Of a stretch of DNA of 64,000 nucleotides, positions 1 through 64,000 are shown in pieces. The position numbers were made by a program, and so were the translations under genes. The stretch spans positions 1 through 64,000 of the forward strand of contig CAMYLV010000018.1 in the NCBI GenBank assembly GCA_947259495.1, in the 5' to 3' direction. Position 1 is the first letter of the stretch; the number at the start of each line of letters is the position of its first letter. The notes under the pieces were generated by a model. It made no database searches, had not been told where the DNA came from, and was given only the letters and a program-made list of their open reading frames with translations. This DNA is from an uncultured Desulfobacterales bacterium. Lineage in GTDB: Bacteria > Desulfobacterota > Desulfobacteria > Desulfobacterales > JAHEIW01.

Positions 1-61
1 TTGGTTGATACGGACTAATTTTTGAGACTCATCAATCATAAAAGATTAACCGCTTTGCAAA

Positions 62-385
62 ATGAAATTTGCAATAACAAATAAATGCCCAAGATGTAAA
101 TTGCCGCTGAAAGGTACACAAAGATGCCAATACTGTGGTTATGTTTTACCAAAAAATTTAAAGTTTAGCAAAACATTCAGAAACAAGTTGGAAGGTATTA
201 TTGGTGCGCTTAGCAAAGACCAGATATATGCAACTAATAAGTCGAAATTGACAGATCATGACGGAACCCGTTCAGGAGCTGATAGGCGGAAATATCAAAT
301 TATGAATTATTTTCCAGAAAGAAGATCGGGTAAAGACCATAGAAAAAGGGTTGACCATAGAAGCCAAGCAGCAAGAAAAAGATGA
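62..385 (+). CDS. Zinc-ribbon protein with DRR-type Arg/Asp tail
   Basis: 107 aa. Two CxxC pairs (C9/C12 and C22/C25) form a small zinc-ribbon-like N-terminus. The C-terminal third is very basic and carries spaced DRR/ERR/DHR triplets (GTRSGADRR, ERRSGKDHRK, DHRS). The same tail pattern recurs in the proteins at 11260-11496 and 13330-13542. Function is unknown; the basic tail might bind nucleic acid or an acidic partner (inference). No strong ribosome binding site is visible, so the start is uncertain. Confidence 0.6.
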   Translation: MKFAITNKCPRCKLPLKGTQRCQYCGYVLPKNLKFSKTFRNKLEGIIGALSKDQIYATNKSKLTDHDGTRSGADRRKYQIMNYFPERRSGKDHRKRVDHRSQAARKR

Positions 386-833
386 TAAGACTGTAGATTT
401 TGTCTAAACCGTGAAAAACCATACCTACGTGAAACGTTAATAGATATTTAGAACACAATTATTGGAGGCCTCTAAAAACCTTTGATAACTCCAACTTATC
501 CGTAAAATTAATCGTCTTTAAAAACTACTGATACTAAAAAATATCACGAATTATAAAAATACCATTTTCTGGTTAGTGTCCTGCGGAGCTGAGGTATGTA
601 GGAAGGGAGTGGATATTTTGAGTTGAGGTATGAATAAAAAAACCCAGCCGAGCAACTGGTTGCGCATTGATTTAGAATAATCTGATATATCGTATTCATT
701 TTAGTTTTACCATAACATTCAGCTTTTTATACCAATGTGCCCTCCAATAATCCCTCCGGGTAGCTGATCCGGTGGCAGTTTAGTTTAAGTTTAATCTAAA
801 TTTTACCGATATAACACCACAGGAACTTTCACT
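386..833. other. AT-rich intergenic stretch
   Basis: No convincing gene. Around 633-660 there is a weak hairpin (CCAG/CTGG arms) that on the minus strand would be followed by a T-run and could act as a terminator, but no minus-strand gene feeds into it. Nothing else stands out. Confidence 0.3.
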
Positions 834-938
834 ATGCACATTATATACTTTATAATCATTTCCTTTGTTGGAATAACATTCTATCTCGTTTTGTCCATGA
901 TAAGGAAGCAAAAACAAGATAAACAAAAATATGATTAA
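834..938 (+). CDS. Small single-pass membrane protein
   Basis: 34 aa. ATG at 834 is preceded by AGGAA about nine bases upstream. The protein is one hydrophobic helix (about residues 3-22, rich in I, F, V, L) followed by a Lys/Gln-rich cytoplasmic tail (RKQKQDKQKYD). This is the usual shape of bacterial small membrane proteins. Its stop overlaps the ATG of the next small ORF at 931, so the two may be translationally coupled. Family not recognised. Confidence 0.45.
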   Translation: MHIIYFIIISFVGITFYLVLSMIRKQKQDKQKYD

Positions 939-1128
939 AATTATCATGGAATCAGACGACAAAAATATTAAAAAACACAAACTTGAATATCTTGAATTAG
1001 CCTTAAAAATTAATAAACTTCGCTTCAAAGGCGCAGAACCGCCCTTTGAACTTATTATGCAAGCCCAGAAGGCTGGCCGTTTAGCCGGAATTTCAGAACA
1101 CCAATTAAACAAACTTTTATTCGGTTAG
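931..1128 (+). CDS. Small hypothetical protein
   Basis: 65 aa, charged and helical. It begins inside the stop of the 34-aa membrane protein (8-base overlap); an alternative ATG lies at 946. The C-terminal half (FKGAEPPFELIMQAQKAGR) reads like a short helical bundle ending in a helix-turn (ISEHQLNKLL). No known domain recognised. It lies head-to-tail with the 1164 gene and may share its transcript. Confidence 0.5.
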   Translation: MIKIIMESDDKNIKKHKLEYLELALKINKLRFKGAEPPFELIMQAQKAGRLAGISEHQLNKLLFG

Positions 1129-1163
1129 GATATTCAGTGGACCACTCTAAACGAGGCCGCATT

Positions 1164-1373
1164 ATGAATAAAATAAAAAAGTTTAATACCTACTTAACCA
1201 CTCTGGATGCCGAAATATTTAAGCAAATCAAAAAACTCGCAGCAAAATTTAATAAAGAAAAAAATGACCTTTTGGAGGAAGCGGCTCAGGATTTAATTAA
1301 AAAATGCAAAAACCAAGAATCATATTTAATAATGTCATTTTTTTTAAGATCTCTTGCTACCAAATGTGTTTAA
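1164..1373 (+). CDS. Small protein, possibly ribbon-helix-helix
   Basis: 69 aa from the ATG at 1164, chosen because GAGG sits eight bases upstream; an in-frame GTG at 1137 would add nine residues. The segment FNTYLTTLDAEIFKQIKKLA followed by a second helix (LLEEAAQDLIKK) matches the strand-helix-helix layout of CopG/Arc-like DNA-binding proteins. That is inference only. It sits just upstream of the ExeA-like ATPase and could be an autoregulator. Confidence 0.45.
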   Translation: MNKIKKFNTYLTTLDAEIFKQIKKLAAKFNKEKNDLLEEAAQDLIKKCKNQESYLIMSFFLRSLATKCV

Positions 1374-1388
1374 GAAAGATCATACTAT

Positions 1389-2360
1389 ATGTATCTTGAC
1401 CATTTTTGTTTGAACCTCAAACCTTTTGAGATGAGTCCAGATCCCAGATTTCTCTGGCTCGGCGAAAAGCACAAAGAGGCCTTAGCCGCTCTTGAATACG
1501 GCATACTTGAAAGCAAGGGATTTTTGGTTTTGACCGGCGACGCGGGTACTGGAAAGACGGTCCTGATAAACGGTCTGTTAAAATCAACCCGGGTTAAGGC
1601 GATTACTGCCGCCATCCCTGATCCAGATCTAGAAATTCTGGATTTTTTTAATTTTCTTTCTGAAGAATTTCAGATGAATAAAACCTATGAGAGCAAAGGC
1701 AGCTTTCTGATCGAATTTAAGCATTTTCTGCACGAAGTGTATCAATCGGAAGGAAAGGTGTTGTTAATCATTGACGAGAGCCAACGTCTTAATCATGTTC
1801 TTCTTGAACAGATTCGAATTTTATCAAATATCGAGCTCAATGATCGAAAATTGATAAACATTTTTTTCGTGGGCCAAAATGAATTTAAGGAAATATTGAG
1901 GGAGGAGCGCAACGTCGCGATCCGAAAAAGGCTTGCGGTCAGCTACAACCTGGAATCTTTGGACCGGAAAGAAACCGAAACCTATATCGATCATCGCCTT
2001 AAGATTGCCGGTGCCGCTGAAAACCTGTTCACTCCTGAAGCCATGGGTGACATTTTTTCCTTTTCCAGGGGTCTTCCTCGTTTAATCAATATTACATGTG
2101 ATCATGCCCTTCTGATTGGTTATTCAAAAGAATTAAAACAGATAGATGACGGTGTAATTGAAGAGTGCAGGAGAGATCTCCAGATATTAAGTGACACGGA
2201 AATACACCGGGAGGAAAATGAGCGCTTTGAGGAGAGTCAAGAAATATATGAAACTAACCAACCGCCTAACGAAGTTCATGACAGCAAAAGGATCTGGCTA
2301 TATGCGAGTTTTTTCCTGGCTTTGATCATTATCGGGTATCTATTGCTTAATTTCGGGTGA
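1389..2360 (+). CDS. ExeA-like AAA ATPase with C-terminal membrane anchor
   Basis: 323 aa. The N-terminus (FGLxxxPF-like LNLKPFEMSPDPRFLWLG) is typical of ExeA/GspA-type ATPases. Walker A is GDAGTGKT at residues 50-57, Walker B is VLLIIDESQ near residue 125, and the AAA lid follows. A single hydrophobic helix (about residues 302-320) ends the protein. Relatives assist secretin or polysaccharide-export assembly; many add a peptidoglycan-binding domain after the membrane helix, which is absent here. The gene stops four bases into the transposase remnant at 2357, so the C-terminus may have been truncated by that insertion. Confidence 0.8.
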   Translation: MYLDHFCLNLKPFEMSPDPRFLWLGEKHKEALAALEYGILESKGFLVLTGDAGTGKTVLINGLLKSTRVKAITAAIPDPDLEILDFFNFLSEEFQMNKTYESKGSFLIEFKHFLHEVYQSEGKVLLIIDESQRLNHVLLEQIRILSNIELNDRKLINIFFVGQNEFKEILREERNVAIRKRLAVSYNLESLDRKETETYIDHRLKIAGAAENLFTPEAMGDIFSFSRGLPRLINITCDHALLIGYSKELKQIDDGVIEECRRDLQILSDTEIHREENERFEESQEIYETNQPPNEVHDSKRIWLYASFFLALIIIGYLLLNFG

Positions 2361-2555
2361 AAAAAATCGAAACACAAAAGGGACGCAAAATCTATCCCCA
2401 GCGGATCGGTATTGTTGAACCGGTATTTGCCAACATTCGCGTGCACAAGCGTATGGACAAGTTTAATAAGGGGCAAGATAAAAGTAAATATCCAGTGGTT
2501 GCTGTATTGCATGGTGCACAACATAGAAAAGATCATCAACTTTGCCATGGCATAA
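2357..2555 (+). pseudogene. Transposase C-terminal remnant, IS1182-like, frameshifted
   Basis: The first frame reads RKIYPQRIGIVEPVFANIR, a hallmark of the C-terminal catalytic region of IS1182/IS4-type DDE transposases. Around 2464-2472 the frame breaks. The plus-one frame then continues the family ending (GKIKVNIQWLLYCMVH, then NIEKIINFAMA) to a stop at 2553-2555. Only about 65 residues of an expected 450-500 remain. No terminal inverted repeat was found nearby. The remnant directly abuts the ExeA-like gene. Confidence 0.75.
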
Positions 2556-2960
2556 GGGGGGGTGTCCAGTGGGCGAACAGGTCGAGGGGTTAAAAGCAAA
2601 GTCATCAGAGAAAAATATAGGCTCAAAAAAGAATAGATTTGTGATTGGCCAGCTTATATAAGATATATGTTTCAATTACTGCATGAATTTTGTAATCATG
2701 ACAGCAGCAGCATCAACGGTATATTACATGCCTTTACCGACTAATCAAAGGACGAACTCCTTTTATCTTTCCTTTTTACATTCTTGACCACTAATTATTT
2801 TTCAGCTATCAATTTTAAAGATGTACACGGAATTGTTTTCTTTTATATCGCTTTTCATAATAATGTTCTTAATTACAGAATTGGGGTATAAGTGGTTTTA
2901 GAAAAAAAGCGTTGGAATAAGGGAACGTTTTTTTGACAACCACTGTGAAGGAGGATTTCA
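2556..2960. other. Intergenic region after the transposase remnant
   Basis: About 400 bases without a convincing gene. The second half holds one copy of the MITE-like repeat (2844-2947). The ribosome binding site of the DjlA-like gene lies immediately after the repeat. Confidence 0.4.
2844..2947 (+). repeat. MITE-like repeat, copy 1
   Basis: It starts with TATATCGCTTTTCATAATAA and ends with AACGTTTTTTTGACAACCAC plus a degenerate TGTG. Inside are inverted arms GTGGTTTTAGAAAAAAAGC and AACGTTTTTTTGACAACCAC, which can form a hairpin. Same short subtype as the copy at 37185-37287. Confidence 0.8.
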
Positions 2961-3725
2961 ATGGGTTGGTTTGGAAAACTAGCATTAGGATCATTGGGGA
3001 TGCTGCTTGGCGGGCCCCTTGGAGCTATCGCGGGAGCAGCTCTGGGGCATGCCCTGATTGATAAAAAGGCCGATTTCGCCCGGCAGGCTACCAGGGCAAT
3101 ACCGGAACCGGAATTCGCATATGCTGAAAAGACCCAGGCTGCCTTTTTTATCAGTTTGTTTTCAATCCTGGGCAAGCTTTCCAAAATAGACGGTGTGGTA
3201 TCCAAAGATGAAATTGCAGTTGTACAGGATTTTATCAACAGATTGCCTATTGACGAAACAGAAAAGCAATTTGCCCGGCAGGTTTTCAACGAGGCCAAAA
3301 ACTCACCATACCTGATAGATGATTTTGCAATCCAGTTGTACCAGGCTGCAAAAAACCAACCTACGCTGCTTCTCTCTTATTTTGATCTCCTCTTCAGGAT
3401 CGTTGCGGCCGACGGCACTTTTCATTCCGCAGAGGAAGCCGCTTTAAAGAGAGTTAAAGAGATTTTTAATATCAGCGATAATCAATATGAAGATACAAAA
3501 GCTGTCTATTTCAATGACCTTGATAAACATTACAAAATCCTAAACTGCACACCTGAGTCAACAAAAGAGGAAATCAAATCCAATTACAAAAAATTGGTAA
3601 AAGACTTTCATCCCGACGTCATTATCTCAAAAGGACTTCCGGAGGAATTTATTGAATTTGCCTCAAACCGCTTCCGTGAAATCCAGGAAAGTTACGAAAA
3701 AATAAGGCAAGAACGAAACTTTTGA
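2961..3725 (+). CDS. djlA: DjlA-like TerB/J-domain co-chaperone
   Basis: 254 aa, start supported by AAGGAGG. A Gly/Ala/Leu-rich N-terminal segment (residues 5-30) resembles the DjlA membrane anchor. A helical TerB-like domain follows (about 50-175), with acidic motifs such as KIDGVVSKDE and AADGTFHSAEE. The C-terminal J domain (about 190-254) has its HPD motif at 217-219. DjlA proteins are inner-membrane J proteins that stimulate DnaK ATPase. No dnaK is nearby, and both flanks carry MITE-like repeats. Confidence 0.85.
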   Translation: MGWFGKLALGSLGMLLGGPLGAIAGAALGHALIDKKADFARQATRAIPEPEFAYAEKTQAAFFISLFSILGKLSKIDGVVSKDEIAVVQDFINRLPIDETEKQFARQVFNEAKNSPYLIDDFAIQLYQAAKNQPTLLLSYFDLLFRIVAADGTFHSAEEAALKRVKEIFNISDNQYEDTKAVYFNDLDKHYKILNCTPESTKEEIKSNYKKLVKDFHPDVIISKGLPEEFIEFASNRFREIQESYEKIRQERNF

Positions 3726-3743
3726 TCTGCATAATAAGTGTTA

Positions 3744-3854
3744 TATAGGGGTTGTCAAAAAAACGTTCCGGTATTCCACCGTTCTTTTCTAACTGAATCT
3801 TGCATTAAAATTAATGAGACGCTATTCCGGAACATTATTATGGAAAAGGGTATA
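3744..3854 (-). repeat. MITE-like repeat, copy 2 (reverse)
   Basis: 111 bp, from TATAGGGGTTGTCAAAAAAA to GGAACATTATTATGGAAAAG plus GGTATA. Almost identical to the reverse complement of the copy at 13709-13819, including a shared internal module around CTTGCATTAAAATTAATGAG. Confidence 0.85.
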
Positions 3855-3896
3855 AAGACCCGAATGAAAATTCATCAATAAAAAGGGAGAGAGCAC

Positions 3897-4325
3897 GTGC
3901 AAAATATATTTCGGTACAGAAAAGTTATGGGATTAACCGTGTTGATTTCAATATTCTTGCTATGCTTGCAGCAATCCCCTGTGCGGGCCGTTATGATAAC
4001 CACTGAATACTTCATTCAGCACGGTTCTAAGCAGCTTTCGGACCGGGCGCGGGTAAGAGCCTTTCTTAACAGGACGGATGTGATAGCTCAAATGTAGACA
4101 TATGGTATCAGCCGCGAGGAGGCGCTAGCCCGGGTCGATCGCCTGGCGGATAGCGAAATTGCCTTGATAGCAGACAAACTGAATCAGATCCCAGCCGGAG
4201 CAGGAAGCGTTTATTCAGCAGATGGCAGTTTTCTTTTCTTTGTAGGCGTGGCTCTTTATGCAATCTTTATGGCTATCGTATTGTGGTTTTCGTTTAACGG
4301 TGAAAAGGACAGCTCAGGGTCATAG
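3897..4325 (+). pseudogene. PA2779-family protein interrupted by in-frame TAG
   Basis: GTG start with AGGGAGAGAG upstream. Residues 1-31 form a signal peptide. The first 66 residues end at TAG (4095-4097). The same frame then continues for 75 codons to TAG at 4323-4325 with TYGISREEALARVDRLADSE and a C-terminal membrane helix. These are the PA2779-family features: RARVxxFLxR, an (S/P)xEEAxxRVxxL(S/A)D repeat and a terminal TM segment. One substitution explains the break. Read-through or pyrrolysine insertion cannot be excluded, but TAG is an ordinary stop elsewhere in the window. PA2778-type peptidase partners are absent. Confidence 0.7.
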
Positions 4326-4431
4326 ACGGACGATTCAAACCGGAAAATGGGTGTGATTTCACTCGCCGTTTTTGGCTCAGTTGCCAGAAATGAATTTTGA
4401 GGACTTCCAAACGGCCTCGCAGCTTAAACGC

Positions 4432-4812
4432 TTAAAGGTTTTCGATTTTCCACTTTGTGATCGCTTCGTTTAAGCTTTTTACCAGATTTTCGATTTCCTC
4501 GATGGTGTCCAGCGCAGCGACTCTTAAATTCAACCGGAGCTCGTTTTCATAGCGCCTCTTTTGCCGCTCTAATTCATCATCAATTTGCTCTTTGCTCCAG
4601 GTCAGATGTGATTTCACGATCTTGCGACGGGTCATAAACTCATCAAAAGAATGTTCAAAATCACGTTCCAGAATGGAGACCATTTCGTCATAGGAAGGTA
4701 TTTGAAATGTGCCGGCTAAAACCTGGTTCAGTGACTCCCTGAGCATCTGACGCGCACAGGTCTTGGCATCAGAGAGGTAAAGGGGTGTTCTTTCTTTTTG
4801 AAGTGTTTTCAT
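4432..4812 (-). CDS. Hypothetical helical protein
   Basis: 126 aa, mostly charged helix with heptad-like stretches (SKEQIDDELERQKRRYENE, then a DTIEEIENLVKSLNEA tail). No signal peptide or known domain recognised. It stands alone on the minus strand between two + strand genes. A palindromic ATGATAATCAT stands just ahead of the start codon and could be an operator. The ribosome binding site is weak, so the start is tentative. Confidence 0.55.
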   Translation of the reverse strand: MKTLQKERTPLYLSDAKTCARQMLRESLNQVLAGTFQIPSYDEMVSILERDFEHSFDEFMTRRKIVKSHLTWSKEQIDDELERQKRRYENELRLNLRVAALDTIEEIENLVKSLNEAITKWKIENL

Positions 4813-4822
4813 TTTAGTGTCT

Positions 4823-4838
4823 GATGATAATCATTAAG
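4823..4838. promoter_or_regulatory. Palindromic Fur-like operator candidate
   Basis: GATGATAATCATTAAG contains the palindrome ATGATAATCAT and resembles part of a Fur box (NATWAT hexamers). It lies 11-26 bases upstream of the minus-strand start at 4812. Iron control is inference. Confidence 0.3.
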
Positions 4839-4882
4839 CTGCCTGCTGTCTAATTCGAACCTAAGCCCCACAGATCGGTTTT

Positions 4883-4916
4883 AGAATAGCGCAACGTTTT
4901 TTTGACAACCCCTATA
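4883..4916 (+). repeat. MITE-like repeat, right-end fragment
   Basis: GAATAGCGCAACG then a T7 run, GACAACCCC and TATA. This is the hairpin end of the family without its partner end, so it is a decayed or truncated copy. Confidence 0.6.
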
Positions 4917-5081
4917 GGCCTTCAGTTCGCCGAAAGGAATGAATACATATACAACATTTTGATTCATTTAGGGAGCAAATTCTTAAGCATGAATTGCATT
5001 AAACGGCAAACCTTGGCTATCATCGCTTCCAGGCCCATTTTCATGAAATATGAATAAAATAAAAAAAAATAAAAAAAAAGC

Positions 5082-5109
5082 TTGACATGCCACAATGTAG
5101 TAGTGTAAG
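5082..5109 (+). promoter_or_regulatory. Sigma-70-type promoter for the small RNA
   Basis: Consensus -35 TTGACA (5082-5087), a 16-base spacer and -10 TGTAAG (5104-5109, 4 of 6 matches). A long A-rich tract directly upstream (about 5052-5079) looks like an UP element. Predicted start of transcription is near 5116. Confidence 0.6.
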
Positions 5110-5115
5110 AAGAAG

Positions 5116-5200
5116 CTACCCCACAGATCTATGCTTCTAAAGCATACCTCTATGTCCTCCTCATCTGGCGACTCATATCCCCATGAGTCGCCATTTTTTT
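5116..5200 (+). ncRNA. Candidate small regulatory RNA, about 85 nt
   Basis: The transcript is bounded by the promoter at 5082 and an intrinsic terminator. Visible parts are an unpaired CUACCCC, a small hairpin (AUGCUU/AAGCAU with loop CUA, near 5131-5145), an unpaired pyrimidine stretch with UGUCCUCCUC (5153-5162), and a perfect 11-bp terminator hairpin (5166-5193) whose loop is AUCCCC, followed by seven U. The repeated exposed C-rich motifs are complementary to Shine-Dalgarno sequences, as in known anti-SD sRNAs of other bacteria. No ORF fits inside. Expression is not shown. Confidence 0.6.
5166..5200 (+). terminator. Rho-independent terminator of the small RNA
   Basis: Arms TGGCGACTCAT (5166-5176) and ATGAGTCGCCA (5183-5193) pair perfectly over 11 bp around the loop ATCCCC, followed by T7 (5194-5200). 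Confidence 0.85.
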
Positions 5201-5269
5201 GTGCCTTTTATCCCTTTCCGGGTCTGCTTGCATCAATTGTAATCGTTGTTATTATGGTAAAAATAAAAG

Positions 5270-5501
5270 TATACCGCTTTCTATAGTAAAATTCCGAGTC
5301 ACCGACCACCCGCAGAGCGGGTGGCGTGGATTTTTCCGCTACAGGCGGAAAAACACAAAGACTCGGCAGTGCCTTAGACGGTGGGGGTGAAACCGGGTGC
5401 TTTGCACCCGGTTTGAAAACACCCAAATACAGAATTGGGGTATAAGTGGTTGTAGAAAAAAACGTTTGAATTGCAGAACGTTTTTTTCTACAACCACTAT
5501 A
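5270..5501 (+). repeat. MITE-like repeat, long structured subtype, copy 3
   Basis: 232 bp, TATA-bounded. Relative to the short subtype it carries about 130 extra bases with three hairpins: CCACCCGC/GCGGGTGG (5306-5324), TTTTTCCGC/GCGGAAAAA (5331-5353) and AAACCGGGTGC/GCACCCGGTTT (5390-5414). A fourth, perfect 21-bp inverted repeat (arms 5446-5466 and 5477-5497) forms the right end. Nearly identical to 15532-15761. Confidence 0.85.
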
Positions 5502-5568
5502 ATTCCGCCGGGTTCGCCGGATGGATGTTTATGTGCCTATTTTTTGACAATCTGTGCGCTTTGGGATA

Positions 5569-5645
5569 TGTAATGGTTGTCAAAAAAAAGGACATTACCT
5601 AAACGCTTTTTCTTTCTGAATCCTGCATGCAATTTAATGCGAAGT
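5569..5645 (-). repeat. Degenerate MITE-like repeat
   Basis: It begins TAATGGTTGTCAAAAAAAAG and includes CTGAATCCTGCATGCAATTT, matching the internal module of the copies at 3744 and 13709. The second end is not recognisable. Confidence 0.5.
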
Positions 5646-5767
5646 TGAGAGTACCCTTAACGACAAACTGTTTAGTTGATTGTAGATGTAAAACGGTGCA
5701 AATTTGGTGATTGGATCTGGACCCCTAAAAAGCTACCGCAGTTAACCCGTATCTAAAGGAGGAAAGA

Positions 5768-6343
5768 ATGAATCACAAAAATTGGGCATTTTTGGTCTTC
5801 TTTCTGGTCATCTTTGTGGCGTTTTTAGCACCTTCGTGCGCCAAAAAAGAATTAAAAACTGAAACCACAATGTCAGAGGAAGAAGCTCGCAGGCAAGCCG
5901 AGGAGGAAGCCAGACGAAGGGAACTCGAACGGCAGGCTGCCATACAGGAAGAATCCCTTAGAGAGGGAGAGCTCAAAGCGGACAGCGAACGAATGCAAAG
6001 CACCAGAGAAATGTTCGAAAATGAGGACGTCTTCTTCGAATTTGACAGCGCCAGCTTATCGGTCGAGGCTCAGGAAATTTTGCGAGCAAAATTTGAATGG
6101 CTTAGAGATAATCCCGGCGCACGTGTTACAATTGAAGGGCACTGTGATGAGCGCGGCACCAACGAGTATAACCTGGCACTCGGCGACAGGCGTGCTTACA
6201 CTGCTAAAGCCTTCCTGACCGACCTGGGCATTGATGATGCCAGGTTAGCCACGATCAGCTATGGCGAAGAGCAACCGATCGATCCCCGTGCGTCCGAGGA
6301 AGCCTGGGCCAAAAACAGGCGGGCTCACTTTGTGATCAAGTAA
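5768..6343 (+). CDS. pal: Peptidoglycan-associated lipoprotein Pal (OmpA-like)
   Basis: 191 aa, start supported by AAAGGAGG. Signal peptide with lipobox LAPSC (lipid Cys24), then a Glu/Arg/Ala-rich coiled-coil linker (about 38-80), then an OmpA-like domain (about 85-191). The domain has the Pal motif [21 protein letters not shown], which binds diaminopimelate in peptidoglycan. Pal tethers the outer membrane to the wall as part of Tol-Pal. No tolQRAB genes adjoin it, and the coiled-coil insert is longer than in enterobacterial Pal, so it may be a Pal paralogue. Confidence 0.85.
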
Positions 6344-6454
6344 GGGTTGCCGGCGATTGTGAATATTATGCTCGCATCTGGTTCTATGCTTATTTTTAAC
6401 ATCATTCGAAACGGATAATACCCCCATCCCGTATGCCATAATTACGGTAATCTC

Positions 6455-7558
6455 ATGACGGCTCGATCTCTGCTGGCGGCACCTGCCAGACGCATTGCTT
6501 TTTTCATATCACCACACGGATTTGGTCATGCCGCACGCGCAGCCAGTGTCATGGAAGCGTTGACGGCAATAGAACCCTCAATTCAATTTGATATTTTTAC
6601 CACCGTGCCGGACTGGTTTTTCGCCAATTCCAATTCATTTGCCTTCAAATACCATTTCTCGCTGACTGATATCGGTCTGATTCAGAAAACGCCCTTTCAG
6701 CCGGATTTGCCGGCAACTGTTCAACAGCTGAAAAAGTTTTTGCCTTTCGATCAGGTACAAATTACTGCGTTGGCTGAAAATTTGCACCAGCGGAATTGTG
6801 AACTGGTGATTTGCGATATCGCTCCGATGGGAATCCAAATTGCTCAAAAGATAGGGGTGCCTTCAATTTTGATCGAAAATTTTACCTGGGACTGGCTCTA
6901 TCAAGGATACAGCGACGATGGGCTGAATGAATTCAGCGCGTATTTGCGTGCTGTCTTTGCTGAAGCCACCTTCCACGTACAAACCGAACCGGTTTGCAAA
7001 TCTGGCGCAACGGATTTAGCGGCCGCCCCGGCCAGTCGAAAAATTCAAATTCCTGCCGGCAAAACCCGGCGCAAATTGGGATTGCTGAACAGCCGCAAAG
7101 TCGTCATGATTACCGCCGGGGGTGTCCCCAAAAACTATGGTTTTATCGATAAACTTAAACTTGAGACCGATATCCATTTTATCTTACCGGGTGCCGCCCA
7201 TGCTGAATCCATTCGAGACAATCTCATTCTGTTGCCGGAAAACTCATCGTATTTTCATCCCGATTTGATCAATGCCGCTGATGCGGTCCTCGGCAAAGTC
7301 GGTTACAGTACCCTCGCGGAAATTTATCAGGCGGGCGTCCCATTCGGTTACGTTGCCCGGCCCGATTTTCGTGAATCGAAACCCCTGGTTGATTTTGTGG
7401 AAAACCATATGAGTGGAATGGCCATTGAGGAATCTGAATTTCAGAATGGAACGTTCACCAACTGTCTCAAGAAACTTTTACAGATGCCGCGCGCCCGGTG
7501 CCACAGACCCAACGGGGCCGATCAAATTGCCGGCTTCATTGCCTCTTTGTTAAACTAA
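6455..7558 (+). CDS. Glycosyltransferase-like protein (GT-B, MurG-type fold)
   Basis: 367 aa. The N-terminal segment HGFGHAARAASVMEAL (about 22-37) is the glycine-rich loop of GT-B transferases of the MurG/UGT type. The C-terminal half has a donor-site-like segment (DAVLGKVGYSTLAEIYQAGVP, in which a G-x-S/T-T-x-E element is typical of Glyco_tran_28_C). Substrate unknown. Similar N-terminal domains precede some sugar kinases. It is followed closely by uvsE; both may be in one transcription unit. Confidence 0.65.
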   Translation: MTARSLLAAPARRIAFFISPHGFGHAARAASVMEALTAIEPSIQFDIFTTVPDWFFANSNSFAFKYHFSLTDIGLIQKTPFQPDLPATVQQLKKFLPFDQVQITALAENLHQRNCELVICDIAPMGIQIAQKIGVPSILIENFTWDWLYQGYSDDGLNEFSAYLRAVFAEATFHVQTEPVCKSGATDLAAAPASRKIQIPAGKTRRKLGLLNSRKVVMITAGGVPKNYGFIDKLKLETDIHFILPGAAHAESIRDNLILLPENSSYFHPDLINAADAVLGKVGYSTLAEIYQAGVPFGYVARPDFRESKPLVDFVENHMSGMAIEESEFQNGTFTNCLKKLLQMPRARCHRPNGADQIAGFIASLLN

Positions 7559-7593
7559 TTTGAAATATATTAAAAAGAAAATGGAAACGCCTC

Positions 7594-8517
7594 ATGCTGC
7601 GCTTGGGATTATGCTGTCTTTTTTGCAAAGCACCAATTAAATTTAGGCGAACTACCGCCAAATATTTGGCAGCGCAATCCCGTCGGCATCAAACAGCATA
7701 TCTGTCCGCCATATGTCTACACAATGCGGCTGCGCTCATGAATGCATTGCAATTCTGTGCACAAAACGGGATCGGCGGCTTTCGGGTTAACAGCCAGATA
7801 TTACCGCTGAAAACCCACCCTACACACCAATACCAAATCGAGGATCTACCAGATTACCAACAGATCCTGACACAATTTCGGAAATGCGGTGCGTTTGGCC
7901 GCAAACACAGTCTACGCATCTCATTTCATCCGGATCAATTTATTTTGCTGTCATCACCGGATTCTGGCGTTACCCAACGGTCTGTTGCCGATTTAAGATA
8001 CCAGGCAGAAGTGGCCTCATGGATACAGGCCGATGTGCTCAACATCCACGCCGGGGGAGCTTACGGAGACAAGGGCAAGGCACTGCGCCGTCTGGCCCGC
8101 CGTATTGAAAAACTGCCCGATTCTGTGCGAACCCGTCTAACACTGGAAAATGATGATCGCATTTTTAGCCCTGCCGATTTACTGCCGTTTTGCAAAGACA
8201 CCGGCATTCCTTTCGTGTATGATGTCCATCACCACCGCTGCCTGCCCGACGGCATGCGTATAGAACGCACCACCGAAAAGGCACTAGAAACCTGGAATCG
8301 AGAACCGCTTTTTCACATCTCCAGTCCGCTGGGCGGTTGGAAAGCAAAAAACGCCCGTCGTCATCACGATTATATTAACATAAAAGATTTTCCCAAAAAC
8401 TGGTTGGATTTGAATATAACAGTTGAAGTTGAAGCCAAGGCCAAAGAGCTGGCGGTTTTGAAATTAAAAAAAGATATCCGAAATCAACACTGTCACACAC
8501 GCGAATGGAAAAAATGA
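7594..8517 (+). CDS. uvsE: UV damage endonuclease UvsE/UvdE
   Basis: 307 aa, full length for the family. RLGLCCLF at the N-terminus, FHPDQFILLSSP, NIHAGGAYGDK, LENDD and DVHHHR are the metal-binding and active-site blocks of the TIM-barrel UV endonuclease. It nicks DNA 5' to UV photoproducts and some abasic sites, starting an alternative excision repair. It overlaps the next gene by 13 bases, suggesting co-translation. Confidence 0.9.
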   Translation: MLRLGLCCLFCKAPIKFRRTTAKYLAAQSRRHQTAYLSAICLHNAAALMNALQFCAQNGIGGFRVNSQILPLKTHPTHQYQIEDLPDYQQILTQFRKCGAFGRKHSLRISFHPDQFILLSSPDSGVTQRSVADLRYQAEVASWIQADVLNIHAGGAYGDKGKALRRLARRIEKLPDSVRTRLTLENDDRIFSPADLLPFCKDTGIPFVYDVHHHRCLPDGMRIERTTEKALETWNREPLFHISSPLGGWKAKNARRHHDYINIKDFPKNWLDLNITVEVEAKAKELAVLKLKKDIRNQHCHTREWKK

Positions 8518-9323
8518 CGCTGCATTACGATCCCTTGCAGATTTTTAAGGCCAGTAGGACGCCGGTCGGTTTATACGCGCGAGAAAAGTGGCTCAAGGAC
8601 CGGCAAAAGCCGGATTGGCGGGCCGCTTTTGAGTCAACGCTGGCACTGTTATATAAGGGTCAATCGGCAAATGGATCCTGGCGCCATTCGGTGACCATGA
8701 CCATCCGGCAGCTTTTCGGTCTGCATTTGACCATCCGCCAGCCGACTCCACAAATAAACAAAGCCCTGGATTGGCTTTTGGATAAGGTTCAGCGCCAATT
8801 CCATTTGAACAACGACCGGAATAAAGAAATCACAGATCTTCAAATGTTTGAACAGCTGCCGTTCGTGGCTGGCCGTCGGGATGGTTTCCTTCTGGGTGCC
8901 ACCCTGTTTCTGGCGAGCATCTTTGATCGGCAAAACCACCCCCAAATCCTTTCACTATATCAACTGCTCAATGAAGATGCGCAAGAAAATCAGGCCTATT
9001 GGAGAGACCTGACGTGCTTTAACAATATTTTGAGGGCTTTTGTGGTTCATCCGATATACGCGACCAAAGGCGCCGTTCGCGCCGCCGTTGGCCGTTTAAA
9101 GGCTCTTCAGACAACTGTAGGCGACTGGGGGCATCAGTTGCCGTTTTATCAGATCGTCAACGCCCTAGCCCATCTTGACCTGCCTCAGGCCGAAAATCAG
9201 CTACAGCGTGCGTTTCGCTATATAGTTGAATCACAAAGACCGGATGGAGCCTGGGGCACTCACCAACCGGAGTGGAATACCTTTCTCGTGGTGCATGCAC
9301 TCAAAAACAAAAATCTTTTTTAA
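8505..9323 (+). CDS. Terpene-cyclase/prenyltransferase-like alpha-alpha barrel protein
   Basis: 272 aa. Two repeats with the QxxDGxW-type signature (GQSANGSWRHS near 47-57 and ESQRPDGAWGTHQPEW near the C-terminus) are typical of squalene-hopene cyclase and prenyltransferase beta-subunit barrels. At 272 residues it is less than half of a squalene-hopene cyclase, and the DxDD motif is not seen, so it is probably not a cyclase. Co-translation with uvsE (13-base overlap) is its only functional hint. Confidence 0.6.
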   Translation: MEKMTLHYDPLQIFKASRTPVGLYAREKWLKDRQKPDWRAAFESTLALLYKGQSANGSWRHSVTMTIRQLFGLHLTIRQPTPQINKALDWLLDKVQRQFHLNNDRNKEITDLQMFEQLPFVAGRRDGFLLGATLFLASIFDRQNHPQILSLYQLLNEDAQENQAYWRDLTCFNNILRAFVVHPIYATKGAVRAAVGRLKALQTTVGDWGHQLPFYQIVNALAHLDLPQAENQLQRAFRYIVESQRPDGAWGTHQPEWNTFLVVHALKNKNLF

Positions 9324-9577
9324 CCCCGGGCGCCCCGCGTTTCGATCGATGGCTATCCGCTTGACAAGCGCTTGTTTTCCTGCCAAGTGTTACGCTGTGG
9401 CAGACTAAATCTGCAAGCCAACCGGTCGCACGGGCTTTCGCCGCAACAAAAACCAAGGCTATCTTAAAAATGCATCTGCGGCCATTGGGTTAAGCCCGTT
9501 GCGCGCCGAAGGTTCTCGTACAACGGGATTAAGCCCGTCGCAGGAGAATTAAACAAATTCAGACAGGAGCCTCAGGC

Positions 9578-10669
9578 ATGCATGATCTATACATTCGTTT
9601 GGCCAAACACCTGGAAAGCCTTATCATGGGCTACCCGTACACCGAGGAACTCCTTGATCTGCTAAAGGAAATGTTTAGCCCGACTGAAGCGCTGGTGGCG
9701 CTGGCCATACCCAATGATCTTGATCCGTTGCAGGTCGTCAGCCTGAAAAATATCTCTGCGCGAGCGGATCTTCCCGTAGTAGAGGTTGCTGAAGCATTGG
9801 AATCAATGGCCGATCGCAATATGTTGTTTACGGCACCCGTTGAAGATGGGTCCATCGGTTATGCCCTGCTGCAAGTGGGTTACGGGTTACCCCAGACATT
9901 TTTCTGGAAAGGAAAACAGGATGATACCAGTAAACGCATGGCCAAACTGGTGCTAAAATATTTTACGGTTCCAACCACCCACAAGATTTACGGCGGCGTA
10001 CGCACTAAATCATTCAAATACAGTCCTGCCAGCACGAGCATTGAGATCCCCATGCAGGGCGTCATGCCGAATGAACAGATCGGCCCCATCGTTGAGGCGG
10101 CCACCAGAATTGCCGTGGCCCATTGTCCCTGTCGCATGTCGGCAAAGATACTGGGCCGCACCGATTGCCCCCATAGCCTTGAAGTGTGCGTCAAGTATGA
10201 CGAGATGGCAGAATTTGTCATTGATAAAGGCCTGGCCCGCGAAATTTCAAAGGATGAAGCGCATCAGATAATGGAAAACAGCGAAAAAGAGGGGCTGGTT
10301 CATATGGTGGACAATGCCCAGGGGCAAATAAAACATACATGTAATTGCTGCGGGCACTATTGCTGGAACGTCGGCATTATTCGACGTCGTAAAATACCGC
10401 GCGACCAGTTAATGGCGGTCTATTTTATTCGCGAAACCGAATTGGACGAATGTATCGGCTGCGGGGCTTGCGCTGAAATTTGTCCGGTGGATGCGGTCAA
10501 AATGGTTGATGATAAGCCCCGGGTGGATCCGGATTGGTGCATCGGCTGCGGTGTGTGCGCCGTTCAGTGCCCGGCAAGTGTTATATCCATCAGCCGCCGT
10601 ATTGAAAATCAGGCCCCACAAGACTTTGCGCAACTGCATCGGCAGATCAAGAAGGAAAGAGGACTTTAG
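9578..10669 (+). CDS. Two-[4Fe-4S] ferredoxin-domain protein with extra Cys clusters
   Basis: 363 aa, start supported by AGGAG. N-terminal about 100 residues look like a winged-helix (SARADLPVVEVAEALESMADRNM). A middle Cys-rich part has HCPCRMS, DCPHSLEVC and CNCCGHYCWN, able to bind a further cluster. The C-terminus has two CxxCxxCxxxCP ferredoxin motifs (CIGCGACAEICP and CIGCGVCAVQCP). Probably a soluble electron carrier or reductase subunit with a DNA-binding-like N-domain; partner unknown. About 255 bases separate it from the previous gene. Confidence 0.75.
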   Translation: MHDLYIRLAKHLESLIMGYPYTEELLDLLKEMFSPTEALVALAIPNDLDPLQVVSLKNISARADLPVVEVAEALESMADRNMLFTAPVEDGSIGYALLQVGYGLPQTFFWKGKQDDTSKRMAKLVLKYFTVPTTHKIYGGVRTKSFKYSPASTSIEIPMQGVMPNEQIGPIVEAATRIAVAHCPCRMSAKILGRTDCPHSLEVCVKYDEMAEFVIDKGLAREISKDEAHQIMENSEKEGLVHMVDNAQGQIKHTCNCCGHYCWNVGIIRRRKIPRDQLMAVYFIRETELDECIGCGACAEICPVDAVKMVDDKPRVDPDWCIGCGVCAVQCPASVISISRRIENQAPQDFAQLHRQIKKERGL

Positions 10670-11259
10670 AACCCGTCTTAAAAATACATCTAACCCGCCT
10701 GCGGCGGATAGGCGCCCAACAGTCCGCCAATATGTGTGGCGGATTACCCCGCCAAAACGGTATTTCACATCAATTTTTATGAATATTAGGGAGCTCAAAA
10801 AACCGATTCAAAGCCGTATTCACACCTGCCGTGTCTCCTCCCCAATCGCCATATAGGGGTTGTCAAAAAAACGTTTCGGTATTCAGGTTCAACAACCCCT
10901 TATGCCGCACTTTCGTATTCCGGAACATTATTATGGAAAACGGTATAACTGTGAAATAAAGTACTCATTAATCAGGAATCCGTTTCATAAGATCTAGCAC
11001 GCAAAGACAACATCTTAAACAGGCCTTGCGCTATATGCCCATAATGGCTGACTTGCCTGTCGCATATTCGTTGGCATAAAGCTTGCTAGTCCATATAACC
11101 GCGTTGAAGGAATACCCCGATTTGCAGATGAAACCACTCTGCTACCCGGATCGCTTAGGTTGGCTGCTTCACACCGCAATAAAGGGGTATTGAGTGTTTA
11201 AAGTTCTTTGTCGAAGCAAATATTAGCACTTGCAGATTCAAAGGTAAGGAGAAATAACC
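10670..11259. other. Intergenic region with repeat and possible structured leader
   Basis: 590 bases without a gene. It holds a MITE-like copy (10852-10947), and 11111-11191 is closed by complementary arms AATACCCC/GGGGTATT, a possible structured 5' leader of the DRR/PilZ pair. No riboswitch class recognised. Confidence 0.45.
10852..10947 (-). repeat. MITE-like repeat, copy 4 (reverse)
   Basis: 96 bp, TATAGGGGTTGTCAAAAAAA to CATTATTATGGAAAACGG plus TATA. Near-identical in reverse complement to 32310-32405; this subtype lacks the CTTGCATTAAAATTAATG module. Confidence 0.85.
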
Positions 11260-11496
11260 TTGGGCACAAATGGGGACGAGGTTAGCAAAAAGGATAGAGG
11301 CGGGACACGATCCGGGCATGACAGGCGGCAAAATAATGAGCCCTATACGGGCATTGAGAAAAGATCCGGCCGCGAACGCAGAAAAGGCTTTGACCGCAGA
11401 AGCGCCCTGGCACGACGCAGAACCCCCGGTCGCAGGAGTAAAAACGGCAGCTGGGATGGAACCTGCATCGAACGCCGCGATATTTTTCGAAAATAA
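11260..11496 (+). CDS. DRR-repeat basic protein
   Basis: 78 aa with TTG start and GGAG eight bases upstream. It has an extreme Arg content with the spaced pattern GTRSGHDRR, EKRSGRERR, FDRRSALARR and IERRD. It matches the tail of the protein at 62-385 and the protein at 13330-13542, without a zinc ribbon. No enzyme domain. It ends 50 bases before a PilZ gene on the same strand, so it is likely co-transcribed; a role with c-di-GMP signalling is inference. Confidence 0.65.
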   Translation: MGTNGDEVSKKDRGGTRSGHDRRQNNEPYTGIEKRSGRERRKGFDRRSALARRRTPGRRSKNGSWDGTCIERRDIFRK

Positions 11497-11546
11497 AGAC
11501 AGCGGCGCTTCGAGAAATCAAAAAATATCATTGAAAAAGTGACCAT

Positions 11547-11972
11547 ATGGCCAGAACCGAAAAAATAATATTTATAACCCACAACCCGAAGACATCCAGC
11601 GGGCCAATGTCTGTCAATGATCAAAGAGCCAGCAAACGGTTCGACCATGAAGCCCCTTTGGTTATCAAAAATTGTGATTGCGGAACATTTGCTTGCGGCA
11701 GAATGTACAACTACAGCCGCGGCGGCATCTATTTCGAATCAGATGCCGCTTTTGAACCCGGCACTTGTGTCCGAATCGACATCGAAGAATCACAAAACGC
11801 TCTGGCAGCAGATCATTATTATGCCACGGTAAAGTGGACCAAAGAAATCTCGGCTGCGGTGGTTTTGTATCGTCATGGGATCGGCATTGAATTCGACGCG
11901 GCCACCAACAGCGCTGCGGGCACCGGAAAACTGCGCCTCATTCAGGGCGGCTCCGGTCAGGATGAAAACTGA
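11547..11972 (+). CDS. PilZ-domain protein
   Basis: 141 aa. The PilZ signature is complete: RxxxR as RASKR (about 28-32) and (D/N)xSxxG as NYSRGG (about 56-61), followed by a beta-barrel and a GIGIEF strand. Such domains bind cyclic di-GMP and relay it to motility, exopolysaccharide or transcription targets. The DRR protein upstream is its probable operon partner. An intrinsic terminator follows at 12109. Confidence 0.85.
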   Translation: MARTEKIIFITHNPKTSSGPMSVNDQRASKRFDHEAPLVIKNCDCGTFACGRMYNYSRGGIYFESDAAFEPGTCVRIDIEESQNALAADHYYATVKWTKEISAAVVLYRHGIGIEFDAATNSAAGTGKLRLIQGGSGQDEN

Positions 11973-12578
11973 ACAGGAGCAACAGTTGAAGCGAACAGCT
12001 GATTCATAAGCAACAGCAAACTGAACCACAAAAGCGCCACCGACAGCTCCGATCCAAAGCCTAATTAAACGCACACCTCAGCAAAACGGTTGCCCCCTGA
12101 CTCCAAATAAGGCAGAGCCTTCAACGGTTCTGCCTTAATTTTCTGAGGCGGTAAACATTTGGGTTGCAACTCAAGTCTTTCGATTTATTGTCCCACAGAA
12201 TTTTGATTTTTGCCGATCCAACTATCCTGGAGAAACAGTAATATCAGTATAATGTTGACTGTTGATTCATTGATCCTAACTTAGAATAAGGAACGATCTT
12301 ACAAATTGCATATCACCCACACGGGTGAAGGCGGTACAATAATCTTACGTGGTTATATGGAAAGTTACAGTCGTTTACGTCCGATCGTGATCGCACTACG
12401 AAGATCACAAATGCAGGATGAATAAATTGACACCCCCCCTTCGGGTCCTGCGTGCCCTTCGTGGTTGAAAGAGACTAGCTTGGGCTTTCTGCATAACCGT
12501 ATTATCTTTAATGCATTATTGTTTCGCCGTTTTGAGTCCAAAGAAGAAATGCACTAGCAATGCCCGGAGCGCTCGAGT
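11973..12578. other. Intergenic region with terminator
   Basis: About 600 bases. Apart from the terminator at 12109-12140 and a small CACCC/GGGTG hairpin near 12317, no gene or repeat is seen. Confidence 0.4.
12109..12140. terminator. Intrinsic terminator after PilZ gene
   Basis: Arms AAGGCAGA (12109-12116) and TCTGCCTT (12129-12136), with further GCC/CGG pairing inside, followed by AATTTTCT. A-rich on the other side, so it may work in both directions. Confidence 0.7.
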
Positions 12579-13253
12579 ATGAATTCTGAAACGGTCATAC
12601 CCATTTTTCCGCTGGGCCTGGTCTTATTGCCCCGGATGTCTTTACCACTGCATATTTTTGAGAACCGCTACAAACAAATGACCAAAGCGTGCCTGGCGCA
12701 GGACAAGGTATTTGGCATCGTGTATTTTAGCGGCGAACAGTTCGAAACAAAGGGTTGTACCGCTCGAATTATAAAAATACTGAAACACTATGATGATGGC
12801 CGCCTGGACCTTGTAACCAAAGGAGAAAACCGCTTTCGCATAAAGGAACTGTTCGATGAAAAACCCTATCTGGAGGCGAAAGTCGAATTTTTTGATGATC
12901 ATCCGGAAGAAAATGCAGATTCAGAAACATCGCAAAAAATGGCGCACACATGTATCCAGCTGCTCAAACAAATAAATACCATAACCGATCAATACGCCGC
13001 TGTTGAATTCAACGACCAGCTGGATACGAAATCGGTTTCCTTTTTAGCCGCAGCATGCGATGGTTTTAGCTATCAGGAAAAACAGCAGTTTCTGGAAATG
13101 ACCGTCACTTCCAAGCGATTGCAAAAGACGGCAAAAACCCTTGAAAAACTGGTTCATCGTCTGAGCATTACCCGGGAAATTGAGCGCATCATTGGCGGAA
13201 ACGGAAATTTGCCCGAATCTCTTCAAAGCGGGCTTAAAGATGAACAAAACTAA
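12579..13253 (+). CDS. Lon N-terminal (LAN) domain protein
   Basis: 224 aa. IPIFPLGLVLLPRMSLPLHIFE at the N-terminus is the hallmark of the Lon protease substrate-binding domain. The protein stops after the helical extension and has no AAA or Ser-Lys protease part. Stand-alone LAN proteins are common in bacteria; their role is unclear, probably substrate or partner binding. A half repeat (13258-13286) follows at once. Confidence 0.85.
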   Translation: MNSETVIPIFPLGLVLLPRMSLPLHIFENRYKQMTKACLAQDKVFGIVYFSGEQFETKGCTARIIKILKHYDDGRLDLVTKGENRFRIKELFDEKPYLEAKVEFFDDHPEENADSETSQKMAHTCIQLLKQINTITDQYAAVEFNDQLDTKSVSFLAAACDGFSYQEKQQFLEMTVTSKRLQKTAKTLEKLVHRLSITREIERIIGGNGNLPESLQSGLKDEQN

Positions 13254-13257
13254 ACCT

Positions 13258-13286
13258 GAATTTCGGAATATTAATATGGAAAGCGG
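13258..13286 (-). repeat. MITE-like half repeat
   Basis: GAATTTCGGAATATTAATAT then GGAAAGCGG matches only the left end of the family in reverse. No partner end found. Confidence 0.5.
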
Positions 13287-13329
13287 GTCAAACCCGAAAA
13301 AGTAAGAGGACCCCCTCAAGCATTGTTTT

Positions 13330-13542
13330 TTAGTTTGAATATTTCTCGCGGAATGCCTTGCGGCGCTCCCTTTTTTTTTGCAGTTTTAAACTTTGCAGGC
13401 TTCTTCGGTCTAAACCACTGCGGCGATAGCGTAGAAACCGTCTTTCCGGGAAGTGTTCGGAAGATGTAAATTGGCGACGATCCGGCAGGGAGCGCCGGCC
13501 GCCCCGATCTTTGATTGAACGAATATTAACTGTGTCAGCCAC
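13330..13542 (-). CDS. DRR-repeat basic protein
   Basis: 70 aa from a GTG at 13542; the open frame extends upstream to 13689 but that part lacks the family pattern. GGRRSLPDRR, FPERRFLRYRR, GLDRRS and KKRERRKAF show the same Arg/Asp triplet spacing as the proteins at 62-385 and 11260-11496. Function unknown. It is convergent with the Lon-domain gene, and a MITE-like repeat lies upstream. Confidence 0.5.
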   Translation of the reverse strand: MADTVNIRSIKDRGGRRSLPDRRQFTSSEHFPERRFLRYRRSGLDRRSLQSLKLQKKRERRKAFREKYSN

Positions 13543-13708
13543 TGTGCAAAGCCTTTTTCGGTGAATCGGTTTTTCGTCCCGCCGGTGACAGGCGACTGCA
13601 AAAATCAATGATTTTTTCTTAAACTCGTCCGCTCGATCCAGACATCGTATTTTACAGATTGCAGGCGCTGCTTGTTTTGTCAAGTGCAAGTTTGACGTAA
13701 GGGCAATT

Positions 13709-13819
13709 TATACCGTTTTCCATAATAATGTTCCAGAATAGCGTCTCATTAATTTTAATGCAAGATTCAGGTAGAAAAGAACGATGGAATACCGAAACGT
13801 TTTTTTTACAACCCCTATA
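13709..13819 (+). repeat. MITE-like repeat, copy 5
   Basis: 111 bp from TATACCGTTTTCCATAATAA to CGTTTTTTTTACAACCCC plus TATA. Near-identical to the reverse complement of 3744-3854. Confidence 0.85.
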
Positions 13820-13838
13820 GAGCCCATCGGCAGCATAT

Positions 13839-14111
13839 TTAGTGCGTGCCGGTCAGATGATTTTTCAGAAATTCTTTGAGCCTTTCTTTACCGGCTTTGG
13901 AAAGCGCCCGGGAATCATCCAACTCCTTGCCGTGCAGTTCCTCATAACGGCTGGCGGCTCTGATTGTATCAAATTGCTCTCTGCACCTTGAGCAATATTT
14001 GCAAATCAGAAGGTGCATGCGCATCAGCGCGCGCTGATAGAAAGGCAATGCCCGATCCATGGATTCTGATACCATCTCAGAAACTTCTTTGCAGCTATAC
14101 ATCCAGTGCAC
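13839..14111 (-). CDS. Zinc-binding anti-sigma factor (ZAS type)
   Basis: 90 aa. GTG start at 14111 with AAGGAG seven bases upstream. The zinc motif H33-x3-C37-x2-C40 (HLLICKYC), with an additional Cys7, is that of RsrA/ChrR-like anti-sigma factors. No membrane segment, so it is cytoplasmic and binds the ECF sigma factor encoded 12 bases upstream. ZAS proteins often release sigma on thiol oxidation; the adjacent tpx gene makes redox sensing plausible. Confidence 0.8.
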   Translation of the reverse strand: MHWMYSCKEVSEMVSESMDRALPFYQRALMRMHLLICKYCSRCREQFDTIRAASRYEELHGKELDDSRALSKAGKERLKEFLKNHLTGTH

Positions 14112-14123
14112 AGATTTGCTCCT

Positions 14124-14711
14124 TTACGACCCTGCGCTCAGCCATCTATTTTCGAGGCAGCGCCGCAGGGACATCCGGGCCCGGTAAAGCATGACCCAGC
14201 TATTCGTCGCAGTTATCCCCAGCTCCTTACAGACTTGATCTGTACTGAGGCCATCAATTTCGCGCTTGATAAACGCCTCGGCCAGGCGCGCAGGAATTTC
14301 TGCCAGACAGCGATAAAGGACATCCAAAAATTCTTTTTGTTCATAAAGGTTTCCCGGATTGACAGTCCACTTGCCTGGCCGTATTTGCCATTGCCCGCGT
14401 TCATCAAAATCCGGGTCTGAAATGTCCGTCAGGGTCTCAATCTTATCGGTGGATGGTTCCCGGATTTTTTTTCGGATGTGATCAACAATTTTATGTTTCA
14501 GTATAGCAATCAGCCAGGTTCTGCCGGTGGACCGACCCTTGAAGTTTTCACGGGCGCGCAAGGCGGCCAGAAAAGTCTCCTGAACCAGATCTTCGGCAAT
14601 CGAGGGATCTTTGACTCTTGAGAGGGCAAATCGGTAAAGGAAATCGCCATAGCTGTCCACCCATGATTCGGGGTTATCGATGCTGGCGGGTTCGGATTTC
14701 CGATTACTCAT
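14124..14711 (-). CDS. ECF-type RNA polymerase sigma factor
   Basis: 195 aa from ATG 14711 (GGA spaced eight bases upstream); a longer frame begins at 14747. Region 2 (YGDFLYRFALSRVKD, EDLVQETFLAALRA, RTWLIAILKHKIVDHIRKK) and region 4 (LAEIPARLAEAFIKREIDG, helix-turn-helix near STDQVCKELGIT) are clear. A long loop separates them. It is followed by its anti-sigma factor and preceded by tpx, in the same direction. Confidence 0.9.
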   Translation of the reverse strand: MSNRKSEPASIDNPESWVDSYGDFLYRFALSRVKDPSIAEDLVQETFLAALRARENFKGRSTGRTWLIAILKHKIVDHIRKKIREPSTDKIETLTDISDPDFDERGQWQIRPGKWTVNPGNLYEQKEFLDVLYRCLAEIPARLAEAFIKREIDGLSTDQVCKELGITATNSWVMLYRARMSLRRCLENRWLSAGS

Positions 14712-14787
14712 TGTGTTATCCGATCGATAAAAACTTGGGCGTTTCAAATTTTAGAGAAATACGAGAGCGGCTCAACCACACCGGGCT

Positions 14788-15303
14788 TTAGCCTAATTTT
14801 TGGACGGCTTCGATGACCGCATCATAATCCGGCTCTTCCGACAGCTCCTTGACATGCTGGATATACTGAATGTTGCCGTTGCGATCCACGACAAAAATCG
14901 ACCTTGCCAGCAGGCGCAGTTCTTTAATTAACACGCCAAAAGCACTTCCAAACATCGCCTCGCGGTGATCTGAAAGGGTAACGACATTTTCGACACCGGC
15001 GGCTCCGCACCACCTTTTCTGGGCAAAAGGCAGATCCGTGCTGACCGTTAAAATGACGACACCATCTCCCAGTTGGCCGGCCGTTTCGTTAAATCGGCGG
15101 GTTTCCATGTCACAGGTGGGTGTGTCCAGAGACGGCACAGCTGAAATGACACATATTTTGCCTTTAAAGGATGTTAGTTTGACCGGATTCAAATCATTAT
15201 CCAGAACCTCTACATCCGGAACCGAATCCCCCACACTGAGCTCCGCACCGACAAGGGTTAACGGGTTGCCATGCAGGGTAACGGCTGCGCTGCGTTCTTC
15301 CAT
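14788..15303 (-). CDS. tpx: Thiol peroxidase Tpx
   Basis: 171 aa, AAGGAG before the ATG. An atypical two-Cys peroxiredoxin: peroxidatic Cys64 in SLDTPTCDMETRRFNE and resolving Cys99 in FAQKRWCGAAG, both at family spacing. It reduces H2O2 and organic hydroperoxides with thioredoxin in the cytoplasm or periplasm. Being the first gene of tpx-sigma-antisigma, it may be both a target and a physical neighbour of a redox-responsive regulon. Confidence 0.92.
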   Translation of the reverse strand: MEERSAAVTLHGNPLTLVGAELSVGDSVPDVEVLDNDLNPVKLTSFKGKICVISAVPSLDTPTCDMETRRFNETAGQLGDGVVILTVSTDLPFAQKRWCGAAGVENVVTLSDHREAMFGSAFGVLIKELRLLARSIFVVDRNGNIQYIQHVKELSEEPDYDAVIEAVQKLG

Positions 15304-15531
15304 TTTAAACTCCTTTCATTAACGGATAAGATTTTATGGTTTATTAGGTAAATTATGAGTTCTTCAAACATAAGGCTTTTTCAAATGAAATCAACGCCGT
15401 TAAGAATTCGACACCGGCCTGATGCTATTGCCGTATCGCGTGTCCCGTCGCTTTCTTGACTAAGCGTGTCAGGCTCTTATTTTTTTGTAAGTTACTCGAT
15501 GGTCATTCGACCAACGGCAAGGCTTGAAGAT

Positions 15532-15761
15532 TATACCGCTTTTCATATTAATGTTCCGAGTCACCGACCACCGCACAGCAGGTGGCGTGGATTTTTCCGC
15601 CACAGGCGGAAAAAAACAAAGGCTCGGCAGTGCCTTAGACGGTGGGGGTGAAACCGGGTGCTTTGCACCCGGTTTGAAAACACCCAAATACAGAATAGGG
15701 GTATAAGTGGTTGTAGAAAAAAACGTTTGTATTGCAGAACGTTTTTTCGACAACCACTATA
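15532..15761 (+). repeat. MITE-like repeat, long structured subtype, copy 6
   Basis: 230 bp, collinear with 5270-5501. The second hairpin is CCGCC-ACA-GGCGG here, where the other copy has a U-G pair at the same place. The first hairpin is shortened to CCACC/GGTGG. The third hairpin (ACCGGGTGC/GCACCCGGT) is identical. Confidence 0.85.
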
Positions 15762-15804
15762 AACCCGATCGTTGAACGGGCTATAAACCCGATCGTTGAA
15801 CGGG
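15757..15804 (+). repeat. 24-bp tandem duplication
   Basis: Two perfect copies (15757-15780, 15781-15804) of a unit starting CTATAAACCCGATCG and ending TTGAACGGG. The first copy begins inside the right end of the MITE-like repeat. Confidence 0.85.
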
Positions 15805-15843
15805 TATCTACATAAATTCATTTGCGTTGAAAGGATCGCTAAG

Positions 15844-16611
15844 ATGGATAAGCGTTATTTTGGATTTGCTATTATGTTAACCCTCTCACTTATGGTCGGA
15901 ACTTTTGGGCCGGCCGGACCGAGCCGGGCTTCGACGGTGAATCATGACGTCTGGGCCGGCCTGCTCGGCAAATATATAACAACGGGCGGAGTGGATTACG
16001 CCGGTTTTAAAACTGAAGAAGACCGGCTGGATCAATATCTGAAGGTGCTCGATGATACGGATCCAGAAAAGCTGTCCCGCAACGAACAGTATGCGTATTA
16101 TATCAATGCTTACAATGCCTGGACCATCAAGTTGATTTTGAGCGGTTATCCGGGTGTGAAGTCCATCAAGGATTTCGGCACCATTTTGAAAAGCCCGTGG
16201 CAAAAGAAACTAGTGCGCATCAACGGCGCGGTCATCACGCTGGATGATGTTGAGCATAATATTCTCAGACCACGATTCAAAGACCCGCGCGTCCATTTTG
16301 CTATCAACTGTTCGGCCGCCAGCTGTCCGCCCCTCAGACCGGAACCGTATCTGGGCCATGCCCTGGATCAGCAGTTGGACGATTCAACCCGCTCATTTGT
16401 CAATGATGAAAGCAGCCACCGACTGGAAGGCAATACCCTGTATGTCAGCCGGATATTTAAATGGTTTTCAGAAGACTTTAATGAAAATGTCCTGGGATTT
16501 TACTTGCAGTTTGCTGAAGGTGCTTTAAAAGAAAAATTAACCGCCCAAAAAGACACTATTCAGGTAAAATATTTAGATTATGATTGGTCGCTTAATGATA
16601 TCAAAAGCTAA
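15844..16611 (+). CDS. DUF547 exported protein
   Basis: 255 aa from ATG 15844 (AAAGGA upstream). Signal peptide about residues 1-30. The rest is a DUF547 domain with its conserved NAYNAWTI, HFAINCSAASCPPLR and YLDYDWSLND blocks. The domain is papain-like in fold in some structural predictions; its biochemical role is not established. A stand-alone monocistronic gene. Confidence 0.8.
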   Translation: MDKRYFGFAIMLTLSLMVGTFGPAGPSRASTVNHDVWAGLLGKYITTGGVDYAGFKTEEDRLDQYLKVLDDTDPEKLSRNEQYAYYINAYNAWTIKLILSGYPGVKSIKDFGTILKSPWQKKLVRINGAVITLDDVEHNILRPRFKDPRVHFAINCSAASCPPLRPEPYLGHALDQQLDDSTRSFVNDESSHRLEGNTLYVSRIFKWFSEDFNENVLGFYLQFAEGALKEKLTAQKDTIQVKYLDYDWSLNDIKS

Positions 16612-16819
16612 AAAACCGGATTAGTGGAGTGGTGGAGTAGGGTCACACCTCATTAAACGGGTGGCCGGCAATTTCTTTTCTCCCAAAATATTTTCTGAAA
16701 AAATTCAGAAAGGATTGAAATTTTTCTTTCATCTTAAAGGCAGGGCCTGCGAAGTTAAATCGTAAGAGCGGGTAACCCAAACCGGTTCTAAATCTAAATT
16801 TAACAATGGAGAACTCAGC

Positions 16820-17728
16820 ATGAAACTCACAATGATTGGATTGGGAAAAATGGGGCTGAATATGGCCAGACGGCTGATGCAGGGCAAGCATGCGGTTATC
16901 GCCTATGATCTGTCCCATGAGGCTGTTCAGCAAATTAGCGCGGAAGGCGCCAGCGGGGCGGCATCGCTGCAGCAGGCGGTCGAAATGCTTCCAACACCCC
17001 GCATTGTGTGGATCATGCTGCCGGCCGGCAAACCGGTGGAAGAGACCATCAGCCACCTGAAAGAACTGCTGAGCCCGGAAGACATCGTCATTGACGGCGG
17101 AAATTCCTATTACAAAGATGATCGCCGCCGCTACGAAGCGCTGCAGGCAGAGGGCATTCGCTATATGGACGTCGGCGTCAGCGGCGGGGTCTGGGGCCTG
17201 GAGGTCGGGTACTGCATGATGATGGGCGGTGATAAGACAGTCTTCAAGTACTTAGAACCGATATTCCAAACACTGGCACCCAGGGATGGTTACCTGTATT
17301 GCGGTAAAAGCGGCGCGGGCCATTTTGTCAAGATGATACACAACGGAATCGAATATGGCTTAATGCAGGCCTACGGAGAAGGTTTTGAAATCCTGGATGC
17401 CTCAGAGTATGCCGGATCATTTGACTACGCTAAAATCTCCCATCTGTGGAACCAGGGCAGCGTTATTCGCTCTTGGCTGCTGGAACTGGCTGAAGATGCC
17501 TTTGGCAAAAGCGCTGAACTGACCGACATTACCGGTTATGTAGAGGACTCCGGTGAGGGTCGCTGGACGGTGCAGCAGGCTATAGATACCGGGGTTCCGG
17601 CTGAAGTCATCACCCTTTCGCTGATGCGGCGTTTTCGTTCACGGCAGCAGGATCCTTTCACCGAACGCGTGCTGGCGGCCCTGCGCCGGGAGTTCGGCGG
17701 GCACGCGGTGGTTTCGAAAAAAGAATGA
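16820..17728 (+). CDS. gnd: 6-phosphogluconate dehydrogenase, short NAD-type
   Basis: 302 aa. GLGKMGLNMARRL (residues 8-20) is the Rossmann loop. VSGGVWG and KMIHNGIEYGLMQAYGEGF are the substrate-binding and catalytic-Lys segments. The length is that of the short YqeC/GntZ-type enzymes rather than the 470-residue form. It oxidatively decarboxylates 6-phosphogluconate to ribulose 5-phosphate. First gene of a pentose-phosphate block with zwf next. Confidence 0.9.
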   Translation: MKLTMIGLGKMGLNMARRLMQGKHAVIAYDLSHEAVQQISAEGASGAASLQQAVEMLPTPRIVWIMLPAGKPVEETISHLKELLSPEDIVIDGGNSYYKDDRRRYEALQAEGIRYMDVGVSGGVWGLEVGYCMMMGGDKTVFKYLEPIFQTLAPRDGYLYCGKSGAGHFVKMIHNGIEYGLMQAYGEGFEILDASEYAGSFDYAKISHLWNQGSVIRSWLLELAEDAFGKSAELTDITGYVEDSGEGRWTVQQAIDTGVPAEVITLSLMRRFRSRQQDPFTERVLAALRREFGGHAVVSKKE

Positions 17729-17816
17729 GATCGGGAATTAGAGCAATAGGCGCTTAGTCCTACAATTTGTGTTAGTTTGGTCAATAATTTTTTAGAAGCT
17801 TAACCAAGGAGAAGAC

Positions 17817-19379
17817 ATGCAGCGTAAAAATACAGGCTCCGAAGCTGCCGAAAACGTCATGGCAACGGTTCGCACACCGGATTTGGGGCTGGACCCTGAC
17901 GCGTGTGTCATGCCGGAACCCAGTGATCCCTGCACCATCGTTATTCTGGGGGCAACCGGTGATCTAACGACGCGCAAGCTGTTGCCGCAGCTGTTTAATC
18001 TCTATTTAAACAACGGCCTGCCGGACCCTTTCTTGATCGTGGGCGTCAGCCGAGTTGATATCGACGAGCCGGAGTTCAGGTCCAGGATGCAGGCGGCCTT
18101 AAAAAATGCCGGTAACTACGAAAAAACGCGCTGGCTGTCTTTTGCCAGGGCCATCCATTATCGCACTGCCGATTTTACGAATCTGGAATCTTTTAAACAC
18201 CTGGCCCAGGCTTTACGGGATCTGAATCAGCAGTATAAAACGAATGGCAACCGTATTTTTTATATGGCCCTTCCGCCGTCGGTTTACAAATCCGCTGCCC
18301 ATCTGATCGGTCAGGTCGGCCTGGCAGATGAGCGTCAAAACGGCAACGGCTGGTCACGGATTGTCGTGGAAAAACCCTTTGGCACGGATCTGAAAACAGC
18401 CATCGATTTGGATCAAAGCCTGAGCCGGGATTTCACGGAACATCAAATTTTCAGAATCGATCATTATCTGGCGAAGGAAACCGTGCAAAATGTATTGATG
18501 CTGCGCTTTGCCAACTCCATGTTTGAGCCCATATGGAATCGACGCTATGTAGAATACATTGCCATCAACGCCATCGAAGAGCTGGGCGTCGAACATCGTG
18601 CCGGCTATTACGAACAATCCGGTGTTTTAAGAGACATGTTCCAGAACCACATGCTGCAGCTGCTGGCGCTGACAGCCATGGAGCCCCCATCCCGCTTCGA
18701 AGCCGATCAGGTCAGAGACGAGAAGGTCAAGGTATTTCGCGCCTTGAGACCTTTCCAGGTGAAAAATCTCACGGAAAACCTGGTGCTGGGACAATATGCC
18801 GCCGGCGCGGTCAATGGCAACGCGGTTTGCGCCTACCGCGAGGAACCGGGTGTGGCTGCGGACTCGCTCACCCCCACCTTTGCCCTGATGAAAGTCAACC
18901 TGGACAACTGGCGCTGGCAGGGCGTTCCGTTTTATCTGACCTCGGGCAAACGTCTGGACCAGAAATTGACTGAAATCGCTATCCAGTTTAAAAGCGTACC
19001 GCATTCGATGTTTCGCCATACACTGAGCGAAACGATTCCGGCCAACCGACTTGTTTTGGGCATTTACCCTGAGGAAAAAATTACCCTGACGTTTCAAACC
19101 AAAAACCCCGGTGCCACGGTTTGCCTGCGCACCGTCACGATGGATTTTAACTATCATCAAAATTCCAGTAGTCCTATTCTGGATGCCTATGCGCGGGCGT
19201 TGCTCGATTGTATGCTCGGAGATCACATGCTGTTCTGGCGCCAGGACGGCGTTGAGCTTTGCTGGAAGTTTCTGACACCGATCTTAGATCGCTGTGAGGC
19301 CTGTGATGATCAGGCAGAATTACTTCACTTTTATGAGGCCGGCAGTAAAGGCCCTAAAGCTATTGAGGGCATCACATAA
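17817..19379 (+). CDS. zwf: Glucose-6-phosphate 1-dehydrogenase
   Basis: 520 aa, start backed by AAGGAG. ILGATGDLTTRKLLPQLF is the nucleotide loop, EKPFGTDL and RIDHYLAKE the substrate-binding and catalytic-His motifs. Oxidises glucose 6-phosphate to 6-phosphogluconolactone. No 6-phosphogluconolactonase (pgl) gene is seen in the window. Directly follows gnd. Confidence 0.95.
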   Translation: MQRKNTGSEAAENVMATVRTPDLGLDPDACVMPEPSDPCTIVILGATGDLTTRKLLPQLFNLYLNNGLPDPFLIVGVSRVDIDEPEFRSRMQAALKNAGNYEKTRWLSFARAIHYRTADFTNLESFKHLAQALRDLNQQYKTNGNRIFYMALPPSVYKSAAHLIGQVGLADERQNGNGWSRIVVEKPFGTDLKTAIDLDQSLSRDFTEHQIFRIDHYLAKETVQNVLMLRFANSMFEPIWNRRYVEYIAINAIEELGVEHRAGYYEQSGVLRDMFQNHMLQLLALTAMEPPSRFEADQVRDEKVKVFRALRPFQVKNLTENLVLGQYAAGAVNGNAVCAYREEPGVAADSLTPTFALMKVNLDNWRWQGVPFYLTSGKRLDQKLTEIAIQFKSVPHSMFRHTLSETIPANRLVLGIYPEEKITLTFQTKNPGATVCLRTVTMDFNYHQNSSSPILDAYARALLDCMLGDHMLFWRQDGVELCWKFLTPILDRCEACDDQAELLHFYEAGSKGPKAIEGIT

Positions 19380-19462
19380 TAATTCAAATCGGATGCATTC
19401 GTGATTCGCAGCCGCTGATAGCTTAAAAATAGGTTTCAGGTGTCGGAGGCAAGGAGCTAAAT

Positions 19463-20164
19463 ATGGAAGAAGTGATACAATCAACGGTTAATAACCGCAA
19501 AAAAGCGCTTGTAAAAGCATTGATATTAGTGGCATTTATTATCGGAGCGATTATGCTGGTGCGCTTAACGCCGGTGAAACAATATCTGACCCCTGATGCA
19601 TTGGGCCAGTATTTGGACATGACCGGATTTTGGGGGCCAATAATTTTCATTCTGATTTATGCTGTCGGGATCTGTCTGTTTTTACCCGGCACCCTGCTCA
19701 CCGGATTGGGAGCGGCCATTTTTGGCGCTTACTGGGGATTTATCTGGGTATGGATCGGGGCCATGATCGGGGCCAGCGCGGCCTTCATCATCGGGCGTAC
19801 GCTGGGCCGAGAATTTGCGGCTTCTCTGATCGGTGATAAACTCAAAAAATATGACGATGGCATCGAGCGTAACGGTTTTGCCACGGTATTGTATCTGCGG
19901 CTGGTGTACTTCCCATTTACGCCCATGAATTTCGGGATGGGCTTGACCAAAGTGCACTTTTGGGATTACGTTGCGGGTACCGGCCTGGGTATCATCGTAG
20001 GCACTTTTATATTTACCTTTTTTGTCGGTACGCTGAAAGAGGTCTGGGCCTCGGGCAACTGGGCGGAGCTTCTTTCTGTCAAGGTATTTTTCTCTATCGG
20101 AATGTTTATTTTTTCGTTTTTCATCCCCAAAATCATCAAAAAAATCAAAAAAAAAGATAAATAA
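19463..20164 (+). CDS. VTT-domain (TVP38/DedA-like) membrane protein
   Basis: 233 aa with about five membrane segments. FLPGTLLTGLGAAIFGAYWG and the amphipathic R-x-x-Y/FPFTPMNFGMG loop are the SNARE-associated/VTT signature. Such proteins act in phospholipid transport across the inner membrane. A second paralogue lies at 34563. Its place between zwf and tkt looks incidental, though spacing is tight (30 bases to tkt). Confidence 0.85.
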   Translation: MEEVIQSTVNNRKKALVKALILVAFIIGAIMLVRLTPVKQYLTPDALGQYLDMTGFWGPIIFILIYAVGICLFLPGTLLTGLGAAIFGAYWGFIWVWIGAMIGASAAFIIGRTLGREFAASLIGDKLKKYDDGIERNGFATVLYLRLVYFPFTPMNFGMGLTKVHFWDYVAGTGLGIIVGTFIFTFFVGTLKEVWASGNWAELLSVKVFFSIGMFIFSFFIPKIIKKIKKKDK

Positions 20165-20193
20165 AGCATGGTCATTAACAAAGGGGGGCGCAA

Positions 20194-22197
20194 ATGTCGA
20201 CCGAACTTGACCAACTCTGTATCAATACGATTCGAATGCTTGCAGTCGATGGCGTGCAAAAAGCGAATTCCGGACACCCCGGGATGCCCATGGGTGCTGC
20301 CGCCATGGCATATGTTCTCTGGACGCGCTTTTTGCGACACAATCCGAAAAATCCGGCCTGGCCCAACCGGGACCGCTTTGTGCTCTCAGCCGGTCACGGC
20401 TCGATGCTGCTTTACAGTCTGTTGCATCTGAGCGGTTACGACCTGTCGCTGGATGAACTTCAGAACTTTCGTCAATGGGGCAGCAAGACGCCCGGTCATC
20501 CCGAACACGGCCTTACCCCGGGGGTGGAGACCACCACCGGCCCTCTGGGTCAGGGATTTGCCAACGGGGTGGGTATGGCCCTGGCCGAGCGTTATCTGGC
20601 GGCGCGCTTTAATCAACCCGGTCATCAGATTGTCGATCACTTTACCTACGCCATTGTCAGCGACGGGGATTTAATGGAGGGCATCTCGCATGAAGCGGCT
20701 TCGCTGGCCGGGCACCTCGGCCTGGGCAAGCTGATCTATTTCTACGATGACAACCACATCTCCATTGAAGGCGACACTGATATCGCATTTACGGAGAACC
20801 GCATCGGCCGCTTTGAATCGTACGACTGGCATGTTCAATATCTTGAAGAGGGCAACAGCCTGCCGGCACTGGAGCAGGCGATCGTTGAAGCCCAAAATGA
20901 AACCCGCCGGCCGTCGTTGATCGCCGTTCGAACTCACATCGGCTATGGAAGCCCTAACAAACAGGATACCGCCGGCGCACATGGGGAGCCTCTGGGGGCT
21001 GAAGAGATTCAGCACACCAAAGAAAATCTGGGCTGGCCGCTGGAACCCGGTTTTCTGATTCCGGATGAGGCCTTGACGCATTTTCGTCAGGCCATTGATG
21101 TCGGTCAGAAGCTGGAAAACCGCTGGCAGAAAGCTTTTGAAGCCTATCAAGAAAACTTTGAGGAAGCAGCCGCCGAATTGCGCCGTTGGATAAACGGCCG
21201 CCTTCCGGACGGGTGGGAAAAAGATATTCCGGTATTTGAACCCGATCAGAAAGGAATGGCAACGCGGGTTGCATCCGGGAAAGTGCTAAATGCCGTGGCA
21301 CCAACAATCGCCAACCTGATCGGTGGTTCGGCTGACCTGGCGCCTTCCACCAAAACCCTGATCAGTGCTGAAGCCGATTTCCAGGCCGATAATTATGGCG
21401 GCCGCAACCTGCGTTTTGGCGTGCGCGAGCATGGGATGGGCGGTATTTTGAACGGCATGGCGCTGCACGGCGGTTTAATTCCTTACGGCGCCACATTTCT
21501 CATTTTTTCGGATTACATGCGGCCGGCCATCCGTCTGGCAGCTCTCACAGAACAGCAGGTTATTTACGTATTTACCCATGACAGCATCGGCCTGGGTGAA
21601 GACGGCCCCACCCATCAGCCCATCGAACAGCTGGCCGCTCTGAGAGCCATTCCGAATTTTGTGCTCATTCGACCCTGCGATGCCAATGAAACCGCCCAGG
21701 CCTGGCAGGCCGCCATCCAGCACCGGAGCGGACCGGTGGCCCTGGCCCTGACACGTCAAAATCTTCCCACGTTAGACCGCAGCACGGCATATGCCTCCGC
21801 CGCGGGGCTCCGCCAGGGGGCCTATATTTTAAGCGAGGCCGCCAACAACAAACCGGATGTTATTCTGATCGCCAGCGGCTCGGAAGTTCAAATTGCCCTC
21901 AAGGCCGCAGAAATAATTGCCGCCAAAGGGCCGGCCACACGGGTGGTCAGCATGCCGTCCTGGGAACTGTTTAATGCTCAGCCGGCCGAATATCGCCACC
22001 AGGTACTGCCACAAGCGGTCAAAGCTAAAATTGCCATCGAAGCCGGCAGCCCCCAGGGCTGGCATCGCTATGTCGGCGAAGCCGGTCAGATCGTTGCCCT
22101 GGATCATTTCGGTGCCTCAGCGCCCGCTCAGACGCTGTTTGAAAAATTCGGGCTGACAGCCGATCGCGTGGTTGAAAAAGCGCTGGAGTGCGTTTAA
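20194..22197 (+). CDS. tkt: Transketolase
   Basis: 667 aa, AAAGGGGGG ribosome binding site. [17 protein letters not shown] near the start, the thiamine-diphosphate motif from [19 protein letters not shown] to [11 protein letters not shown], and [14 protein letters not shown] in the pyrimidine domain are all present. Transfers two-carbon units between pentose and hexose phosphates. Part of the zwf-rpiA block. Confidence 0.97.
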
Positions 22198-22236
22198 TGA
22201 TTAATTTTGATTTCATCGAATGATAAGGAGAACAGT

Positions 22237-23349
22237 ATGTCAAAACTGATCGAACTTGAAAAAATGGGCCAATCCATCTGGCTGGATTACATTCAACGCT
22301 CTTTGTTAACCTCCGGTGAGCTAAAGCAGCTGGTCAGCACCGGTCTCAGGGGCGTAACGTCAAATCCGGCGATCTTTGAGAAGGCCATTGCCGGCAGCAA
22401 CGACTATGATGACGATTTAAAACAGCTGATCAAAACCGACCGCTCAATTGAAAAAATCTATGAAGCGTTAGCGATCACAGATATTACGCTGGCCACCGAT
22501 ACGCTGCGCGGCGTTTATGATTCGTCCAAGGGCAAAGACGGCTTTGTCAGCCTGGAAGTCAGCCCTGAGCTGGCTTATGAAACGGAAAAATCCGTTGCCG
22601 AGGCCAAACGGCTCTATGAAACCGTAAACCGGCCCAATGTGATGATCAAAGTACCGGCCACGGCAGCGGGACTACCGGCAATTACCGAATTGATCGGCTG
22701 CGGGGTCAATGTCAACGTCACCCTGATTTTTAGTCTACAAAATTATAAGGCCGTCGCTGAAGCCTACCAGGCCGGACTCGAGCAGCTGGCAGCCGCCGGT
22801 CCCAGCGTCAAGGGGGGGCATGCGGTTGATCGCGTCGCATCGGTGGCCTCATTTTTTATCAGCCGGGTGGATACGGCCGTGGATAAGGAACTGGAAGCTA
22901 TCGGCAACATCGAACTTGCCGGTAAAATTGCGATTGCCAATTCAAAAATCGCTTACGCGGAATACAAAAAAATAATCCAGCAGCCCCGCTGGCAGGAATT
23001 GGCTGCCAGAGGCGCTCGAGCGCAACGCGTTTTATGGGCCAGCACCAGTACCAAAAACCCGGCCTATCCGGACAACCTGTATGTGGACGAACTGATCGGG
23101 CCCGATACGGTCAACACCTTACCACCGGCAACCCTGGAAAGCTTTATGGACCATGGCCGGGTGGCTGAAACCCTCACCCGGGGCCTGGAGCAAGCTCAAG
23201 ACCAGGTAGCCAAACTGGCGGAGCTGGGAATTGATCTGGAAGCCGTGACCCAGAAGCTCCAGGACGATGGGGTCGTTGCGTTTGCCAAGCCCTTTACCAA
23301 ACTGCTGGAAAGCATCGCCGAAAAATGCAAGCTGCTGAAAGCGGCTTAA
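22237..23349 (+). CDS. tal: Transaldolase, long form
   Basis: 370 aa from ATG 22237 (AAGGAG upstream). LRGVTSNPAIFEKAI near residue 45 and NVMIKVPATAAGLPAI with the Schiff-base Lys are diagnostic. The length fits the long bacterial type. Transfers dihydroxyacetone units between sedoheptulose 7-phosphate and glyceraldehyde 3-phosphate. 39 bases after tkt. Confidence 0.95.
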   Translation: MSKLIELEKMGQSIWLDYIQRSLLTSGELKQLVSTGLRGVTSNPAIFEKAIAGSNDYDDDLKQLIKTDRSIEKIYEALAITDITLATDTLRGVYDSSKGKDGFVSLEVSPELAYETEKSVAEAKRLYETVNRPNVMIKVPATAAGLPAITELIGCGVNVNVTLIFSLQNYKAVAEAYQAGLEQLAAAGPSVKGGHAVDRVASVASFFISRVDTAVDKELEAIGNIELAGKIAIANSKIAYAEYKKIIQQPRWQELAARGARAQRVLWASTSTKNPAYPDNLYVDELIGPDTVNTLPPATLESFMDHGRVAETLTRGLEQAQDQVAKLAELGIDLEAVTQKLQDDGVVAFAKPFTKLLESIAEKCKLLKAA

Positions 23350-23409
23350 CCTGGTACAAAGCGCCATACGCGCACCGAGTAGTCACATGAGACAAGGAGA
23401 ACCTCAGGC

Positions 23410-24108
23410 TTGCAAAAACAAGATGAATTAAAGCGAAAAGCTGCCCATTGCGCCGTGGAATTGGTTCAATCCGGTATGGTTGTGGGTCTGGGCACCGGCA
23501 GCACGACATCGTTTGCCGTGATTCGAATCGGCGAGCGCATCAAATCCGGTGATTTAAAAAATATTGTCGGTATTCCAACCTCCGTGCGGACCGAAAAGCT
23601 GGCCCGGGATCTGAATATCCCCTTAGCGACCCTGGATGATCAACCTGAAATCGATGTGACCATCGATGGGGCCGATGAGGTCGACCCGGAGCTGAATTTG
23701 ATAAAGGGCGGTGGTGGTGCGCTGCTGCGTGAAAAAGTGGTCGCCCAGGCCAGTCAAACGAATATTATCATCGTCGATGAAAGCAAGCTTTCTGCGTGTC
23801 TGGGCACCCGCTGGGCGCTGCCGGTGGAAGTCATTCCCTTTGCCGCCAAAACTGAAGCAACCTTTCTTGAAGCGCTGGGAGCATCCGTCAAATTGCGCAG
23901 TGATAAAAATGGGCAGCCTTACAAAACCGATCAAAACAACTTTATTCTGGATGCGAATTTTGGCGAAATGTCGAATCCGCACGCGCTGGCGGTCAAGCTC
24001 AACGAACGCGCCGGCATTATAGAACATGGACTTTTTCTGGGTTTGGCCAGCGAGGTCATCGTCGCAGCTGAAGATGACATCCGGCACCTGCAACGTAAAA
24101 CCAAATGA
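23410..24108 (+). CDS. rpiA: Ribose-5-phosphate isomerase A
   Basis: 232 aa with a TTG start (AAGGAG upstream). GLGTGSTTSF (about 24-33), DGADEVDPELNLIKGGGGALLREK-type active site and the C-terminal strand identify RpiA. Interconverts ribulose and ribose 5-phosphate. Overlaps the next start by four bases (ATGA), so translation is coupled. Confidence 0.95.
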   Translation: MQKQDELKRKAAHCAVELVQSGMVVGLGTGSTTSFAVIRIGERIKSGDLKNIVGIPTSVRTEKLARDLNIPLATLDDQPEIDVTIDGADEVDPELNLIKGGGGALLREKVVAQASQTNIIIVDESKLSACLGTRWALPVEVIPFAAKTEATFLEALGASVKLRSDKNGQPYKTDQNNFILDANFGEMSNPHALAVKLNERAGIIEHGLFLGLASEVIVAAEDDIRHLQRKTK

Positions 24109-24767
24109 AAACACGACGACAATTCATTACATTCGCCCTGAAACTGCTTGCGAGTCTGGGCCTTTTTTTCACGACTGTCGGGGCCATCTTGAAAAAAGCC
24201 TGGGCCCAGACCAAACGGTTTATCGTTCCGCGGGATACGGACCTGTCTACCTTGCGTAATAAAAATCCAGCCACGCTGGATACGCGCAAACTGGAAGTTC
24301 TGCCGTTAGAAGCTTTTGAGACCATGGGTCTGCGCAACCATGCAGTGCATCTGCCGTCATGGCGCCTGATTGTTGAGGGAAATGTCGCCGCACCGATCCG
24401 GCTAAGCTATTCGCAGATCGTCGCGCTTCCCCGGATCGAACGCAAAGTATTGTTGATCTGCCCCGGTGTCTTTGTGAATCACGGGAAATGGAAAGGGATC
24501 TCGCTGATGACGGTGTTGGATCTGGCACAGATGCAGGCCGACACCACCCATATCACCGTCTACGGACCGCAAGGCTCTCATGAAAAAGTTGAGCGCTTCC
24601 CAATTGCCGATATCCGATCGGATAAAGTATTTCTGGCGTATGCGGTCAACGACGAGAAGTTACCGCAACGACACGGGTTTCCCCTGCGCATTGTGGCCGA
24701 AGACTACTACGGCGACGATTGGGTCAAATATGTGTATAAGATCGAGGCCATCAAAAAAACGGAGTAA
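24105..24767 (+). CDS. Molybdopterin-domain oxidoreductase, Tat-exported
   Basis: 220 aa. Tat-type signal (TRRQFI then a hydrophobic stretch, cut near AWAQ). The sulfite-oxidase-type molybdopterin fold is seen as GNVAAPIRLSYSQIVALP, with the Mo-ligating Cys in LLICPGVFVNHGKWKG, and a FPLRIVAEDYYG end. YedY/MsrP-like without a visible heme partner (MsrQ). ATGA overlap with rpiA. Substrate unknown; repair of oxidised methionine or another S/N-oxide is possible. Confidence 0.75.
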   Translation: MKTRRQFITFALKLLASLGLFFTTVGAILKKAWAQTKRFIVPRDTDLSTLRNKNPATLDTRKLEVLPLEAFETMGLRNHAVHLPSWRLIVEGNVAAPIRLSYSQIVALPRIERKVLLICPGVFVNHGKWKGISLMTVLDLAQMQADTTHITVYGPQGSHEKVERFPIADIRSDKVFLAYAVNDEKLPQRHGFPLRIVAEDYYGDDWVKYVYKIEAIKKTE

Positions 24768-24872
24768 TAAAGCGATGGAGTGCTGGCGTGATGAATAGAA
24801 AAACCTGATGCTCATTATCAATTTTTTCTAACACGCCAACACGCCAATTAAGAAAACGAGAGGGAACCTTCG

Positions 24873-27614
24873 ATGGAAAACACCGAATATCATGCTAAAT
24901 TAAAGACAAAAATAGGAACCTTCACTGTTTTTGACATTACGCGGTTGGAAAAAAGCGGTATTGCCGACATTCATCACCTGCCCTATTCGATCAAAATCCT
25001 GGTGGAAAACCTTTTAAGAAAGCTGGACGGTCGCGTTGTGCTGGAAGAAGATCTGAAAAACATCGCGCGCTGGCAAAAAAGCTATGAAACGCCGGTAGAA
25101 ATTCCTTACCACCCGGCGCGGGTGCTAATGCAGGATTTTACGGGCGTTCCGGCGGTTGTCGATCTTGCGGCCATGCGCGATGCCGTCAAAGACCTGGGCG
25201 GCGATCCGAAAAAAATCAATCCGCTGGTTCCGGTAGATCTGGTTGTCGATCATTCGGTGCAGGTCGATTATTTTGGCACCGCCGATGCCATAACCCGAAA
25301 TGTCGCCAAAGAATATGAGCGCAACGCCGAGCGCTATGCCCTGCTTAAGTGGGCCCAGAAGAGCTTTGATAATTTCAACGTCGTACCCCCCAACTCCGGC
25401 ATCTGCCACCAGGTGAATTTAGAATATCTGGGGCGTGTGGTCATGACCGAAAAAGCCGGCAATGCGACGGTGGCCTATCCGGACACCCTGGTGGGCACCG
25501 ACTCCCACACGCCGATGATCAATGCTGTTGGCGTAATGGGATGGGGTGTCGGTGGCATAGAGGCCGAGGCCGTCATGCTGGGTCAGCCTTACTACATGTC
25601 AATTCCGCAGGTCATTGGCGTCAAGCTGGTGGGCAAGCTGCCCGAAGGCATTACGGCAACCGATCTGGTATTAACCGTCACCGAATTGCTTCGCCAGCGC
25701 AATGTGGTTGAAAAATTTGTTGAATTTTTCGGGCCCGGCATGAAAAATCTGACCGTCACCGATCGGGCCACACTGGCCAACATGACCCCGGAATACGGCG
25801 CCACATTGGGCTTTTTCCCCATCGACGAGAAGACCATCGATTACCTGAAAATGACCCACCGGGCCGATCAGGCTGACATCGTTGAAACCTATGCCAAAAC
25901 GCTTGGCCTTTTCTACTCCGATACTATCGAGCCCAAATATTCCGAAGTCGTCGAACTCGATCTGGCCTCAGTGGTGCCCTGCGTTGCCGGTCCGGCCCGA
26001 CCCCAGGACCGCATCAATCTGAGCGACCTGAAGCAAAATTTTGCAACCCTGCTCGGTTGTGAATATGAACGTGACACCGATGTTGAGCATATGTCCACCT
26101 ACCACGACGAGTCCGGCTCAAAAACCATCCGCCCGGATGCCTGCTCGCCCAAAAAGAAGGCCTGTCAAGTGGTGGTAAACGGCGAATCCGTAGAACTGTG
26201 CGATGGTGACATCGTTATCGCTGCGATTACCTCCTGTACCAATACCTCCAATCCATTTGTGATGCTGGGCGCCGGACTGGTGGCCAAGAAGGCTGTTGAA
26301 AAAGGGTTGCGCGTCCCGCCATTTGTTAAGACCTCCCTGGCGCCGGGTTCAAAAGTCGTCATTGATTATCTGAAAGATGCCAAACTCCTTTCTTACCTGG
26401 AAAGCCTGGGTTTTTACCTGGCCGGTTTCGGCTGCACCACCTGTATCGGCAACAGCGGACCCCTGCCGCCTGAAATTGACAGGGCGATTAGAGATAAAGA
26501 TTTAACCGTAGCGGCCGTGCTTTCGGGCAACCGTAATTTTGAAGCCCGCATCCATCAGCAAGTACGCGCCAACTTTCTGGCATCCCCGATGCTGGTGGTG
26601 GCCTTTGCCATCGCCGGCAGCATCGATATTGATCTGACCACCGAACCGCTCGGTCAGGATTCAGACGGCCAGCCGGTACACCTGAAAGATATCTGGCCAA
26701 CCGCGGAAGAAGTTGAAAGCCTCATCCATCAGCATGTCAAACAGCAATACTTCAAAGAGGAGTATGCCAGAATATTTGACGGTGACCAATTCTGGTTAAA
26801 GCTTCCGGTGGCCGAAAGTACGACGTTTGCGTGGCAAGACCAATCGACCTACATCCGCAGGCCTCCCTATTTTCAGGGATTTGCGCTTGATATCGAACAA
26901 CCGGCTGATATTCAAAATGCCGGCGTCTTGCTGATTTTAGGAGATTCGCTGACCACCGACCATATTTCTCCGGCCGGCGCCATCCCACCGGATTATCCAG
27001 CCGGAAAATATTTGATCGCAAAAAAGGTCGCACCGGCCGATTTTAATTCCTACGGGTCCCGCCGGGGTAACCACGAAGTCATGATGCGCGGCACTTTCGG
27101 CAACATCCGCATTAAGAACAGGCTGGTGGACCCCAAAGAAGGCAGTTACACGCTTAAATTCCCCGAGCGTCAGGAGATGTTTGTCTATGATGCCGCCATG
27201 CAATACATGGCCGAAGATAAATCACTGCTGATTCTGGGCGGCAAGGAGTACGGCACCGGATCATCACGGGACTGGGCCGCAAAAGGATCCCAGCTGCTGG
27301 GCATTAGAGCCGTCATTGCCGAATCCTATGAAAGAATTCACCGCAGTAACCTGGTGGGTATGGGTGTGTTGCCGCTAACCTTCAAAAATGGCGACAGCCG
27401 GGACAACCTGGACCTGGACGGTTCGGAGACCTACACCATCACCGGCATTGAAAACATCGAGCCCCGCAAAACCCTTCATGTCCAGGCCGTTAAGCCGGAT
27501 GGCCGTGAAATTGAGTTTGCGGTCACCGCTCGGTTGAACACGGATATTGACGTTGAATACTTTAAGCACGGTGGTATTTTGCCGTATGTGTTACGCAAAA
27601 TCATGTCAGCCTAA
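24873..27614 (+). CDS. acnA: Aconitate hydratase A
   Basis: 913 aa, full AcnA/IRP type. Cluster ligands in SCTNTSNPFVMLGAGL and GFGCTTCIGNSGPLP are present, as is VGTDSHTPMINAVGVMGWGVGG. The C-terminal swivel domain has GKEYGTGSSRDWAAKG. Isomerises citrate to isocitrate with a [4Fe-4S] cluster. Followed by icd after 320 bases, so the two are consecutive TCA enzymes. Confidence 0.97.
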   Translation: MENTEYHAKLKTKIGTFTVFDITRLEKSGIADIHHLPYSIKILVENLLRKLDGRVVLEEDLKNIARWQKSYETPVEIPYHPARVLMQDFTGVPAVVDLAAMRDAVKDLGGDPKKINPLVPVDLVVDHSVQVDYFGTADAITRNVAKEYERNAERYALLKWAQKSFDNFNVVPPNSGICHQVNLEYLGRVVMTEKAGNATVAYPDTLVGTDSHTPMINAVGVMGWGVGGIEAEAVMLGQPYYMSIPQVIGVKLVGKLPEGITATDLVLTVTELLRQRNVVEKFVEFFGPGMKNLTVTDRATLANMTPEYGATLGFFPIDEKTIDYLKMTHRADQADIVETYAKTLGLFYSDTIEPKYSEVVELDLASVVPCVAGPARPQDRINLSDLKQNFATLLGCEYERDTDVEHMSTYHDESGSKTIRPDACSPKKKACQVVVNGESVELCDGDIVIAAITSCTNTSNPFVMLGAGLVAKKAVEKGLRVPPFVKTSLAPGSKVVIDYLKDAKLLSYLESLGFYLAGFGCTTCIGNSGPLPPEIDRAIRDKDLTVAAVLSGNRNFEARIHQQVRANFLASPMLVVAFAIAGSIDIDLTTEPLGQDSDGQPVHLKDIWPTAEEVESLIHQHVKQQYFKEEYARIFDGDQFWLKLPVAESTTFAWQDQSTYIRRPPYFQGFALDIEQPADIQNAGVLLILGDSLTTDHISPAGAIPPDYPAGKYLIAKKVAPADFNSYGSRRGNHEVMMRGTFGNIRIKNRLVDPKEGSYTLKFPERQEMFVYDAAMQYMAEDKSLLILGGKEYGTGSSRDWAAKGSQLLGIRAVIAESYERIHRSNLVGMGVLPLTFKNGDSRDNLDLDGSETYTITGIENIEPRKTLHVQAVKPDGREIEFAVTARLNTDIDVEYFKHGGILPYVLRKIMSA

Positions 27615-27934
27615 TGCGAGTGTTTCAAATTAAAAAAAATACTATAAGTTCTCAAATTAAATGAATATTAAGCATTTAAATTTTTTAAATTTGAAACCCC
27701 AAGGGGCTTGCCGATCTCACCGCATCTACTGTGTCAAATGCCGTCCCGCATAGTTTAACTATAGCGGAACGACATTTTCCTTGTAGCTGCGGCAACCTCG
27801 GCAATCACTCGCCCTTAATTATACTCTTCTGGGTTAATAGAGTAAACTTAGTAGACACAGCAATGGTGGTAGCAGACTTCTGTATGAACAATCGGGCTCA
27901 GAGCTGCCCTAAACCAAAAGAGAAAGGTTGAGTC
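27615..27934. other. acnA-icd intergenic region
   Basis: A long AT-rich inverted repeat (arms GTTTCAAATTAAAAAAAAT near 27632 and ATTTTTTAAATTTGAAAC near 27680) lies just after acnA and may act as terminator or mRNA-end structure. The rest shows nothing recognisable. Confidence 0.45.
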
Positions 27935-29158
27935 ATGGGAACTGAAAATCGGATCACCATTAACCGTGATGGCACCCTGAGCGTCCCGGATACGCCGCAG
28001 ATACCGTTTATCGAAGGTGACGGCATCGGACCGGAAATCTGGCGTGCGACGCGCCAGGTCATCGATGCTGCCGTTCAAAAAGCTTATGATGGCCGTAAGA
28101 AAATTTCATGGCTGGAAATTTTGGCCGGTGAAAAAGCATTTGAGAAAACCGGAAACTGGCTGCCGGATGAAACACTGGCCGACATTGAAAAGCATGCTGT
28201 TGCCATCAAGGGCCCCATGACGACTCCGGTAGGCAAAGGCATTCGCAGCCTGAATGTGTCGATCCGCCAGAAACTGGATCTATATGCCTGCGTGAGACCG
28301 GTGAAATATATTCAGTCGGTCCCCAGTCCGGTGAAAGATCCGCAAAGCGTTAACATGGTTATTTTTCGGGAAAACACCGAAGACCTGTATGCCGGTATCG
28401 AGTATCAAGCCGGCAGTCCGGATGGGGATAAAGTGCGACGATTTTTAAACGAGCAAATGGGAACTGCTTTGCCCGCCGATGCGGGGATCGGCATAAAACC
28501 CATCAGTGCGACCAATACCAAACGGCTGGTGACCAGAGCCATTGCTTATGCCCTGGAGCACGGCTTTACCAGCGTGACGCTGATGCACAAAGGCAATATC
28601 ATGAAATTTACCGAAGGTGCCTTTGCCCAGTGGGGTTATGATGTGGCTGCTGAAAAATTCAAAGACCAAACGATCACCGAAAAGGAACTCTGGGACGACT
28701 ATCAGGGCGAGCAACCTGAAAAGAAACTGGTGATCAAAGATCGCATTGCCGACATGCTCTTTCAACAGGTCCTGCTGCGACCGCGCGAATTCGGCGTCAT
28801 TGCCACGCCAAATTTAAACGGCGACTATCTGTCGGATGCCCTGGCCGCCCAGGTAGGAGGCCTGGGGATGGCACCGGGCGCCAATATCGGCGACCGCTGC
28901 GCGGTCTTCGAAGCCACCCATGGCACCGCTCCCAAATACGCCGGCCTGGACAAAGTCAACCCCAGCTCGTTAATCCTTTCGGGTGCCATGATGCTGGACC
29001 ATATGGGATGGCGCGGGGCATCACGCCTGATTCGTGACGCCCTTCAAGACACCATCAAATCCAAAACCGTCACCTATGATCTGGCCCGTCAAATCAACGA
29101 TGCAAAGCAATTGAAGTGCTCAGAGTTTGGCCAGGCGATCGTGGAGCATATGGGTTAA
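27935..29158 (+). CDS. icd: Isocitrate dehydrogenase (NADP-type)
   Basis: 407 aa. [38 protein letters not shown] (phosphate-loop Ser-free region) and the C-terminal [19 protein letters not shown] block are the decarboxylating dehydrogenase signature of the E. coli Icd family. Converts isocitrate to 2-oxoglutarate. Start backed by AGAAAGG. Ends the central-carbon block. Confidence 0.95.
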
Positions 29159-29162
29159 CCTC

Positions 29163-29273
29163 GGTGTCGGGTGTCAGGGCTTCAGAAGACAGATGACAGA
29201 TGACAAAGCCTGGAAAAGGAAGTACCCTTTCTGACCTCTGTTTTCTGTGTGCTGTCCTCTGTAACTTCCTGAC
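29163..29273. repeat. CAGAAGACAGA-type intergenic repeat
   Basis: Runs of TTCAGAAGACAGATGACAG and, on the other arm, CTGACCTCTGTTTTCTGTG form an imperfect inverted repeat. A second copy of the same kind lies at 56728-56850. Confidence 0.65.
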
Positions 29274-29303
29274 AAGCGATAAATATTGAGGGGAGAACTT
29301 TGA

Positions 29304-29636
29304 ATGGAGACCTACTATAAGCCGGAAGATCTTCCCCGGTTTGAAGAAATCGGTCAAGAGGCGCCGGAACTGGCGCGTAAATTTTTTGAATATTACAATG
29401 CCGTTTTCGCCGATGGAGAGCTGAGTGAACGCGAAAAATCGCTGATTGCCCTGGCGGTCGCGCATGCAGTCCAGTGCCCTTACTGCATCGATGCTTACAC
29501 CCGGGCCTGCCTGGAAAAAGGATCCAACCTGGCCGAGATGACCGAAGCCGTCCATGTCGTCACCGCCATCCGCGGCGGGGCTTCCCTGGTCCACGGGGTT
29601 CAGATGCGCAACATCGCGGACAAATTATCAATGTAA
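29304..29636 (+). CDS. AhpD-like (CMD family) protein of the ArsS/selenodomain cluster
   Basis: 110 aa. The AhpD/carboxymuconolactone-decarboxylase motif is HAVQCPYCIDAYTRACLEKG, with redox pair CPYC. This short family typically sits beside radical SAM proteins of the ArsS type ('peroxidase-like' partner). Probably a thiol-dependent redox protein. Only 19 bases separate its stop from the next start at 29656. Confidence 0.85.
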   Translation: METYYKPEDLPRFEEIGQEAPELARKFFEYYNAVFADGELSEREKSLIALAVAHAVQCPYCIDAYTRACLEKGSNLAEMTEAVHVVTAIRGGASLVHGVQMRNIADKLSM

Positions 29637-29655
29637 CAAGGGCCCACATCTGAAA

Positions 29656-30666
29656 ATGCCTGATCAAACAACCATAGCCGACATAAAACCGTCTTCGCAA
29701 GCCAAAGCGCCCGATATCGTGCCATTCAAGTCCAGCCTGGCCAGGCATGATCTCAAGCTTGTTCGCCAGACGACTGCGACATTGCAGATCAATCTGGGCT
29801 TTTTGTGCAACCAGACCTGCCGCCACTGTCATTTAAATGCCGGGCCGGGCCGTAAAGAAAATATGGATGCGCAGACGCTCAAGGCGGTGGTGGCCTACGC
29901 GCAGCGATGCCGTTTTGCAACCATCGATATCACCGGCGGCGCGCCGGAACTTAATCCGCTGCTGCCGGATTTGATTCAACAGATCGCACCGCTGACATCG
30001 CGAATCATGCTGCGCTCAAACCTGTCGGCCCTGCATCAAAATTTTGATCCTCTGATGGGCGTGCTCAAATCTCACCGGGTGGTCATCGTGGCATCATTTC
30101 CATCGCTGAACCTCTCCCAGATGGATGCGCAGCGCGGAGAGGGTATTTTTGAAGAAAGCATCGCCGTGCTCACAGCGCTCAACGCCCTGGGCTACGGGTG
30201 TGATGGAACCGGTCTGGAACTCAACCTGGTCTCTAATCCCACCGGTGCCTTTATGCCGTCGGGCCAGGAACAAATCGAAAAAAGATACCATCAAATTCTG
30301 AAACAAAAATGGGGGCTGACGTTTAATCGCCTGTATAATTTTGCCAATGCGCCGCTGGGCCGCTTCAAACAGTGGCTGATCCAAACGGGCAATTTTGAAA
30401 ACTACATCAACAAGCTGGTTGCCAGTTTTAACCCCTGCGCGATCGAAGGGCTGATGTGTCGAAGCCAGGTTTCGGTCTCCTGGGACGGCTACCTGTACGA
30501 CTGCGACTTCAATCTGGCGCGGGGCCTTTTTATGTGCGGCAAGAAAATCCACGTATCCGAGATGTCGGGGCCACCGGAGCCCGGCACCCCCATCATCACC
30601 GCCGATCACTGCTATACCTGTGCGGCCGGCTCGGGCTTTACATGAGGCGGCGCCATTGCAGCCTGA
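29656..30666 (+). CDS. arsS: Radical SAM protein ArsS/rSAM-SeCys, selenoprotein
   Basis: 336 aa if TGA at 30643-30645 is read as selenocysteine (residue 330), else 329. Radical SAM motif CNQTCRHC (C-x3-C-x2-C) near residue 53. The C-terminal DUF3641-type end reads CYTCAAGSGFT-U-GGAIAA, matching the family consensus CxxCxxGxGSxCxG, where the last Cys is often Sec. A hairpin CCUG-AGUU-CAGG (30662-30673) places a loop G 22 bases after the UGA, within the usual bacterial SECIS spacing. Start chosen at ATG 29656. Role in arsenosugar-like or unknown modification is inferred from family. Confidence 0.85.
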
Positions 30667-30673
30667 GTTCAGG
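30662..30673 (+). promoter_or_regulatory. Candidate bacterial SECIS hairpin
   Basis: CCTG (30662-30665), loop AGTT, CAGG (30670-30673). A G-U pair (30661/30674) can extend it. The loop G is 22 nt from the UGA. It overlaps the true stop of the selenoprotein and precedes the ribosome binding site of the next gene. Confidence 0.55.
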
Positions 30674-30686
30674 TAGGAGATACCCA

Positions 30687-32039
30687 ATGTCGACCACGCG
30701 GCCTGAACGCTTGATTGTCTTCACCCGCTTTCCCGAGCCCGGAAAAACCAAAACGCGTTTGATTCCGGTCCTGGGTAAATGGAGTGCGGCCCGCCTGCAG
30801 CGTCAGATGACCGAACACATTATCGCCACAGCGGCAACGCTAAATGGCCGAAACGGCCTGACCGTTGAAGTTCGCCACGCAGGCGGCGATGCCGGTTTAA
30901 TGCAGGACTGGTTGGGGTCGCATTTGATCTACCGGCCACAGGGCAACGGTCACCTCGGTCAGCGAATGCGAAGGGCTTTTGAGGCGGCGTTTCAGGAAGA
31001 AGCGGCGGCGGTGGTTATCGTCGGCAGCGACATACCCGGAATTTCAGCCGAGATTATTCAACAGGCCTTTGGAGCGCTTTATGAAAACGATCTGGCCCTT
31101 GGGCCGGCGCGGGACGGGGGCTATTACCTGATGGGCATCAGGCGAACCCTTGCGGCGAAAACCTATGGCCGGCTGTTTGACGGGATCGACTGGGGCACCG
31201 ACAACGTCCTTTCGCAAACCCTGCAAATTGCCAACGGTATGAAGCTCCGTTTGGCCCTGCTGGAATGCCTGGCCGATGTCGATCGGCCTGCAGATCTGCC
31301 CGCCTGGCATCAAGCGCAAAATACAGCGAACCATCAGCCGGGCGCACAAAAACTATCCATCATAATTCCGGCGCTCAACGAAGCCGCCACAATTGAGCGC
31401 ACCCTTTCTCATTTTAAAGGTGTCGAAAATCTGGAGGTAATCGTTGTTGACGGCGGCAGCGCAGATGAGACTGCCGCTCTGGCCGCATCGCAGGGTGCCA
31501 GAGTGATTCAGGCCAGCCCGGGCAAAGCCATCCAGATGAACAGCGGGGCCGCAGCGGCAACAGGTGAGGTGCTGGTCTTCCTGCATGCCGATACACTCCT
31601 GCCCGTAGACTTCAATCATCAGATCGTTTCGGCCCTGAATCAAAAAGATGTTGTGGCCGGCGCCTTTCGCTTGGCCATCGATTCGAGCGCTGCGGGTATT
31701 CACTTCATTGAGCGCATGGCCGATTTGCGCTCCCGCTATTTACAGCTACCATATGGCGACCAGGCCCTGTTTATGAAAAAATCAATTTTTAAAGCCATCG
31801 GCGGTTTCGCGGACCTGCCGATCATGGAGGACTTTATACTGGTACGCCGCTTGAAAGGCAAAGGCCAAATCGTGATTTTGCCCGATGCGGTCATCACCTC
31901 GCCACGACGCTGGCTGCATTTCGGTATTTTAAAAACATGGCTGATCAATCAGATGATCATCTTCGCCTTTTATTTGGGCATTTCCCCTGAACGACTGGCT
32001 CGCTGGTACCGCCGCGAAGCCGGTAAAAGCGGCAATTAA
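30687..32039 (+). CDS. Fused DUF2064 (GT-A) and family-2 glycosyltransferase
   Basis: 450 aa from ATG 30687 (GTAGGAG upstream). Residues about 1-210 are a CofC/DUF2064 domain (LIVFTRFPEPGKTKTRL, IVGSDIPGI, GPARDGGYYLMG). Residues about 220-450 are a TIGR04283-type GT2 (LSIIIPALNEAATIERTL, VVDGGSADETAALA, LHADTLLP, YGDQALFM). These are the two 'rSAM/selenodomain-associated transferases', usually separate genes, here fused. Probably builds the sugar part of the product of this cluster. 20 bases after the selenoprotein stop. Confidence 0.88.
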   Translation: MSTTRPERLIVFTRFPEPGKTKTRLIPVLGKWSAARLQRQMTEHIIATAATLNGRNGLTVEVRHAGGDAGLMQDWLGSHLIYRPQGNGHLGQRMRRAFEAAFQEEAAAVVIVGSDIPGISAEIIQQAFGALYENDLALGPARDGGYYLMGIRRTLAAKTYGRLFDGIDWGTDNVLSQTLQIANGMKLRLALLECLADVDRPADLPAWHQAQNTANHQPGAQKLSIIIPALNEAATIERTLSHFKGVENLEVIVVDGGSADETAALAASQGARVIQASPGKAIQMNSGAAAATGEVLVFLHADTLLPVDFNHQIVSALNQKDVVAGAFRLAIDSSAAGIHFIERMADLRSRYLQLPYGDQALFMKKSIFKAIGGFADLPIMEDFILVRRLKGKGQIVILPDAVITSPRRWLHFGILKTWLINQMIIFAFYLGISPERLARWYRREAGKSGN

Positions 32040-32057
32040 ATATGGAGAAAATTGAGC

Positions 32058-32237
32058 GTGTGGAATAGAAGAAAATTTTTAAAGTTAACCATAGCCGGAC
32101 TGATCAGCACGACGGGCATCTTTTCTTTTCTGCAGCGCTACAAACAAAAAACCATAGGTGCAAAAAACAGTTATGCGGCCCTTCTGGAACACGAGATAGA
32201 TCACCTTAACGGCGTGCTCTATATCGATTACGCGTGA
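32058..32237 (+). pseudogene. Tat signal joined to peptide-deformylase C-terminal tail
   Basis: 59 aa. GTG start with GGAG ten bases upstream; a TTG at 32052 is also possible. WNRRKFLKLTIAGLISTTG is a Tat-type signal. After about 15 residues comes LLEHEIDHLNGVLYID, the metal-binding C-terminal helix (HExxH) of peptide deformylase. The catalytic GxGLAA and EGCLS motifs are missing, so the enzyme cannot work. Most likely an internally deleted gene whose parent had a Tat signal and a deformylase domain. Confidence 0.6.
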
Positions 32238-32309
32238 GTCAGCCCCTGTTTCTGCCAATCACTTGCCCACCCCGCCAACCCTTGACTTAAATTTTCAGAC
32301 GCTTACCTT

Positions 32310-32405
32310 TATACCGTTTTCCACAATACTGTTCCGGAATACGGAAGTGCGGCATAAAGGGTTGTTGAACCTGAATACCGGAACGTTTTTTTGACAACCC
32401 CTATA
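32310..32405 (+). repeat. MITE-like repeat, copy 7
   Basis: 96 bp, TATACCGTTTTCCACAATAC to CGTTTTTTTGACAACCCC plus TATA. Near-identical to the reverse complement of 10852-10947, including the middle GGGTTGTTGAACCTGAATAC. Confidence 0.85.
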
Positions 32406-32459
32406 AAGACCGTTTTGTATGTGACAAAATCGCATTGGTATAAAGTCATTGCTGACGAT

Positions 32460-32488
32460 TTGATAAAGATGGGTAAATCTGTTATATT
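32460..32488 (+). promoter_or_regulatory. Sigma-70-type promoter upstream of PHP gene
   Basis: -35 TTGATA (32460-32465), 17-base spacer, -10 TATATT (32483-32488). Expected start near 32495, giving a leader of about 230 bases to the PHP gene. Confidence 0.5.
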
Positions 32489-32722
32489 AATATTATTATT
32501 GAGAATCTTTGAGCGGTAATGGGGCCAAAATAGCGCTGAGCGATCTGCTCCTCACGACAAGATTGCCTGCCATACATAACCATTCTCCGTTTTACAATAT
32601 CCTAAAAATTAAGCGAATACATTTGCGCGTATCTCACTCGGATTCTCTTGGGAAGAAGGATGAAGTGCGCATTTTGCAGATCCGTGTATCGATACTAGAC
32701 CAGTGAGAGGGTAAGGGTAAAA

Positions 32723-33637
32723 ATGATCGATCATCACCGTATCCAGTTTGAAAGACCCAATTTAGCGAATTTAAAAGAAAAAAATACCGTAATGGACCTG
32801 CATTTTCATTCCCACTATTCGGATGGACATAATTCGATCGAGACGATTGCCAGAAAGGCTCAGGAACTGGGTATTGGCATCGCTGTAACCGATCACAACG
32901 AAATCCGCGGCGCCGTTGAAATTGCTGAGTACCGCAATGTCCTGAGTATACCGGGCATCGAAATGACCTCCTCGGAGGGAACCCATATCCTTATCTATTT
33001 TTATCATCTGGATCAGCTTGAAACCTTTTACAATGATCACGTGATTCCCAATATGGGCAACGATATCATGAGTTCCACTGCACTTCGGATGGAAGAAATT
33101 ATCAAGCGCGCCCGTAAGTTTAAAACCGTTATCATCTTCCCCCACCCATACTGTGGAGTCTATACCGGCATTCAGAATTCATATTTCCCGGAAGAACGGC
33201 GCGAACGCATTTTTTCCATGATTGATGGCGTCGAGGTCATCAATTCTGAAAATATGAAAATATCGAACCTGCGCAGCGCCCTGCTGGGATTTAATCTGAA
33301 CAAAGGGATCACCGGCGGCAGTGACGGCCATCGTGTGGCCCAGATGGGAAGAGCCGTCACCTATGCACGCTGCCGCCGCAACCACAAAGCATTCCTTGAT
33401 GCCATTCGAAAGAATAAAACAAAGGTGGTGGGAAAGGAACTCGACCTGATCCGCAAGGTAACCTCAAATGGCGTAAAGCTTCGAAATAACATAAAAAATT
33501 ATCCGGACCTGGTTGAGAAGAATCTCAAGTATGGCTATACGGTCATAAACTCCAAATCAAAGGAAATCAAAGAAAATGTAAAGCGCAGTTGGAACGGTAA
33601 AAAAAGAGAGCGGCAGAAAACTTTCAGAGCTTTATAA
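32723..33637 (+). CDS. PHP-domain phosphoesterase
   Basis: 304 aa. DLHFHSHYSDGHNSIETIA is PHP motif 1; VTDHNEIRGA, GIEMTSSEGTHILIYFY, a FPHPY block and GGSDGHR complete the metal-binding set. The first ~25 and last ~60 residues (basic) are outside the domain. Stand-alone PHP proteins are nucleases or phosphatases; which one cannot be told. A bidirectional terminator follows at 33721. Confidence 0.8.
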   Translation: MIDHHRIQFERPNLANLKEKNTVMDLHFHSHYSDGHNSIETIARKAQELGIGIAVTDHNEIRGAVEIAEYRNVLSIPGIEMTSSEGTHILIYFYHLDQLETFYNDHVIPNMGNDIMSSTALRMEEIIKRARKFKTVIIFPHPYCGVYTGIQNSYFPEERRERIFSMIDGVEVINSENMKISNLRSALLGFNLNKGITGGSDGHRVAQMGRAVTYARCRRNHKAFLDAIRKNKTKVVGKELDLIRKVTSNGVKLRNNIKNYPDLVEKNLKYGYTVINSKSKEIKENVKRSWNGKKRERQKTFRAL

Positions 33638-33642
33638 TAAAC

Positions 33643-33683
33643 CGCAATTTCGTATTTGGGGATATTGTTATGGAAAGCGGTTA
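33643..33683 (-). repeat. MITE-like half repeat
   Basis: GCAATTTCGTATTTGGGGAT then ATTGTTATGGAAAGCGGT matches only the left end in reverse, without the hairpin end. It directly follows the PHP gene. Confidence 0.45.
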
Positions 33684-33720
33684 AATTTTATAATTTTCTA
33701 ATAACAGCTGCGACAGCAGA

Positions 33721-33762
33721 AAACAAATCGCCGGGAAATAAAAATTCCCGGCGATTTGTTTT
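33721..33762. terminator. Bidirectional intrinsic terminator
   Basis: Arms ACAAATCGCCGGGAA and TTCCCGGCGATTTGT pair perfectly over 15 bp around an ATAAAAA loop. Flanked by AAA on the left and TTTTATT on the right. Placed between the convergent PHP gene and zinc-ribbon gene. Confidence 0.9.
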
Positions 33763-33779
33763 ATTCAAAATTAGCCTTA

Positions 33780-33950
33780 TTATTCAGGGGCTTCTTTTTT
33801 TTCATCCGGATTCAAATCATTGATATCCAGGCCGCCGCAATCCGGGCAAAAAATGCGCGTTTGGCTGCCTGACCCGTCATCGGTTTCATCCAGTTCTGCA
33901 GCCATCCCCTGCCAGCCGCAATCCTGACATTCCTTGTGGTTCGCGCTCAT
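33780..33950 (-). CDS. Small zinc-ribbon protein
   Basis: 56 aa from ATG 33950, chosen because GAGGTGGGG lies just upstream. CQDCGWQG and FCPDCGGLD give two CxxC knuckles of a rubredoxin-like or zinc-ribbon fold; the C-terminus is acidic. Function unknown. Confidence 0.65.
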   Translation of the reverse strand: MSANHKECQDCGWQGMAAELDETDDGSGSQTRIFCPDCGGLDINDLNPDEKKEAPE

Positions 33951-34562
33951 AGACCCCACCTCGCTCATTCCAAACAACGAGAAATTCTTTTGTAAAAACC
34001 TGTTTTTACATCCGGTCTGAAATTAACTTTATTTCATTATATTCAATTTCAAACCAAAGGGCAAATTTAGGCCCCAAATTCATCTTCCATATCGGAATGG
34101 GGTGCATGGCTATCCGTTAGCCCCTTGAACCTGCCAGAACAAATCAGATAGAATTCTTGGTAGAAGCCATTTCAAAACCCCGTTCCAGCCGATTTGCGGC
34201 TTTTGTAAAGCGCTAAGCTTGTTGCGCTAATCCGCCTGAGGCGGAGAAAACTCGGGCTAAGGCCCTCAAACAATTCAAGATTTTACGCTCCACTGCGCTA
34301 AGTGCTTTTCAACAAAAGTCCGCAAAATTAGCTCTAAAGAGGTTTTGAAATGGCTTCTAAACAATCTATACGCGGTAAATTATCTTGACAAGATATACCA
34401 CTTTGTGGCATCTAAGAGATACTTGCTTCCCATTTCGAATTTCGAACCGAACTATCCTTCCCACACCGGATCTTTCTCCTGGTTGAAGCGACGTCTTCAT
34501 TTGAAGCAGAATCCGGCATATCAATAATTGATCCGTTAAAACGGTTCGGGTGGAGTGATCTA
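33951..34562. other. Intergenic region with a second MITE
   Basis: About 610 bases between divergent genes. It contains a 203-base element with 19-bp perfect terminal inverted repeats (34161-34363). A 60-codon open frame at 34345-34527 overlaps the element end and is not credible. Confidence 0.55.
34161..34363. mobile_element. Non-coding MITE with perfect inverted ends
   Basis: Left end TAGAAGCCATTTCAAAACC (34161-34179) and right end GGTTTTGAAATGGCTTCTA are perfect reverse complements. Similarity continues inward imperfectly for another 40-50 bases. The inside (203 bp in total) has no ORF. Unrelated to the TATA-bounded repeat family. Confidence 0.65.
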
Positions 34563-35282
34563 ATGAACACAGACAGTTGCACCCAAAGGTCAAACACGCT
34601 GCGGAACACAAGCAGACTGAGGTTTTATTTTCGCATTTTCTTAGTTGCGGCCTTTTTGATCGTCCTGGCTGTCTGGCTGGATTATTGGCTCAGAGGGGAA
34701 ATGGGCATCGCAAAAAAATTTACCGATTTTGTGGAAGGCCAATGGGGTACCGGCGTCCTGATCGGCGGCGGGATTATTTATGTTTTGCTGTTGAGCCTGC
34801 CCTTTGTGCCCGGGGTAGAACTGGGTGTGCTGCTGATGTGCGTTTTTGGAAAAGCGGGAATTGTTTTTGTGTACTTTGCAACCGTTGCCGGTTTAGGCCT
34901 GGCATTTTTAATGGGCCGAATGCTGCCGAAAGAATGGGTGAAATCTCGCCTGCAAAAACTTGGATTTGCGCAAAACCGTGATAGTCCTGTCGATGAGATT
35001 GACGGCATGCTGGACCATCTTTCCCACAACCGGAAATTCTGCCAAAACCGGTTCCAGTCTTATCTATCGAAATATCGCTATCTGACCATAGCCGTTTTAT
35101 TCAATATGCCCGGAAATTACCTTATCGGGGGCGGCGGCGGAATTTCGTTAGCCTGTGGGGTCAGTCACAGCATCTCATGGAAACGGTTTTTGCTCACCGT
35201 GGTTCTGGCGGTTTTGCCGGTGCCTCTGCTGGCCTTTTTCGGTGTCATTCAACTGGAAGCATTTTTAGGAATTCCAAAATAA
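34563..35282 (+). CDS. VTT-domain membrane protein
   Basis: 239 aa. Membrane segments at about 22-42, 70-92, 95-120 and near the C-terminus. LSLPFVPGVELGVLLMCVFG and NMPGNYLIGGGGGISLACG are VTT/DedA-type re-entrant elements. Longer cytoplasmic loop than the 19463 paralogue. Likely a lipid transporter or scramblase. Convergent with ubiG, 13 bases apart. Confidence 0.75.
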   Translation: MNTDSCTQRSNTLRNTSRLRFYFRIFLVAAFLIVLAVWLDYWLRGEMGIAKKFTDFVEGQWGTGVLIGGGIIYVLLLSLPFVPGVELGVLLMCVFGKAGIVFVYFATVAGLGLAFLMGRMLPKEWVKSRLQKLGFAQNRDSPVDEIDGMLDHLSHNRKFCQNRFQSYLSKYRYLTIAVLFNMPGNYLIGGGGGISLACGVSHSISWKRFLLTVVLAVLPVPLLAFFGVIQLEAFLGIPK

Positions 35283-35295
35283 AGGATGCGTCTGT

Positions 35296-36018
35296 TTAAG
35301 TTCTTCTAAAATGTGCCAGATAATTTACATGTGTGTTACCGCCCAGCGTGTATCTCCTTGAAAACGGATTATAATGCAGACCGCACAGATCCATAGGTGA
35401 CAGCCCTGTTGTCTCGGCCCAATCTTTGAGTTCCGCGGGTTTGATAAATTTACGGTAAGTGTGGGTCCCTTGGCGCACCAGGCCCAGAATATATTCCGCC
35501 CCGATTATGGCAAAAAGAAACGATTTCAAGTTGCGGTTAAGGGTGGCAAAAAACACATCACCGCCCGGTTTCACCAGATTTTTGCAGGACCTGATCACCG
35601 AGGCCGCATCAGGGACGTGCTCCAGCAGCTCCAGGCAGGTGACCACATCAAATTGCGCCGGGCGGGTTTCGGCAAATTGTTCAGCAGTGGCCTGCTGGTA
35701 ATCCACATCCAGGCTGGAGTTGAGCAAATGCAAGCGGGCCACTCCCAGGGCCACCTCACCCATATCGATTCCGGTGACCACCGCGCCCAGCGACGCCATG
35801 GCCTCGGACAGAATTCCCCCGCCGCAACCGGCATCCAGTACCGCTTTGCCGGCCAGAGGTGCCCGTTGGTTGATATAGTCTAACCGCAGCCCATTGATGT
35901 CATGCAGGGCTTTGTAAGCCCCCTGCCGATCCCACCAGATGGGGGCCATCGATTCAAATCTGGCAATTTCAGCCGCATCAATGTTTTCAATAGACTTTGG
36001 CTTTGAATTCTTTTGCAT
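35296..36018 (-). CDS. ubiG: UbiG-like O-methyltransferase
   Basis: 240 aa from the ATG at 36018; a longer frame reaches 36102 but is low-complexity. VLDAGCGGGILSEAMASLGA (SAM motif I), GIDMGEVALGVAR, FDVVTCLELLEHVPD and the late THTYRKFIKP element are the UbiG pattern. UbiG methylates two hydroxyls in ubiquinone synthesis. Anaerobic relatives use menaquinone, so the substrate here is open. No other ubi genes nearby. Confidence 0.8.
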   Translation of the reverse strand: MQKNSKPKSIENIDAAEIARFESMAPIWWDRQGAYKALHDINGLRLDYINQRAPLAGKAVLDAGCGGGILSEAMASLGAVVTGIDMGEVALGVARLHLLNSSLDVDYQQATAEQFAETRPAQFDVVTCLELLEHVPDAASVIRSCKNLVKPGGDVFFATLNRNLKSFLFAIIGAEYILGLVRQGTHTYRKFIKPAELKDWAETTGLSPMDLCGLHYNPFSRRYTLGGNTHVNYLAHFRRT

Positions 36019-36150
36019 CGATTTGTCGTTTTCTTCACCGCAGAGAGGCAAAAATCGCAGAGAAATAGTTTTCTTGCTTTTCGTCCTCTCAACGAAAAGC
36101 AAAATGAAAAAAAATCTCAGCGGCCTCTGAGTCTCTGCGGTGAGATCAAA

Positions 36151-37065
36151 TTAATCAGAGCCGGTCACTGAAGTCTTTTTCATGAGGCCCCAGAGCTGCG
36201 ACAGCAGCATTCCGGCCAGCATCAGTCCGCAACCAAAAAGGCCGCGTGCCGAAATAATTTCATCCAGTATGAGCCAGCCGCCGATGGCGGCAAACACAGC
36301 CTCCATACTGAGCAAAATAGCCGCATGGGCCGGATGCGCTTCTCTTTGAGCAATTACCTGCAGAGTGTAAGCGATTCCGACGGAAAGCAAGCCGCCATAT
36401 AAAATGGGAATGGCCGCCTGAGAAATGGAACGCATGCTGATGTCTTCAACCACGGCTGCGATGATCAGGCTTAGAATTGAACAGGCCAGATACTGCGAGA
36501 AAGCCAATTTGATCGGATTGATTCTGGGCGACAGCCAACCGATAATCAGGACATGTGCGGCCCAAAAAAAAGCGCCGATCAAGACAAGCAAATCGCCCAG
36601 GGCAATCGTAAATTGTTCGGTCACACTTAAAAAATATAGGCCGACGGCTGCCAGAAATGCGCCGATCCAGGTCCCAACTTTCGGCTGCTGCCGCCAGAAA
36701 AGACCCAGGATCGGTACTATGATCACATAGAGGCCGGTAATAAAACCGGCCTTCCCGGCAGTTGTGTAAACCAGTCCGATTTGCTGTAAGGAAGCCCCTG
36801 AGAAGAGCGCCAGCCCGAGAGCGCCGCCGCCCAGGAGGATTGTTTTCAAACCGGTAGGCGGCTGGATGTTAGGGGATGGCGCTCGCTGACTCCGGCTCAA
36901 TATCACCAGCGGCAATAATGACAGACTGCCAATGGCAAATCGAATGCCGTTGAAGGTAAATGGACCGACATAATCCATACCAACCCGTTGGGCGACAAAG
37001 GCAAATCCCCATATGATGGCGGTGGTGAGCAGCAGCGCGTCTGATTTTACGGTTCCAACTTTCAT
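36151..37065 (-). CDS. EamA/DMT-family transporter
   Basis: 304 aa with about ten membrane helices in two EamA repeats (AIIWGFAFVAQRVGMDYVGP and LLVLIGAFFWAAHVLIIGW). Small-metabolite exporter family; substrate unknown. Located upstream of ubiG in the same direction, with a 132-base gap containing an ACCGCAGAG-type repeat, so co-transcription is uncertain. Confidence 0.85.
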   Translation of the reverse strand: MKVGTVKSDALLLTTAIIWGFAFVAQRVGMDYVGPFTFNGIRFAIGSLSLLPLVILSRSQRAPSPNIQPPTGLKTILLGGGALGLALFSGASLQQIGLVYTTAGKAGFITGLYVIIVPILGLFWRQQPKVGTWIGAFLAAVGLYFLSVTEQFTIALGDLLVLIGAFFWAAHVLIIGWLSPRINPIKLAFSQYLACSILSLIIAAVVEDISMRSISQAAIPILYGGLLSVGIAYTLQVIAQREAHPAHAAILLSMEAVFAAIGGWLILDEIISARGLFGCGLMLAGMLLSQLWGLMKKTSVTGSD

Positions 37066-37184
37066 AAATAATCGTTTTCTTTGAATCTGACAATTTGGTT
37101 ACTTGATTTTTGCACGAGTCCTCCAGAGGCGGACAAGTCGGAGGGTTTCATATTCTCATTAATTTGCATGCAAGATTCAAGTAT

Positions 37185-37287
37185 TATACCGCCTTTCATA
37201 TTAATGTTCCTAATTGCGGAGTCGGGGTATAAGTGGTTGTAGAAAAAAACGTTGGAATAACGGAACGTTTTTTTGACAACCACTATA
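37185..37287 (+). repeat. MITE-like repeat, copy 8
   Basis: 103 bp, TATACCGCCTTTCATATTAA to AACGTTTTTTTGACAACCAC plus TATA. Internal hairpin arms GTGGTTGTAGAAAAAAACG and CGTTTTTTTGACAACCAC. Same subtype as 2844-2947. Confidence 0.85.
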
Positions 37288-37428
37288 AACAGGCCACCAT
37301 ACTTTCTGCTCCCCTTGCAGTCAAGAAAAGAACGGATGGTAAAAAGTAGAACTAAAAATGGTTGATAAATCCAAATTCGAAGAATACATTAGAGGCCGCC
37401 TGAAAATTCCCTATGAGAACATAACTTT

Positions 37429-37456
37429 TATACCGCTTTCCATAATAATGTTCCGA
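37429..37456 (+). repeat. MITE-like half repeat
   Basis: TATACCGCTTTCCATAATAA then TGTTCCGA is an intact left end without the hairpin end. Confidence 0.6.
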
Positions 37457-37505
37457 ATGAATTCTGTTGATCCTGTCGAAATGATAAAATAAGGAGGGCC
37501 CGATA

Positions 37506-38519
37506 ATGAACCTGGCCAGGTTTCCCCGCCGCCGCTACACCGAAGGCAATACCCCGATTGAAAAACTTCCCCGGCTATCTGCAGAGCTTGGAGGACCCAC
37601 GATTTACATAAAAAGAGACGATCTGCTGGGACTGGCCGGAGGGGGCAACAAAACCCGCAAGCTGGAATTTCTGGTGGCCGAGGCATTGGAACAGGGCGCT
37701 GATACATTGATCACCTGCGGGGCGGTGCAATCCAACCACTGCCGCCTGACACTGGCAGCAGCTGTCAAAGAAGGGCTCAAATGCAGGCTGGTTTTAGAAG
37801 AACGGGTACCCGGCAGTTATCATCCGCAGGCCGGCGGCAATAACTTTTTGTTCCGCTTGATGGGGGTCGAAAAGATCACGGTTGCTGTCGGTGGCTCCGA
37901 CATGACAGCTGCGATGCAGCAAGTCGCAGATGACCTCGCCGACGAAGGCCGGAATGCCTATATTATTCCCGGGGGCGGATCCACCCCGCTGGGCGCCACC
38001 GGTTACGTGGCCTGTGTGCAAGAAATTCTGGCCCAGACCTTTGACCTGGGGATCAACATCGATCGTGTCATTTGCGCCAGCGGCAGTGCCGGAACCCATG
38101 CCGGCCTGGTCACCGGTTTTTACGGCAACAACAGCAATATACCGGTAATCGGGATCAATGTCAGCCGCTCCCGCAATGAACAGGAACAGCTGGTATACGA
38201 GCTGGTTAAGGCCACCGCTGCTCATGTGGGTATCTCTGCGGACATCCCCGCCCGGGCCGTGCGCTGCTATGACGAATATGTCGGTCCGGGATATTCGCTG
38301 CCTACAGCTGAAATGGCAGAAGCCGTGCGGATGCTGGCCGGCCTGGAAGGCATCTTGATGGACCCGGTTTACACCGGCAAAGCCATGGCCGGATTAATCG
38401 ACCTGGCCCGCAAAGGCGCCTTTCAAAAAGATGAAAACATTCTTTTTCTTCACACCGGCGGTTCCCCAGCGCTGCATGTCTATATGGACCAAATATTGGG
38501 CACGGGGCATCAGACGTAG
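37506..38519 (+). CDS. dcyD: D-cysteine desulfhydrase-like PLP enzyme
   Basis: 337 aa, AAGGAGG upstream. RFPRRRYTEGNTPIEKLPRL, IKRDDLLGLAGGGNKTRKLE (PLP Lys in GNKTRK) and SGSAGTHAGL are the ACC-deaminase/D-cysteine desulfhydrase pattern. LEGILMDPVYTGKAMAGL near the end matches DcyD. It releases H2S, pyruvate and ammonia from D-cysteine; L-cysteate sulfo-lyase (CuyA) is a close alternative. Followed by an Asp/Glu racemase gene. Confidence 0.75.
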   Translation: MNLARFPRRRYTEGNTPIEKLPRLSAELGGPTIYIKRDDLLGLAGGGNKTRKLEFLVAEALEQGADTLITCGAVQSNHCRLTLAAAVKEGLKCRLVLEERVPGSYHPQAGGNNFLFRLMGVEKITVAVGGSDMTAAMQQVADDLADEGRNAYIIPGGGSTPLGATGYVACVQEILAQTFDLGINIDRVICASGSAGTHAGLVTGFYGNNSNIPVIGINVSRSRNEQEQLVYELVKATAAHVGISADIPARAVRCYDEYVGPGYSLPTAEMAEAVRMLAGLEGILMDPVYTGKAMAGLIDLARKGAFQKDENILFLHTGGSPALHVYMDQILGTGHQT

Positions 38520-38592
38520 GGCGCAAAGAATAAGGACCCAGCGATGAAGTCTAAGGACTGGGGACTGCGGTCTGAAAGAACGGAAAATTTAA

Positions 38593-39315
38593 ATGAAGGA
38601 AAAAGTCATCGGCATACTCGGCGGTATGGGCCCGGAGGCAACCCTGGACTGCTATGCCAGAATCATCAAAAGCACCCCGGCAAAAACCGATCAGGAGCAT
38701 TTGCGGGTAATCATCGACGCCAATCCCAAAGTTCCGGATCGTACCGCTGCCATCATCGCTGACGGACCATCTCCGGTGCCCATTCTGGTGGCTGGCTGTC
38801 AAACGCTGCAGGCGGCCGGCGCGGATTTTATCATTATACCCTGCGTGTCGGCTCATTTCTTTCTCGAAGAAATCCGTCAACAGACAAAGCTGCCCATCCT
38901 GTCAATCTTTGATGCCGCAGCCGAAACCATCAGCAGAGATCATGCGGACATTAAAACCATCGGTCTGATGGGCACCACCGGAACCATCAGCGGCGGCCTA
39001 TTTCAAAAACGCCTGACTGCCGCCAGCATCAAAACCATTGCGCCCGATGAAACTCAGCAGGCCAGGGTAATGGCAGCCATTTACGATATAAAAAATTCCA
39101 GCTCGACGCGCTCCCGCAAACAGATTACATCGGAACTGGTGGCGGTCGTCGAGAGCCTTGTATCAAAGGGCGCACGGGGCATTATTGCCGGCTGCACGGA
39201 AATCCCGCTGGCCTTAAAGCAGGCACATCTGCCCGTCCCCTATTTTGACGCTTTAACGATTCTGGCCCGCGCCGCCATCCTTAAAGCCGGCTTACATCCA
39301 CTTGCCATGCCCTAA
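38593..39315 (+). CDS. Aspartate/glutamate racemase family protein
   Basis: 240 aa. IGILGGMGPEATLDCYARI at the N-terminus and two catalytic Cys, in IIPCVSAHFF and IIAGCTEIPLAL, define the cofactor-free racemase family. Its partner upstream acts on a D-amino-acid or cysteine-like compound, so the pair may convert or degrade D-amino acids; the true substrate is unknown. Confidence 0.8.
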   Translation: MKEKVIGILGGMGPEATLDCYARIIKSTPAKTDQEHLRVIIDANPKVPDRTAAIIADGPSPVPILVAGCQTLQAAGADFIIIPCVSAHFFLEEIRQQTKLPILSIFDAAAETISRDHADIKTIGLMGTTGTISGGLFQKRLTAASIKTIAPDETQQARVMAAIYDIKNSSSTRSRKQITSELVAVVESLVSKGARGIIAGCTEIPLALKQAHLPVPYFDALTILARAAILKAGLHPLAMP

Positions 39316-39421
39316 CAAATAGGAACAGATACCAGACCTGACGGATTTTGTTAGAAGCTTAAAGATGGCGTAAGCTTAAATCCGTTAGGCCGATACAAAT
39401 CAAAGTTTCAGGATATGTGCC

Positions 39422-40501
39422 ATGATGGTGAAGGGTATTCTTATCGCTTTCAGTGTTATTGCTGCTCTGGCGACACTCGCCCCTCTTTTGAAAAAAGATG
39501 ATTGGTGGATCCGCGCGTTTGACTTCCCTCGCGTCCAAATTACTATTTTCACGAGTATGGTGTCTATCGCGCTTTTTTTCATTTTTGGCAAAAGTGGATT
39601 CTGGCAATATCTCTTTGCCCTGATATTAGTTGCCTGCGCTGGATATCAATTAAAAAGAATCTATCCATACACATGGTTGGCTAAAAAACAAGTGATGAAA
39701 AATCGACAGGCGGCAGAAGATTCTAAAATCTCGATTCTGGTCGCCAACGTTTTGACCCCAAATCGGCGAGCAAGTGACCTTCTGAAGATCATCAAGACAA
39801 AATCGCCTGATATCGTTTTAACCCTTGAGAGTGATACTTGGTGGGAACAGCAATTACAACCTCTCGAAGCCGATTACCCATACACGGTAAAGAAGCCCTT
39901 AGATAATTTATATGGTATGCACCTCTATTCAAGGCTGGCGTTGGTGGCTCCTGAGGTTAAATTTTTAGTAGAAGAAGATATTCCATCAATCCACACGTCG
40001 ATTAAGATGCGAACCGGACATCATGTAAGACTTTATTGCCTTCACCCAACGCCACCCAGCCCAACAGAAAGTGAAACATCCACGGAACGAGACGCCGAAC
40101 TGCTCATGGTTGCTAAGCACATCAAGGAGAGAAGCAAATCGGTTATCGTCGCCGGAGATTTGAATGATGTTGCCTGGTCACGCACAACGAGGCTTTTTCA
40201 GGAGATTAGTGGATTACTGGATCCGCGAATCGGTCGCGGTTTTTTCAGTACTTTTCACGCAAAATATCCATTCATGAGGTGGCCGCTTGACCATATTTTT
40301 CACTCAAATGATTTCACACTTATTTCCATCGAAAGGCTACCGTATTTTGGTTCCGACCATTTCCCACTCTTCGCTGCAATGAACCACCAACCCGAAGCTG
40401 AGTCTTTTCAGGAGGAACCTGAAGCACAGGCAGCAGACGAGAAATGGGCGGAGGAAAAAATTAAAAAAGCTGCCCCTGATGGCGGTAAACTGGGTGAATA
40501 G
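39422..40501 (+). CDS. Membrane endonuclease/exonuclease/phosphatase-family protein
   Basis: 359 aa. Three membrane segments in the first ~85 residues, then an EEP domain: VANVLTPNRRASDLL, VLTLESDTWWEQQL, YCLHPTPPSPTE, VAGDLNDVAWS and FGSDHFPLFA supply the metal and catalytic His/Asp. It resembles YafD and other membrane-tethered EEP proteins. Target (phospholipid, nucleotide or DNA) is unknown. An acidic Glu/Ala/Lys tail ends the protein. Confidence 0.75.
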   Translation: MMVKGILIAFSVIAALATLAPLLKKDDWWIRAFDFPRVQITIFTSMVSIALFFIFGKSGFWQYLFALILVACAGYQLKRIYPYTWLAKKQVMKNRQAAEDSKISILVANVLTPNRRASDLLKIIKTKSPDIVLTLESDTWWEQQLQPLEADYPYTVKKPLDNLYGMHLYSRLALVAPEVKFLVEEDIPSIHTSIKMRTGHHVRLYCLHPTPPSPTESETSTERDAELLMVAKHIKERSKSVIVAGDLNDVAWSRTTRLFQEISGLLDPRIGRGFFSTFHAKYPFMRWPLDHIFHSNDFTLISIERLPYFGSDHFPLFAAMNHQPEAESFQEEPEAQAADEKWAEEKIKKAAPDGGKLGE

Positions 40502-40887
40502 TGCCGGTATAAAAACGACCTTAAAACCGGTTGAAATCGGGTTGGCAAAATTCGCTGCGCTCCTCAGCCAACCACTAAGCTGTAGCGACACAGATATATG
40601 CTATGTATAGGCAACTAGAGAAAGCCTTCAGAATTGAAGATTACCCCAATCTTGAAATGTGTGAGTATTAACTTAAGGTTTGCGTAATGATAAATCTTTA
40701 TTCACACTGAACGTTCAGTAGCAAAAAGGGGATGAAAGCTGAAATCGATAAAGACGTAAGAATTTTTATCTGTTTCCCAACCACAGATTCCGCTTGCATT
40801 CCGCCCTCTCTACCGACTAAAATCCAATATCGAGCCAGAATTCTTATCAGGATATCAATATCCAAGTGGTTTTAGGCAGGTGATGTC
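40502..40887. other. Intergenic region
   Basis: 386 bases; no gene, repeat or clear regulatory element seen. Confidence 0.3.
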
Positions 40888-41859
40888 ATGGTTAGTGCAA
40901 TCTTAATGGCCGGATATAAAAACAAAATGGAGGTCAAACGGTACAGCAAGATCGTTGCTGAACATTACGGAGAAAAATTTATCGAAACCGGTTATCGGCC
41001 TTTACGGGAATTTAAAACCATCATTGACGGCGAGAAAAAAAGTATGCCCGTCATCCAATTTACGCTTGAAAAGCTCTTTGCGAACGATCTTATCGACGAA
41101 ATCATCGTCGTCGGCCATCAGATGCTATTGGAGCAGCGCCTCGGTAATTTTATCAGTAAATTCGAAAAACCATGCCGGTTGATCAATCAAAATACCCGGA
41201 TTTCAGCGGAAATCATTGAACGTTTTAACATTATCAAGCGCAAAGTCAGATATAATTCAATCGCGGGAAATCTGATAAAGGGCTACGCCGCCAGCAAGGC
41301 TTGCAAGGAAAAAAAGCATGCGTTATTTGTGGCCTCGGACTCGCCGCTGACAACCATAGAATTTATGGAGCAATTTCTGCATATCGTCCGGAAACACCAG
41401 GAACAGGCGGCGATCATTTTCCCGGCGATTCTGATTGATGCGCAAAAAGACATGATGGACAGGTCCCCGCTCAAGCTTCTGAACGATACCGAGTATGAAT
41501 TGCCCGGATTAAGGGACAGCCATAACCGTCAGGGATTCAGACTTTCTTCTTTGATGTTTGCAAACCCCCATTTATTCGATATAAATACGGCAAACACCGC
41601 GTACAGCCTTCGCAAAGCCCTTAACCCCAATGCTCAGCTAACCTTATTTAAAATCACCCGCAACCTGGGATACCCCAACGTCTACTCCAAATATTTTGTC
41701 AGAAAAGATTTAAGCATAAAAGAGGTTGAAAACATCGTGTCCGCCTTTTTTAAAGGCCGGTTAAAATTAATCCCAATGACCGGTGAAGAATCAACCTACG
41801 ACTACGACGGCACCGATTTTGAATATCAGATGCTGGCCAAAATGCTCGATACCTCCTGA
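40888..41859 (+). CDS. NTP-transferase-like protein
   Basis: 323 aa. The N-terminus (SAILMAGYKNKMEV) and LFVASDSPLTTIEF (metal-binding Asp region) fit a nucleotidyltransferase/MobA-like Rossmann fold, although the usual LAGGxGxR loop is altered. The C-terminus (YSKYFVRKDLSIKEVENIV) is family-specific. Probably makes or handles an activated sugar or cofactor; not further identified. Confidence 0.55.
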   Translation: MVSAILMAGYKNKMEVKRYSKIVAEHYGEKFIETGYRPLREFKTIIDGEKKSMPVIQFTLEKLFANDLIDEIIVVGHQMLLEQRLGNFISKFEKPCRLINQNTRISAEIIERFNIIKRKVRYNSIAGNLIKGYAASKACKEKKHALFVASDSPLTTIEFMEQFLHIVRKHQEQAAIIFPAILIDAQKDMMDRSPLKLLNDTEYELPGLRDSHNRQGFRLSSLMFANPHLFDINTANTAYSLRKALNPNAQLTLFKITRNLGYPNVYSKYFVRKDLSIKEVENIVSAFFKGRLKLIPMTGEESTYDYDGTDFEYQMLAKMLDTS

Positions 41860-42382
41860 GCGTCCGGGCAACAGTTCGGAAAAACAGAAGCGCGGATGTG
41901 GGCGACAATATGACCTTACCCGGACTGGTGGCTGCATTTTTGGGTTACGATGAAACCCTGCTGGAAACGCTGCAACTATTTTTGCGTTGTAAATGTATAT
42001 ATCACTCCACCAACCCACTGATTTATCAGGTTTCTTTTTGACATTCGGAATATCCGGTCAACGGTTGTTGCACCCTTCTTTGGATTCGATGCCCGTATCA
42101 TCGTGCCACCGCCTGCTACCTGCTAAATTTTTCTTAATGATCCAGCCGAACAGATCCTGCCAATAAATACAAAGTAAATTAACGCGTTATTGGTGACTGC
42201 TTTACTGTGGGTCCTCTCGCTCAACGATCTCTATCAACCCGTTTAAATAAATATGACTGCATGGCATATCCTTTGCTCTGGACTGTAGGCAATAATAGCA
42301 GGATAGGTAAAATTTGATTCTTTTCGCATGACAATCTGAATTTTTATTGAACCAAAAGTATTCAGGAATTTGGGAGAAAAAA
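41860..42382. other. Intergenic region
   Basis: 523 bases. A short ATCACTCCACCAACCCACTG segment near 42000 resembles repeats around 16621 and 24780 that carry TGGAGTG-type strings. Otherwise nothing recognised. Confidence 0.3.
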
Positions 42383-45300
42383 ATGCAAAAAATAACGTCA
42401 CAAAAATACACCGTAGGTATTGATGTGGGTTCGGTCAGCCTGAACTGTATTGTTATCGATGAGAACAAGGATATCGTTTGGGAATCCCCGTATAAACGTC
42501 ACTTTGGAAAAATTGATGAAGAGATACTGGACCTGGTTGAGCGTTTGTTTAAAACATTGGGGGAAAACACTATTCGATCCATCTCTTTTACCGGAAATCA
42601 CGGTAAGAAGCTGGCTGAAAAACTGGGCGTCTTCTACGAGTTTGAGACCATCAGCCAGGTTCTGGGAATCTTGCATATCATGCCGGAGGCCAGGAGCCTG
42701 GTCTGCATGGGTGGACAGGATACCGCCTTAATTCAGATTTTTCACGATGCGGGTGGATGGGAACTTGAAAATTTCAATGCCAACGGGCCCTGTGCTTCGG
42801 GCACCGGATCGTTTATCGATCAGCAGGCAGAGCGCCTGGCAACATCTTTATATGAAAGACACAAAGAGACTTCCCAGAGCCATATCGATCATATCTTAAA
42901 TGACTTTATCAGCCTGGGTCTTAAAAGTGAAAAGCCCGCCAACGTGGCCTGTCGCTGCACCGTCTTTACCAAATCCGACATGATTCATCTTCAAAACAAA
43001 GGCGAAAAGCTGGAAGATATCATTTACGGTCTGCACGTCGGCAATGCCCGCAATTACATCAGCACGATTGTCGCCAATCGCAAGCTTAAAGATCCGATTG
43101 TATTTATCGGTGGACTGTCCAAAAATGAAATACAGGTCAAAGCTTTTAAAGCCTACTATCCCAACCTGATTGTCCCGGCGCATAACACGTCAGCCGGGGC
43201 GCTGGGCGTCGCACTCAAAGCCCTTGAATCAAAAAGGTCAGGCACCTTCTCGCCTGCTGAGCTTAGAAAAATAAAGGTGCGCGCCAATATTGCAGTACCC
43301 GAGGCACCTCCCCTTATCCTGCAAAAGACCGACATACCTGATGACCGGGAGTTCAGCAGAAAAATACTGGCAGTCAGAACCCCCGCTTACCTGGGCATTG
43401 ATGTCGGCTCTACGACCACCAAGTACGCATTGATAGACGCAGAATACAAGCTCATCCACAAATATTATGTCCACACCCAGGGGAAACCGGTCGAAGTTAC
43501 CCAGCGACTGCTAAGGCACATCTTGGACGAGCTGGGCGATAAAATTAAGATCAAAGGCGTAGCGACAACCGGTTCGGGCCGCTATGTCGTCGGTGACTTT
43601 TTAAACGCCGATTTAGTGATTGATGAAATTACGGCCCACGCCAGAGGAGCGGTCGAGATGGATCCGCAGGTGGACACCATTTTTGAAATTGGCGGTCAGG
43701 ACGCTAAATACATCTCGCTGATCAACGCCAATCCGCTGGATTTCGATATGAACAAAGTTTGCGCTGCCGGTACCGGCAGCTTCTTACACGAATTGGCGAA
43801 TAAATATGGCATCAATATTGTTGGTGAATTTCAGAATATCGTCCTTTCTGCCGCTGCCCCGGTCAAGCTCACCGATCGGTGCACGGTCTTTATGGAGTCA
43901 GATCTTGTCGCCTACTACCAACAAGGGGCCTCCAGGGAAAACCTGATGGCCGGACTTTGCTATGCCATTGTCCATAATTATTTGAACCGCGTTGTCGGTA
44001 AAAGAAAAATTGGACAGCGGATCATGTTTTTAGGCGGGCCGTCTTTGAATAAAGGTGTCGTGGCGGCCTTTGAAAACGTGTTGAACCGGGGCCTGCTGGT
44101 TCCGCCGCATCGTGAGGTGCTCGGCGCGTACGGCGCTGCCATTGCTGTTCAGGAAAAAATGAATGCCGAAGCCATAGCCCAAAGCGCTTTCAGGGGTATG
44201 CCCGGCGCAATCAATGACCGTAGGAACTTCACGGAAAAAGTGTGCCGTGTCGATCCAACTTGTCACAATCAGTGTAAGCTTAAAATTTATAATTTTGATA
44301 ACCGGCGCAGTATTTGGGGAGGCGAATGCGGCCGCCATGAATTGGCCCGCAGCCGAAGCAAAACAAAAGACAATTTCTTCAAGCGCCGACAAATGCTGTG
44401 GGAAACCCACATGGCGGGTGCGTATACAACGCTTGAAGACAGGCCGTTAATGGAAATTGACGGCCGCCCGACAATCGGGATGCAGCGGGCCCTTTACGGG
44501 CACCATACGGCTGTCCTCTGGGCGCATTTCTTTGACCATCTCGGGTTTCGCCTGGTGCTTACCCCACCCACCAACACCCACATCTCAAAAAAGGGTGTCG
44601 AGCGCGCAGTGGATGGGGCATGCTATCCGGTGAAAGTCTCCTATGGCCATATCGCACTCCTGGAAGGCAAAACAAGATATCTATTTATTCCCAGCCTGAT
44701 CAAAATGCCGACACCCAAGCCTTCTGAAACCGGATATTACTGCCCGATGGTTCAGAGCAACGGGTATATGGTGCGCATGGCATTTGGCCTGGACCCGGCC
44801 ACGATTATAAATCCGGTTGTGCATCTTAAGTACGGCCCCGATATGCTGGCCATGGAGTTATACGAGCAAATCGGGGCCCGGTTAAAATTATCCCGGCGTT
44901 CAATCAAAGCGTCTTTGCTCTATGCCCTCGGACGCCAGCAGCAATTTGTCACGAATATGTTTCAGCAGGGAAATCGAATTCTTGACAAAATAGAGCCCCA
45001 CATGCCGCTGCTTATTGTTACCGGTCGCCCTTACAATCTTTACGATGACCGCTTAAATTTAAGGCTCGGTCAAAACCTGGCCAAAACCGGACTGACAGCC
45101 CTGCCGATGGATTTTATCGATGTCGCTTCAGTCGATCTGACCGAATTTCCTTCAATGTTCTGGGGTCTGGGTGCGCAGATCCTCAAATCAGCCAAGATCG
45201 TCGCCGCAACGGAAAATGTTTTCGGATTGCACTTGACCAATTTCGGCTGCGGTGCGGATTCATTTATTGAGCACTTTTATAAATCCATCATGGCAGACAA

Positions 45301-45448
45301 ACCCTACCTGATCCTCGAATTAGATGAGCACAGTGCAGCCGCCGGTGTGATGACACGGCTTGAAGCATACAAAAACGTGATCGAAAACAGCATGGAAAAA
45401 TCGCGACCCCAAACGCAACGCCTGATGATCAATGGACGCAAGAGGTAA
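42383..45448 (+). CDS. 2-hydroxyacyl-CoA dehydratase activase-like, two BadF/HgdC domains plus DUF2229
   Basis: 1021 aa from ATG 42383 (GGGAG upstream). Two ASKHA ATPase repeats: IDVGSVSLNCIVIDENKD (about 13) with NGPCASGTGSF (Cys137) and CTVFTKSD; then YLGIDVGSTTTKYALID (about 336) with VCAAGTGSFLHEL and RCTVFMESD, the Cys pair that binds the [4Fe-4S] between subunits. DUF2229 begins near 697 (IGMQRALYGH). Activases inject electrons into benzoyl-CoA reductase or dehydratases by ATP hydrolysis. Relatives are usually ~1400 aa; here the rest is a separate gene five bases downstream. Confidence 0.88.
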   Translation: MQKITSQKYTVGIDVGSVSLNCIVIDENKDIVWESPYKRHFGKIDEEILDLVERLFKTLGENTIRSISFTGNHGKKLAEKLGVFYEFETISQVLGILHIMPEARSLVCMGGQDTALIQIFHDAGGWELENFNANGPCASGTGSFIDQQAERLATSLYERHKETSQSHIDHILNDFISLGLKSEKPANVACRCTVFTKSDMIHLQNKGEKLEDIIYGLHVGNARNYISTIVANRKLKDPIVFIGGLSKNEIQVKAFKAYYPNLIVPAHNTSAGALGVALKALESKRSGTFSPAELRKIKVRANIAVPEAPPLILQKTDIPDDREFSRKILAVRTPAYLGIDVGSTTTKYALIDAEYKLIHKYYVHTQGKPVEVTQRLLRHILDELGDKIKIKGVATTGSGRYVVGDFLNADLVIDEITAHARGAVEMDPQVDTIFEIGGQDAKYISLINANPLDFDMNKVCAAGTGSFLHELANKYGINIVGEFQNIVLSAAAPVKLTDRCTVFMESDLVAYYQQGASRENLMAGLCYAIVHNYLNRVVGKRKIGQRIMFLGGPSLNKGVVAAFENVLNRGLLVPPHREVLGAYGAAIAVQEKMNAEAIAQSAFRGMPGAINDRRNFTEKVCRVDPTCHNQCKLKIYNFDNRRSIWGGECGRHELARSRSKTKDNFFKRRQMLWETHMAGAYTTLEDRPLMEIDGRPTIGMQRALYGHHTAVLWAHFFDHLGFRLVLTPPTNTHISKKGVERAVDGACYPVKVSYGHIALLEGKTRYLFIPSLIKMPTPKPSETGYYCPMVQSNGYMVRMAFGLDPATIINPVVHLKYGPDMLAMELYEQIGARLKLSRRSIKASLLYALGRQQQFVTNMFQQGNRILDKIEPHMPLLIVTGRPYNLYDDRLNLRLGQNLAKTGLTALPMDFIDVASVDLTEFPSMFWGLGAQILKSAKIVAATENVFGLHLTNFGCGADSFIEHFYKSIMADKPYLILELDEHSAAAGVMTRLEAYKNVIENSMEKSRPQTQRLMINGRKR

Positions 45449-45453
45449 AACAA

Positions 45454-46827
45454 ATGAAATCTAAGAATGAAAATAACTTTGATTCGCTCGCAAAAAACAT
45501 CGGTAAATTTCATCTTCACAATAAGACCGTCCTCATTCCTGCGATGAATCGTATCGCTAGTCATCTGTTGGCGGCAGCCTTTAGAAGTTTCGATATCAAA
45601 GCAAGGGTGCTTCAAACTTACAAAGGTCTTGACCTGGGCAAAACACACACTTCCGGCAAAGAATGCTTCCCCTGCCAGATTACTCTGGGAGACATTCTGC
45701 TTTTCCTTAAAACCGAGCAGAAGAAACGGGGCGCCGCATTTGATCCGGAAAATTATCTGTATTTTTTACCGGAGTCAGACGGGCCCTGTAGATTCGGCAT
45801 GTACAATAAGTACCAGCGGATGGTGCTGGATTCTTTTCCGGGGTTTGACAGAGTAAAAATTGTCTCGCTCACCACAACCGACGGCTATTCACTTGAAGGG
45901 GTGATTGAACAAGACCGGGTGCTGGATTTTAGAAAAGCGAATTATATGGCCGTGGTGGTGGCTGACATCATGGAAAGGCTTCTGTGGCGAATCCGGCCCT
46001 ATGAAAAGGCAGCGGGCATCACAGATGATTTTATCGAACGCGCCATGCATGCCGTCGAAGCATCTTTTGAAATGCATGCTGCCGCCGGCGCCTACGACAA
46101 AATACTGCATAGACTCGAAGCGGTTGTCCGGGAAGGCCAAGCGCTTATTGATCCGGCTATCCCCGCAAAGCCTTTGATCGGGATTGTCGGTGAAATCTTT
46201 TTAAGAATGCATGTTGATTCCAATCAGGATTTGATCCGGGTTCTTGAAGAGCATGGTGCCGAAGTGGTCAATTCCTCACTGGCCGAATGGGTCAACTATA
46301 TCACCTATGGGCAGTTGAGACAAAATAAGATCAATTTCCGGTTAAACCTCAAGCAACTCAATTTCGGCCGTTTGAAAAAGAATCTACGGCAGATGCTCCG
46401 TTTCGGGAGCGACCTTTTATATCAGGAATTGAAACAAAAACAGTTTTACAACCGGGTTTCCAAATTGATCGATATTGAACATGATCATAAAGTGCGCCAT
46501 CTGGAACAACGGCTCCAAAAAGAAGACCTTTTTACTTTTGATGTCACAACCGAAACCTGTTTAAGCATAGCCGCGATTTTGCAATTTGCAGAAGAAGGCT
46601 ACAACGGGATTGTAAATGTTTACCCTTTTACCTGCATGCCGGGCATGACCACTTCGGCCATTGTCAAGCCTGTCATGAACAAACGGCGGATTCCTTATCT
46701 GGATACACCTTATGACGGAAGTTTGCAACCGGGCAGGGATACGGCCATCAGAACTTTCATGCATCAAGTCACCCAGCATTTCCAGCGTCATGGAAGAAGG
46801 GGCATCATTCAGCAACGCGCAGCATGA
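45454..46827 (+). CDS. Activase C-terminal part / dehydratase-like Cys protein
   Basis: 457 aa, five bases after the activase gene. GKECFPCQITLGDILLFL, ESDGPCRFGMYNKYQRM and YPFTCMPGMTTSAIVKPVMN are the conserved Cys blocks of the C-terminal module of large activase fusions and of HgdB/BcrC-like dehydratases. It probably binds a second [4Fe-4S] cluster and works with the upstream subunit. The target acyl-CoA enzyme is not encoded in the window. Confidence 0.82.
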   Translation: MKSKNENNFDSLAKNIGKFHLHNKTVLIPAMNRIASHLLAAAFRSFDIKARVLQTYKGLDLGKTHTSGKECFPCQITLGDILLFLKTEQKKRGAAFDPENYLYFLPESDGPCRFGMYNKYQRMVLDSFPGFDRVKIVSLTTTDGYSLEGVIEQDRVLDFRKANYMAVVVADIMERLLWRIRPYEKAAGITDDFIERAMHAVEASFEMHAAAGAYDKILHRLEAVVREGQALIDPAIPAKPLIGIVGEIFLRMHVDSNQDLIRVLEEHGAEVVNSSLAEWVNYITYGQLRQNKINFRLNLKQLNFGRLKKNLRQMLRFGSDLLYQELKQKQFYNRVSKLIDIEHDHKVRHLEQRLQKEDLFTFDVTTETCLSIAAILQFAEEGYNGIVNVYPFTCMPGMTTSAIVKPVMNKRRIPYLDTPYDGSLQPGRDTAIRTFMHQVTQHFQRHGRRGIIQQRAA

Positions 46828-46849
46828 ACCCGCAAGACCGATTATTGAT

Positions 46850-48052
46850 ATGCTTTTAAGCAATTCAGAAAATAAGATGCAAAGGGACTCTCGATTATAT
46901 GAGGCCCCGGCTGCGGGCCAGTCTGAGCCGCCAGCCTTATCGGAAAATGGTATCAAAGAATTAGGCACTTACAGGCTGGTCTGCGGCGGGCTGATTTTCA
47001 TTGGATTGACGATTGGCATATTCTGGTACCAATTTTCTAAAATACCGGCCGGCAGCCGGCCGCCAATATGGAATCAGCTGCAATGGGGCTATTTGTTCTG
47101 GCTGTTGCTCTTTCTGCCGCTCGATACGGTTGCAGCCGGTTTGCGGATCTGGGTGATCGGCCGCGTTTTGCATCCCGGCGTGAGTTTCTGGACCTGCCTT
47201 AAGGCCGAGTGGGCCAATTTGGGTCTTGCCATGCTGACCCCGTCACAAACCGGCGGCGGATTCGGTCAGATTTACATGTTGAGTCGCGGGGGAATGAATC
47301 TTGGAACCGCCTTGACGGTCAGTTTAATCTCGTTTATGGGCAGCATGGTCGTTTTACTGTTTGTTGGTATCCGGTCCATTCTGACATCTAAAGCTGAACA
47401 CCTCAGCGCCTTTTTCCAGGGAGCCTTCTTAATCTTTTTTCTTGTATTTGGTGCGGTGATTTTCGCTGTGTGCTGGCCCGGATCCGTGCGTTGGGTGGTT
47501 CTAAGAATTTCCAGGGCGATCGGCAAAGCCAGTCAAAGCAGCCGCTCACAGGACAGCTACCGGTCGTCGCAGAACACCCGCAGTAAGCGTATGTCTGAAT
47601 ACCTGCATACCCTGTCGGATAAATTGATTGATCTGTGCTATCACCATCAGGCCAACATGCGCCGGTTCTTTAAGCTAAATAGTGCCAGTTTTTTGTGGGT
47701 GTGTCTCTTGAGCCTGGTCTTCATGTTTGCGCGCGCGATCATGGCCTTTTTGTGTCTTCGCTTTCTGGGGATTCAGGCAGCCGCTCCGGGCAATGTGCTT
47801 GAAACCCAGTTGAGCTTGATTTTTCTGATATACTTTGCGCCAACCCCCGGAAGTGCGGGCCTGGCTGAAGGTGCCTCGATGTTAATGATGGATGGTGCCA
47901 TACCGGCAGGATCGATGGCCTATTATAATTTGCTTTGGCGCTGTACGACGCTTTATCTGCCGGCCATCGCCGGGCTGCTATTTCTGCTGTGGGCGATTCT
48001 GCAGGATGCCCGCAGCGTTGTGGCCCGCCACAACCGTAACGCAGCTATCTGA
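46850..48052 (+). CDS. Flippase-like LPG-synthase TM-domain protein
   Basis: 400 aa from ATG 46850; the open frame goes back to 46712 inside the previous gene, and no start has a good ribosome binding site. About seven to eight membrane helices. The PF03706-type pattern (AEWANLGLAMLTPSQTGGGFGQIYML, YFAPTPGSAGLAEGASM) marks the YbhN/MprF-like flippase domain. Possibly moves lipid intermediates. Overlap suggests it is in the activase operon. Confidence 0.75.
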   Translation: MLLSNSENKMQRDSRLYEAPAAGQSEPPALSENGIKELGTYRLVCGGLIFIGLTIGIFWYQFSKIPAGSRPPIWNQLQWGYLFWLLLFLPLDTVAAGLRIWVIGRVLHPGVSFWTCLKAEWANLGLAMLTPSQTGGGFGQIYMLSRGGMNLGTALTVSLISFMGSMVVLLFVGIRSILTSKAEHLSAFFQGAFLIFFLVFGAVIFAVCWPGSVRWVVLRISRAIGKASQSSRSQDSYRSSQNTRSKRMSEYLHTLSDKLIDLCYHHQANMRRFFKLNSASFLWVCLLSLVFMFARAIMAFLCLRFLGIQAAAPGNVLETQLSLIFLIYFAPTPGSAGLAEGASMLMMDGAIPAGSMAYYNLLWRCTTLYLPAIAGLLFLLWAILQDARSVVARHNRNAAI

Positions 48053-48059
48053 AATTAAA

Positions 48060-48158
48060 ATGTTAAGCTTAATTTTTTTAGGGTTGTGTCTGGCCGGCGG
48101 CTTGACGGGTGCCTGCATCCTGGTGATAACCGGGATCAAAATGAGGACATCCGATTGA
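48060..48158 (+). CDS. Small hydrophobic protein
   Basis: 32 aa, one membrane helix (LIFLGLCLAGGLTGACILVI) with a short charged end. It starts eight bases after the flippase stop and has no clear ribosome binding site, so it may be coupled or spurious. Nothing homologous is recognised. Confidence 0.3.
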   Translation: MLSLIFLGLCLAGGLTGACILVITGIKMRTSD

Positions 48159-48451
48159 GAATGCATTGGGCAGAATGGGCAAAGGATCGATAAGGGCATT
48201 TTAATTGACAGACTGGCGCCGGTATAATATTGTTTTTAATGGGGATTCGCTATTCAACAGCCATGATCGATCCGGAGCATTTTCCACGACAAGACACTGC
48301 ATCTCCTTCTGCCCCGTATCTGACCGCGCCGGTCCAATAGTTTTGCAATGTTGCGTAATCAAGCCTTTTCTAAATGGCCTAATTTAATAGTTACGTTATA
48401 TCCGGCATTGCAGAAACTGATTTTGAAAATTCAAACTATTATTTTTATAAA

Positions 48452-50965
48452 ATGCAACAATTAAAAAGGCGTCATAATCTCTACCTGATCGCACTGCCGC
48501 TGATTATTGCGTATTTGGGATTTTTCAGCGCCTGCCGCAATGATTCCCCCCGGCGGATTCCGCCTAAAGCGGTCAAAGGTGTTCTCGATCTTAGCGGTTG
48601 GGACCTCAAAAAAGACGGCCCGGTTGATCTTATCGGTGAGTATCAATTTTACTGGATGCAACACCTGATGCCGGTTGAATTTTCTAAAATAATTTCAGAT
48701 GGAAAAACAAAATTCATCAAAGTGCCGGGGTATTGGAATGGCTATAAATTAGCAGGCAAAGAACTGCCTGGACATGGATACGCCACCTACCGTCTAAATG
48801 TTGTTCTAAATAAACAGAAGGAACCCCTTGCTTTAAGAACGGTGGAAATTTCTAATGCATACGTCATCTATGTAAACGGGCAAAGGGTGGGTTCTTTGGG
48901 TAGTCTCGGGAAAGATCTTAAAACAACAGTCCCCCAACAATACCCCCAGATCATCGACTTTGCGCATAAAACAAATCAGATGGAGATTATTATTCAAGTT
49001 TCTAATTTCCACCATAGGCGCGGCGGAATCTGGGAAGTTATTCAACTGGGAAGAGAAAAGGATATACGCAAGGCCCAGGAGAAAAGGTTTAGTTTTGATC
49101 TTTTTCTGATCGGCAGTATTTTCCTGATGGCCCTGTACCATCTGGGTCTATTTATCGTCAGAAAAAGGGATTATTCACCGCTTTACTTCAGCATCTTCTG
49201 CTTTCTGATGGTACTAAGATCAGTTACCACCGGTGGAAGATATCTCATGCTTTCTTTCCCTGATATAAGCTGGAAGCTAACGATCAAGTTAGAATATCTA
49301 TCATTTTATCTGGCCGTCCCGGCTTTCGGGATGTTTATGCGATCAATTTTTCAGAAATTTTCAACGCGAGCTCTCCGTATCTCAGAAATGCTGGCAATTG
49401 TTTTTTCAGGTATTGTTATCTTCACCCCGGCAAGATTTTTCTCACACACCCTCAACATATACGAGATCATTACCCTTGTCACTCTTATATACGGACTATA
49501 TGTGATCTTTGTCTCTTTTAAACAGAAGCCCATCGAGGCCTTCGTATTTCTTCTCGGGTTTTCCACCTTATTTGTTGCCATCATAAATGACATGCTACAC
49601 GTTGAAAATATTATACAAACCGGGTTTTATGCACAGTTTGGGTTCTTTTTCTTTATTCTGTCCCAGTCGTTTCTTCTCTCCTACCGCTTCTCAACAGCCC
49701 TGACAATGGTTGAAACCCAGCGCAAAGAATTAAGGGATACCCTTGAATCATACAAGACGGAGGTCATCGATCGGGTTCAGGCTGAGGAAGCGTTGCGAGA
49801 ATCTGAAGAAAAATACAGGACTATCCTGCACGGCATCGAGGAAGGGTATTATGAGGTCGATCTATCCGGCAATTTGACATTCTTCAATGAGTCCTTGCGC
49901 CGGCACCTGGGATATTCAAAAGATGAGCTCATGGGAATGAACAACCGGGAGTTTATGCATACAGAGGCAGCCAAGCGGGTATATGAAACCTTTAACATTG
50001 TTTATAAATCCGGCAAAGCTGCCAAAGCAGTTGACTGGGAGATGATCGCAAAAGACGGCAGCAAAAAATTTGTCGAGCTTTCAGTGTCGTTAATGCGGGA
50101 TTCAGAAGGCCGGCCAATCGGGTTCCGGGGGGTGGCCCGCGACATTTCCGAACGCAAAAACGCCGAAGAACAGGCCAAAATCCATCAGCAGCAGCTCATG
50201 CAGGCCAGCAAGATGGTGGCACTGGGCACGCTGGTTTCCGGTGTCGCTCATGAGATCAACAACCCCAACAACTTTATTATGTTAAATTCCCCTATTCTAA
50301 AGGAGGCCTGGGAAAATACCATGCCTATTTTGGAAAAATATTTTGAGGAAAACGGTGATTTCATAGTAGGCGGTATGCAATTTAGCCAAATGCGCGAAAA
50401 TATTCCGACTCTGTTTTCCGGTATATCAGATGGTTCCAAACGGATTAAACGGATTGTTGATGATCTCAAAAATTATGTCAGAGAAGACACCGCCGACCTA
50501 AGCCAATTGATCAATATCAATGCGGTTTTAGAATCAGCAGTTTCACTTCTCGCCAATATGATCAAAACCGCCACCCATAAATTTTCAATCGCGTACGGAA
50601 AGAATTTGCCCCTTTTAAAAGGAAATTTCCAGCGACTCGAACAGGTCTTAATTAATTTAATCCAAAATGCCTGCCAGGCCCTTCCAGACGCCAGCAAGGG
50701 TATTTTTATTTCAACCACAAATGATAACGAACCATCGAATATCGAGATCATCATTCGAGATGAAGGCATGGGAATTCCACCCAGGACCTTACGGCATATC
50801 ATGGACCCGTTTTTTACAACCAAAAATGATGCCGGCGGGGTCGGTCTGGGGTTATCTATTTCATCAAGAATCGTAGAAGAGCATGGGGGCAACCTGCACT
50901 TCACCTCTGAACCCGGCGTGGGCACCACGGCAACGATCACCCTGCCGGTTGAAAGCGAAAAATAA
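48452..50965 (+). CDS. 7TM/PAS hybrid sensor histidine kinase
   Basis: 837 aa. N-terminal lipobox-like segment (FFSAC), then a periplasmic jelly-roll sensor (about 40-205) of the 7TMR-DISMED type, seven membrane helices (about 210-420), a coiled coil, a PAS domain (about 450-570, with PAC motif GFRGVARDISERK), HisKA with the phospho-acceptor His600 in AHEINNPNN, and HATPase_c (LEQVLINLIQNACQAL, GxGLGLS). The response regulator gene follows 20 bases later. Confidence 0.9.
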   Translation: MQQLKRRHNLYLIALPLIIAYLGFFSACRNDSPRRIPPKAVKGVLDLSGWDLKKDGPVDLIGEYQFYWMQHLMPVEFSKIISDGKTKFIKVPGYWNGYKLAGKELPGHGYATYRLNVVLNKQKEPLALRTVEISNAYVIYVNGQRVGSLGSLGKDLKTTVPQQYPQIIDFAHKTNQMEIIIQVSNFHHRRGGIWEVIQLGREKDIRKAQEKRFSFDLFLIGSIFLMALYHLGLFIVRKRDYSPLYFSIFCFLMVLRSVTTGGRYLMLSFPDISWKLTIKLEYLSFYLAVPAFGMFMRSIFQKFSTRALRISEMLAIVFSGIVIFTPARFFSHTLNIYEIITLVTLIYGLYVIFVSFKQKPIEAFVFLLGFSTLFVAIINDMLHVENIIQTGFYAQFGFFFFILSQSFLLSYRFSTALTMVETQRKELRDTLESYKTEVIDRVQAEEALRESEEKYRTILHGIEEGYYEVDLSGNLTFFNESLRRHLGYSKDELMGMNNREFMHTEAAKRVYETFNIVYKSGKAAKAVDWEMIAKDGSKKFVELSVSLMRDSEGRPIGFRGVARDISERKNAEEQAKIHQQQLMQASKMVALGTLVSGVAHEINNPNNFIMLNSPILKEAWENTMPILEKYFEENGDFIVGGMQFSQMRENIPTLFSGISDGSKRIKRIVDDLKNYVREDTADLSQLININAVLESAVSLLANMIKTATHKFSIAYGKNLPLLKGNFQRLEQVLINLIQNACQALPDASKGIFISTTNDNEPSNIEIIIRDEGMGIPPRTLRHIMDPFFTTKNDAGGVGLGLSISSRIVEEHGGNLHFTSEPGVGTTATITLPVESEK

Positions 50966-50985
50966 ACCGTGAAAGGGAATCCAGA

Positions 50986-52428
50986 ATGACTGAATCAACC
51001 TATCCGCATTTTCCCGTTATGATGGTGGATGATGAAGCCCAGGCGATAACCAGCTTTGAAATGACACTGCGTTCTGCCAATATGAATAACTTCATTCGTT
51101 GTCATGACAGCCGTGATGTCATGTCACTGCTTTCCAGCCAGGAGATTGAAGTCATGCTGCTGGACCTGAGAATGCCGCATATATCGGGCGAGGAATTACT
51201 GCCGATGATAACCGCCGACTATCCGGAAATTCCTGTCGTCGTGGTAACCGGCTCAAACGATGTCGATACGGCTGTAACGTGCATGCAAATCGGCGCATTT
51301 GACTACATATTGAAGCCCGTGGAGAAAAGTCGCCTGATCAGTGGCGTAAAGCGGGCGGTCGAGCTGCGAGAATTACATCGCGAAAATCAATTGCTCAAAG
51401 CTCATGTGCTGTCCGACAAACTGGAAACGCCCGAAGCCTTTTCGGAAATCATTACCACCAGCAGCGCGATGCGCTCCATTTTTCAATACACCGAAGCCAT
51501 TGCCGGCAGTCCGCGTCCGGTGTTGATAACCGGTGAAACCGGAGTGGGCAAAGAATTGATTGCCAGAGCTGTCCATACCTTGAGCCATCGCGCCGGGGCA
51601 TTTATACCGGTAAACGTGGCCGGCCTGGATGACCAGGTGTTTGCAGACACCCTTTTCGGCCATAAAAAAGGCGCTTTTACGGACGCCCGCGAGGCACGCA
51701 AAGGGTTGATCGAACAAGCAAACGGCGGCACCCTGTTTTTAGATGAAATCGGAGATTTGAACACAATATCCCAAGTAAAGCTGTTGCGTCTTTTACAAGA
51801 GGGAGACTTTTTTCCCCTGGGATCCGATGTGACCAAACGCTCGGATGCCCGGATCGTGGTGGCGACAAACCAGGATCTTGATGCCCTGCAGTCATCCGGA
51901 CGATTTCGCAAAGATCTGTACTTTAGGCTTTGTGATCATCAAATCCATATTCCGCCGTTGCGCCATCGCCGCGAAGATTTAGCGGTCCTGGTAGCGCACT
52001 TTCTACAAAAGGCCGCCAAAGCCTTAAACAAAAGGAAACCGACACCCCCGGAGGAGCTGATCACGCTACTGTCAACCTATCATTTCCCCGGCAATATCAG
52101 AGAGCTCGAGTCCATGATATTTGATGCGGTCAGCAGTCATACGTCCGGCAAACTTTCCATGGATGCCTTTAAAGCTCATATTGTCAAAAAACATCCGCTC
52201 TCAAATATCGATTCAACGGCTTCAATCCCTCCGCAAGGCTCACAGGTCAGCTTTTACGATCAATTGCCCACGCTAAAACAAATCGAAAAGATGTTGGTCG
52301 ATGAGGCCATGAAAAGATCCAACGGAAATCAGTCGATTGCAGCTCTCAGTTTAGGGATTTCGCGCCAGGCATTAAATAAACGTCTGAAAAAAGACGGGCA
52401 ACAGGGTCCACCTGAAATCAAAGCTTAA
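50986..52428 (+). CDS. Sigma-54-dependent response regulator
   Basis: 480 aa. Receiver domain with phospho-acceptor Asp60 (MLLDLRMPH), AAA+ domain with Walker A GETGVGKE (183-190) and the loop GAFTDA (229-234) where sigma-54 activators have GAFTGA, then a Fis-type helix-turn-helix (NQSIAALSLGISRQALNKRL). Pairs with the upstream kinase. The Gly-to-Asp variant in the sigma-54 contact loop may change coupling. Targets unknown. Confidence 0.92.
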   Translation: MTESTYPHFPVMMVDDEAQAITSFEMTLRSANMNNFIRCHDSRDVMSLLSSQEIEVMLLDLRMPHISGEELLPMITADYPEIPVVVVTGSNDVDTAVTCMQIGAFDYILKPVEKSRLISGVKRAVELRELHRENQLLKAHVLSDKLETPEAFSEIITTSSAMRSIFQYTEAIAGSPRPVLITGETGVGKELIARAVHTLSHRAGAFIPVNVAGLDDQVFADTLFGHKKGAFTDAREARKGLIEQANGGTLFLDEIGDLNTISQVKLLRLLQEGDFFPLGSDVTKRSDARIVVATNQDLDALQSSGRFRKDLYFRLCDHQIHIPPLRHRREDLAVLVAHFLQKAAKALNKRKPTPPEELITLLSTYHFPGNIRELESMIFDAVSSHTSGKLSMDAFKAHIVKKHPLSNIDSTASIPPQGSQVSFYDQLPTLKQIEKMLVDEAMKRSNGNQSIAALSLGISRQALNKRLKKDGQQGPPEIKA

Positions 52429-52503
52429 CCACGATGCGCACCCCATTGATAAATGGATTTTTATGCTTGCTTCGGGTAAAAACCGAATGCTAAAATTGAT
52501 CAT

Positions 52504-53220
52504 ATGATTGAAATCCGAATCCAACCGAAAATATTTGAGGACTATCCCACATTTCGGCGCGGGATAGTGATAGCCAGAAATATAGTTAATCAAGGCCATT
52601 CACCGGAACTGGAGGACATGCTCGGCCAGGCTATCGAGCAAGCGGCCCGGAAGCCCATTGATTTAAAAACAGACCCGCCGGCTGCGACCTGGAATGAGGC
52701 CCACCGCCTATTCGGTTCGAATCCGAATAAATTCCCGCCGGCGCATTGCGCCCTTTTAAAACGCGTTCAGAAGCCGGGGGCTCGAATGCCGTTCATCAAT
52801 AAAATAGTGGCCATTATGAACATCAACTCCATTGAGGCACAAATGCCCGTTGGGGGTGATGACGTCATACGGGCTGGCGGCAGCCTGGAATTGCGGTATG
52901 CCGACGGCAGCGAGACCTTCACCCCACTGGGCAACCCTGATAGCAGTGAACATCCGGTCTCCGGGGAAGTCATCTATGTGGTCTCTGAAACAAAAGAAGT
53001 GATGTGCCGGCGCTGGAACTGGCGCAATGGGCATAACACCCGCATTGCCGAAGACACTCGCATCATTGTTATGAATATCGACGCCCTGGGTGAGGACAGT
53101 GAAACCCGCGCAGTTACGACCCGGGATCGGGTCGCCCGGATGCTTGAAAAATTCGGTCAGGCAGAAGTGATCACAACGTTGCTGTCCCCTGGACAGCCAG
53201 CTTATCCATTTGAAGCCTAA
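52504..53220 (+). CDS. B3/4-domain protein
   Basis: 238 aa. FRRGIVIARNIVNQG, LLKRVQKPGARMPFINKIVA and EVIYVVSETKEVMCRRWNWRN are shared with the B3/B4 domain of phenylalanyl-tRNA synthetase beta. Stand-alone forms may edit or bind mis-acylated tRNA; function not proven. Its end is close to the PilZ gene, but no coupling is evident. Confidence 0.7.
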   Translation: MIEIRIQPKIFEDYPTFRRGIVIARNIVNQGHSPELEDMLGQAIEQAARKPIDLKTDPPAATWNEAHRLFGSNPNKFPPAHCALLKRVQKPGARMPFINKIVAIMNINSIEAQMPVGGDDVIRAGGSLELRYADGSETFTPLGNPDSSEHPVSGEVIYVVSETKEVMCRRWNWRNGHNTRIAEDTRIIVMNIDALGEDSETRAVTTRDRVARMLEKFGQAEVITTLLSPGQPAYPFEA

Positions 53221-53301
53221 TCAGAAACATACTACGACAGCTGGGTTCAAGAATATCATCAAAATGCCGATAACCCTAAGGGGCAATTTCAATCAGATAT
53301 C

Positions 53302-53979
53302 TTGCCCATGGCTGCCTTCGAATCGCAAGTCGATCAGAGACGCTCAAAAATTTCAGGATGGCACGGTACATGTGAAATGGACGAAAATCCGGAAAATAGA
53401 AATAATGCCCGCATCAGCTATAAGTCGCCGGTGACGATCGAAAATTTGAGAGCCGGCATCATTTATCAGGCCAGAATGCTCAATTACAGCAAGCATGGGC
53501 TGTATTTTGAGACGGACAACTTGCTGCATCTCGGCGATGAGGTTTTCATCGGGGTCGAATATTCACCGTACAGTGATTCCCATGATACATATGAGTGTCT
53601 GCGGGCAAAAATAATGTGGCGCCGGAAGCTGCCGACATCACACTTTAAGTATGGTTATGGTGTTAAATACAGTATCGATTATAATAAACAAAAATTGCGC
53701 AACGGCAATTTAAAAATTGAGGATGATCAGAGAAAACACACCCGCAAGCGCTATTCCCAGAACCTCCTGTTCGCCACCCAAAACAAAATCCTCAAGGGAC
53801 TGGCTAAAAATATTAGCCCTTCCGGCGTATTTATTCAAACCAGTCACCGTTTGGAAGTGGGACATACCGTCACACTGGTTGTCCCATTAAAAAACGATAA
53901 AACAGCCAAAATAAAAGGCGAGGTCATCTGGTCTGGTCCGGAAGGATTCGGTGTAAACTTTATAAGCATCAAACGCTAA
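53302..53979 (+). CDS. Tandem PilZ-type protein
   Basis: 225 aa. Two copies of the PilZ layout. First: RNNARISY and LNYSKHGLYFET. Second: RKHTRKRY (RxxxR as RKHTR or TRKRY) and NISPSGVFIQT. The N-terminal stub VDQRRSK recalls the DRR proteins weakly. Likely c-di-GMP effector; the first copy has a poorer RxxxR, so it may be a non-binding YcgR-N-like partner. ATG 53302 is tentative; no ribosome binding site stands out. Confidence 0.7.
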   Translation: MPMAAFESQVDQRRSKISGWHGTCEMDENPENRNNARISYKSPVTIENLRAGIIYQARMLNYSKHGLYFETDNLLHLGDEVFIGVEYSPYSDSHDTYECLRAKIMWRRKLPTSHFKYGYGVKYSIDYNKQKLRNGNLKIEDDQRKHTRKRYSQNLLFATQNKILKGLAKNISPSGVFIQTSHRLEVGHTVTLVVPLKNDKTAKIKGEVIWSGPEGFGVNFISIKR

Positions 53980-54220
53980 GGCTCCCTGCGGTGCAGCCTT
54001 AAAAAACTAACCCCCGGGCACTTCAGCGACACAGCACCACTAACCCTGTCCCCATGATGCACCAGCCTGTGCCGGCATTGCTTTTTATTCTTCGCTACAG
54101 CAGCGGCAACCATCCATGAAGCTTATCGCAAGATTTACTTAAGTTTACATTTGTTGTAGGGTATGAACGTAATACCATTTTGTGTTTTTGTTGATATCCC
54201 ATTCAAACGTGGAGGATAAA

Positions 54221-54811
54221 ATGACTGCAGCAATTATTATCGGCGGAATCATTCTTTTGGCAATCATTGTGGTGGCGGCGATATACAACAGTCTGGTCAC
54301 GCTTCGAAACCGTTACAAAAATTCGTTTTCTCAAATCGACGTCCAGCTCAAACGCCGATACGACCTGATCCCCAATTTGGTTGAAACGGCCAAAGGCTAT
54401 ATGAAGCATGAGCGCGAAACGCTGGAGGCCGTCATCAATGCCAGAAACAGCGCGTTGACAGCCAGCCAGAAAGCCTCCGGCAACCCCGGGGATCCGACGG
54501 CAATGAAGGATCTGGCCAGCGCCGAAGGATTACTGGCCGGGACGTTAGGCCGCCTTTTTGCTCTGGTTGAAAATTATCCTGATTTGAAAGCCAATCAAAA
54601 CATGCTGCAGCTGCAAGAGGAGCTGACGTCTACTGAAAATCGCGTCGCCTTCGCGCGTCAAGCTTTTAACGATACCGTTACGGCTTATAATATCGCCTGC
54701 GAGAAATTTCCTCACACCATCATCGCAGGCATGTTTAATTTTTCCCAGGCTCAACTGCTGGAGTCCACCGAAGCGCCTGAAGAAAGACAGGCGCCCAAAG
54801 TATCCTTTTAA
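54221..54811 (+). CDS. lemA: LemA family protein
   Basis: 196 aa from ATG 54221 (GGAGG upstream). One N-terminal membrane helix (IIIGGIILLAIIVVAAIYN), then the helical LemA domain with RNRYKNSFSQIDVQLKRRYD and LIPNLVETAKGYMKHE, and a partly conserved NxRIAFARQAFNDTVTAYN region. LemA proteins sit beside M48 proteases or TPM proteins; here the M48 start (ATG) overlaps this stop by one base. Confidence 0.92.
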   Translation: MTAAIIIGGIILLAIIVVAAIYNSLVTLRNRYKNSFSQIDVQLKRRYDLIPNLVETAKGYMKHERETLEAVINARNSALTASQKASGNPGDPTAMKDLASAEGLLAGTLGRLFALVENYPDLKANQNMLQLQEELTSTENRVAFARQAFNDTVTAYNIACEKFPHTIIAGMFNFSQAQLLESTEAPEERQAPKVSF

Positions 54812-56718
54812 TGGACTTTTTTAAACAACAGGATATTGCCAGAACGAAAACCAGCCGGTTGATCGGTTTGTTTTTCCTGGCTGTACTGGCAGTCGTGCTG
54901 GCAGTCTATGCAATTGCGGTTACGATTCTGTTTTTTTATGGCAGCCGTCAGCCGGGATTCAACCCGGCAACCTTTGACTGGGTCCAGCCCCGTCTGGGAT
55001 TCTGGGTGGTGAGTGCCACCCTGCTGGTTATTTTTGCCGGTAGTTTGACAAAAATTGTCGCGCTGGCCAAGGGTGGTGGTGCTGTGGCCGAAAATCTGGG
55101 CGGACGACTCATCAATTCCGCAACCACAGATGTTGACGAGCGCAGATTGTTGAACGTTGTGGAAGAGATGGCGCTGGCGTCCGGTATACCGGTGCCGCAG
55201 GTTTACATCCTTGACCGCGAAAAAGGCATCAATGCCTTTGCCGCCGGCTACTCTCCCAATGATGCCGTGGTTGCCGTTACCCCCAACTGTTTGAAGTTGC
55301 TAAAACGCGATGAGCTTCAAGGGGTTATTGCCCATGAATTCAGTCATATTTTAAACGGGGATATGCGCTTGAACATCCGTCTGATCGGTTTTCTCAGTGG
55401 AATCATGGTTCTCGCCAATATCGGATATCTGATTCTGCGGTCCCGAACGGGAAGCCGAAAAAGCGGGGCTCAAATTGTTCTGATCGGAATCGGCCTGCTA
55501 ATCATCGGATTTGTAGGGCATCTGTTTGGCCGCATCATTCAGGCGGCTGTTTCCCGCCAGAGAGAGTATTTCGCAGATGCCTCGGCGGTCCAATTTACGC
55601 GCAATCCCATGGGAATTTCAGGGGCTTTAAAAAAAATCGGCGGGTTTAAGCTGGGATCCCGAATTCGATCGCCGTATGCCGGTGAAATTTGTCACATGTT
55701 CATCGCAAAAGCCGTCGGCACCCTGTTTGCCACCCATCCGCCGCTGCCGGATCGAGTTCAGCGTCTCGATCCGGGTTTCGACGGCCGATTTGAGCCCTTA
55801 AAAATTCCTGACATTCAAACCCCGCCCCTTGCGCCGCCACTTAAAAAGGACACGGGGGATGCAACAGCGCATCCGGCAGCGGCATTTACGATGGGTGTGG
55901 CTGCGGTCAGCAATCGTCCCGGTGACATCACCGCACGTGATATCGATCATGGCCAAAAACTTTTAAATGCTATTCCAGCTGAAATCAAAACCGAACTCAG
56001 CGATATTTTAGGGGCCATGGCCGTCACCTGCATGCTTTTGCTCGATGAAGATCCGCAGATCAGAGACATTCAAATCAAACGCTTGCAAAAGCATGCTCCA
56101 GGGCGGCTTATCAGGCATCTGGTAGCTCTCGAGGCGTACTTCAAGGCGTTTGATCTGCAACTGCGGCTGCCCATTCTGGATTTAGCTCTGCCGGTTTTAC
56201 GCCAGATGTCTGCTGGCCAGTATGCAGAATTTAAAGCGTTTATTCAGATTCTGGTGGAGGCCGACGCACGGCTTTCTTTTTTTGAATTTGCGCTTCAACA
56301 AATCATAACGCACCGGCTGGGAGCCACCTATCGGCGCCACAAAAAGGAAGTTGTATATAAAAACATCGCGTCGCTCGCTTTAGATGCCGTCAATATCCTT
56401 TCGCAGCTTGCACATGTCGGGCATCCCCGGGAAGTGGCCGCGAAGGCCGCATTCAACTGCGGGTGGGAAAAATTGCAGATCAAGGATTCTCGCTGGAAGA
56501 TGCTGCCGGCCGGCAAGGTGTCATTCGGCGCATTGCGGGTCGCCCTGCAGCGTTTTTCCCTGGCCACCCCGGGCGTTAAAAAAACCTTCCTGGATGCCTG
56601 TGCTTACTGTGTGCTCCATGATGAACATGTTACCCTGGAAGAGGCTGAGCTTGTTCGTGCTGTGGCCTATGCTTTAGCCATTCCCCTGCCCCCCTTTCTG
56701 GATACTTTCAACGATTGA
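54811..56718 (+). CDS. M48 family membrane metalloprotease
   Basis: 635 aa, larger than HtpX. Two membrane helices near the N-terminus, zinc motif HEFSH at 175-179, third ligand in REYFADASAVQF, and two helices following the HExxH. The C-terminal ~300 residues are a soluble, mostly helical extension with no domain I recognise. Its ATG overlaps the lemA stop (TAATG), as in many LemA-M48 pairs. Probably degrades membrane or envelope proteins. Confidence 0.9.
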   Translation: MDFFKQQDIARTKTSRLIGLFFLAVLAVVLAVYAIAVTILFFYGSRQPGFNPATFDWVQPRLGFWVVSATLLVIFAGSLTKIVALAKGGGAVAENLGGRLINSATTDVDERRLLNVVEEMALASGIPVPQVYILDREKGINAFAAGYSPNDAVVAVTPNCLKLLKRDELQGVIAHEFSHILNGDMRLNIRLIGFLSGIMVLANIGYLILRSRTGSRKSGAQIVLIGIGLLIIGFVGHLFGRIIQAAVSRQREYFADASAVQFTRNPMGISGALKKIGGFKLGSRIRSPYAGEICHMFIAKAVGTLFATHPPLPDRVQRLDPGFDGRFEPLKIPDIQTPPLAPPLKKDTGDATAHPAAAFTMGVAAVSNRPGDITARDIDHGQKLLNAIPAEIKTELSDILGAMAVTCMLLLDEDPQIRDIQIKRLQKHAPGRLIRHLVALEAYFKAFDLQLRLPILDLALPVLRQMSAGQYAEFKAFIQILVEADARLSFFEFALQQIITHRLGATYRRHKKEVVYKNIASLALDAVNILSQLAHVGHPREVAAKAAFNCGWEKLQIKDSRWKMLPAGKVSFGALRVALQRFSLATPGVKKTFLDACAYCVLHDEHVTLEEAELVRAVAYALAIPLPPFLDTFND

Positions 56719-56727
56719 TCCGGATAA

Positions 56728-56850
56728 TTCAGTGTTCAGGTGTCGGGTGTCAGTTTTCAGAAGACAGAGGCCAGAGGACAGAAAACAGTCTGCTATTTGC
56801 CGTCTGTCATCTGTTTTCTGTGCTCGGTCATCTGTATTTTCCTGACACCC
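56728..56850. repeat. CAGAAGACAGA-type intergenic repeat
   Basis: TTCAGAAGACAGAGGCCAGA and later CCGTCTGTCATCTGTTTTCT form imperfect inverted arms. Same family as 29163-29273. Confidence 0.65.
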
Positions 56851-56934
56851 ATAATAAAACCGTGTTTTGTAACTTACATCAGAGACACGACACTATAAGC
56901 TATTGCCAGACTGTGCGCGCAGGTTTTTTTTGAA

Positions 56935-57492
56935 TCAGGGATGTTGAGAAGCAGACAGGATGCGGCGGGCGGTCCAGTAATATTCCCCCCAATAATGTTT
57001 ATCGATTTTCGACACGGTCACGCCTTTGTTTTTAGAGGCATGCACAAATTCGGACCTGCCCAAATAAATGCCCACATGCCGAGGGTAGGATGGCGGCCTG
57101 AAGAACACCAGGTCCCCGGCCCGAAGCTTTTCAATAGGTACCGGCCGCCCGTGCCTGACCTGTGCGCGGGTGGTGCGCGGCAAATCCATATTAAAAACAT
57201 CTTTATAGACCGCTTTTACAAATCCGGAGCAGTCGATTCCACCGTTGCCGTTGCCCCCCAGACGATGGCGTGTTCCTTGCCAGCGCCTGTATTCCTGACG
57301 CAGCCGTTTTTCGATGTCAGCATCAACTGCATGCCCTTTGACGGCTTGCGCATGTGCGGGTTCGGCGGTTGTCACGTGAGATGGTTTGGGGGGCGTCGCA
57401 CATCCCACAATCAAAAAAAGTACAGCCAGAATAAAGGCGCCATGCAAGCCTAGTGATTTACAATTGCAGAAGATTTGAACAGCACGTTTCAT
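56935..57492 (-). CDS. NlpC/P60 lipoprotein endopeptidase
   Basis: 185 aa. Signal peptide with lipobox LIVGC. Catalytic Cys in GGIDCSGFVKAVYKD, His in PRHVGIYLG, and a second His in EFVHASKNKG make the C40 papain-like triad. It cleaves D-Glu-mDAP links in peptidoglycan stems at the outer membrane (family knowledge). Linker of about 60 residues precedes the domain. Confidence 0.9.
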   Translation of the reverse strand: MKRAVQIFCNCKSLGLHGAFILAVLFLIVGCATPPKPSHVTTAEPAHAQAVKGHAVDADIEKRLRQEYRRWQGTRHRLGGNGNGGIDCSGFVKAVYKDVFNMDLPRTTRAQVRHGRPVPIEKLRAGDLVFFRPPSYPRHVGIYLGRSEFVHASKNKGVTVSKIDKHYWGEYYWTARRILSASQHP

Positions 57493-57937
57493 TTTTAGTT
57501 GCCCGCTTTAAAAATCGTTAAATGGGTTCATTTTATAGAGGTTGTCAAAAAAACGTTCCGATATTCCAACGTTTTTTTCTACAACCACTTATGCCGCAAT
57601 TCCTTGAATCGGAACACTATTATGGAAAGCGGTAAAAATAGAGATTTTATATAGTTAAAGATCGGCTAAAATTACCATTTCTTGAGTTATAGCAGACCGT
57701 GTGCCTGTACAAAGCCTTGCAATTTTATGCCTTTTAATTGGAGACGGTCAGTCGGTTCGCAAAGTCGACAGGTCGACGCGATTTTCAAAAATATGAACGC
57801 CGAAAAGTTGCCTGCGCCAATCCGTGTTTTATAATTAAAGAAGAATATTACCAGAATCCTGCATGAAAATTAATGAGAAGATGAAAGCCGGCGACTTTTG
57901 CAAAATTCAGGTGTTAGATTTAAGCGGAGGAAAATTT
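57493..57937. other. Divergent intergenic region with repeat
   Basis: 445 bases; a MITE-like copy at 57534-57636, and a detached AATCCTGCATGAAAATTAAT module at about 57855 that matches the inside of copies 3744 and 13709. No other feature. Confidence 0.5.
57534..57636 (-). repeat. MITE-like repeat, copy 9 (reverse)
   Basis: 103 bp, TATAGAGGTTGTCAAAAAAA through CGTTTTTTTCTACAACCAC to ATTATGGAAAGCGG plus degenerate TAAA. Hairpin arms are present. Confidence 0.8.
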
Positions 57938-58390
57938 ATGCGTAACGTAATCATTGCTTCTATATTCGTGCTCGTATTTGCCCTGCCGGCAGCAGCGGAA
58001 CCCGGCTTAATTAATGTAAAAAGTTCGCATGACGTTAAAAATACAGCCGATCGTCTGGAAACGGTTTTAAAAGAAAAAGGAATGACCGTCTTTTTGCGGA
58101 TCAACCACAGCGAAGCTGCCCGCAAGGTGGGGAAAAAATTACGGCCAACGGAACTGGTGATATTTGGTAATCCAAACGTCGGCACGCCCCTGATGCAATG
58201 CAGCCAGACGGTGGCGATTGACCTGCCGCAAAAAGCGCTCATCTGGCAGGCTGAAAGCGGACAGGTATGGCTGACCTACAATGATCCCCGATACCTGGCA
58301 ATGCGTCATGGGATCGATGGCTGTAAAGCGGTTCTGGATAAGGTGCGAAATGCACTTAAAAATTTTGCGCAGGCCGCCACCCAGCCTTAA
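57938..58390 (+). CDS. DUF302 exported protein
   Basis: 150 aa from ATG 57938 (GGAGG). Signal peptide to about residue 20 (ALPAAAEP). SSHDVKNTADRLETVLKEKGM, RPTELVIFGNPNVGTPLMQ and VWLTYNDPRYLAMRH are DUF302 motifs. The fold is small alpha/beta; role unknown, found in anaerobes and thermophiles. Monocistronic. Confidence 0.85.
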   Translation: MRNVIIASIFVLVFALPAAAEPGLINVKSSHDVKNTADRLETVLKEKGMTVFLRINHSEAARKVGKKLRPTELVIFGNPNVGTPLMQCSQTVAIDLPQKALIWQAESGQVWLTYNDPRYLAMRHGIDGCKAVLDKVRNALKNFAQAATQP

Positions 58391-58568
58391 ACCGCCGAAG
58401 CCAATCATCTATGTCGATTGCGCTTACCCGCAAAACTGCGTCTATCTTTCGATGCTCAGCTTTATAGAGGACTGGAAACGTATTTTACCCAGACTGTAAC
58501 CCGGGGACATGTGCGCATCTATTTTATCGCTTCTATCCAGCGCACAATATCTGACGATGTTGCTGAGA

Positions 58569-59297
58569 TTACAGGTTGTCAATGAGGTATAAGACGGGAA
58601 TTCCAAAAAGCGGATAGTTGCGGTCTACGTTACCAATTCCCAATCCCAGAATATTGTTACTGCAAAATAATTGGGGCGCATCGAAAAAATCATTAAACCC
58701 ATAGGGGGCCACATCATAATCGGCCAGCGCCATAAAGGGCAATTTGCGTTCATTCATCAGTTCTGCAAAATGGGGATGCGTAATAGATAAAAATTGAAAC
58801 CCTTCGGCAGCACAGCCGGTAGCCGAATTAAATTTTTTGCGCGCCTGGGAGACTGTCATATTAATGTGCCTTTCACCAGGCTGAATCCGGGCACAATAAA
58901 AACCCTTTGGCCGCGCCGGCGCACCAGGGCGCAGTCGAATATTCTGCGGTTTTTGAAAGTCAATATATTCGCACCGCCAGGTTCTTCGGCTTCTGCTTTT
59001 GAGAGCATAATTCCACGCCTGCTCTGCGGATAAAACAGGATCAGCATTGCCCCGGCCGTCATCACCGAAACCGAAGAAGATCGCAGTTCCGATGTATCCA
59101 TGAATCCTTCCATCTGCGGCTAATTTTGGCGGTGTCATCATCTCCGCCCTCTTAAACTCAGTGTTTGGAATGCGCCATTTCATTTTACGATTGGCTTTTT
59201 GCCAGGCTCCGATCTGCTCTGCAAAGGGAAGGATGCGATTACCCGGAGATTTCGCTTGCAATTTCAAAAATAAACTTCGAAACCAGGATATAGCCAT
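58569..59297 (-). CDS. Unknown protein at end of copper-type cluster
   Basis: 242 aa from ATG 59297 (CAGGAGG on the coding strand). No recognised domain or signal sequence. Contains GYIGTAIFFGFGDDGRGNAD and many aromatic residues; it may be a hydrolase-like fold but I cannot place it. Encoded 36 bases after the multicopper oxidase, probably the last gene of that transcript. Confidence 0.6.
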   Translation of the reverse strand: MAISWFRSLFLKLQAKSPGNRILPFAEQIGAWQKANRKMKWRIPNTEFKRAEMMTPPKLAADGRIHGYIGTAIFFGFGDDGRGNADPVLSAEQAWNYALKSRSRRTWRCEYIDFQKPQNIRLRPGAPARPKGFYCARIQPGERHINMTVSQARKKFNSATGCAAEGFQFLSITHPHFAELMNERKLPFMALADYDVAPYGFNDFFDAPQLFCSNNILGLGIGNVDRNYPLFGIPVLYLIDNL

Positions 59298-59333
59298 TTT
59301 TCCTCCTGGCAAATGATTTGAATCAGCAACCGA

Positions 59334-60614
59334 TCAAGCACTGTTAAGCCGATAAGCGACGGTTCCCTTAGGGTGTTTATACCAACCGGGGTCCTGATCA
59401 TAAGAGCTCAAGTTATCGCGGACCTTGACGACCGTAAACATTCCACCCATTTCAATGTTGCCGAAAGGTCCCTTGCCCATCATCATCGGCAGCGTATTTT
59501 TAGGCCCCGGCATGTGATCCGCGTGGTCGGCGTGTTCGGCCATTCCGCTCTGCCCCATGGCCATATAACCGGGTATCAGCTTGCGAATTCTGTCCTCCAG
59601 GCCTTTTTGATTGGCACCCAGGGTATTGGGGATATCATGCCCCATGGCATTCATGGTGTGATGGGATTTGTGGCAGTGCAGGGCCCAGTCCCCGGGCGCA
59701 TCGGCGATAAATTCAACATTGCGGGTCGCACCCACGGGCACCAGCACGGTGGTCTCCGGCCATTGTCCGGGTGCTGCAATTTTACCCCCATCGGTGGCTG
59801 TGACGTTAAAGGAATGTCCATGGATGTGGATCGGGTGTTCGTCCATACTGAGATTCGCAAACCGAAGGCGCACGCGGTCTCCGGTTTTGACCACCAGGTG
59901 ATCGATGGCCGGAAACACTTTGCTGTTAAAGGTGAACATGTTGAAATCCAGCATCACGGCCGGGTCCGGCCGATAGGTGCCGGGATGAATGGCCCACTCA
60001 TGCAGCATAATGGCAAAATCCCGATCAATTCTTGGACTTTCAAGCTTCTTGGGATGGATAATAAAAAAGCCCATCATACCCACAGCCAGTTGCAGCATTT
60101 CATCGGCATGCGGATGGTACATGAAGGTGCCGTTTTGGCGCAGCGTGAATTCATAAACATAGGTCTCACCGGATTTGATCTGGGGCTGCGTAAGGCCGCC
60201 GACGCCGTCCATGCCATTGGGCAGAAAGATTCCATGCCAGTGAATGCTGGTGTGCTCGGGCAATTTGTTGGTCACCAGAATACGAACCCGATCACCCTCT
60301 AGCGCCTCAATGGTCGGACCGGGCGTTTGCCCGTTGTACCCCCAGCACTTGACTGTCATACCGGGCGCAAACTCACGTTCAACCGGTTCGGCAATCAAAT
60401 GAAACTCTTTGACACCGTTTTTCATTTTATACGGCAGCCTGCTGCCGTTGGGGGTAACCACTGGACCATAATGCGTGCTGCTTTGATGCTTTGAAGATTG
60501 CGCGGTATGCGTATGATCCTGATTTTTTGAGGAAGCCGCTTCGGCCTTTTTCAGCAAGGTACCCCCGGTAAGACCGGCCAAAGCTGAGATAAGTATTTGA
60601 CGTCTAGACAGCAT
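59334..60614 (-). CDS. Multicopper oxidase, Tat-exported
   Basis: 426 aa. Tat signal (SRRQILISALAGLTGG). The four copper motifs are present: HIHWHG-type (SIHWHGIF), MYHPHADEM, HPIHIHGHSF and HCHKSHHTMNAM, giving the type 1 site (His, Cys, His, Met) and trinuclear cluster. Related to CopA/laccase-type oxidases that detoxify Cu(I) in the periplasm. A Met/His-rich insertion (HADHADHMPGP) near the C-terminus fits copper handling. Confidence 0.92.
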   Translation of the reverse strand: MLSRRQILISALAGLTGGTLLKKAEAASSKNQDHTHTAQSSKHQSSTHYGPVVTPNGSRLPYKMKNGVKEFHLIAEPVEREFAPGMTVKCWGYNGQTPGPTIEALEGDRVRILVTNKLPEHTSIHWHGIFLPNGMDGVGGLTQPQIKSGETYVYEFTLRQNGTFMYHPHADEMLQLAVGMMGFFIIHPKKLESPRIDRDFAIMLHEWAIHPGTYRPDPAVMLDFNMFTFNSKVFPAIDHLVVKTGDRVRLRFANLSMDEHPIHIHGHSFNVTATDGGKIAAPGQWPETTVLVPVGATRNVEFIADAPGDWALHCHKSHHTMNAMGHDIPNTLGANQKGLEDRIRKLIPGYMAMGQSGMAEHADHADHMPGPKNTLPMMMGKGPFGNIEMGGMFTVVKVRDNLSSYDQDPGWYKHPKGTVAYRLNSA

Positions 60615-60645
60615 GTGATGGACTCCTTGATTGATTCTTTTTTAG

Positions 60646-62100
60646 TCAGTTCATCCGGTTTGCACGGATATCCTGCTTATTCATCGGGAATGTTGCGGTC
60701 GGATATGTCTGAAAATCACCTTTACTCTGCATGCGCGCCGGCGGGAGTTTTCCGCCTAACGATCGCTGCATGTCGGCTCGAATAATCCAGTAATCTCTGA
60801 CAGCTTCCAGATATTTTTGATAGGCTTCAAATTCCTGCTGCTTGGCCATCAGCAAGTCAAAGGCGCCGATAAGCATGTAATTGTATTTTTTAAAGGTCAA
60901 ATCGACGATCTGTTCCCTGAGCGGTAAAACGGTCAGGCGATAATGATCGATTCGGTTCCGCTGCATGATCAAACGGTTTCTGAGGGAACGCACCGCTGAA
61001 CGAATCTCGATCGCATGGGCCGCCAGCCTGTTTTGACTGCGACGTAGCTGTGCCTCCAGCCGGGCAATGTCTGCCTGCCGTTGGTTGAAAATGGGCAGCT
61101 CGATTGCCAGTGAAGGCCCGCTGACCCATGTTTTATCCGTTTCACGTTCGGTGCTGATCCCGACTTCTACATGTCCGACCCAGCGCCAGTCGACGGTTAT
61201 GCCCAGAGCCTGGGCCAGGGCTTCAACCGCTTTTCTTTCAACCGCCAGATCGAGCCGGTTTTCTATGGCCACCGATTCCAGATGTTCCAGCGGAATTTCA
61301 GCGGCTGGAATATCCGGCAATTGCTCGGGAAGACGCCAGCTGGTTTGGGGCCCCCAGAGGCCCATATAGCGCGTCAGCTGCTCGCGCGCATCGAGATAGG
61401 CAGCTTCGCTGTGGGACAGCTCCAGCCGCGCCTGCTCAAACTGGGCCTTTTCGTGGGCCAATTCAAGATCACCGACATTGCCGGCCGAATGCAAGCGCTG
61501 CGCCAATTCGAAAGAATTTCCGCCTGCAAGGGTGATTTCGTTTCTCAAATCCCTGATCTGTTTGGCGCCGAGTACTGTAAAATAGGACTTGCGCACATCG
61601 GCGACCCAGCGAATCACCTCGTCGGCCACATGCAACTTCACCTGCTCAAAGCGGATGGCGGAAAGTTTCTTGCGGGCCGGCAGCATCAGAAGATTTAAAA
61701 AATTTTGCGTAATTTCGAATTCATAATTGTTCGATTCCGCAGATTTATTCGGGAAGCGCGCCCGGCCGAACAGCACCGGATTTTCAAGTAACCCGGCCTC
61801 GACAACATCGGCCTGCGTGATTCCCAGATCTTCATATACAGCTTGCAAATTCGGGTTGTTGAGCAAAGCGATTTGAACAGCCGTTTCGGGAGTGAGCTCT
61901 TTATTGAGCAGTTCTTCGATGGCCTTTTTGACCGCCCGGTCGGCTTCGGTGGTCTGGTTCCAGTGCAGATTGTAGTCAACACGCTGCCCGACCAAATCCT
62001 TTACCTCATTAAAACCGGCTTCTTTGGGAACCTGGGCGCATCCGACCACGATAAACACTAAACATAAAAGAAGCGATGGATGCCCTGATTTTAATCTCAT
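60646..62100 (-). CDS. TolC-family outer-membrane lipoprotein
   Basis: 484 aa. Lipobox VVGCAQ. The two OEP repeats of alternating helices (e.g. QIALLNNPNLQAVYEDLGIT and VAIENRLDLAVERKAVEALA) fit CusC/TolC. Overlaps the Met/His-rich lipoprotein upstream by four bases (ATGA) and lies 31 bases ahead of the oxidase gene. Probable outer channel for copper or silver; RND and membrane-fusion partners are not in the window. Confidence 0.88.
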   Translation of the reverse strand: MRLKSGHPSLLLCLVFIVVGCAQVPKEAGFNEVKDLVGQRVDYNLHWNQTTEADRAVKKAIEELLNKELTPETAVQIALLNNPNLQAVYEDLGITQADVVEAGLLENPVLFGRARFPNKSAESNNYEFEITQNFLNLLMLPARKKLSAIRFEQVKLHVADEVIRWVADVRKSYFTVLGAKQIRDLRNEITLAGGNSFELAQRLHSAGNVGDLELAHEKAQFEQARLELSHSEAAYLDAREQLTRYMGLWGPQTSWRLPEQLPDIPAAEIPLEHLESVAIENRLDLAVERKAVEALAQALGITVDWRWVGHVEVGISTERETDKTWVSGPSLAIELPIFNQRQADIARLEAQLRRSQNRLAAHAIEIRSAVRSLRNRLIMQRNRIDHYRLTVLPLREQIVDLTFKKYNYMLIGAFDLLMAKQQEFEAYQKYLEAVRDYWIIRADMQRSLGGKLPPARMQSKGDFQTYPTATFPMNKQDIRANRMN

Positions 62101-62465
62101 TGGGTATGCTCCTGGTGCTTGTGGCCGCCTTCCATCGGGACGGATTTTTTCATCGATTCCGCCCCGGGTTGGCCATCATTTTTATTAGATTCCATGTCTT
62201 GCATGCCATGGTCCATATGCTGCCGGCCTTGTTTTTCGTGCGGTTCGTGATTCATCGTGGAATCCGAAGTTGATTGTTCTTGCATGGCTGCAAAATCCGT
62301 CTGGAAAAAATTTTGCGGCGGGGTGAACGCCGTCGCACGTGCCTGCGGATTGGCCGGATGATCGGCCGCCAAATCGATGGTTGCCGGTTTGCTCGCACAG
62401 CCGCTGATCAAAAACATCATCAACAGCAAAAAGCATCCGCGTGATCTAAATTGGGGATTTTTCAT
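62097..62465 (-). CDS. Met/His-rich lipoprotein
   Basis: 122 aa from the ATG at 62465 (GAGG nine bases upstream). Lipobox LISGC; then a low-complexity tail with many M, H and E (MNHEPHEKQGRQHMDHGMQD, then GGHKHQEHTQ), suited to bind Cu. No folded domain. Overlaps the TolC gene by four bases. Confidence 0.75.
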   Translation of the reverse strand: MKNPQFRSRGCFLLLMMFLISGCASKPATIDLAADHPANPQARATAFTPPQNFFQTDFAAMQEQSTSDSTMNHEPHEKQGRQHMDHGMQDMESNKNDGQPGAESMKKSVPMEGGHKHQEHTQ

Positions 62466-62522
62466 TTTTACATGCCTCATTTTTTGGATCAAAAAGGTTT
62501 TCGCCGCTATCGGTCCGCTGAA

Positions 62523-63152
62523 TTAATGCGCTGCAGTGTTTTTTCGCCCCCCGAACATCTCCCAGAACGCCCTGACCGACACGATTGCGAATACGATTCC
62601 AAACAGCCCGCCACCCGGTATGTGCAGCCAGAAAAATGCCGGCGAAATGTAGCCTTTCAGCCACATGCTGGCGATATCCATCAAAACGCCGATAAACGGA
62701 AGGATAATCAACCAGGTTCGTGCTTTGACGTTGATGTTTAGAAAAAGGGTTATGGCGCCCAAAAATATGAAAATCATATTTATACCGAAAAGATGGATAT
62801 GGGTCCATTTGAGGGTCCAGACAAACTGTTCGGTTTGATAAAAGGAGGGTTTAGGCGCAGCTTCCGGCTTAACGGGCCCTTCTGAGAATAAATCGCCCCT
62901 TTTTGCAGCAGCCTGATCTTTCGCTTGCGCGGTGGGTTGCATCGTCATTGCGGTATCACCCGAAAGATCTGATGATTGCCCCGCAAAAAAAGTGGGAATA
63001 ATGTCATGGACGATAATTTGTCCGAGGGCACCGCACAAGGCAACCGCCATCGTCAAGATGATCGCCGTGACCAGCGCTTTAGCCGGCCATGGAAACACGG
63101 CCAGCGTCGGCCACTTTTGACTCGCTTTCTGAAAGTTATCATCAAGCATCAT
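62523..63152 (-). CDS. Uncharacterised membrane protein
   Basis: 209 aa; M at 63152 preferred (GGAAGG upstream), 63164 also possible. One membrane helix (about 22-45), a ~60-residue periplasmic loop, then three to four helices including KWTHIHLFGINMIFIFLG and FFWLHIPGGGLFGIVF. His residues in the membrane could bind heme or copper; family not recognised. Lies in the copper-type cluster. Confidence 0.65.
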   Translation of the reverse strand: MMLDDNFQKASQKWPTLAVFPWPAKALVTAIILTMAVALCGALGQIIVHDIIPTFFAGQSSDLSGDTAMTMQPTAQAKDQAAAKRGDLFSEGPVKPEAAPKPSFYQTEQFVWTLKWTHIHLFGINMIFIFLGAITLFLNINVKARTWLIILPFIGVLMDIASMWLKGYISPAFFWLHIPGGGLFGIVFAIVSVRAFWEMFGGRKNTAAH

Positions 63153-63261
63153 GCGCCTTCCCATTCAGCCCTACTACCTGCGCAGCGATGAGAAACCCAA
63201 CCGGATATGCTATTTTAACGGCAGAATTTTCAAATGGCCGCCGGTCAAGACCGTTGCTCAC

Positions 63262-63621
63262 TTATTCTCCGGTAAAATTGGATCCGGAATACTCACCACT
63301 GGCCGTAAAGAAAATATAGACGGTTTGCGGCTCGCTAACCGCACGATGAAAAGAAACCAAGATTTCGCTTTTATCGTCTTTCTGTCGTTTGATCACGTCG
63401 ACCTTTGAAAGCGCATTCTCCCAACTTTGATCCAATTTTCCCTGGCCGATGAGTTGATCATATAATTCGGTTGCCTTTTTCAACGCCTGCAGATGGGTAA
63501 ATTCCCCCCGGGCGTGTTTGCCGCCATGGCTGAATGCTACAGATGCCAGAATCAAAAACACCGCCAGTAAAAAAAAGATCCCTGCAGCGGCCTTTATATT
63601 AACTTTATTTTTTATGGACAT
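63262..63621 (-). CDS. DUF6488-like exported small protein
   Basis: 119 aa, AAGGAG upstream. N-terminal membrane or signal segment (about 10-31) ending FSHGG. The rest (ALKKATELYDQLIGQGKLDQ, then a beta-rich half with SFHRAVSEPQTVYIFFTASG) matches a small periplasmic family seen beside copper and cation efflux genes. Exact function unknown. Confidence 0.7.
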   Translation of the reverse strand: MSIKNKVNIKAAAGIFFLLAVFLILASVAFSHGGKHARGEFTHLQALKKATELYDQLIGQGKLDQSWENALSKVDVIKRQKDDKSEILVSFHRAVSEPQTVYIFFTASGEYSGSNFTGE

Positions 63622-63686
63622 AACCGTAATCTCCTTTAATATCCATATGGGTCTTAATCGCTGGGCTCGTTCGGATAAAATCCCAA

Positions 63687-63965
63687 TCAGTCGGCCAAAT
63701 CCTTTTTCATGGCTTCAAACTGTGTTTTGTCTATTTCTCCGCGGGCATAGCGTTCTCTTAGAATTTCTATCGCCCGGGATCCACCCTTATCACTCTGTCC
63801 GCCTTTACCGTGTGCTTGAACCAACCATCTGATAACGAACACAAGACCCACCAGAATGAGGATCCAGAAGACGATCATAAAAATGCCGCCAAGCCATCCC
63901 ATTGCCCAGCCGCCCATCATGCCCGTGCCCACGTGCCAGTCTTCATATCTTCCCCCCTGAGCCAC
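63687..63965 (-). CDS. SHOCT-domain membrane protein
   Basis: 92 aa. One long membrane helix (about 22-50), a Gly/His/Lys linker and the SHOCT motif AIEILRERYARGEIDKTQFE. A GTG near 63965 is assumed as start; the true start may be further in. Typical first member of metal-efflux or CopA-type clusters. The window ends 35 bases upstream. Confidence 0.8.
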   Translation of the reverse strand: MAQGGRYEDWHVGTGMMGGWAMGWLGGIFMIVFWILILVGLVFVIRWLVQAHGKGGQSDKGGSRAIEILRERYARGEIDKTQFEAMKKDLAD

Positions 63966-64000
63966 GGCCCTATTCCAGGGGTAAAGCGAGATAAGAGAAA

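Follow-up and report, generated by a model that had tools for sequence, protein, structure and literature searches.

Does the TGA at 30643–30645 end a radical SAM protein, or is it read as selenocysteine (Sec)? The question arose on the forward strand of the window, the whole stretch of 64,000 nucleotides analysed from a contig of an uncultured, sulfate-reducer-like Desulfobacterales bacterium. Read directly from the sequence, the frame starts with ATG at 29656, reaches the TGA after the residues ...CYTCAAGSGFT, continues through GGAIAA, and ends with a second TGA (30664–30666). Ordinary ORF calling ended the gene at 30645, seven codons early. Both the premature end and the continuation to 30664 had been claimed in a sequence-only reading and were seen again here. 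With very high confidence, the locus is best explained as arsS (29656–30666, forward strand), encoding the 336-amino-acid radical SAM selenoprotein ArsS, with Sec330 recoded via a SECIS hairpin.

The arsS gene, its family and its neighbors

With the TGA read through, the product matched the NCBIfam profile TIGR04167 with 368.3 bits (curated cutoff 300 bits) over profile positions 2–303 of 303, which bore out the proposed ArsS/rSAM-SeCys membership. The full name of this profile is 'rSAM_SeCys, arsenosugar biosynthesis radical SAM (seleno)protein ArsS' (NCBIfam). Since the match runs past the TGA to the profile end, the residues after the TGA belong to the family. PF12345 (DUF3641) was also matched, and the N-terminus from ATG 29656 was similar to that of a relative (G003). 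The radical SAM motif CxxxCxxC corresponds to C51, C55, and C58, which were invariant in 50 sequences; the C-terminal Cys/Sec motif CxxC..GxG..(C/U)xG was present in homologues of the family as well as here. The TrsS radical SAM (seleno)protein profile NF045646, whose radical SAM family likewise includes selenoproteins, was rejected (20 bits vs. a cutoff of 490).

The gene lies between others named for the same pathway. Upstream, at 29304–29636 on the forward strand, a 110-amino-acid arsenosugar biosynthesis-associated peroxidase-like protein is encoded (TIGR04169, perox_w_seleSAM; 191 bits, cutoff 120), and a similar gene of the same length precedes arsS in relatives G001, G003, and G005. Downstream, a 450-amino-acid fusion of two arsenosugar glycosyltransferase domains, TIGR04282 (CofC-like) and TIGR04283 (MftF-like), starts with ATG 30687 and runs to 32039 on the same strand (202 and 262 bits, respectively, each exceeding its cutoff), in agreement with the associated transferase fusion named earlier for this gene. 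Gene order after isocitrate dehydrogenase seems to be shared with relatives G001 and G003.

Two further observations concern the surroundings. At 32052–32237, a 61-amino-acid ORF has a Tat-like/hydrophobic N-terminus followed by just the 31 C-terminal residues of a peptide deformylase (HEIDHLNG). In relative G001, the matching position holds an apparently intact protein of this type with 186 amino acids (L176:4304-4864), so the short ORF looks like what is left after an internal deletion. The genome also encodes an ordinary deformylase, at G000:C10. The sequence at 37506–38519 strongly matched D-cysteate sulfo-lyase CuyA (530 bits vs. a cutoff of 450), which suggests that cysteate may be used as a sulfite source.

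UGA 30643 as a predicted selenocysteine codon

The machinery for Sec insertion was found complete in the genome: selA (524 bits), selB (358 bits), selD (359 bits; G000:C2:224486-225409, L010), and tRNA-Sec (selC; 75 bits vs. a gathering threshold of 47). A genome devoid of selABCD, which had been named as an argument against recoding, was thus not what we found. The selD gene carries an in-frame TGA of its own (TCG-U-AAK). The presence of selA was rejected as a separator of Sec and Cys forms, as the gene occurred in 54 of 56 genomes of the class, Cys-form ones included. An ArsM-like methyltransferase (L174:1501-2235; G000:C14:41243-41977) also has an in-frame TGA, in the context SWAQ-U-EGGA; selenoproteins of the arsenite methyltransferase type are listed with the motif UxxG (PMC13188914), which this context matches. 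Judging by its sequence, the methyltransferase is probably a second Sec protein of such kind in this genome.

The codon for Sec330 (30643–30645, forward strand) lies in the motif C319xxC322..GxGxxU. In the 67 tails parsed, which came from relatives and from the nearest genome_contigs matches, the codon at this column was TGA in 61, TGC or TGT in six, and TAA or TAG in none; as the species are related, these counts are not independent events. Three tails missed by the script (L058, L062, and L153) were checked by eye and had TGA as well. Of the 80 best genome_contigs matches, 77 had a tail parsed to a codon, which was TGC or TGT in 70 and TGA in seven. Distant homologues also carried TGC or TGT, and in the class-wide sample, most matches spanning the profile end contained a single in-frame TGA and the others had no such codon. 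When the TGA was read as Cys, residue 330 was an invariant Cys in both alignments, of 19 and of 50 homologues. The Cys-form tails from genome_contigs include those of two close relatives: Geobacter sp. OR-1, which has GFTCAG, and a Nitrospinota MAG, in which the tail reads GFTCGG; as read from the aligned codons, this is a classical Sec/Cys exchange. The frame therefore stops where the family consensus has its last Cys, as first proposed, and the converse case, homologues that all end at the same Thr, did not occur, as Cys or TGA stood at the exact column.

Codons 3' of the TGA varied mainly at third positions. The +2 codon specified Gly in 61/61 cases and made use of each of the four third bases; the +4 codon specified Ile in 59/61. 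Since Gly was kept with varied third bases, the stop was always TGA, and the stem pairs of the hairpin covary, the pattern is not due to chance. We infer Sec insertion at UGA 30643: the sel genes, the constancy of TGA, the exchange with Cys, and the covarying hairpin described below uphold the original claim that this codon likely codes for Sec; it is almost certainly read in this way, giving full-length ArsS. In one homologue (L058:3700-3960), the HCYxCxAG segment is apparently missing, possibly by a deletion or an assembly error, and GFT-TGA-GGAITA together with the CCTGAGTTCAGG hairpin is kept.

The putative SECIS hairpin and the stop codon inside it

The putative bacterial SECIS hairpin G-CCUG/AGUU/CAGG-U occupies 30661–30674 on the forward strand and is supported by covarying outer pairs, the fold of the downstream stretch, and the fit to a model in loop size, G, and spacing. 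The CCUG-AGUU-CAGG core at 30662–30673 had been pointed out earlier, with a loop G 22 nt from the UGA, and its positions were confirmed: the apical G is at 30667, 22 nt downstream of the final A of the UGA, and a fifth pair, G.U, is formed by 30661/30674. The published model of bacterial SECIS elements has a loop of 3–9 nt, a stem of 4–16 bp, a G in loop position 1 or 2, 16–37 nt between UGA and loop, and a minimum free energy of −7.5 kcal/mol or lower (PMC13188914, Fig. 2). The element at 30661–30674 agrees with it in the loop (AGUU, with G second and then U), the stem (5 bp), and the spacing (20 nt). A search of Rfam at low stringency around TGA 30643 gave nothing useful.

Covariation was analyzed in 38 sequences in the same register, chosen for a common core, so that the inner pairs were selected and only the outer pairs count. 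The two outer pairs changed in step; at columns 19/32, AU was found in 20 sequences, UA in five, GU in four, GC in three, and UG in one. The hairpin scored 0.251 for covariation, with 15 cells altered on both sides; shuffles scored 0.122 ± 0.023, and slid registers did not exceed 0.139. Pairing faded past about six pairs.

An unconstrained single-sequence fold of the 48-nt stretch 30643–30690 gave a different shape (−12.1, z −0.25) vs. −10.1 with the hairpin enforced; the hairpin alone gave −5.4 and the exposed stretch with its neighbors −6.4 kcal/mol, weaker than the −7.5 limit of the model. The hairpin was the minimum-energy structure if the stretch started 12–17 nt after the U of the UGA, a start that represents the assumed effect of a ribosome sitting on the UGA. 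Exposed 25-nt folds had a mean of −7.9 kcal/mol vs. −3.1 in mononucleotide shuffles. One detail was corrected for 30643–30690: the hairpin was not the minimum-energy structure of the whole stretch, for which covariation was used in place of the fold, and was recovered with the start 12–17 nt on.

The true stop UGA (30664–30666, forward strand) lies within the stem and loop of the same hairpin. In 54/61 relatives, the terminating codon was likewise a UGA inside the hairpin, 5–6 codons past the Sec codon (mostly CCUGAG), and the next gene starts 21 bases past the stop UGA. From the sequence comparison, a single putative hairpin would recode the first UGA, and the second lies within it. A narrow search of the open-access literature found no published account of a stop inside a SECIS element.

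Three other explanations of UGA 30643 were weighed. It could be an ordinary stop, with the protein ending at Thr329 and the hairpin acting in regulation or in ribosome pausing ahead of the following gene. The location of the hairpin just 5' of that gene's start, a single-sequence fold that does not favor the SECIS shape, and the automatic ORF call ending at 30645 would suit such a stop; however, all 61 stops at the column are TGA, never TAA or TAG, coding conservation goes on past the TGA, homologues have Cys there, and the genome has complete Sec machinery. We regard an ordinary stop as very unlikely.

The codon could also stand for some amino acid besides Sec, through readthrough or an altered genetic code. 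A readthrough frame does exist, but this explanation is scarcely credible: homologues exchange the codon with Cys, they conserve the SECIS-type hairpin, selABCD are in the genome, and the terminator 21 bases on is UGA too. The chance of a sequencing error or a mutated Cys codon in the assembly is practically negligible: a single base separates TGC and TGT from TGA and the genome is a multi-contig draft, yet dozens of genomes from other species share this TGA, and in them a conserved, covarying hairpin follows it at a nearly constant distance. Selenocysteine at position 330 of ArsS is therefore retained as the preferred explanation.

Possible role of Sec330 and significance

Cx9-15Gx4C is the signature of SPASM/Twitch auxiliary-cluster domains. 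In the C-terminal domain of ArsS, C268-x9-G278-x4-C283 and C319-x2-C322 were invariant in 50 sequences, and the top Foldseek matches were SkfB and SuiB; profile searches of ArsS reported no SPASM profile, the Cx9-15Gx4C-like spacing and CxxC being present. The predicted structure had a mean pLDDT of 90, with residues 331–336 below 50 and Sec330 not placed. Sec330 would substitute for the Cys conserved in the family, on a flexible tail after the Cx9Gx4C...CxxC array. From this position, Sec330 may serve either as a ligand of an auxiliary Fe-S cluster or in the binding of As(III).

ArsS is predicted to join the 5'-deoxyadenosyl group of SAM to dimethylarsenite, and a review citing Cheng et al. 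(2021) states that arsenic is adenosylated by a radical SAM enzyme in oxo-arsenosugar biosynthesis (PMC12159101). For this lineage, the arsenic substrate is predicted from family naming. The peroxidase-like protein and the glycosyltransferase fusion would serve the same pathway, and an ArsM-family methyltransferase elsewhere in the genome, for which a complete frame is present at G000:C19, would supply methylated arsenic.

'Radical SAM domain protein, TIGR04167, AAR34688.1' is among the predicted selenoproteins (PMC9312934, PMC13188914), with the motif given as GxxU (PMC13188914). The listed protein and the one described here are alike in reaching the C-terminal end of the profile, in the GxxU motif, and in their TIGR04169, TIGR04282, and TIGR04283 neighbors. 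The ArsS characterized by Cheng et al. (2021) has the same family name. No family-defining difference was found between the listed ArsS and that of the window, which adds one species and an explicit SECIS element. The enzymes studied by Cheng and colleagues are reportedly Cys forms, and we know of no assay of the Sec form. The window ArsS is thus a correct selenoprotein call within an already catalogued family and, as TIGR04167 is already listed as a selenoprotein family, will not surprise specialists.

During translation, the hairpin 30661–30674 would be free while the ribosome is at UGA 30643, and SelB with Sec-tRNA-Sec would bind it and insert Sec. The ribosome would then read GGAIAA, open the hairpin, and terminate at UGA 30664 inside it, a codon with no SECIS of its own behind it. 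It is conceivable, although rather unlikely, that Sec330 is a working selenolate (auxiliary Fe-S ligand or trivalent-arsenic binder) and that the stop within the SECIS element ties full-length ArsS, and also the reading of the gene that follows, to the supply of selenium. The finding corrects a gene end that was off by seven codons, the invariant Cys/Sec included. With a covariation-supported SECIS element and a recoded and a terminating UGA under one hairpin, the locus would offer a simple system for tests of decoding discrimination.
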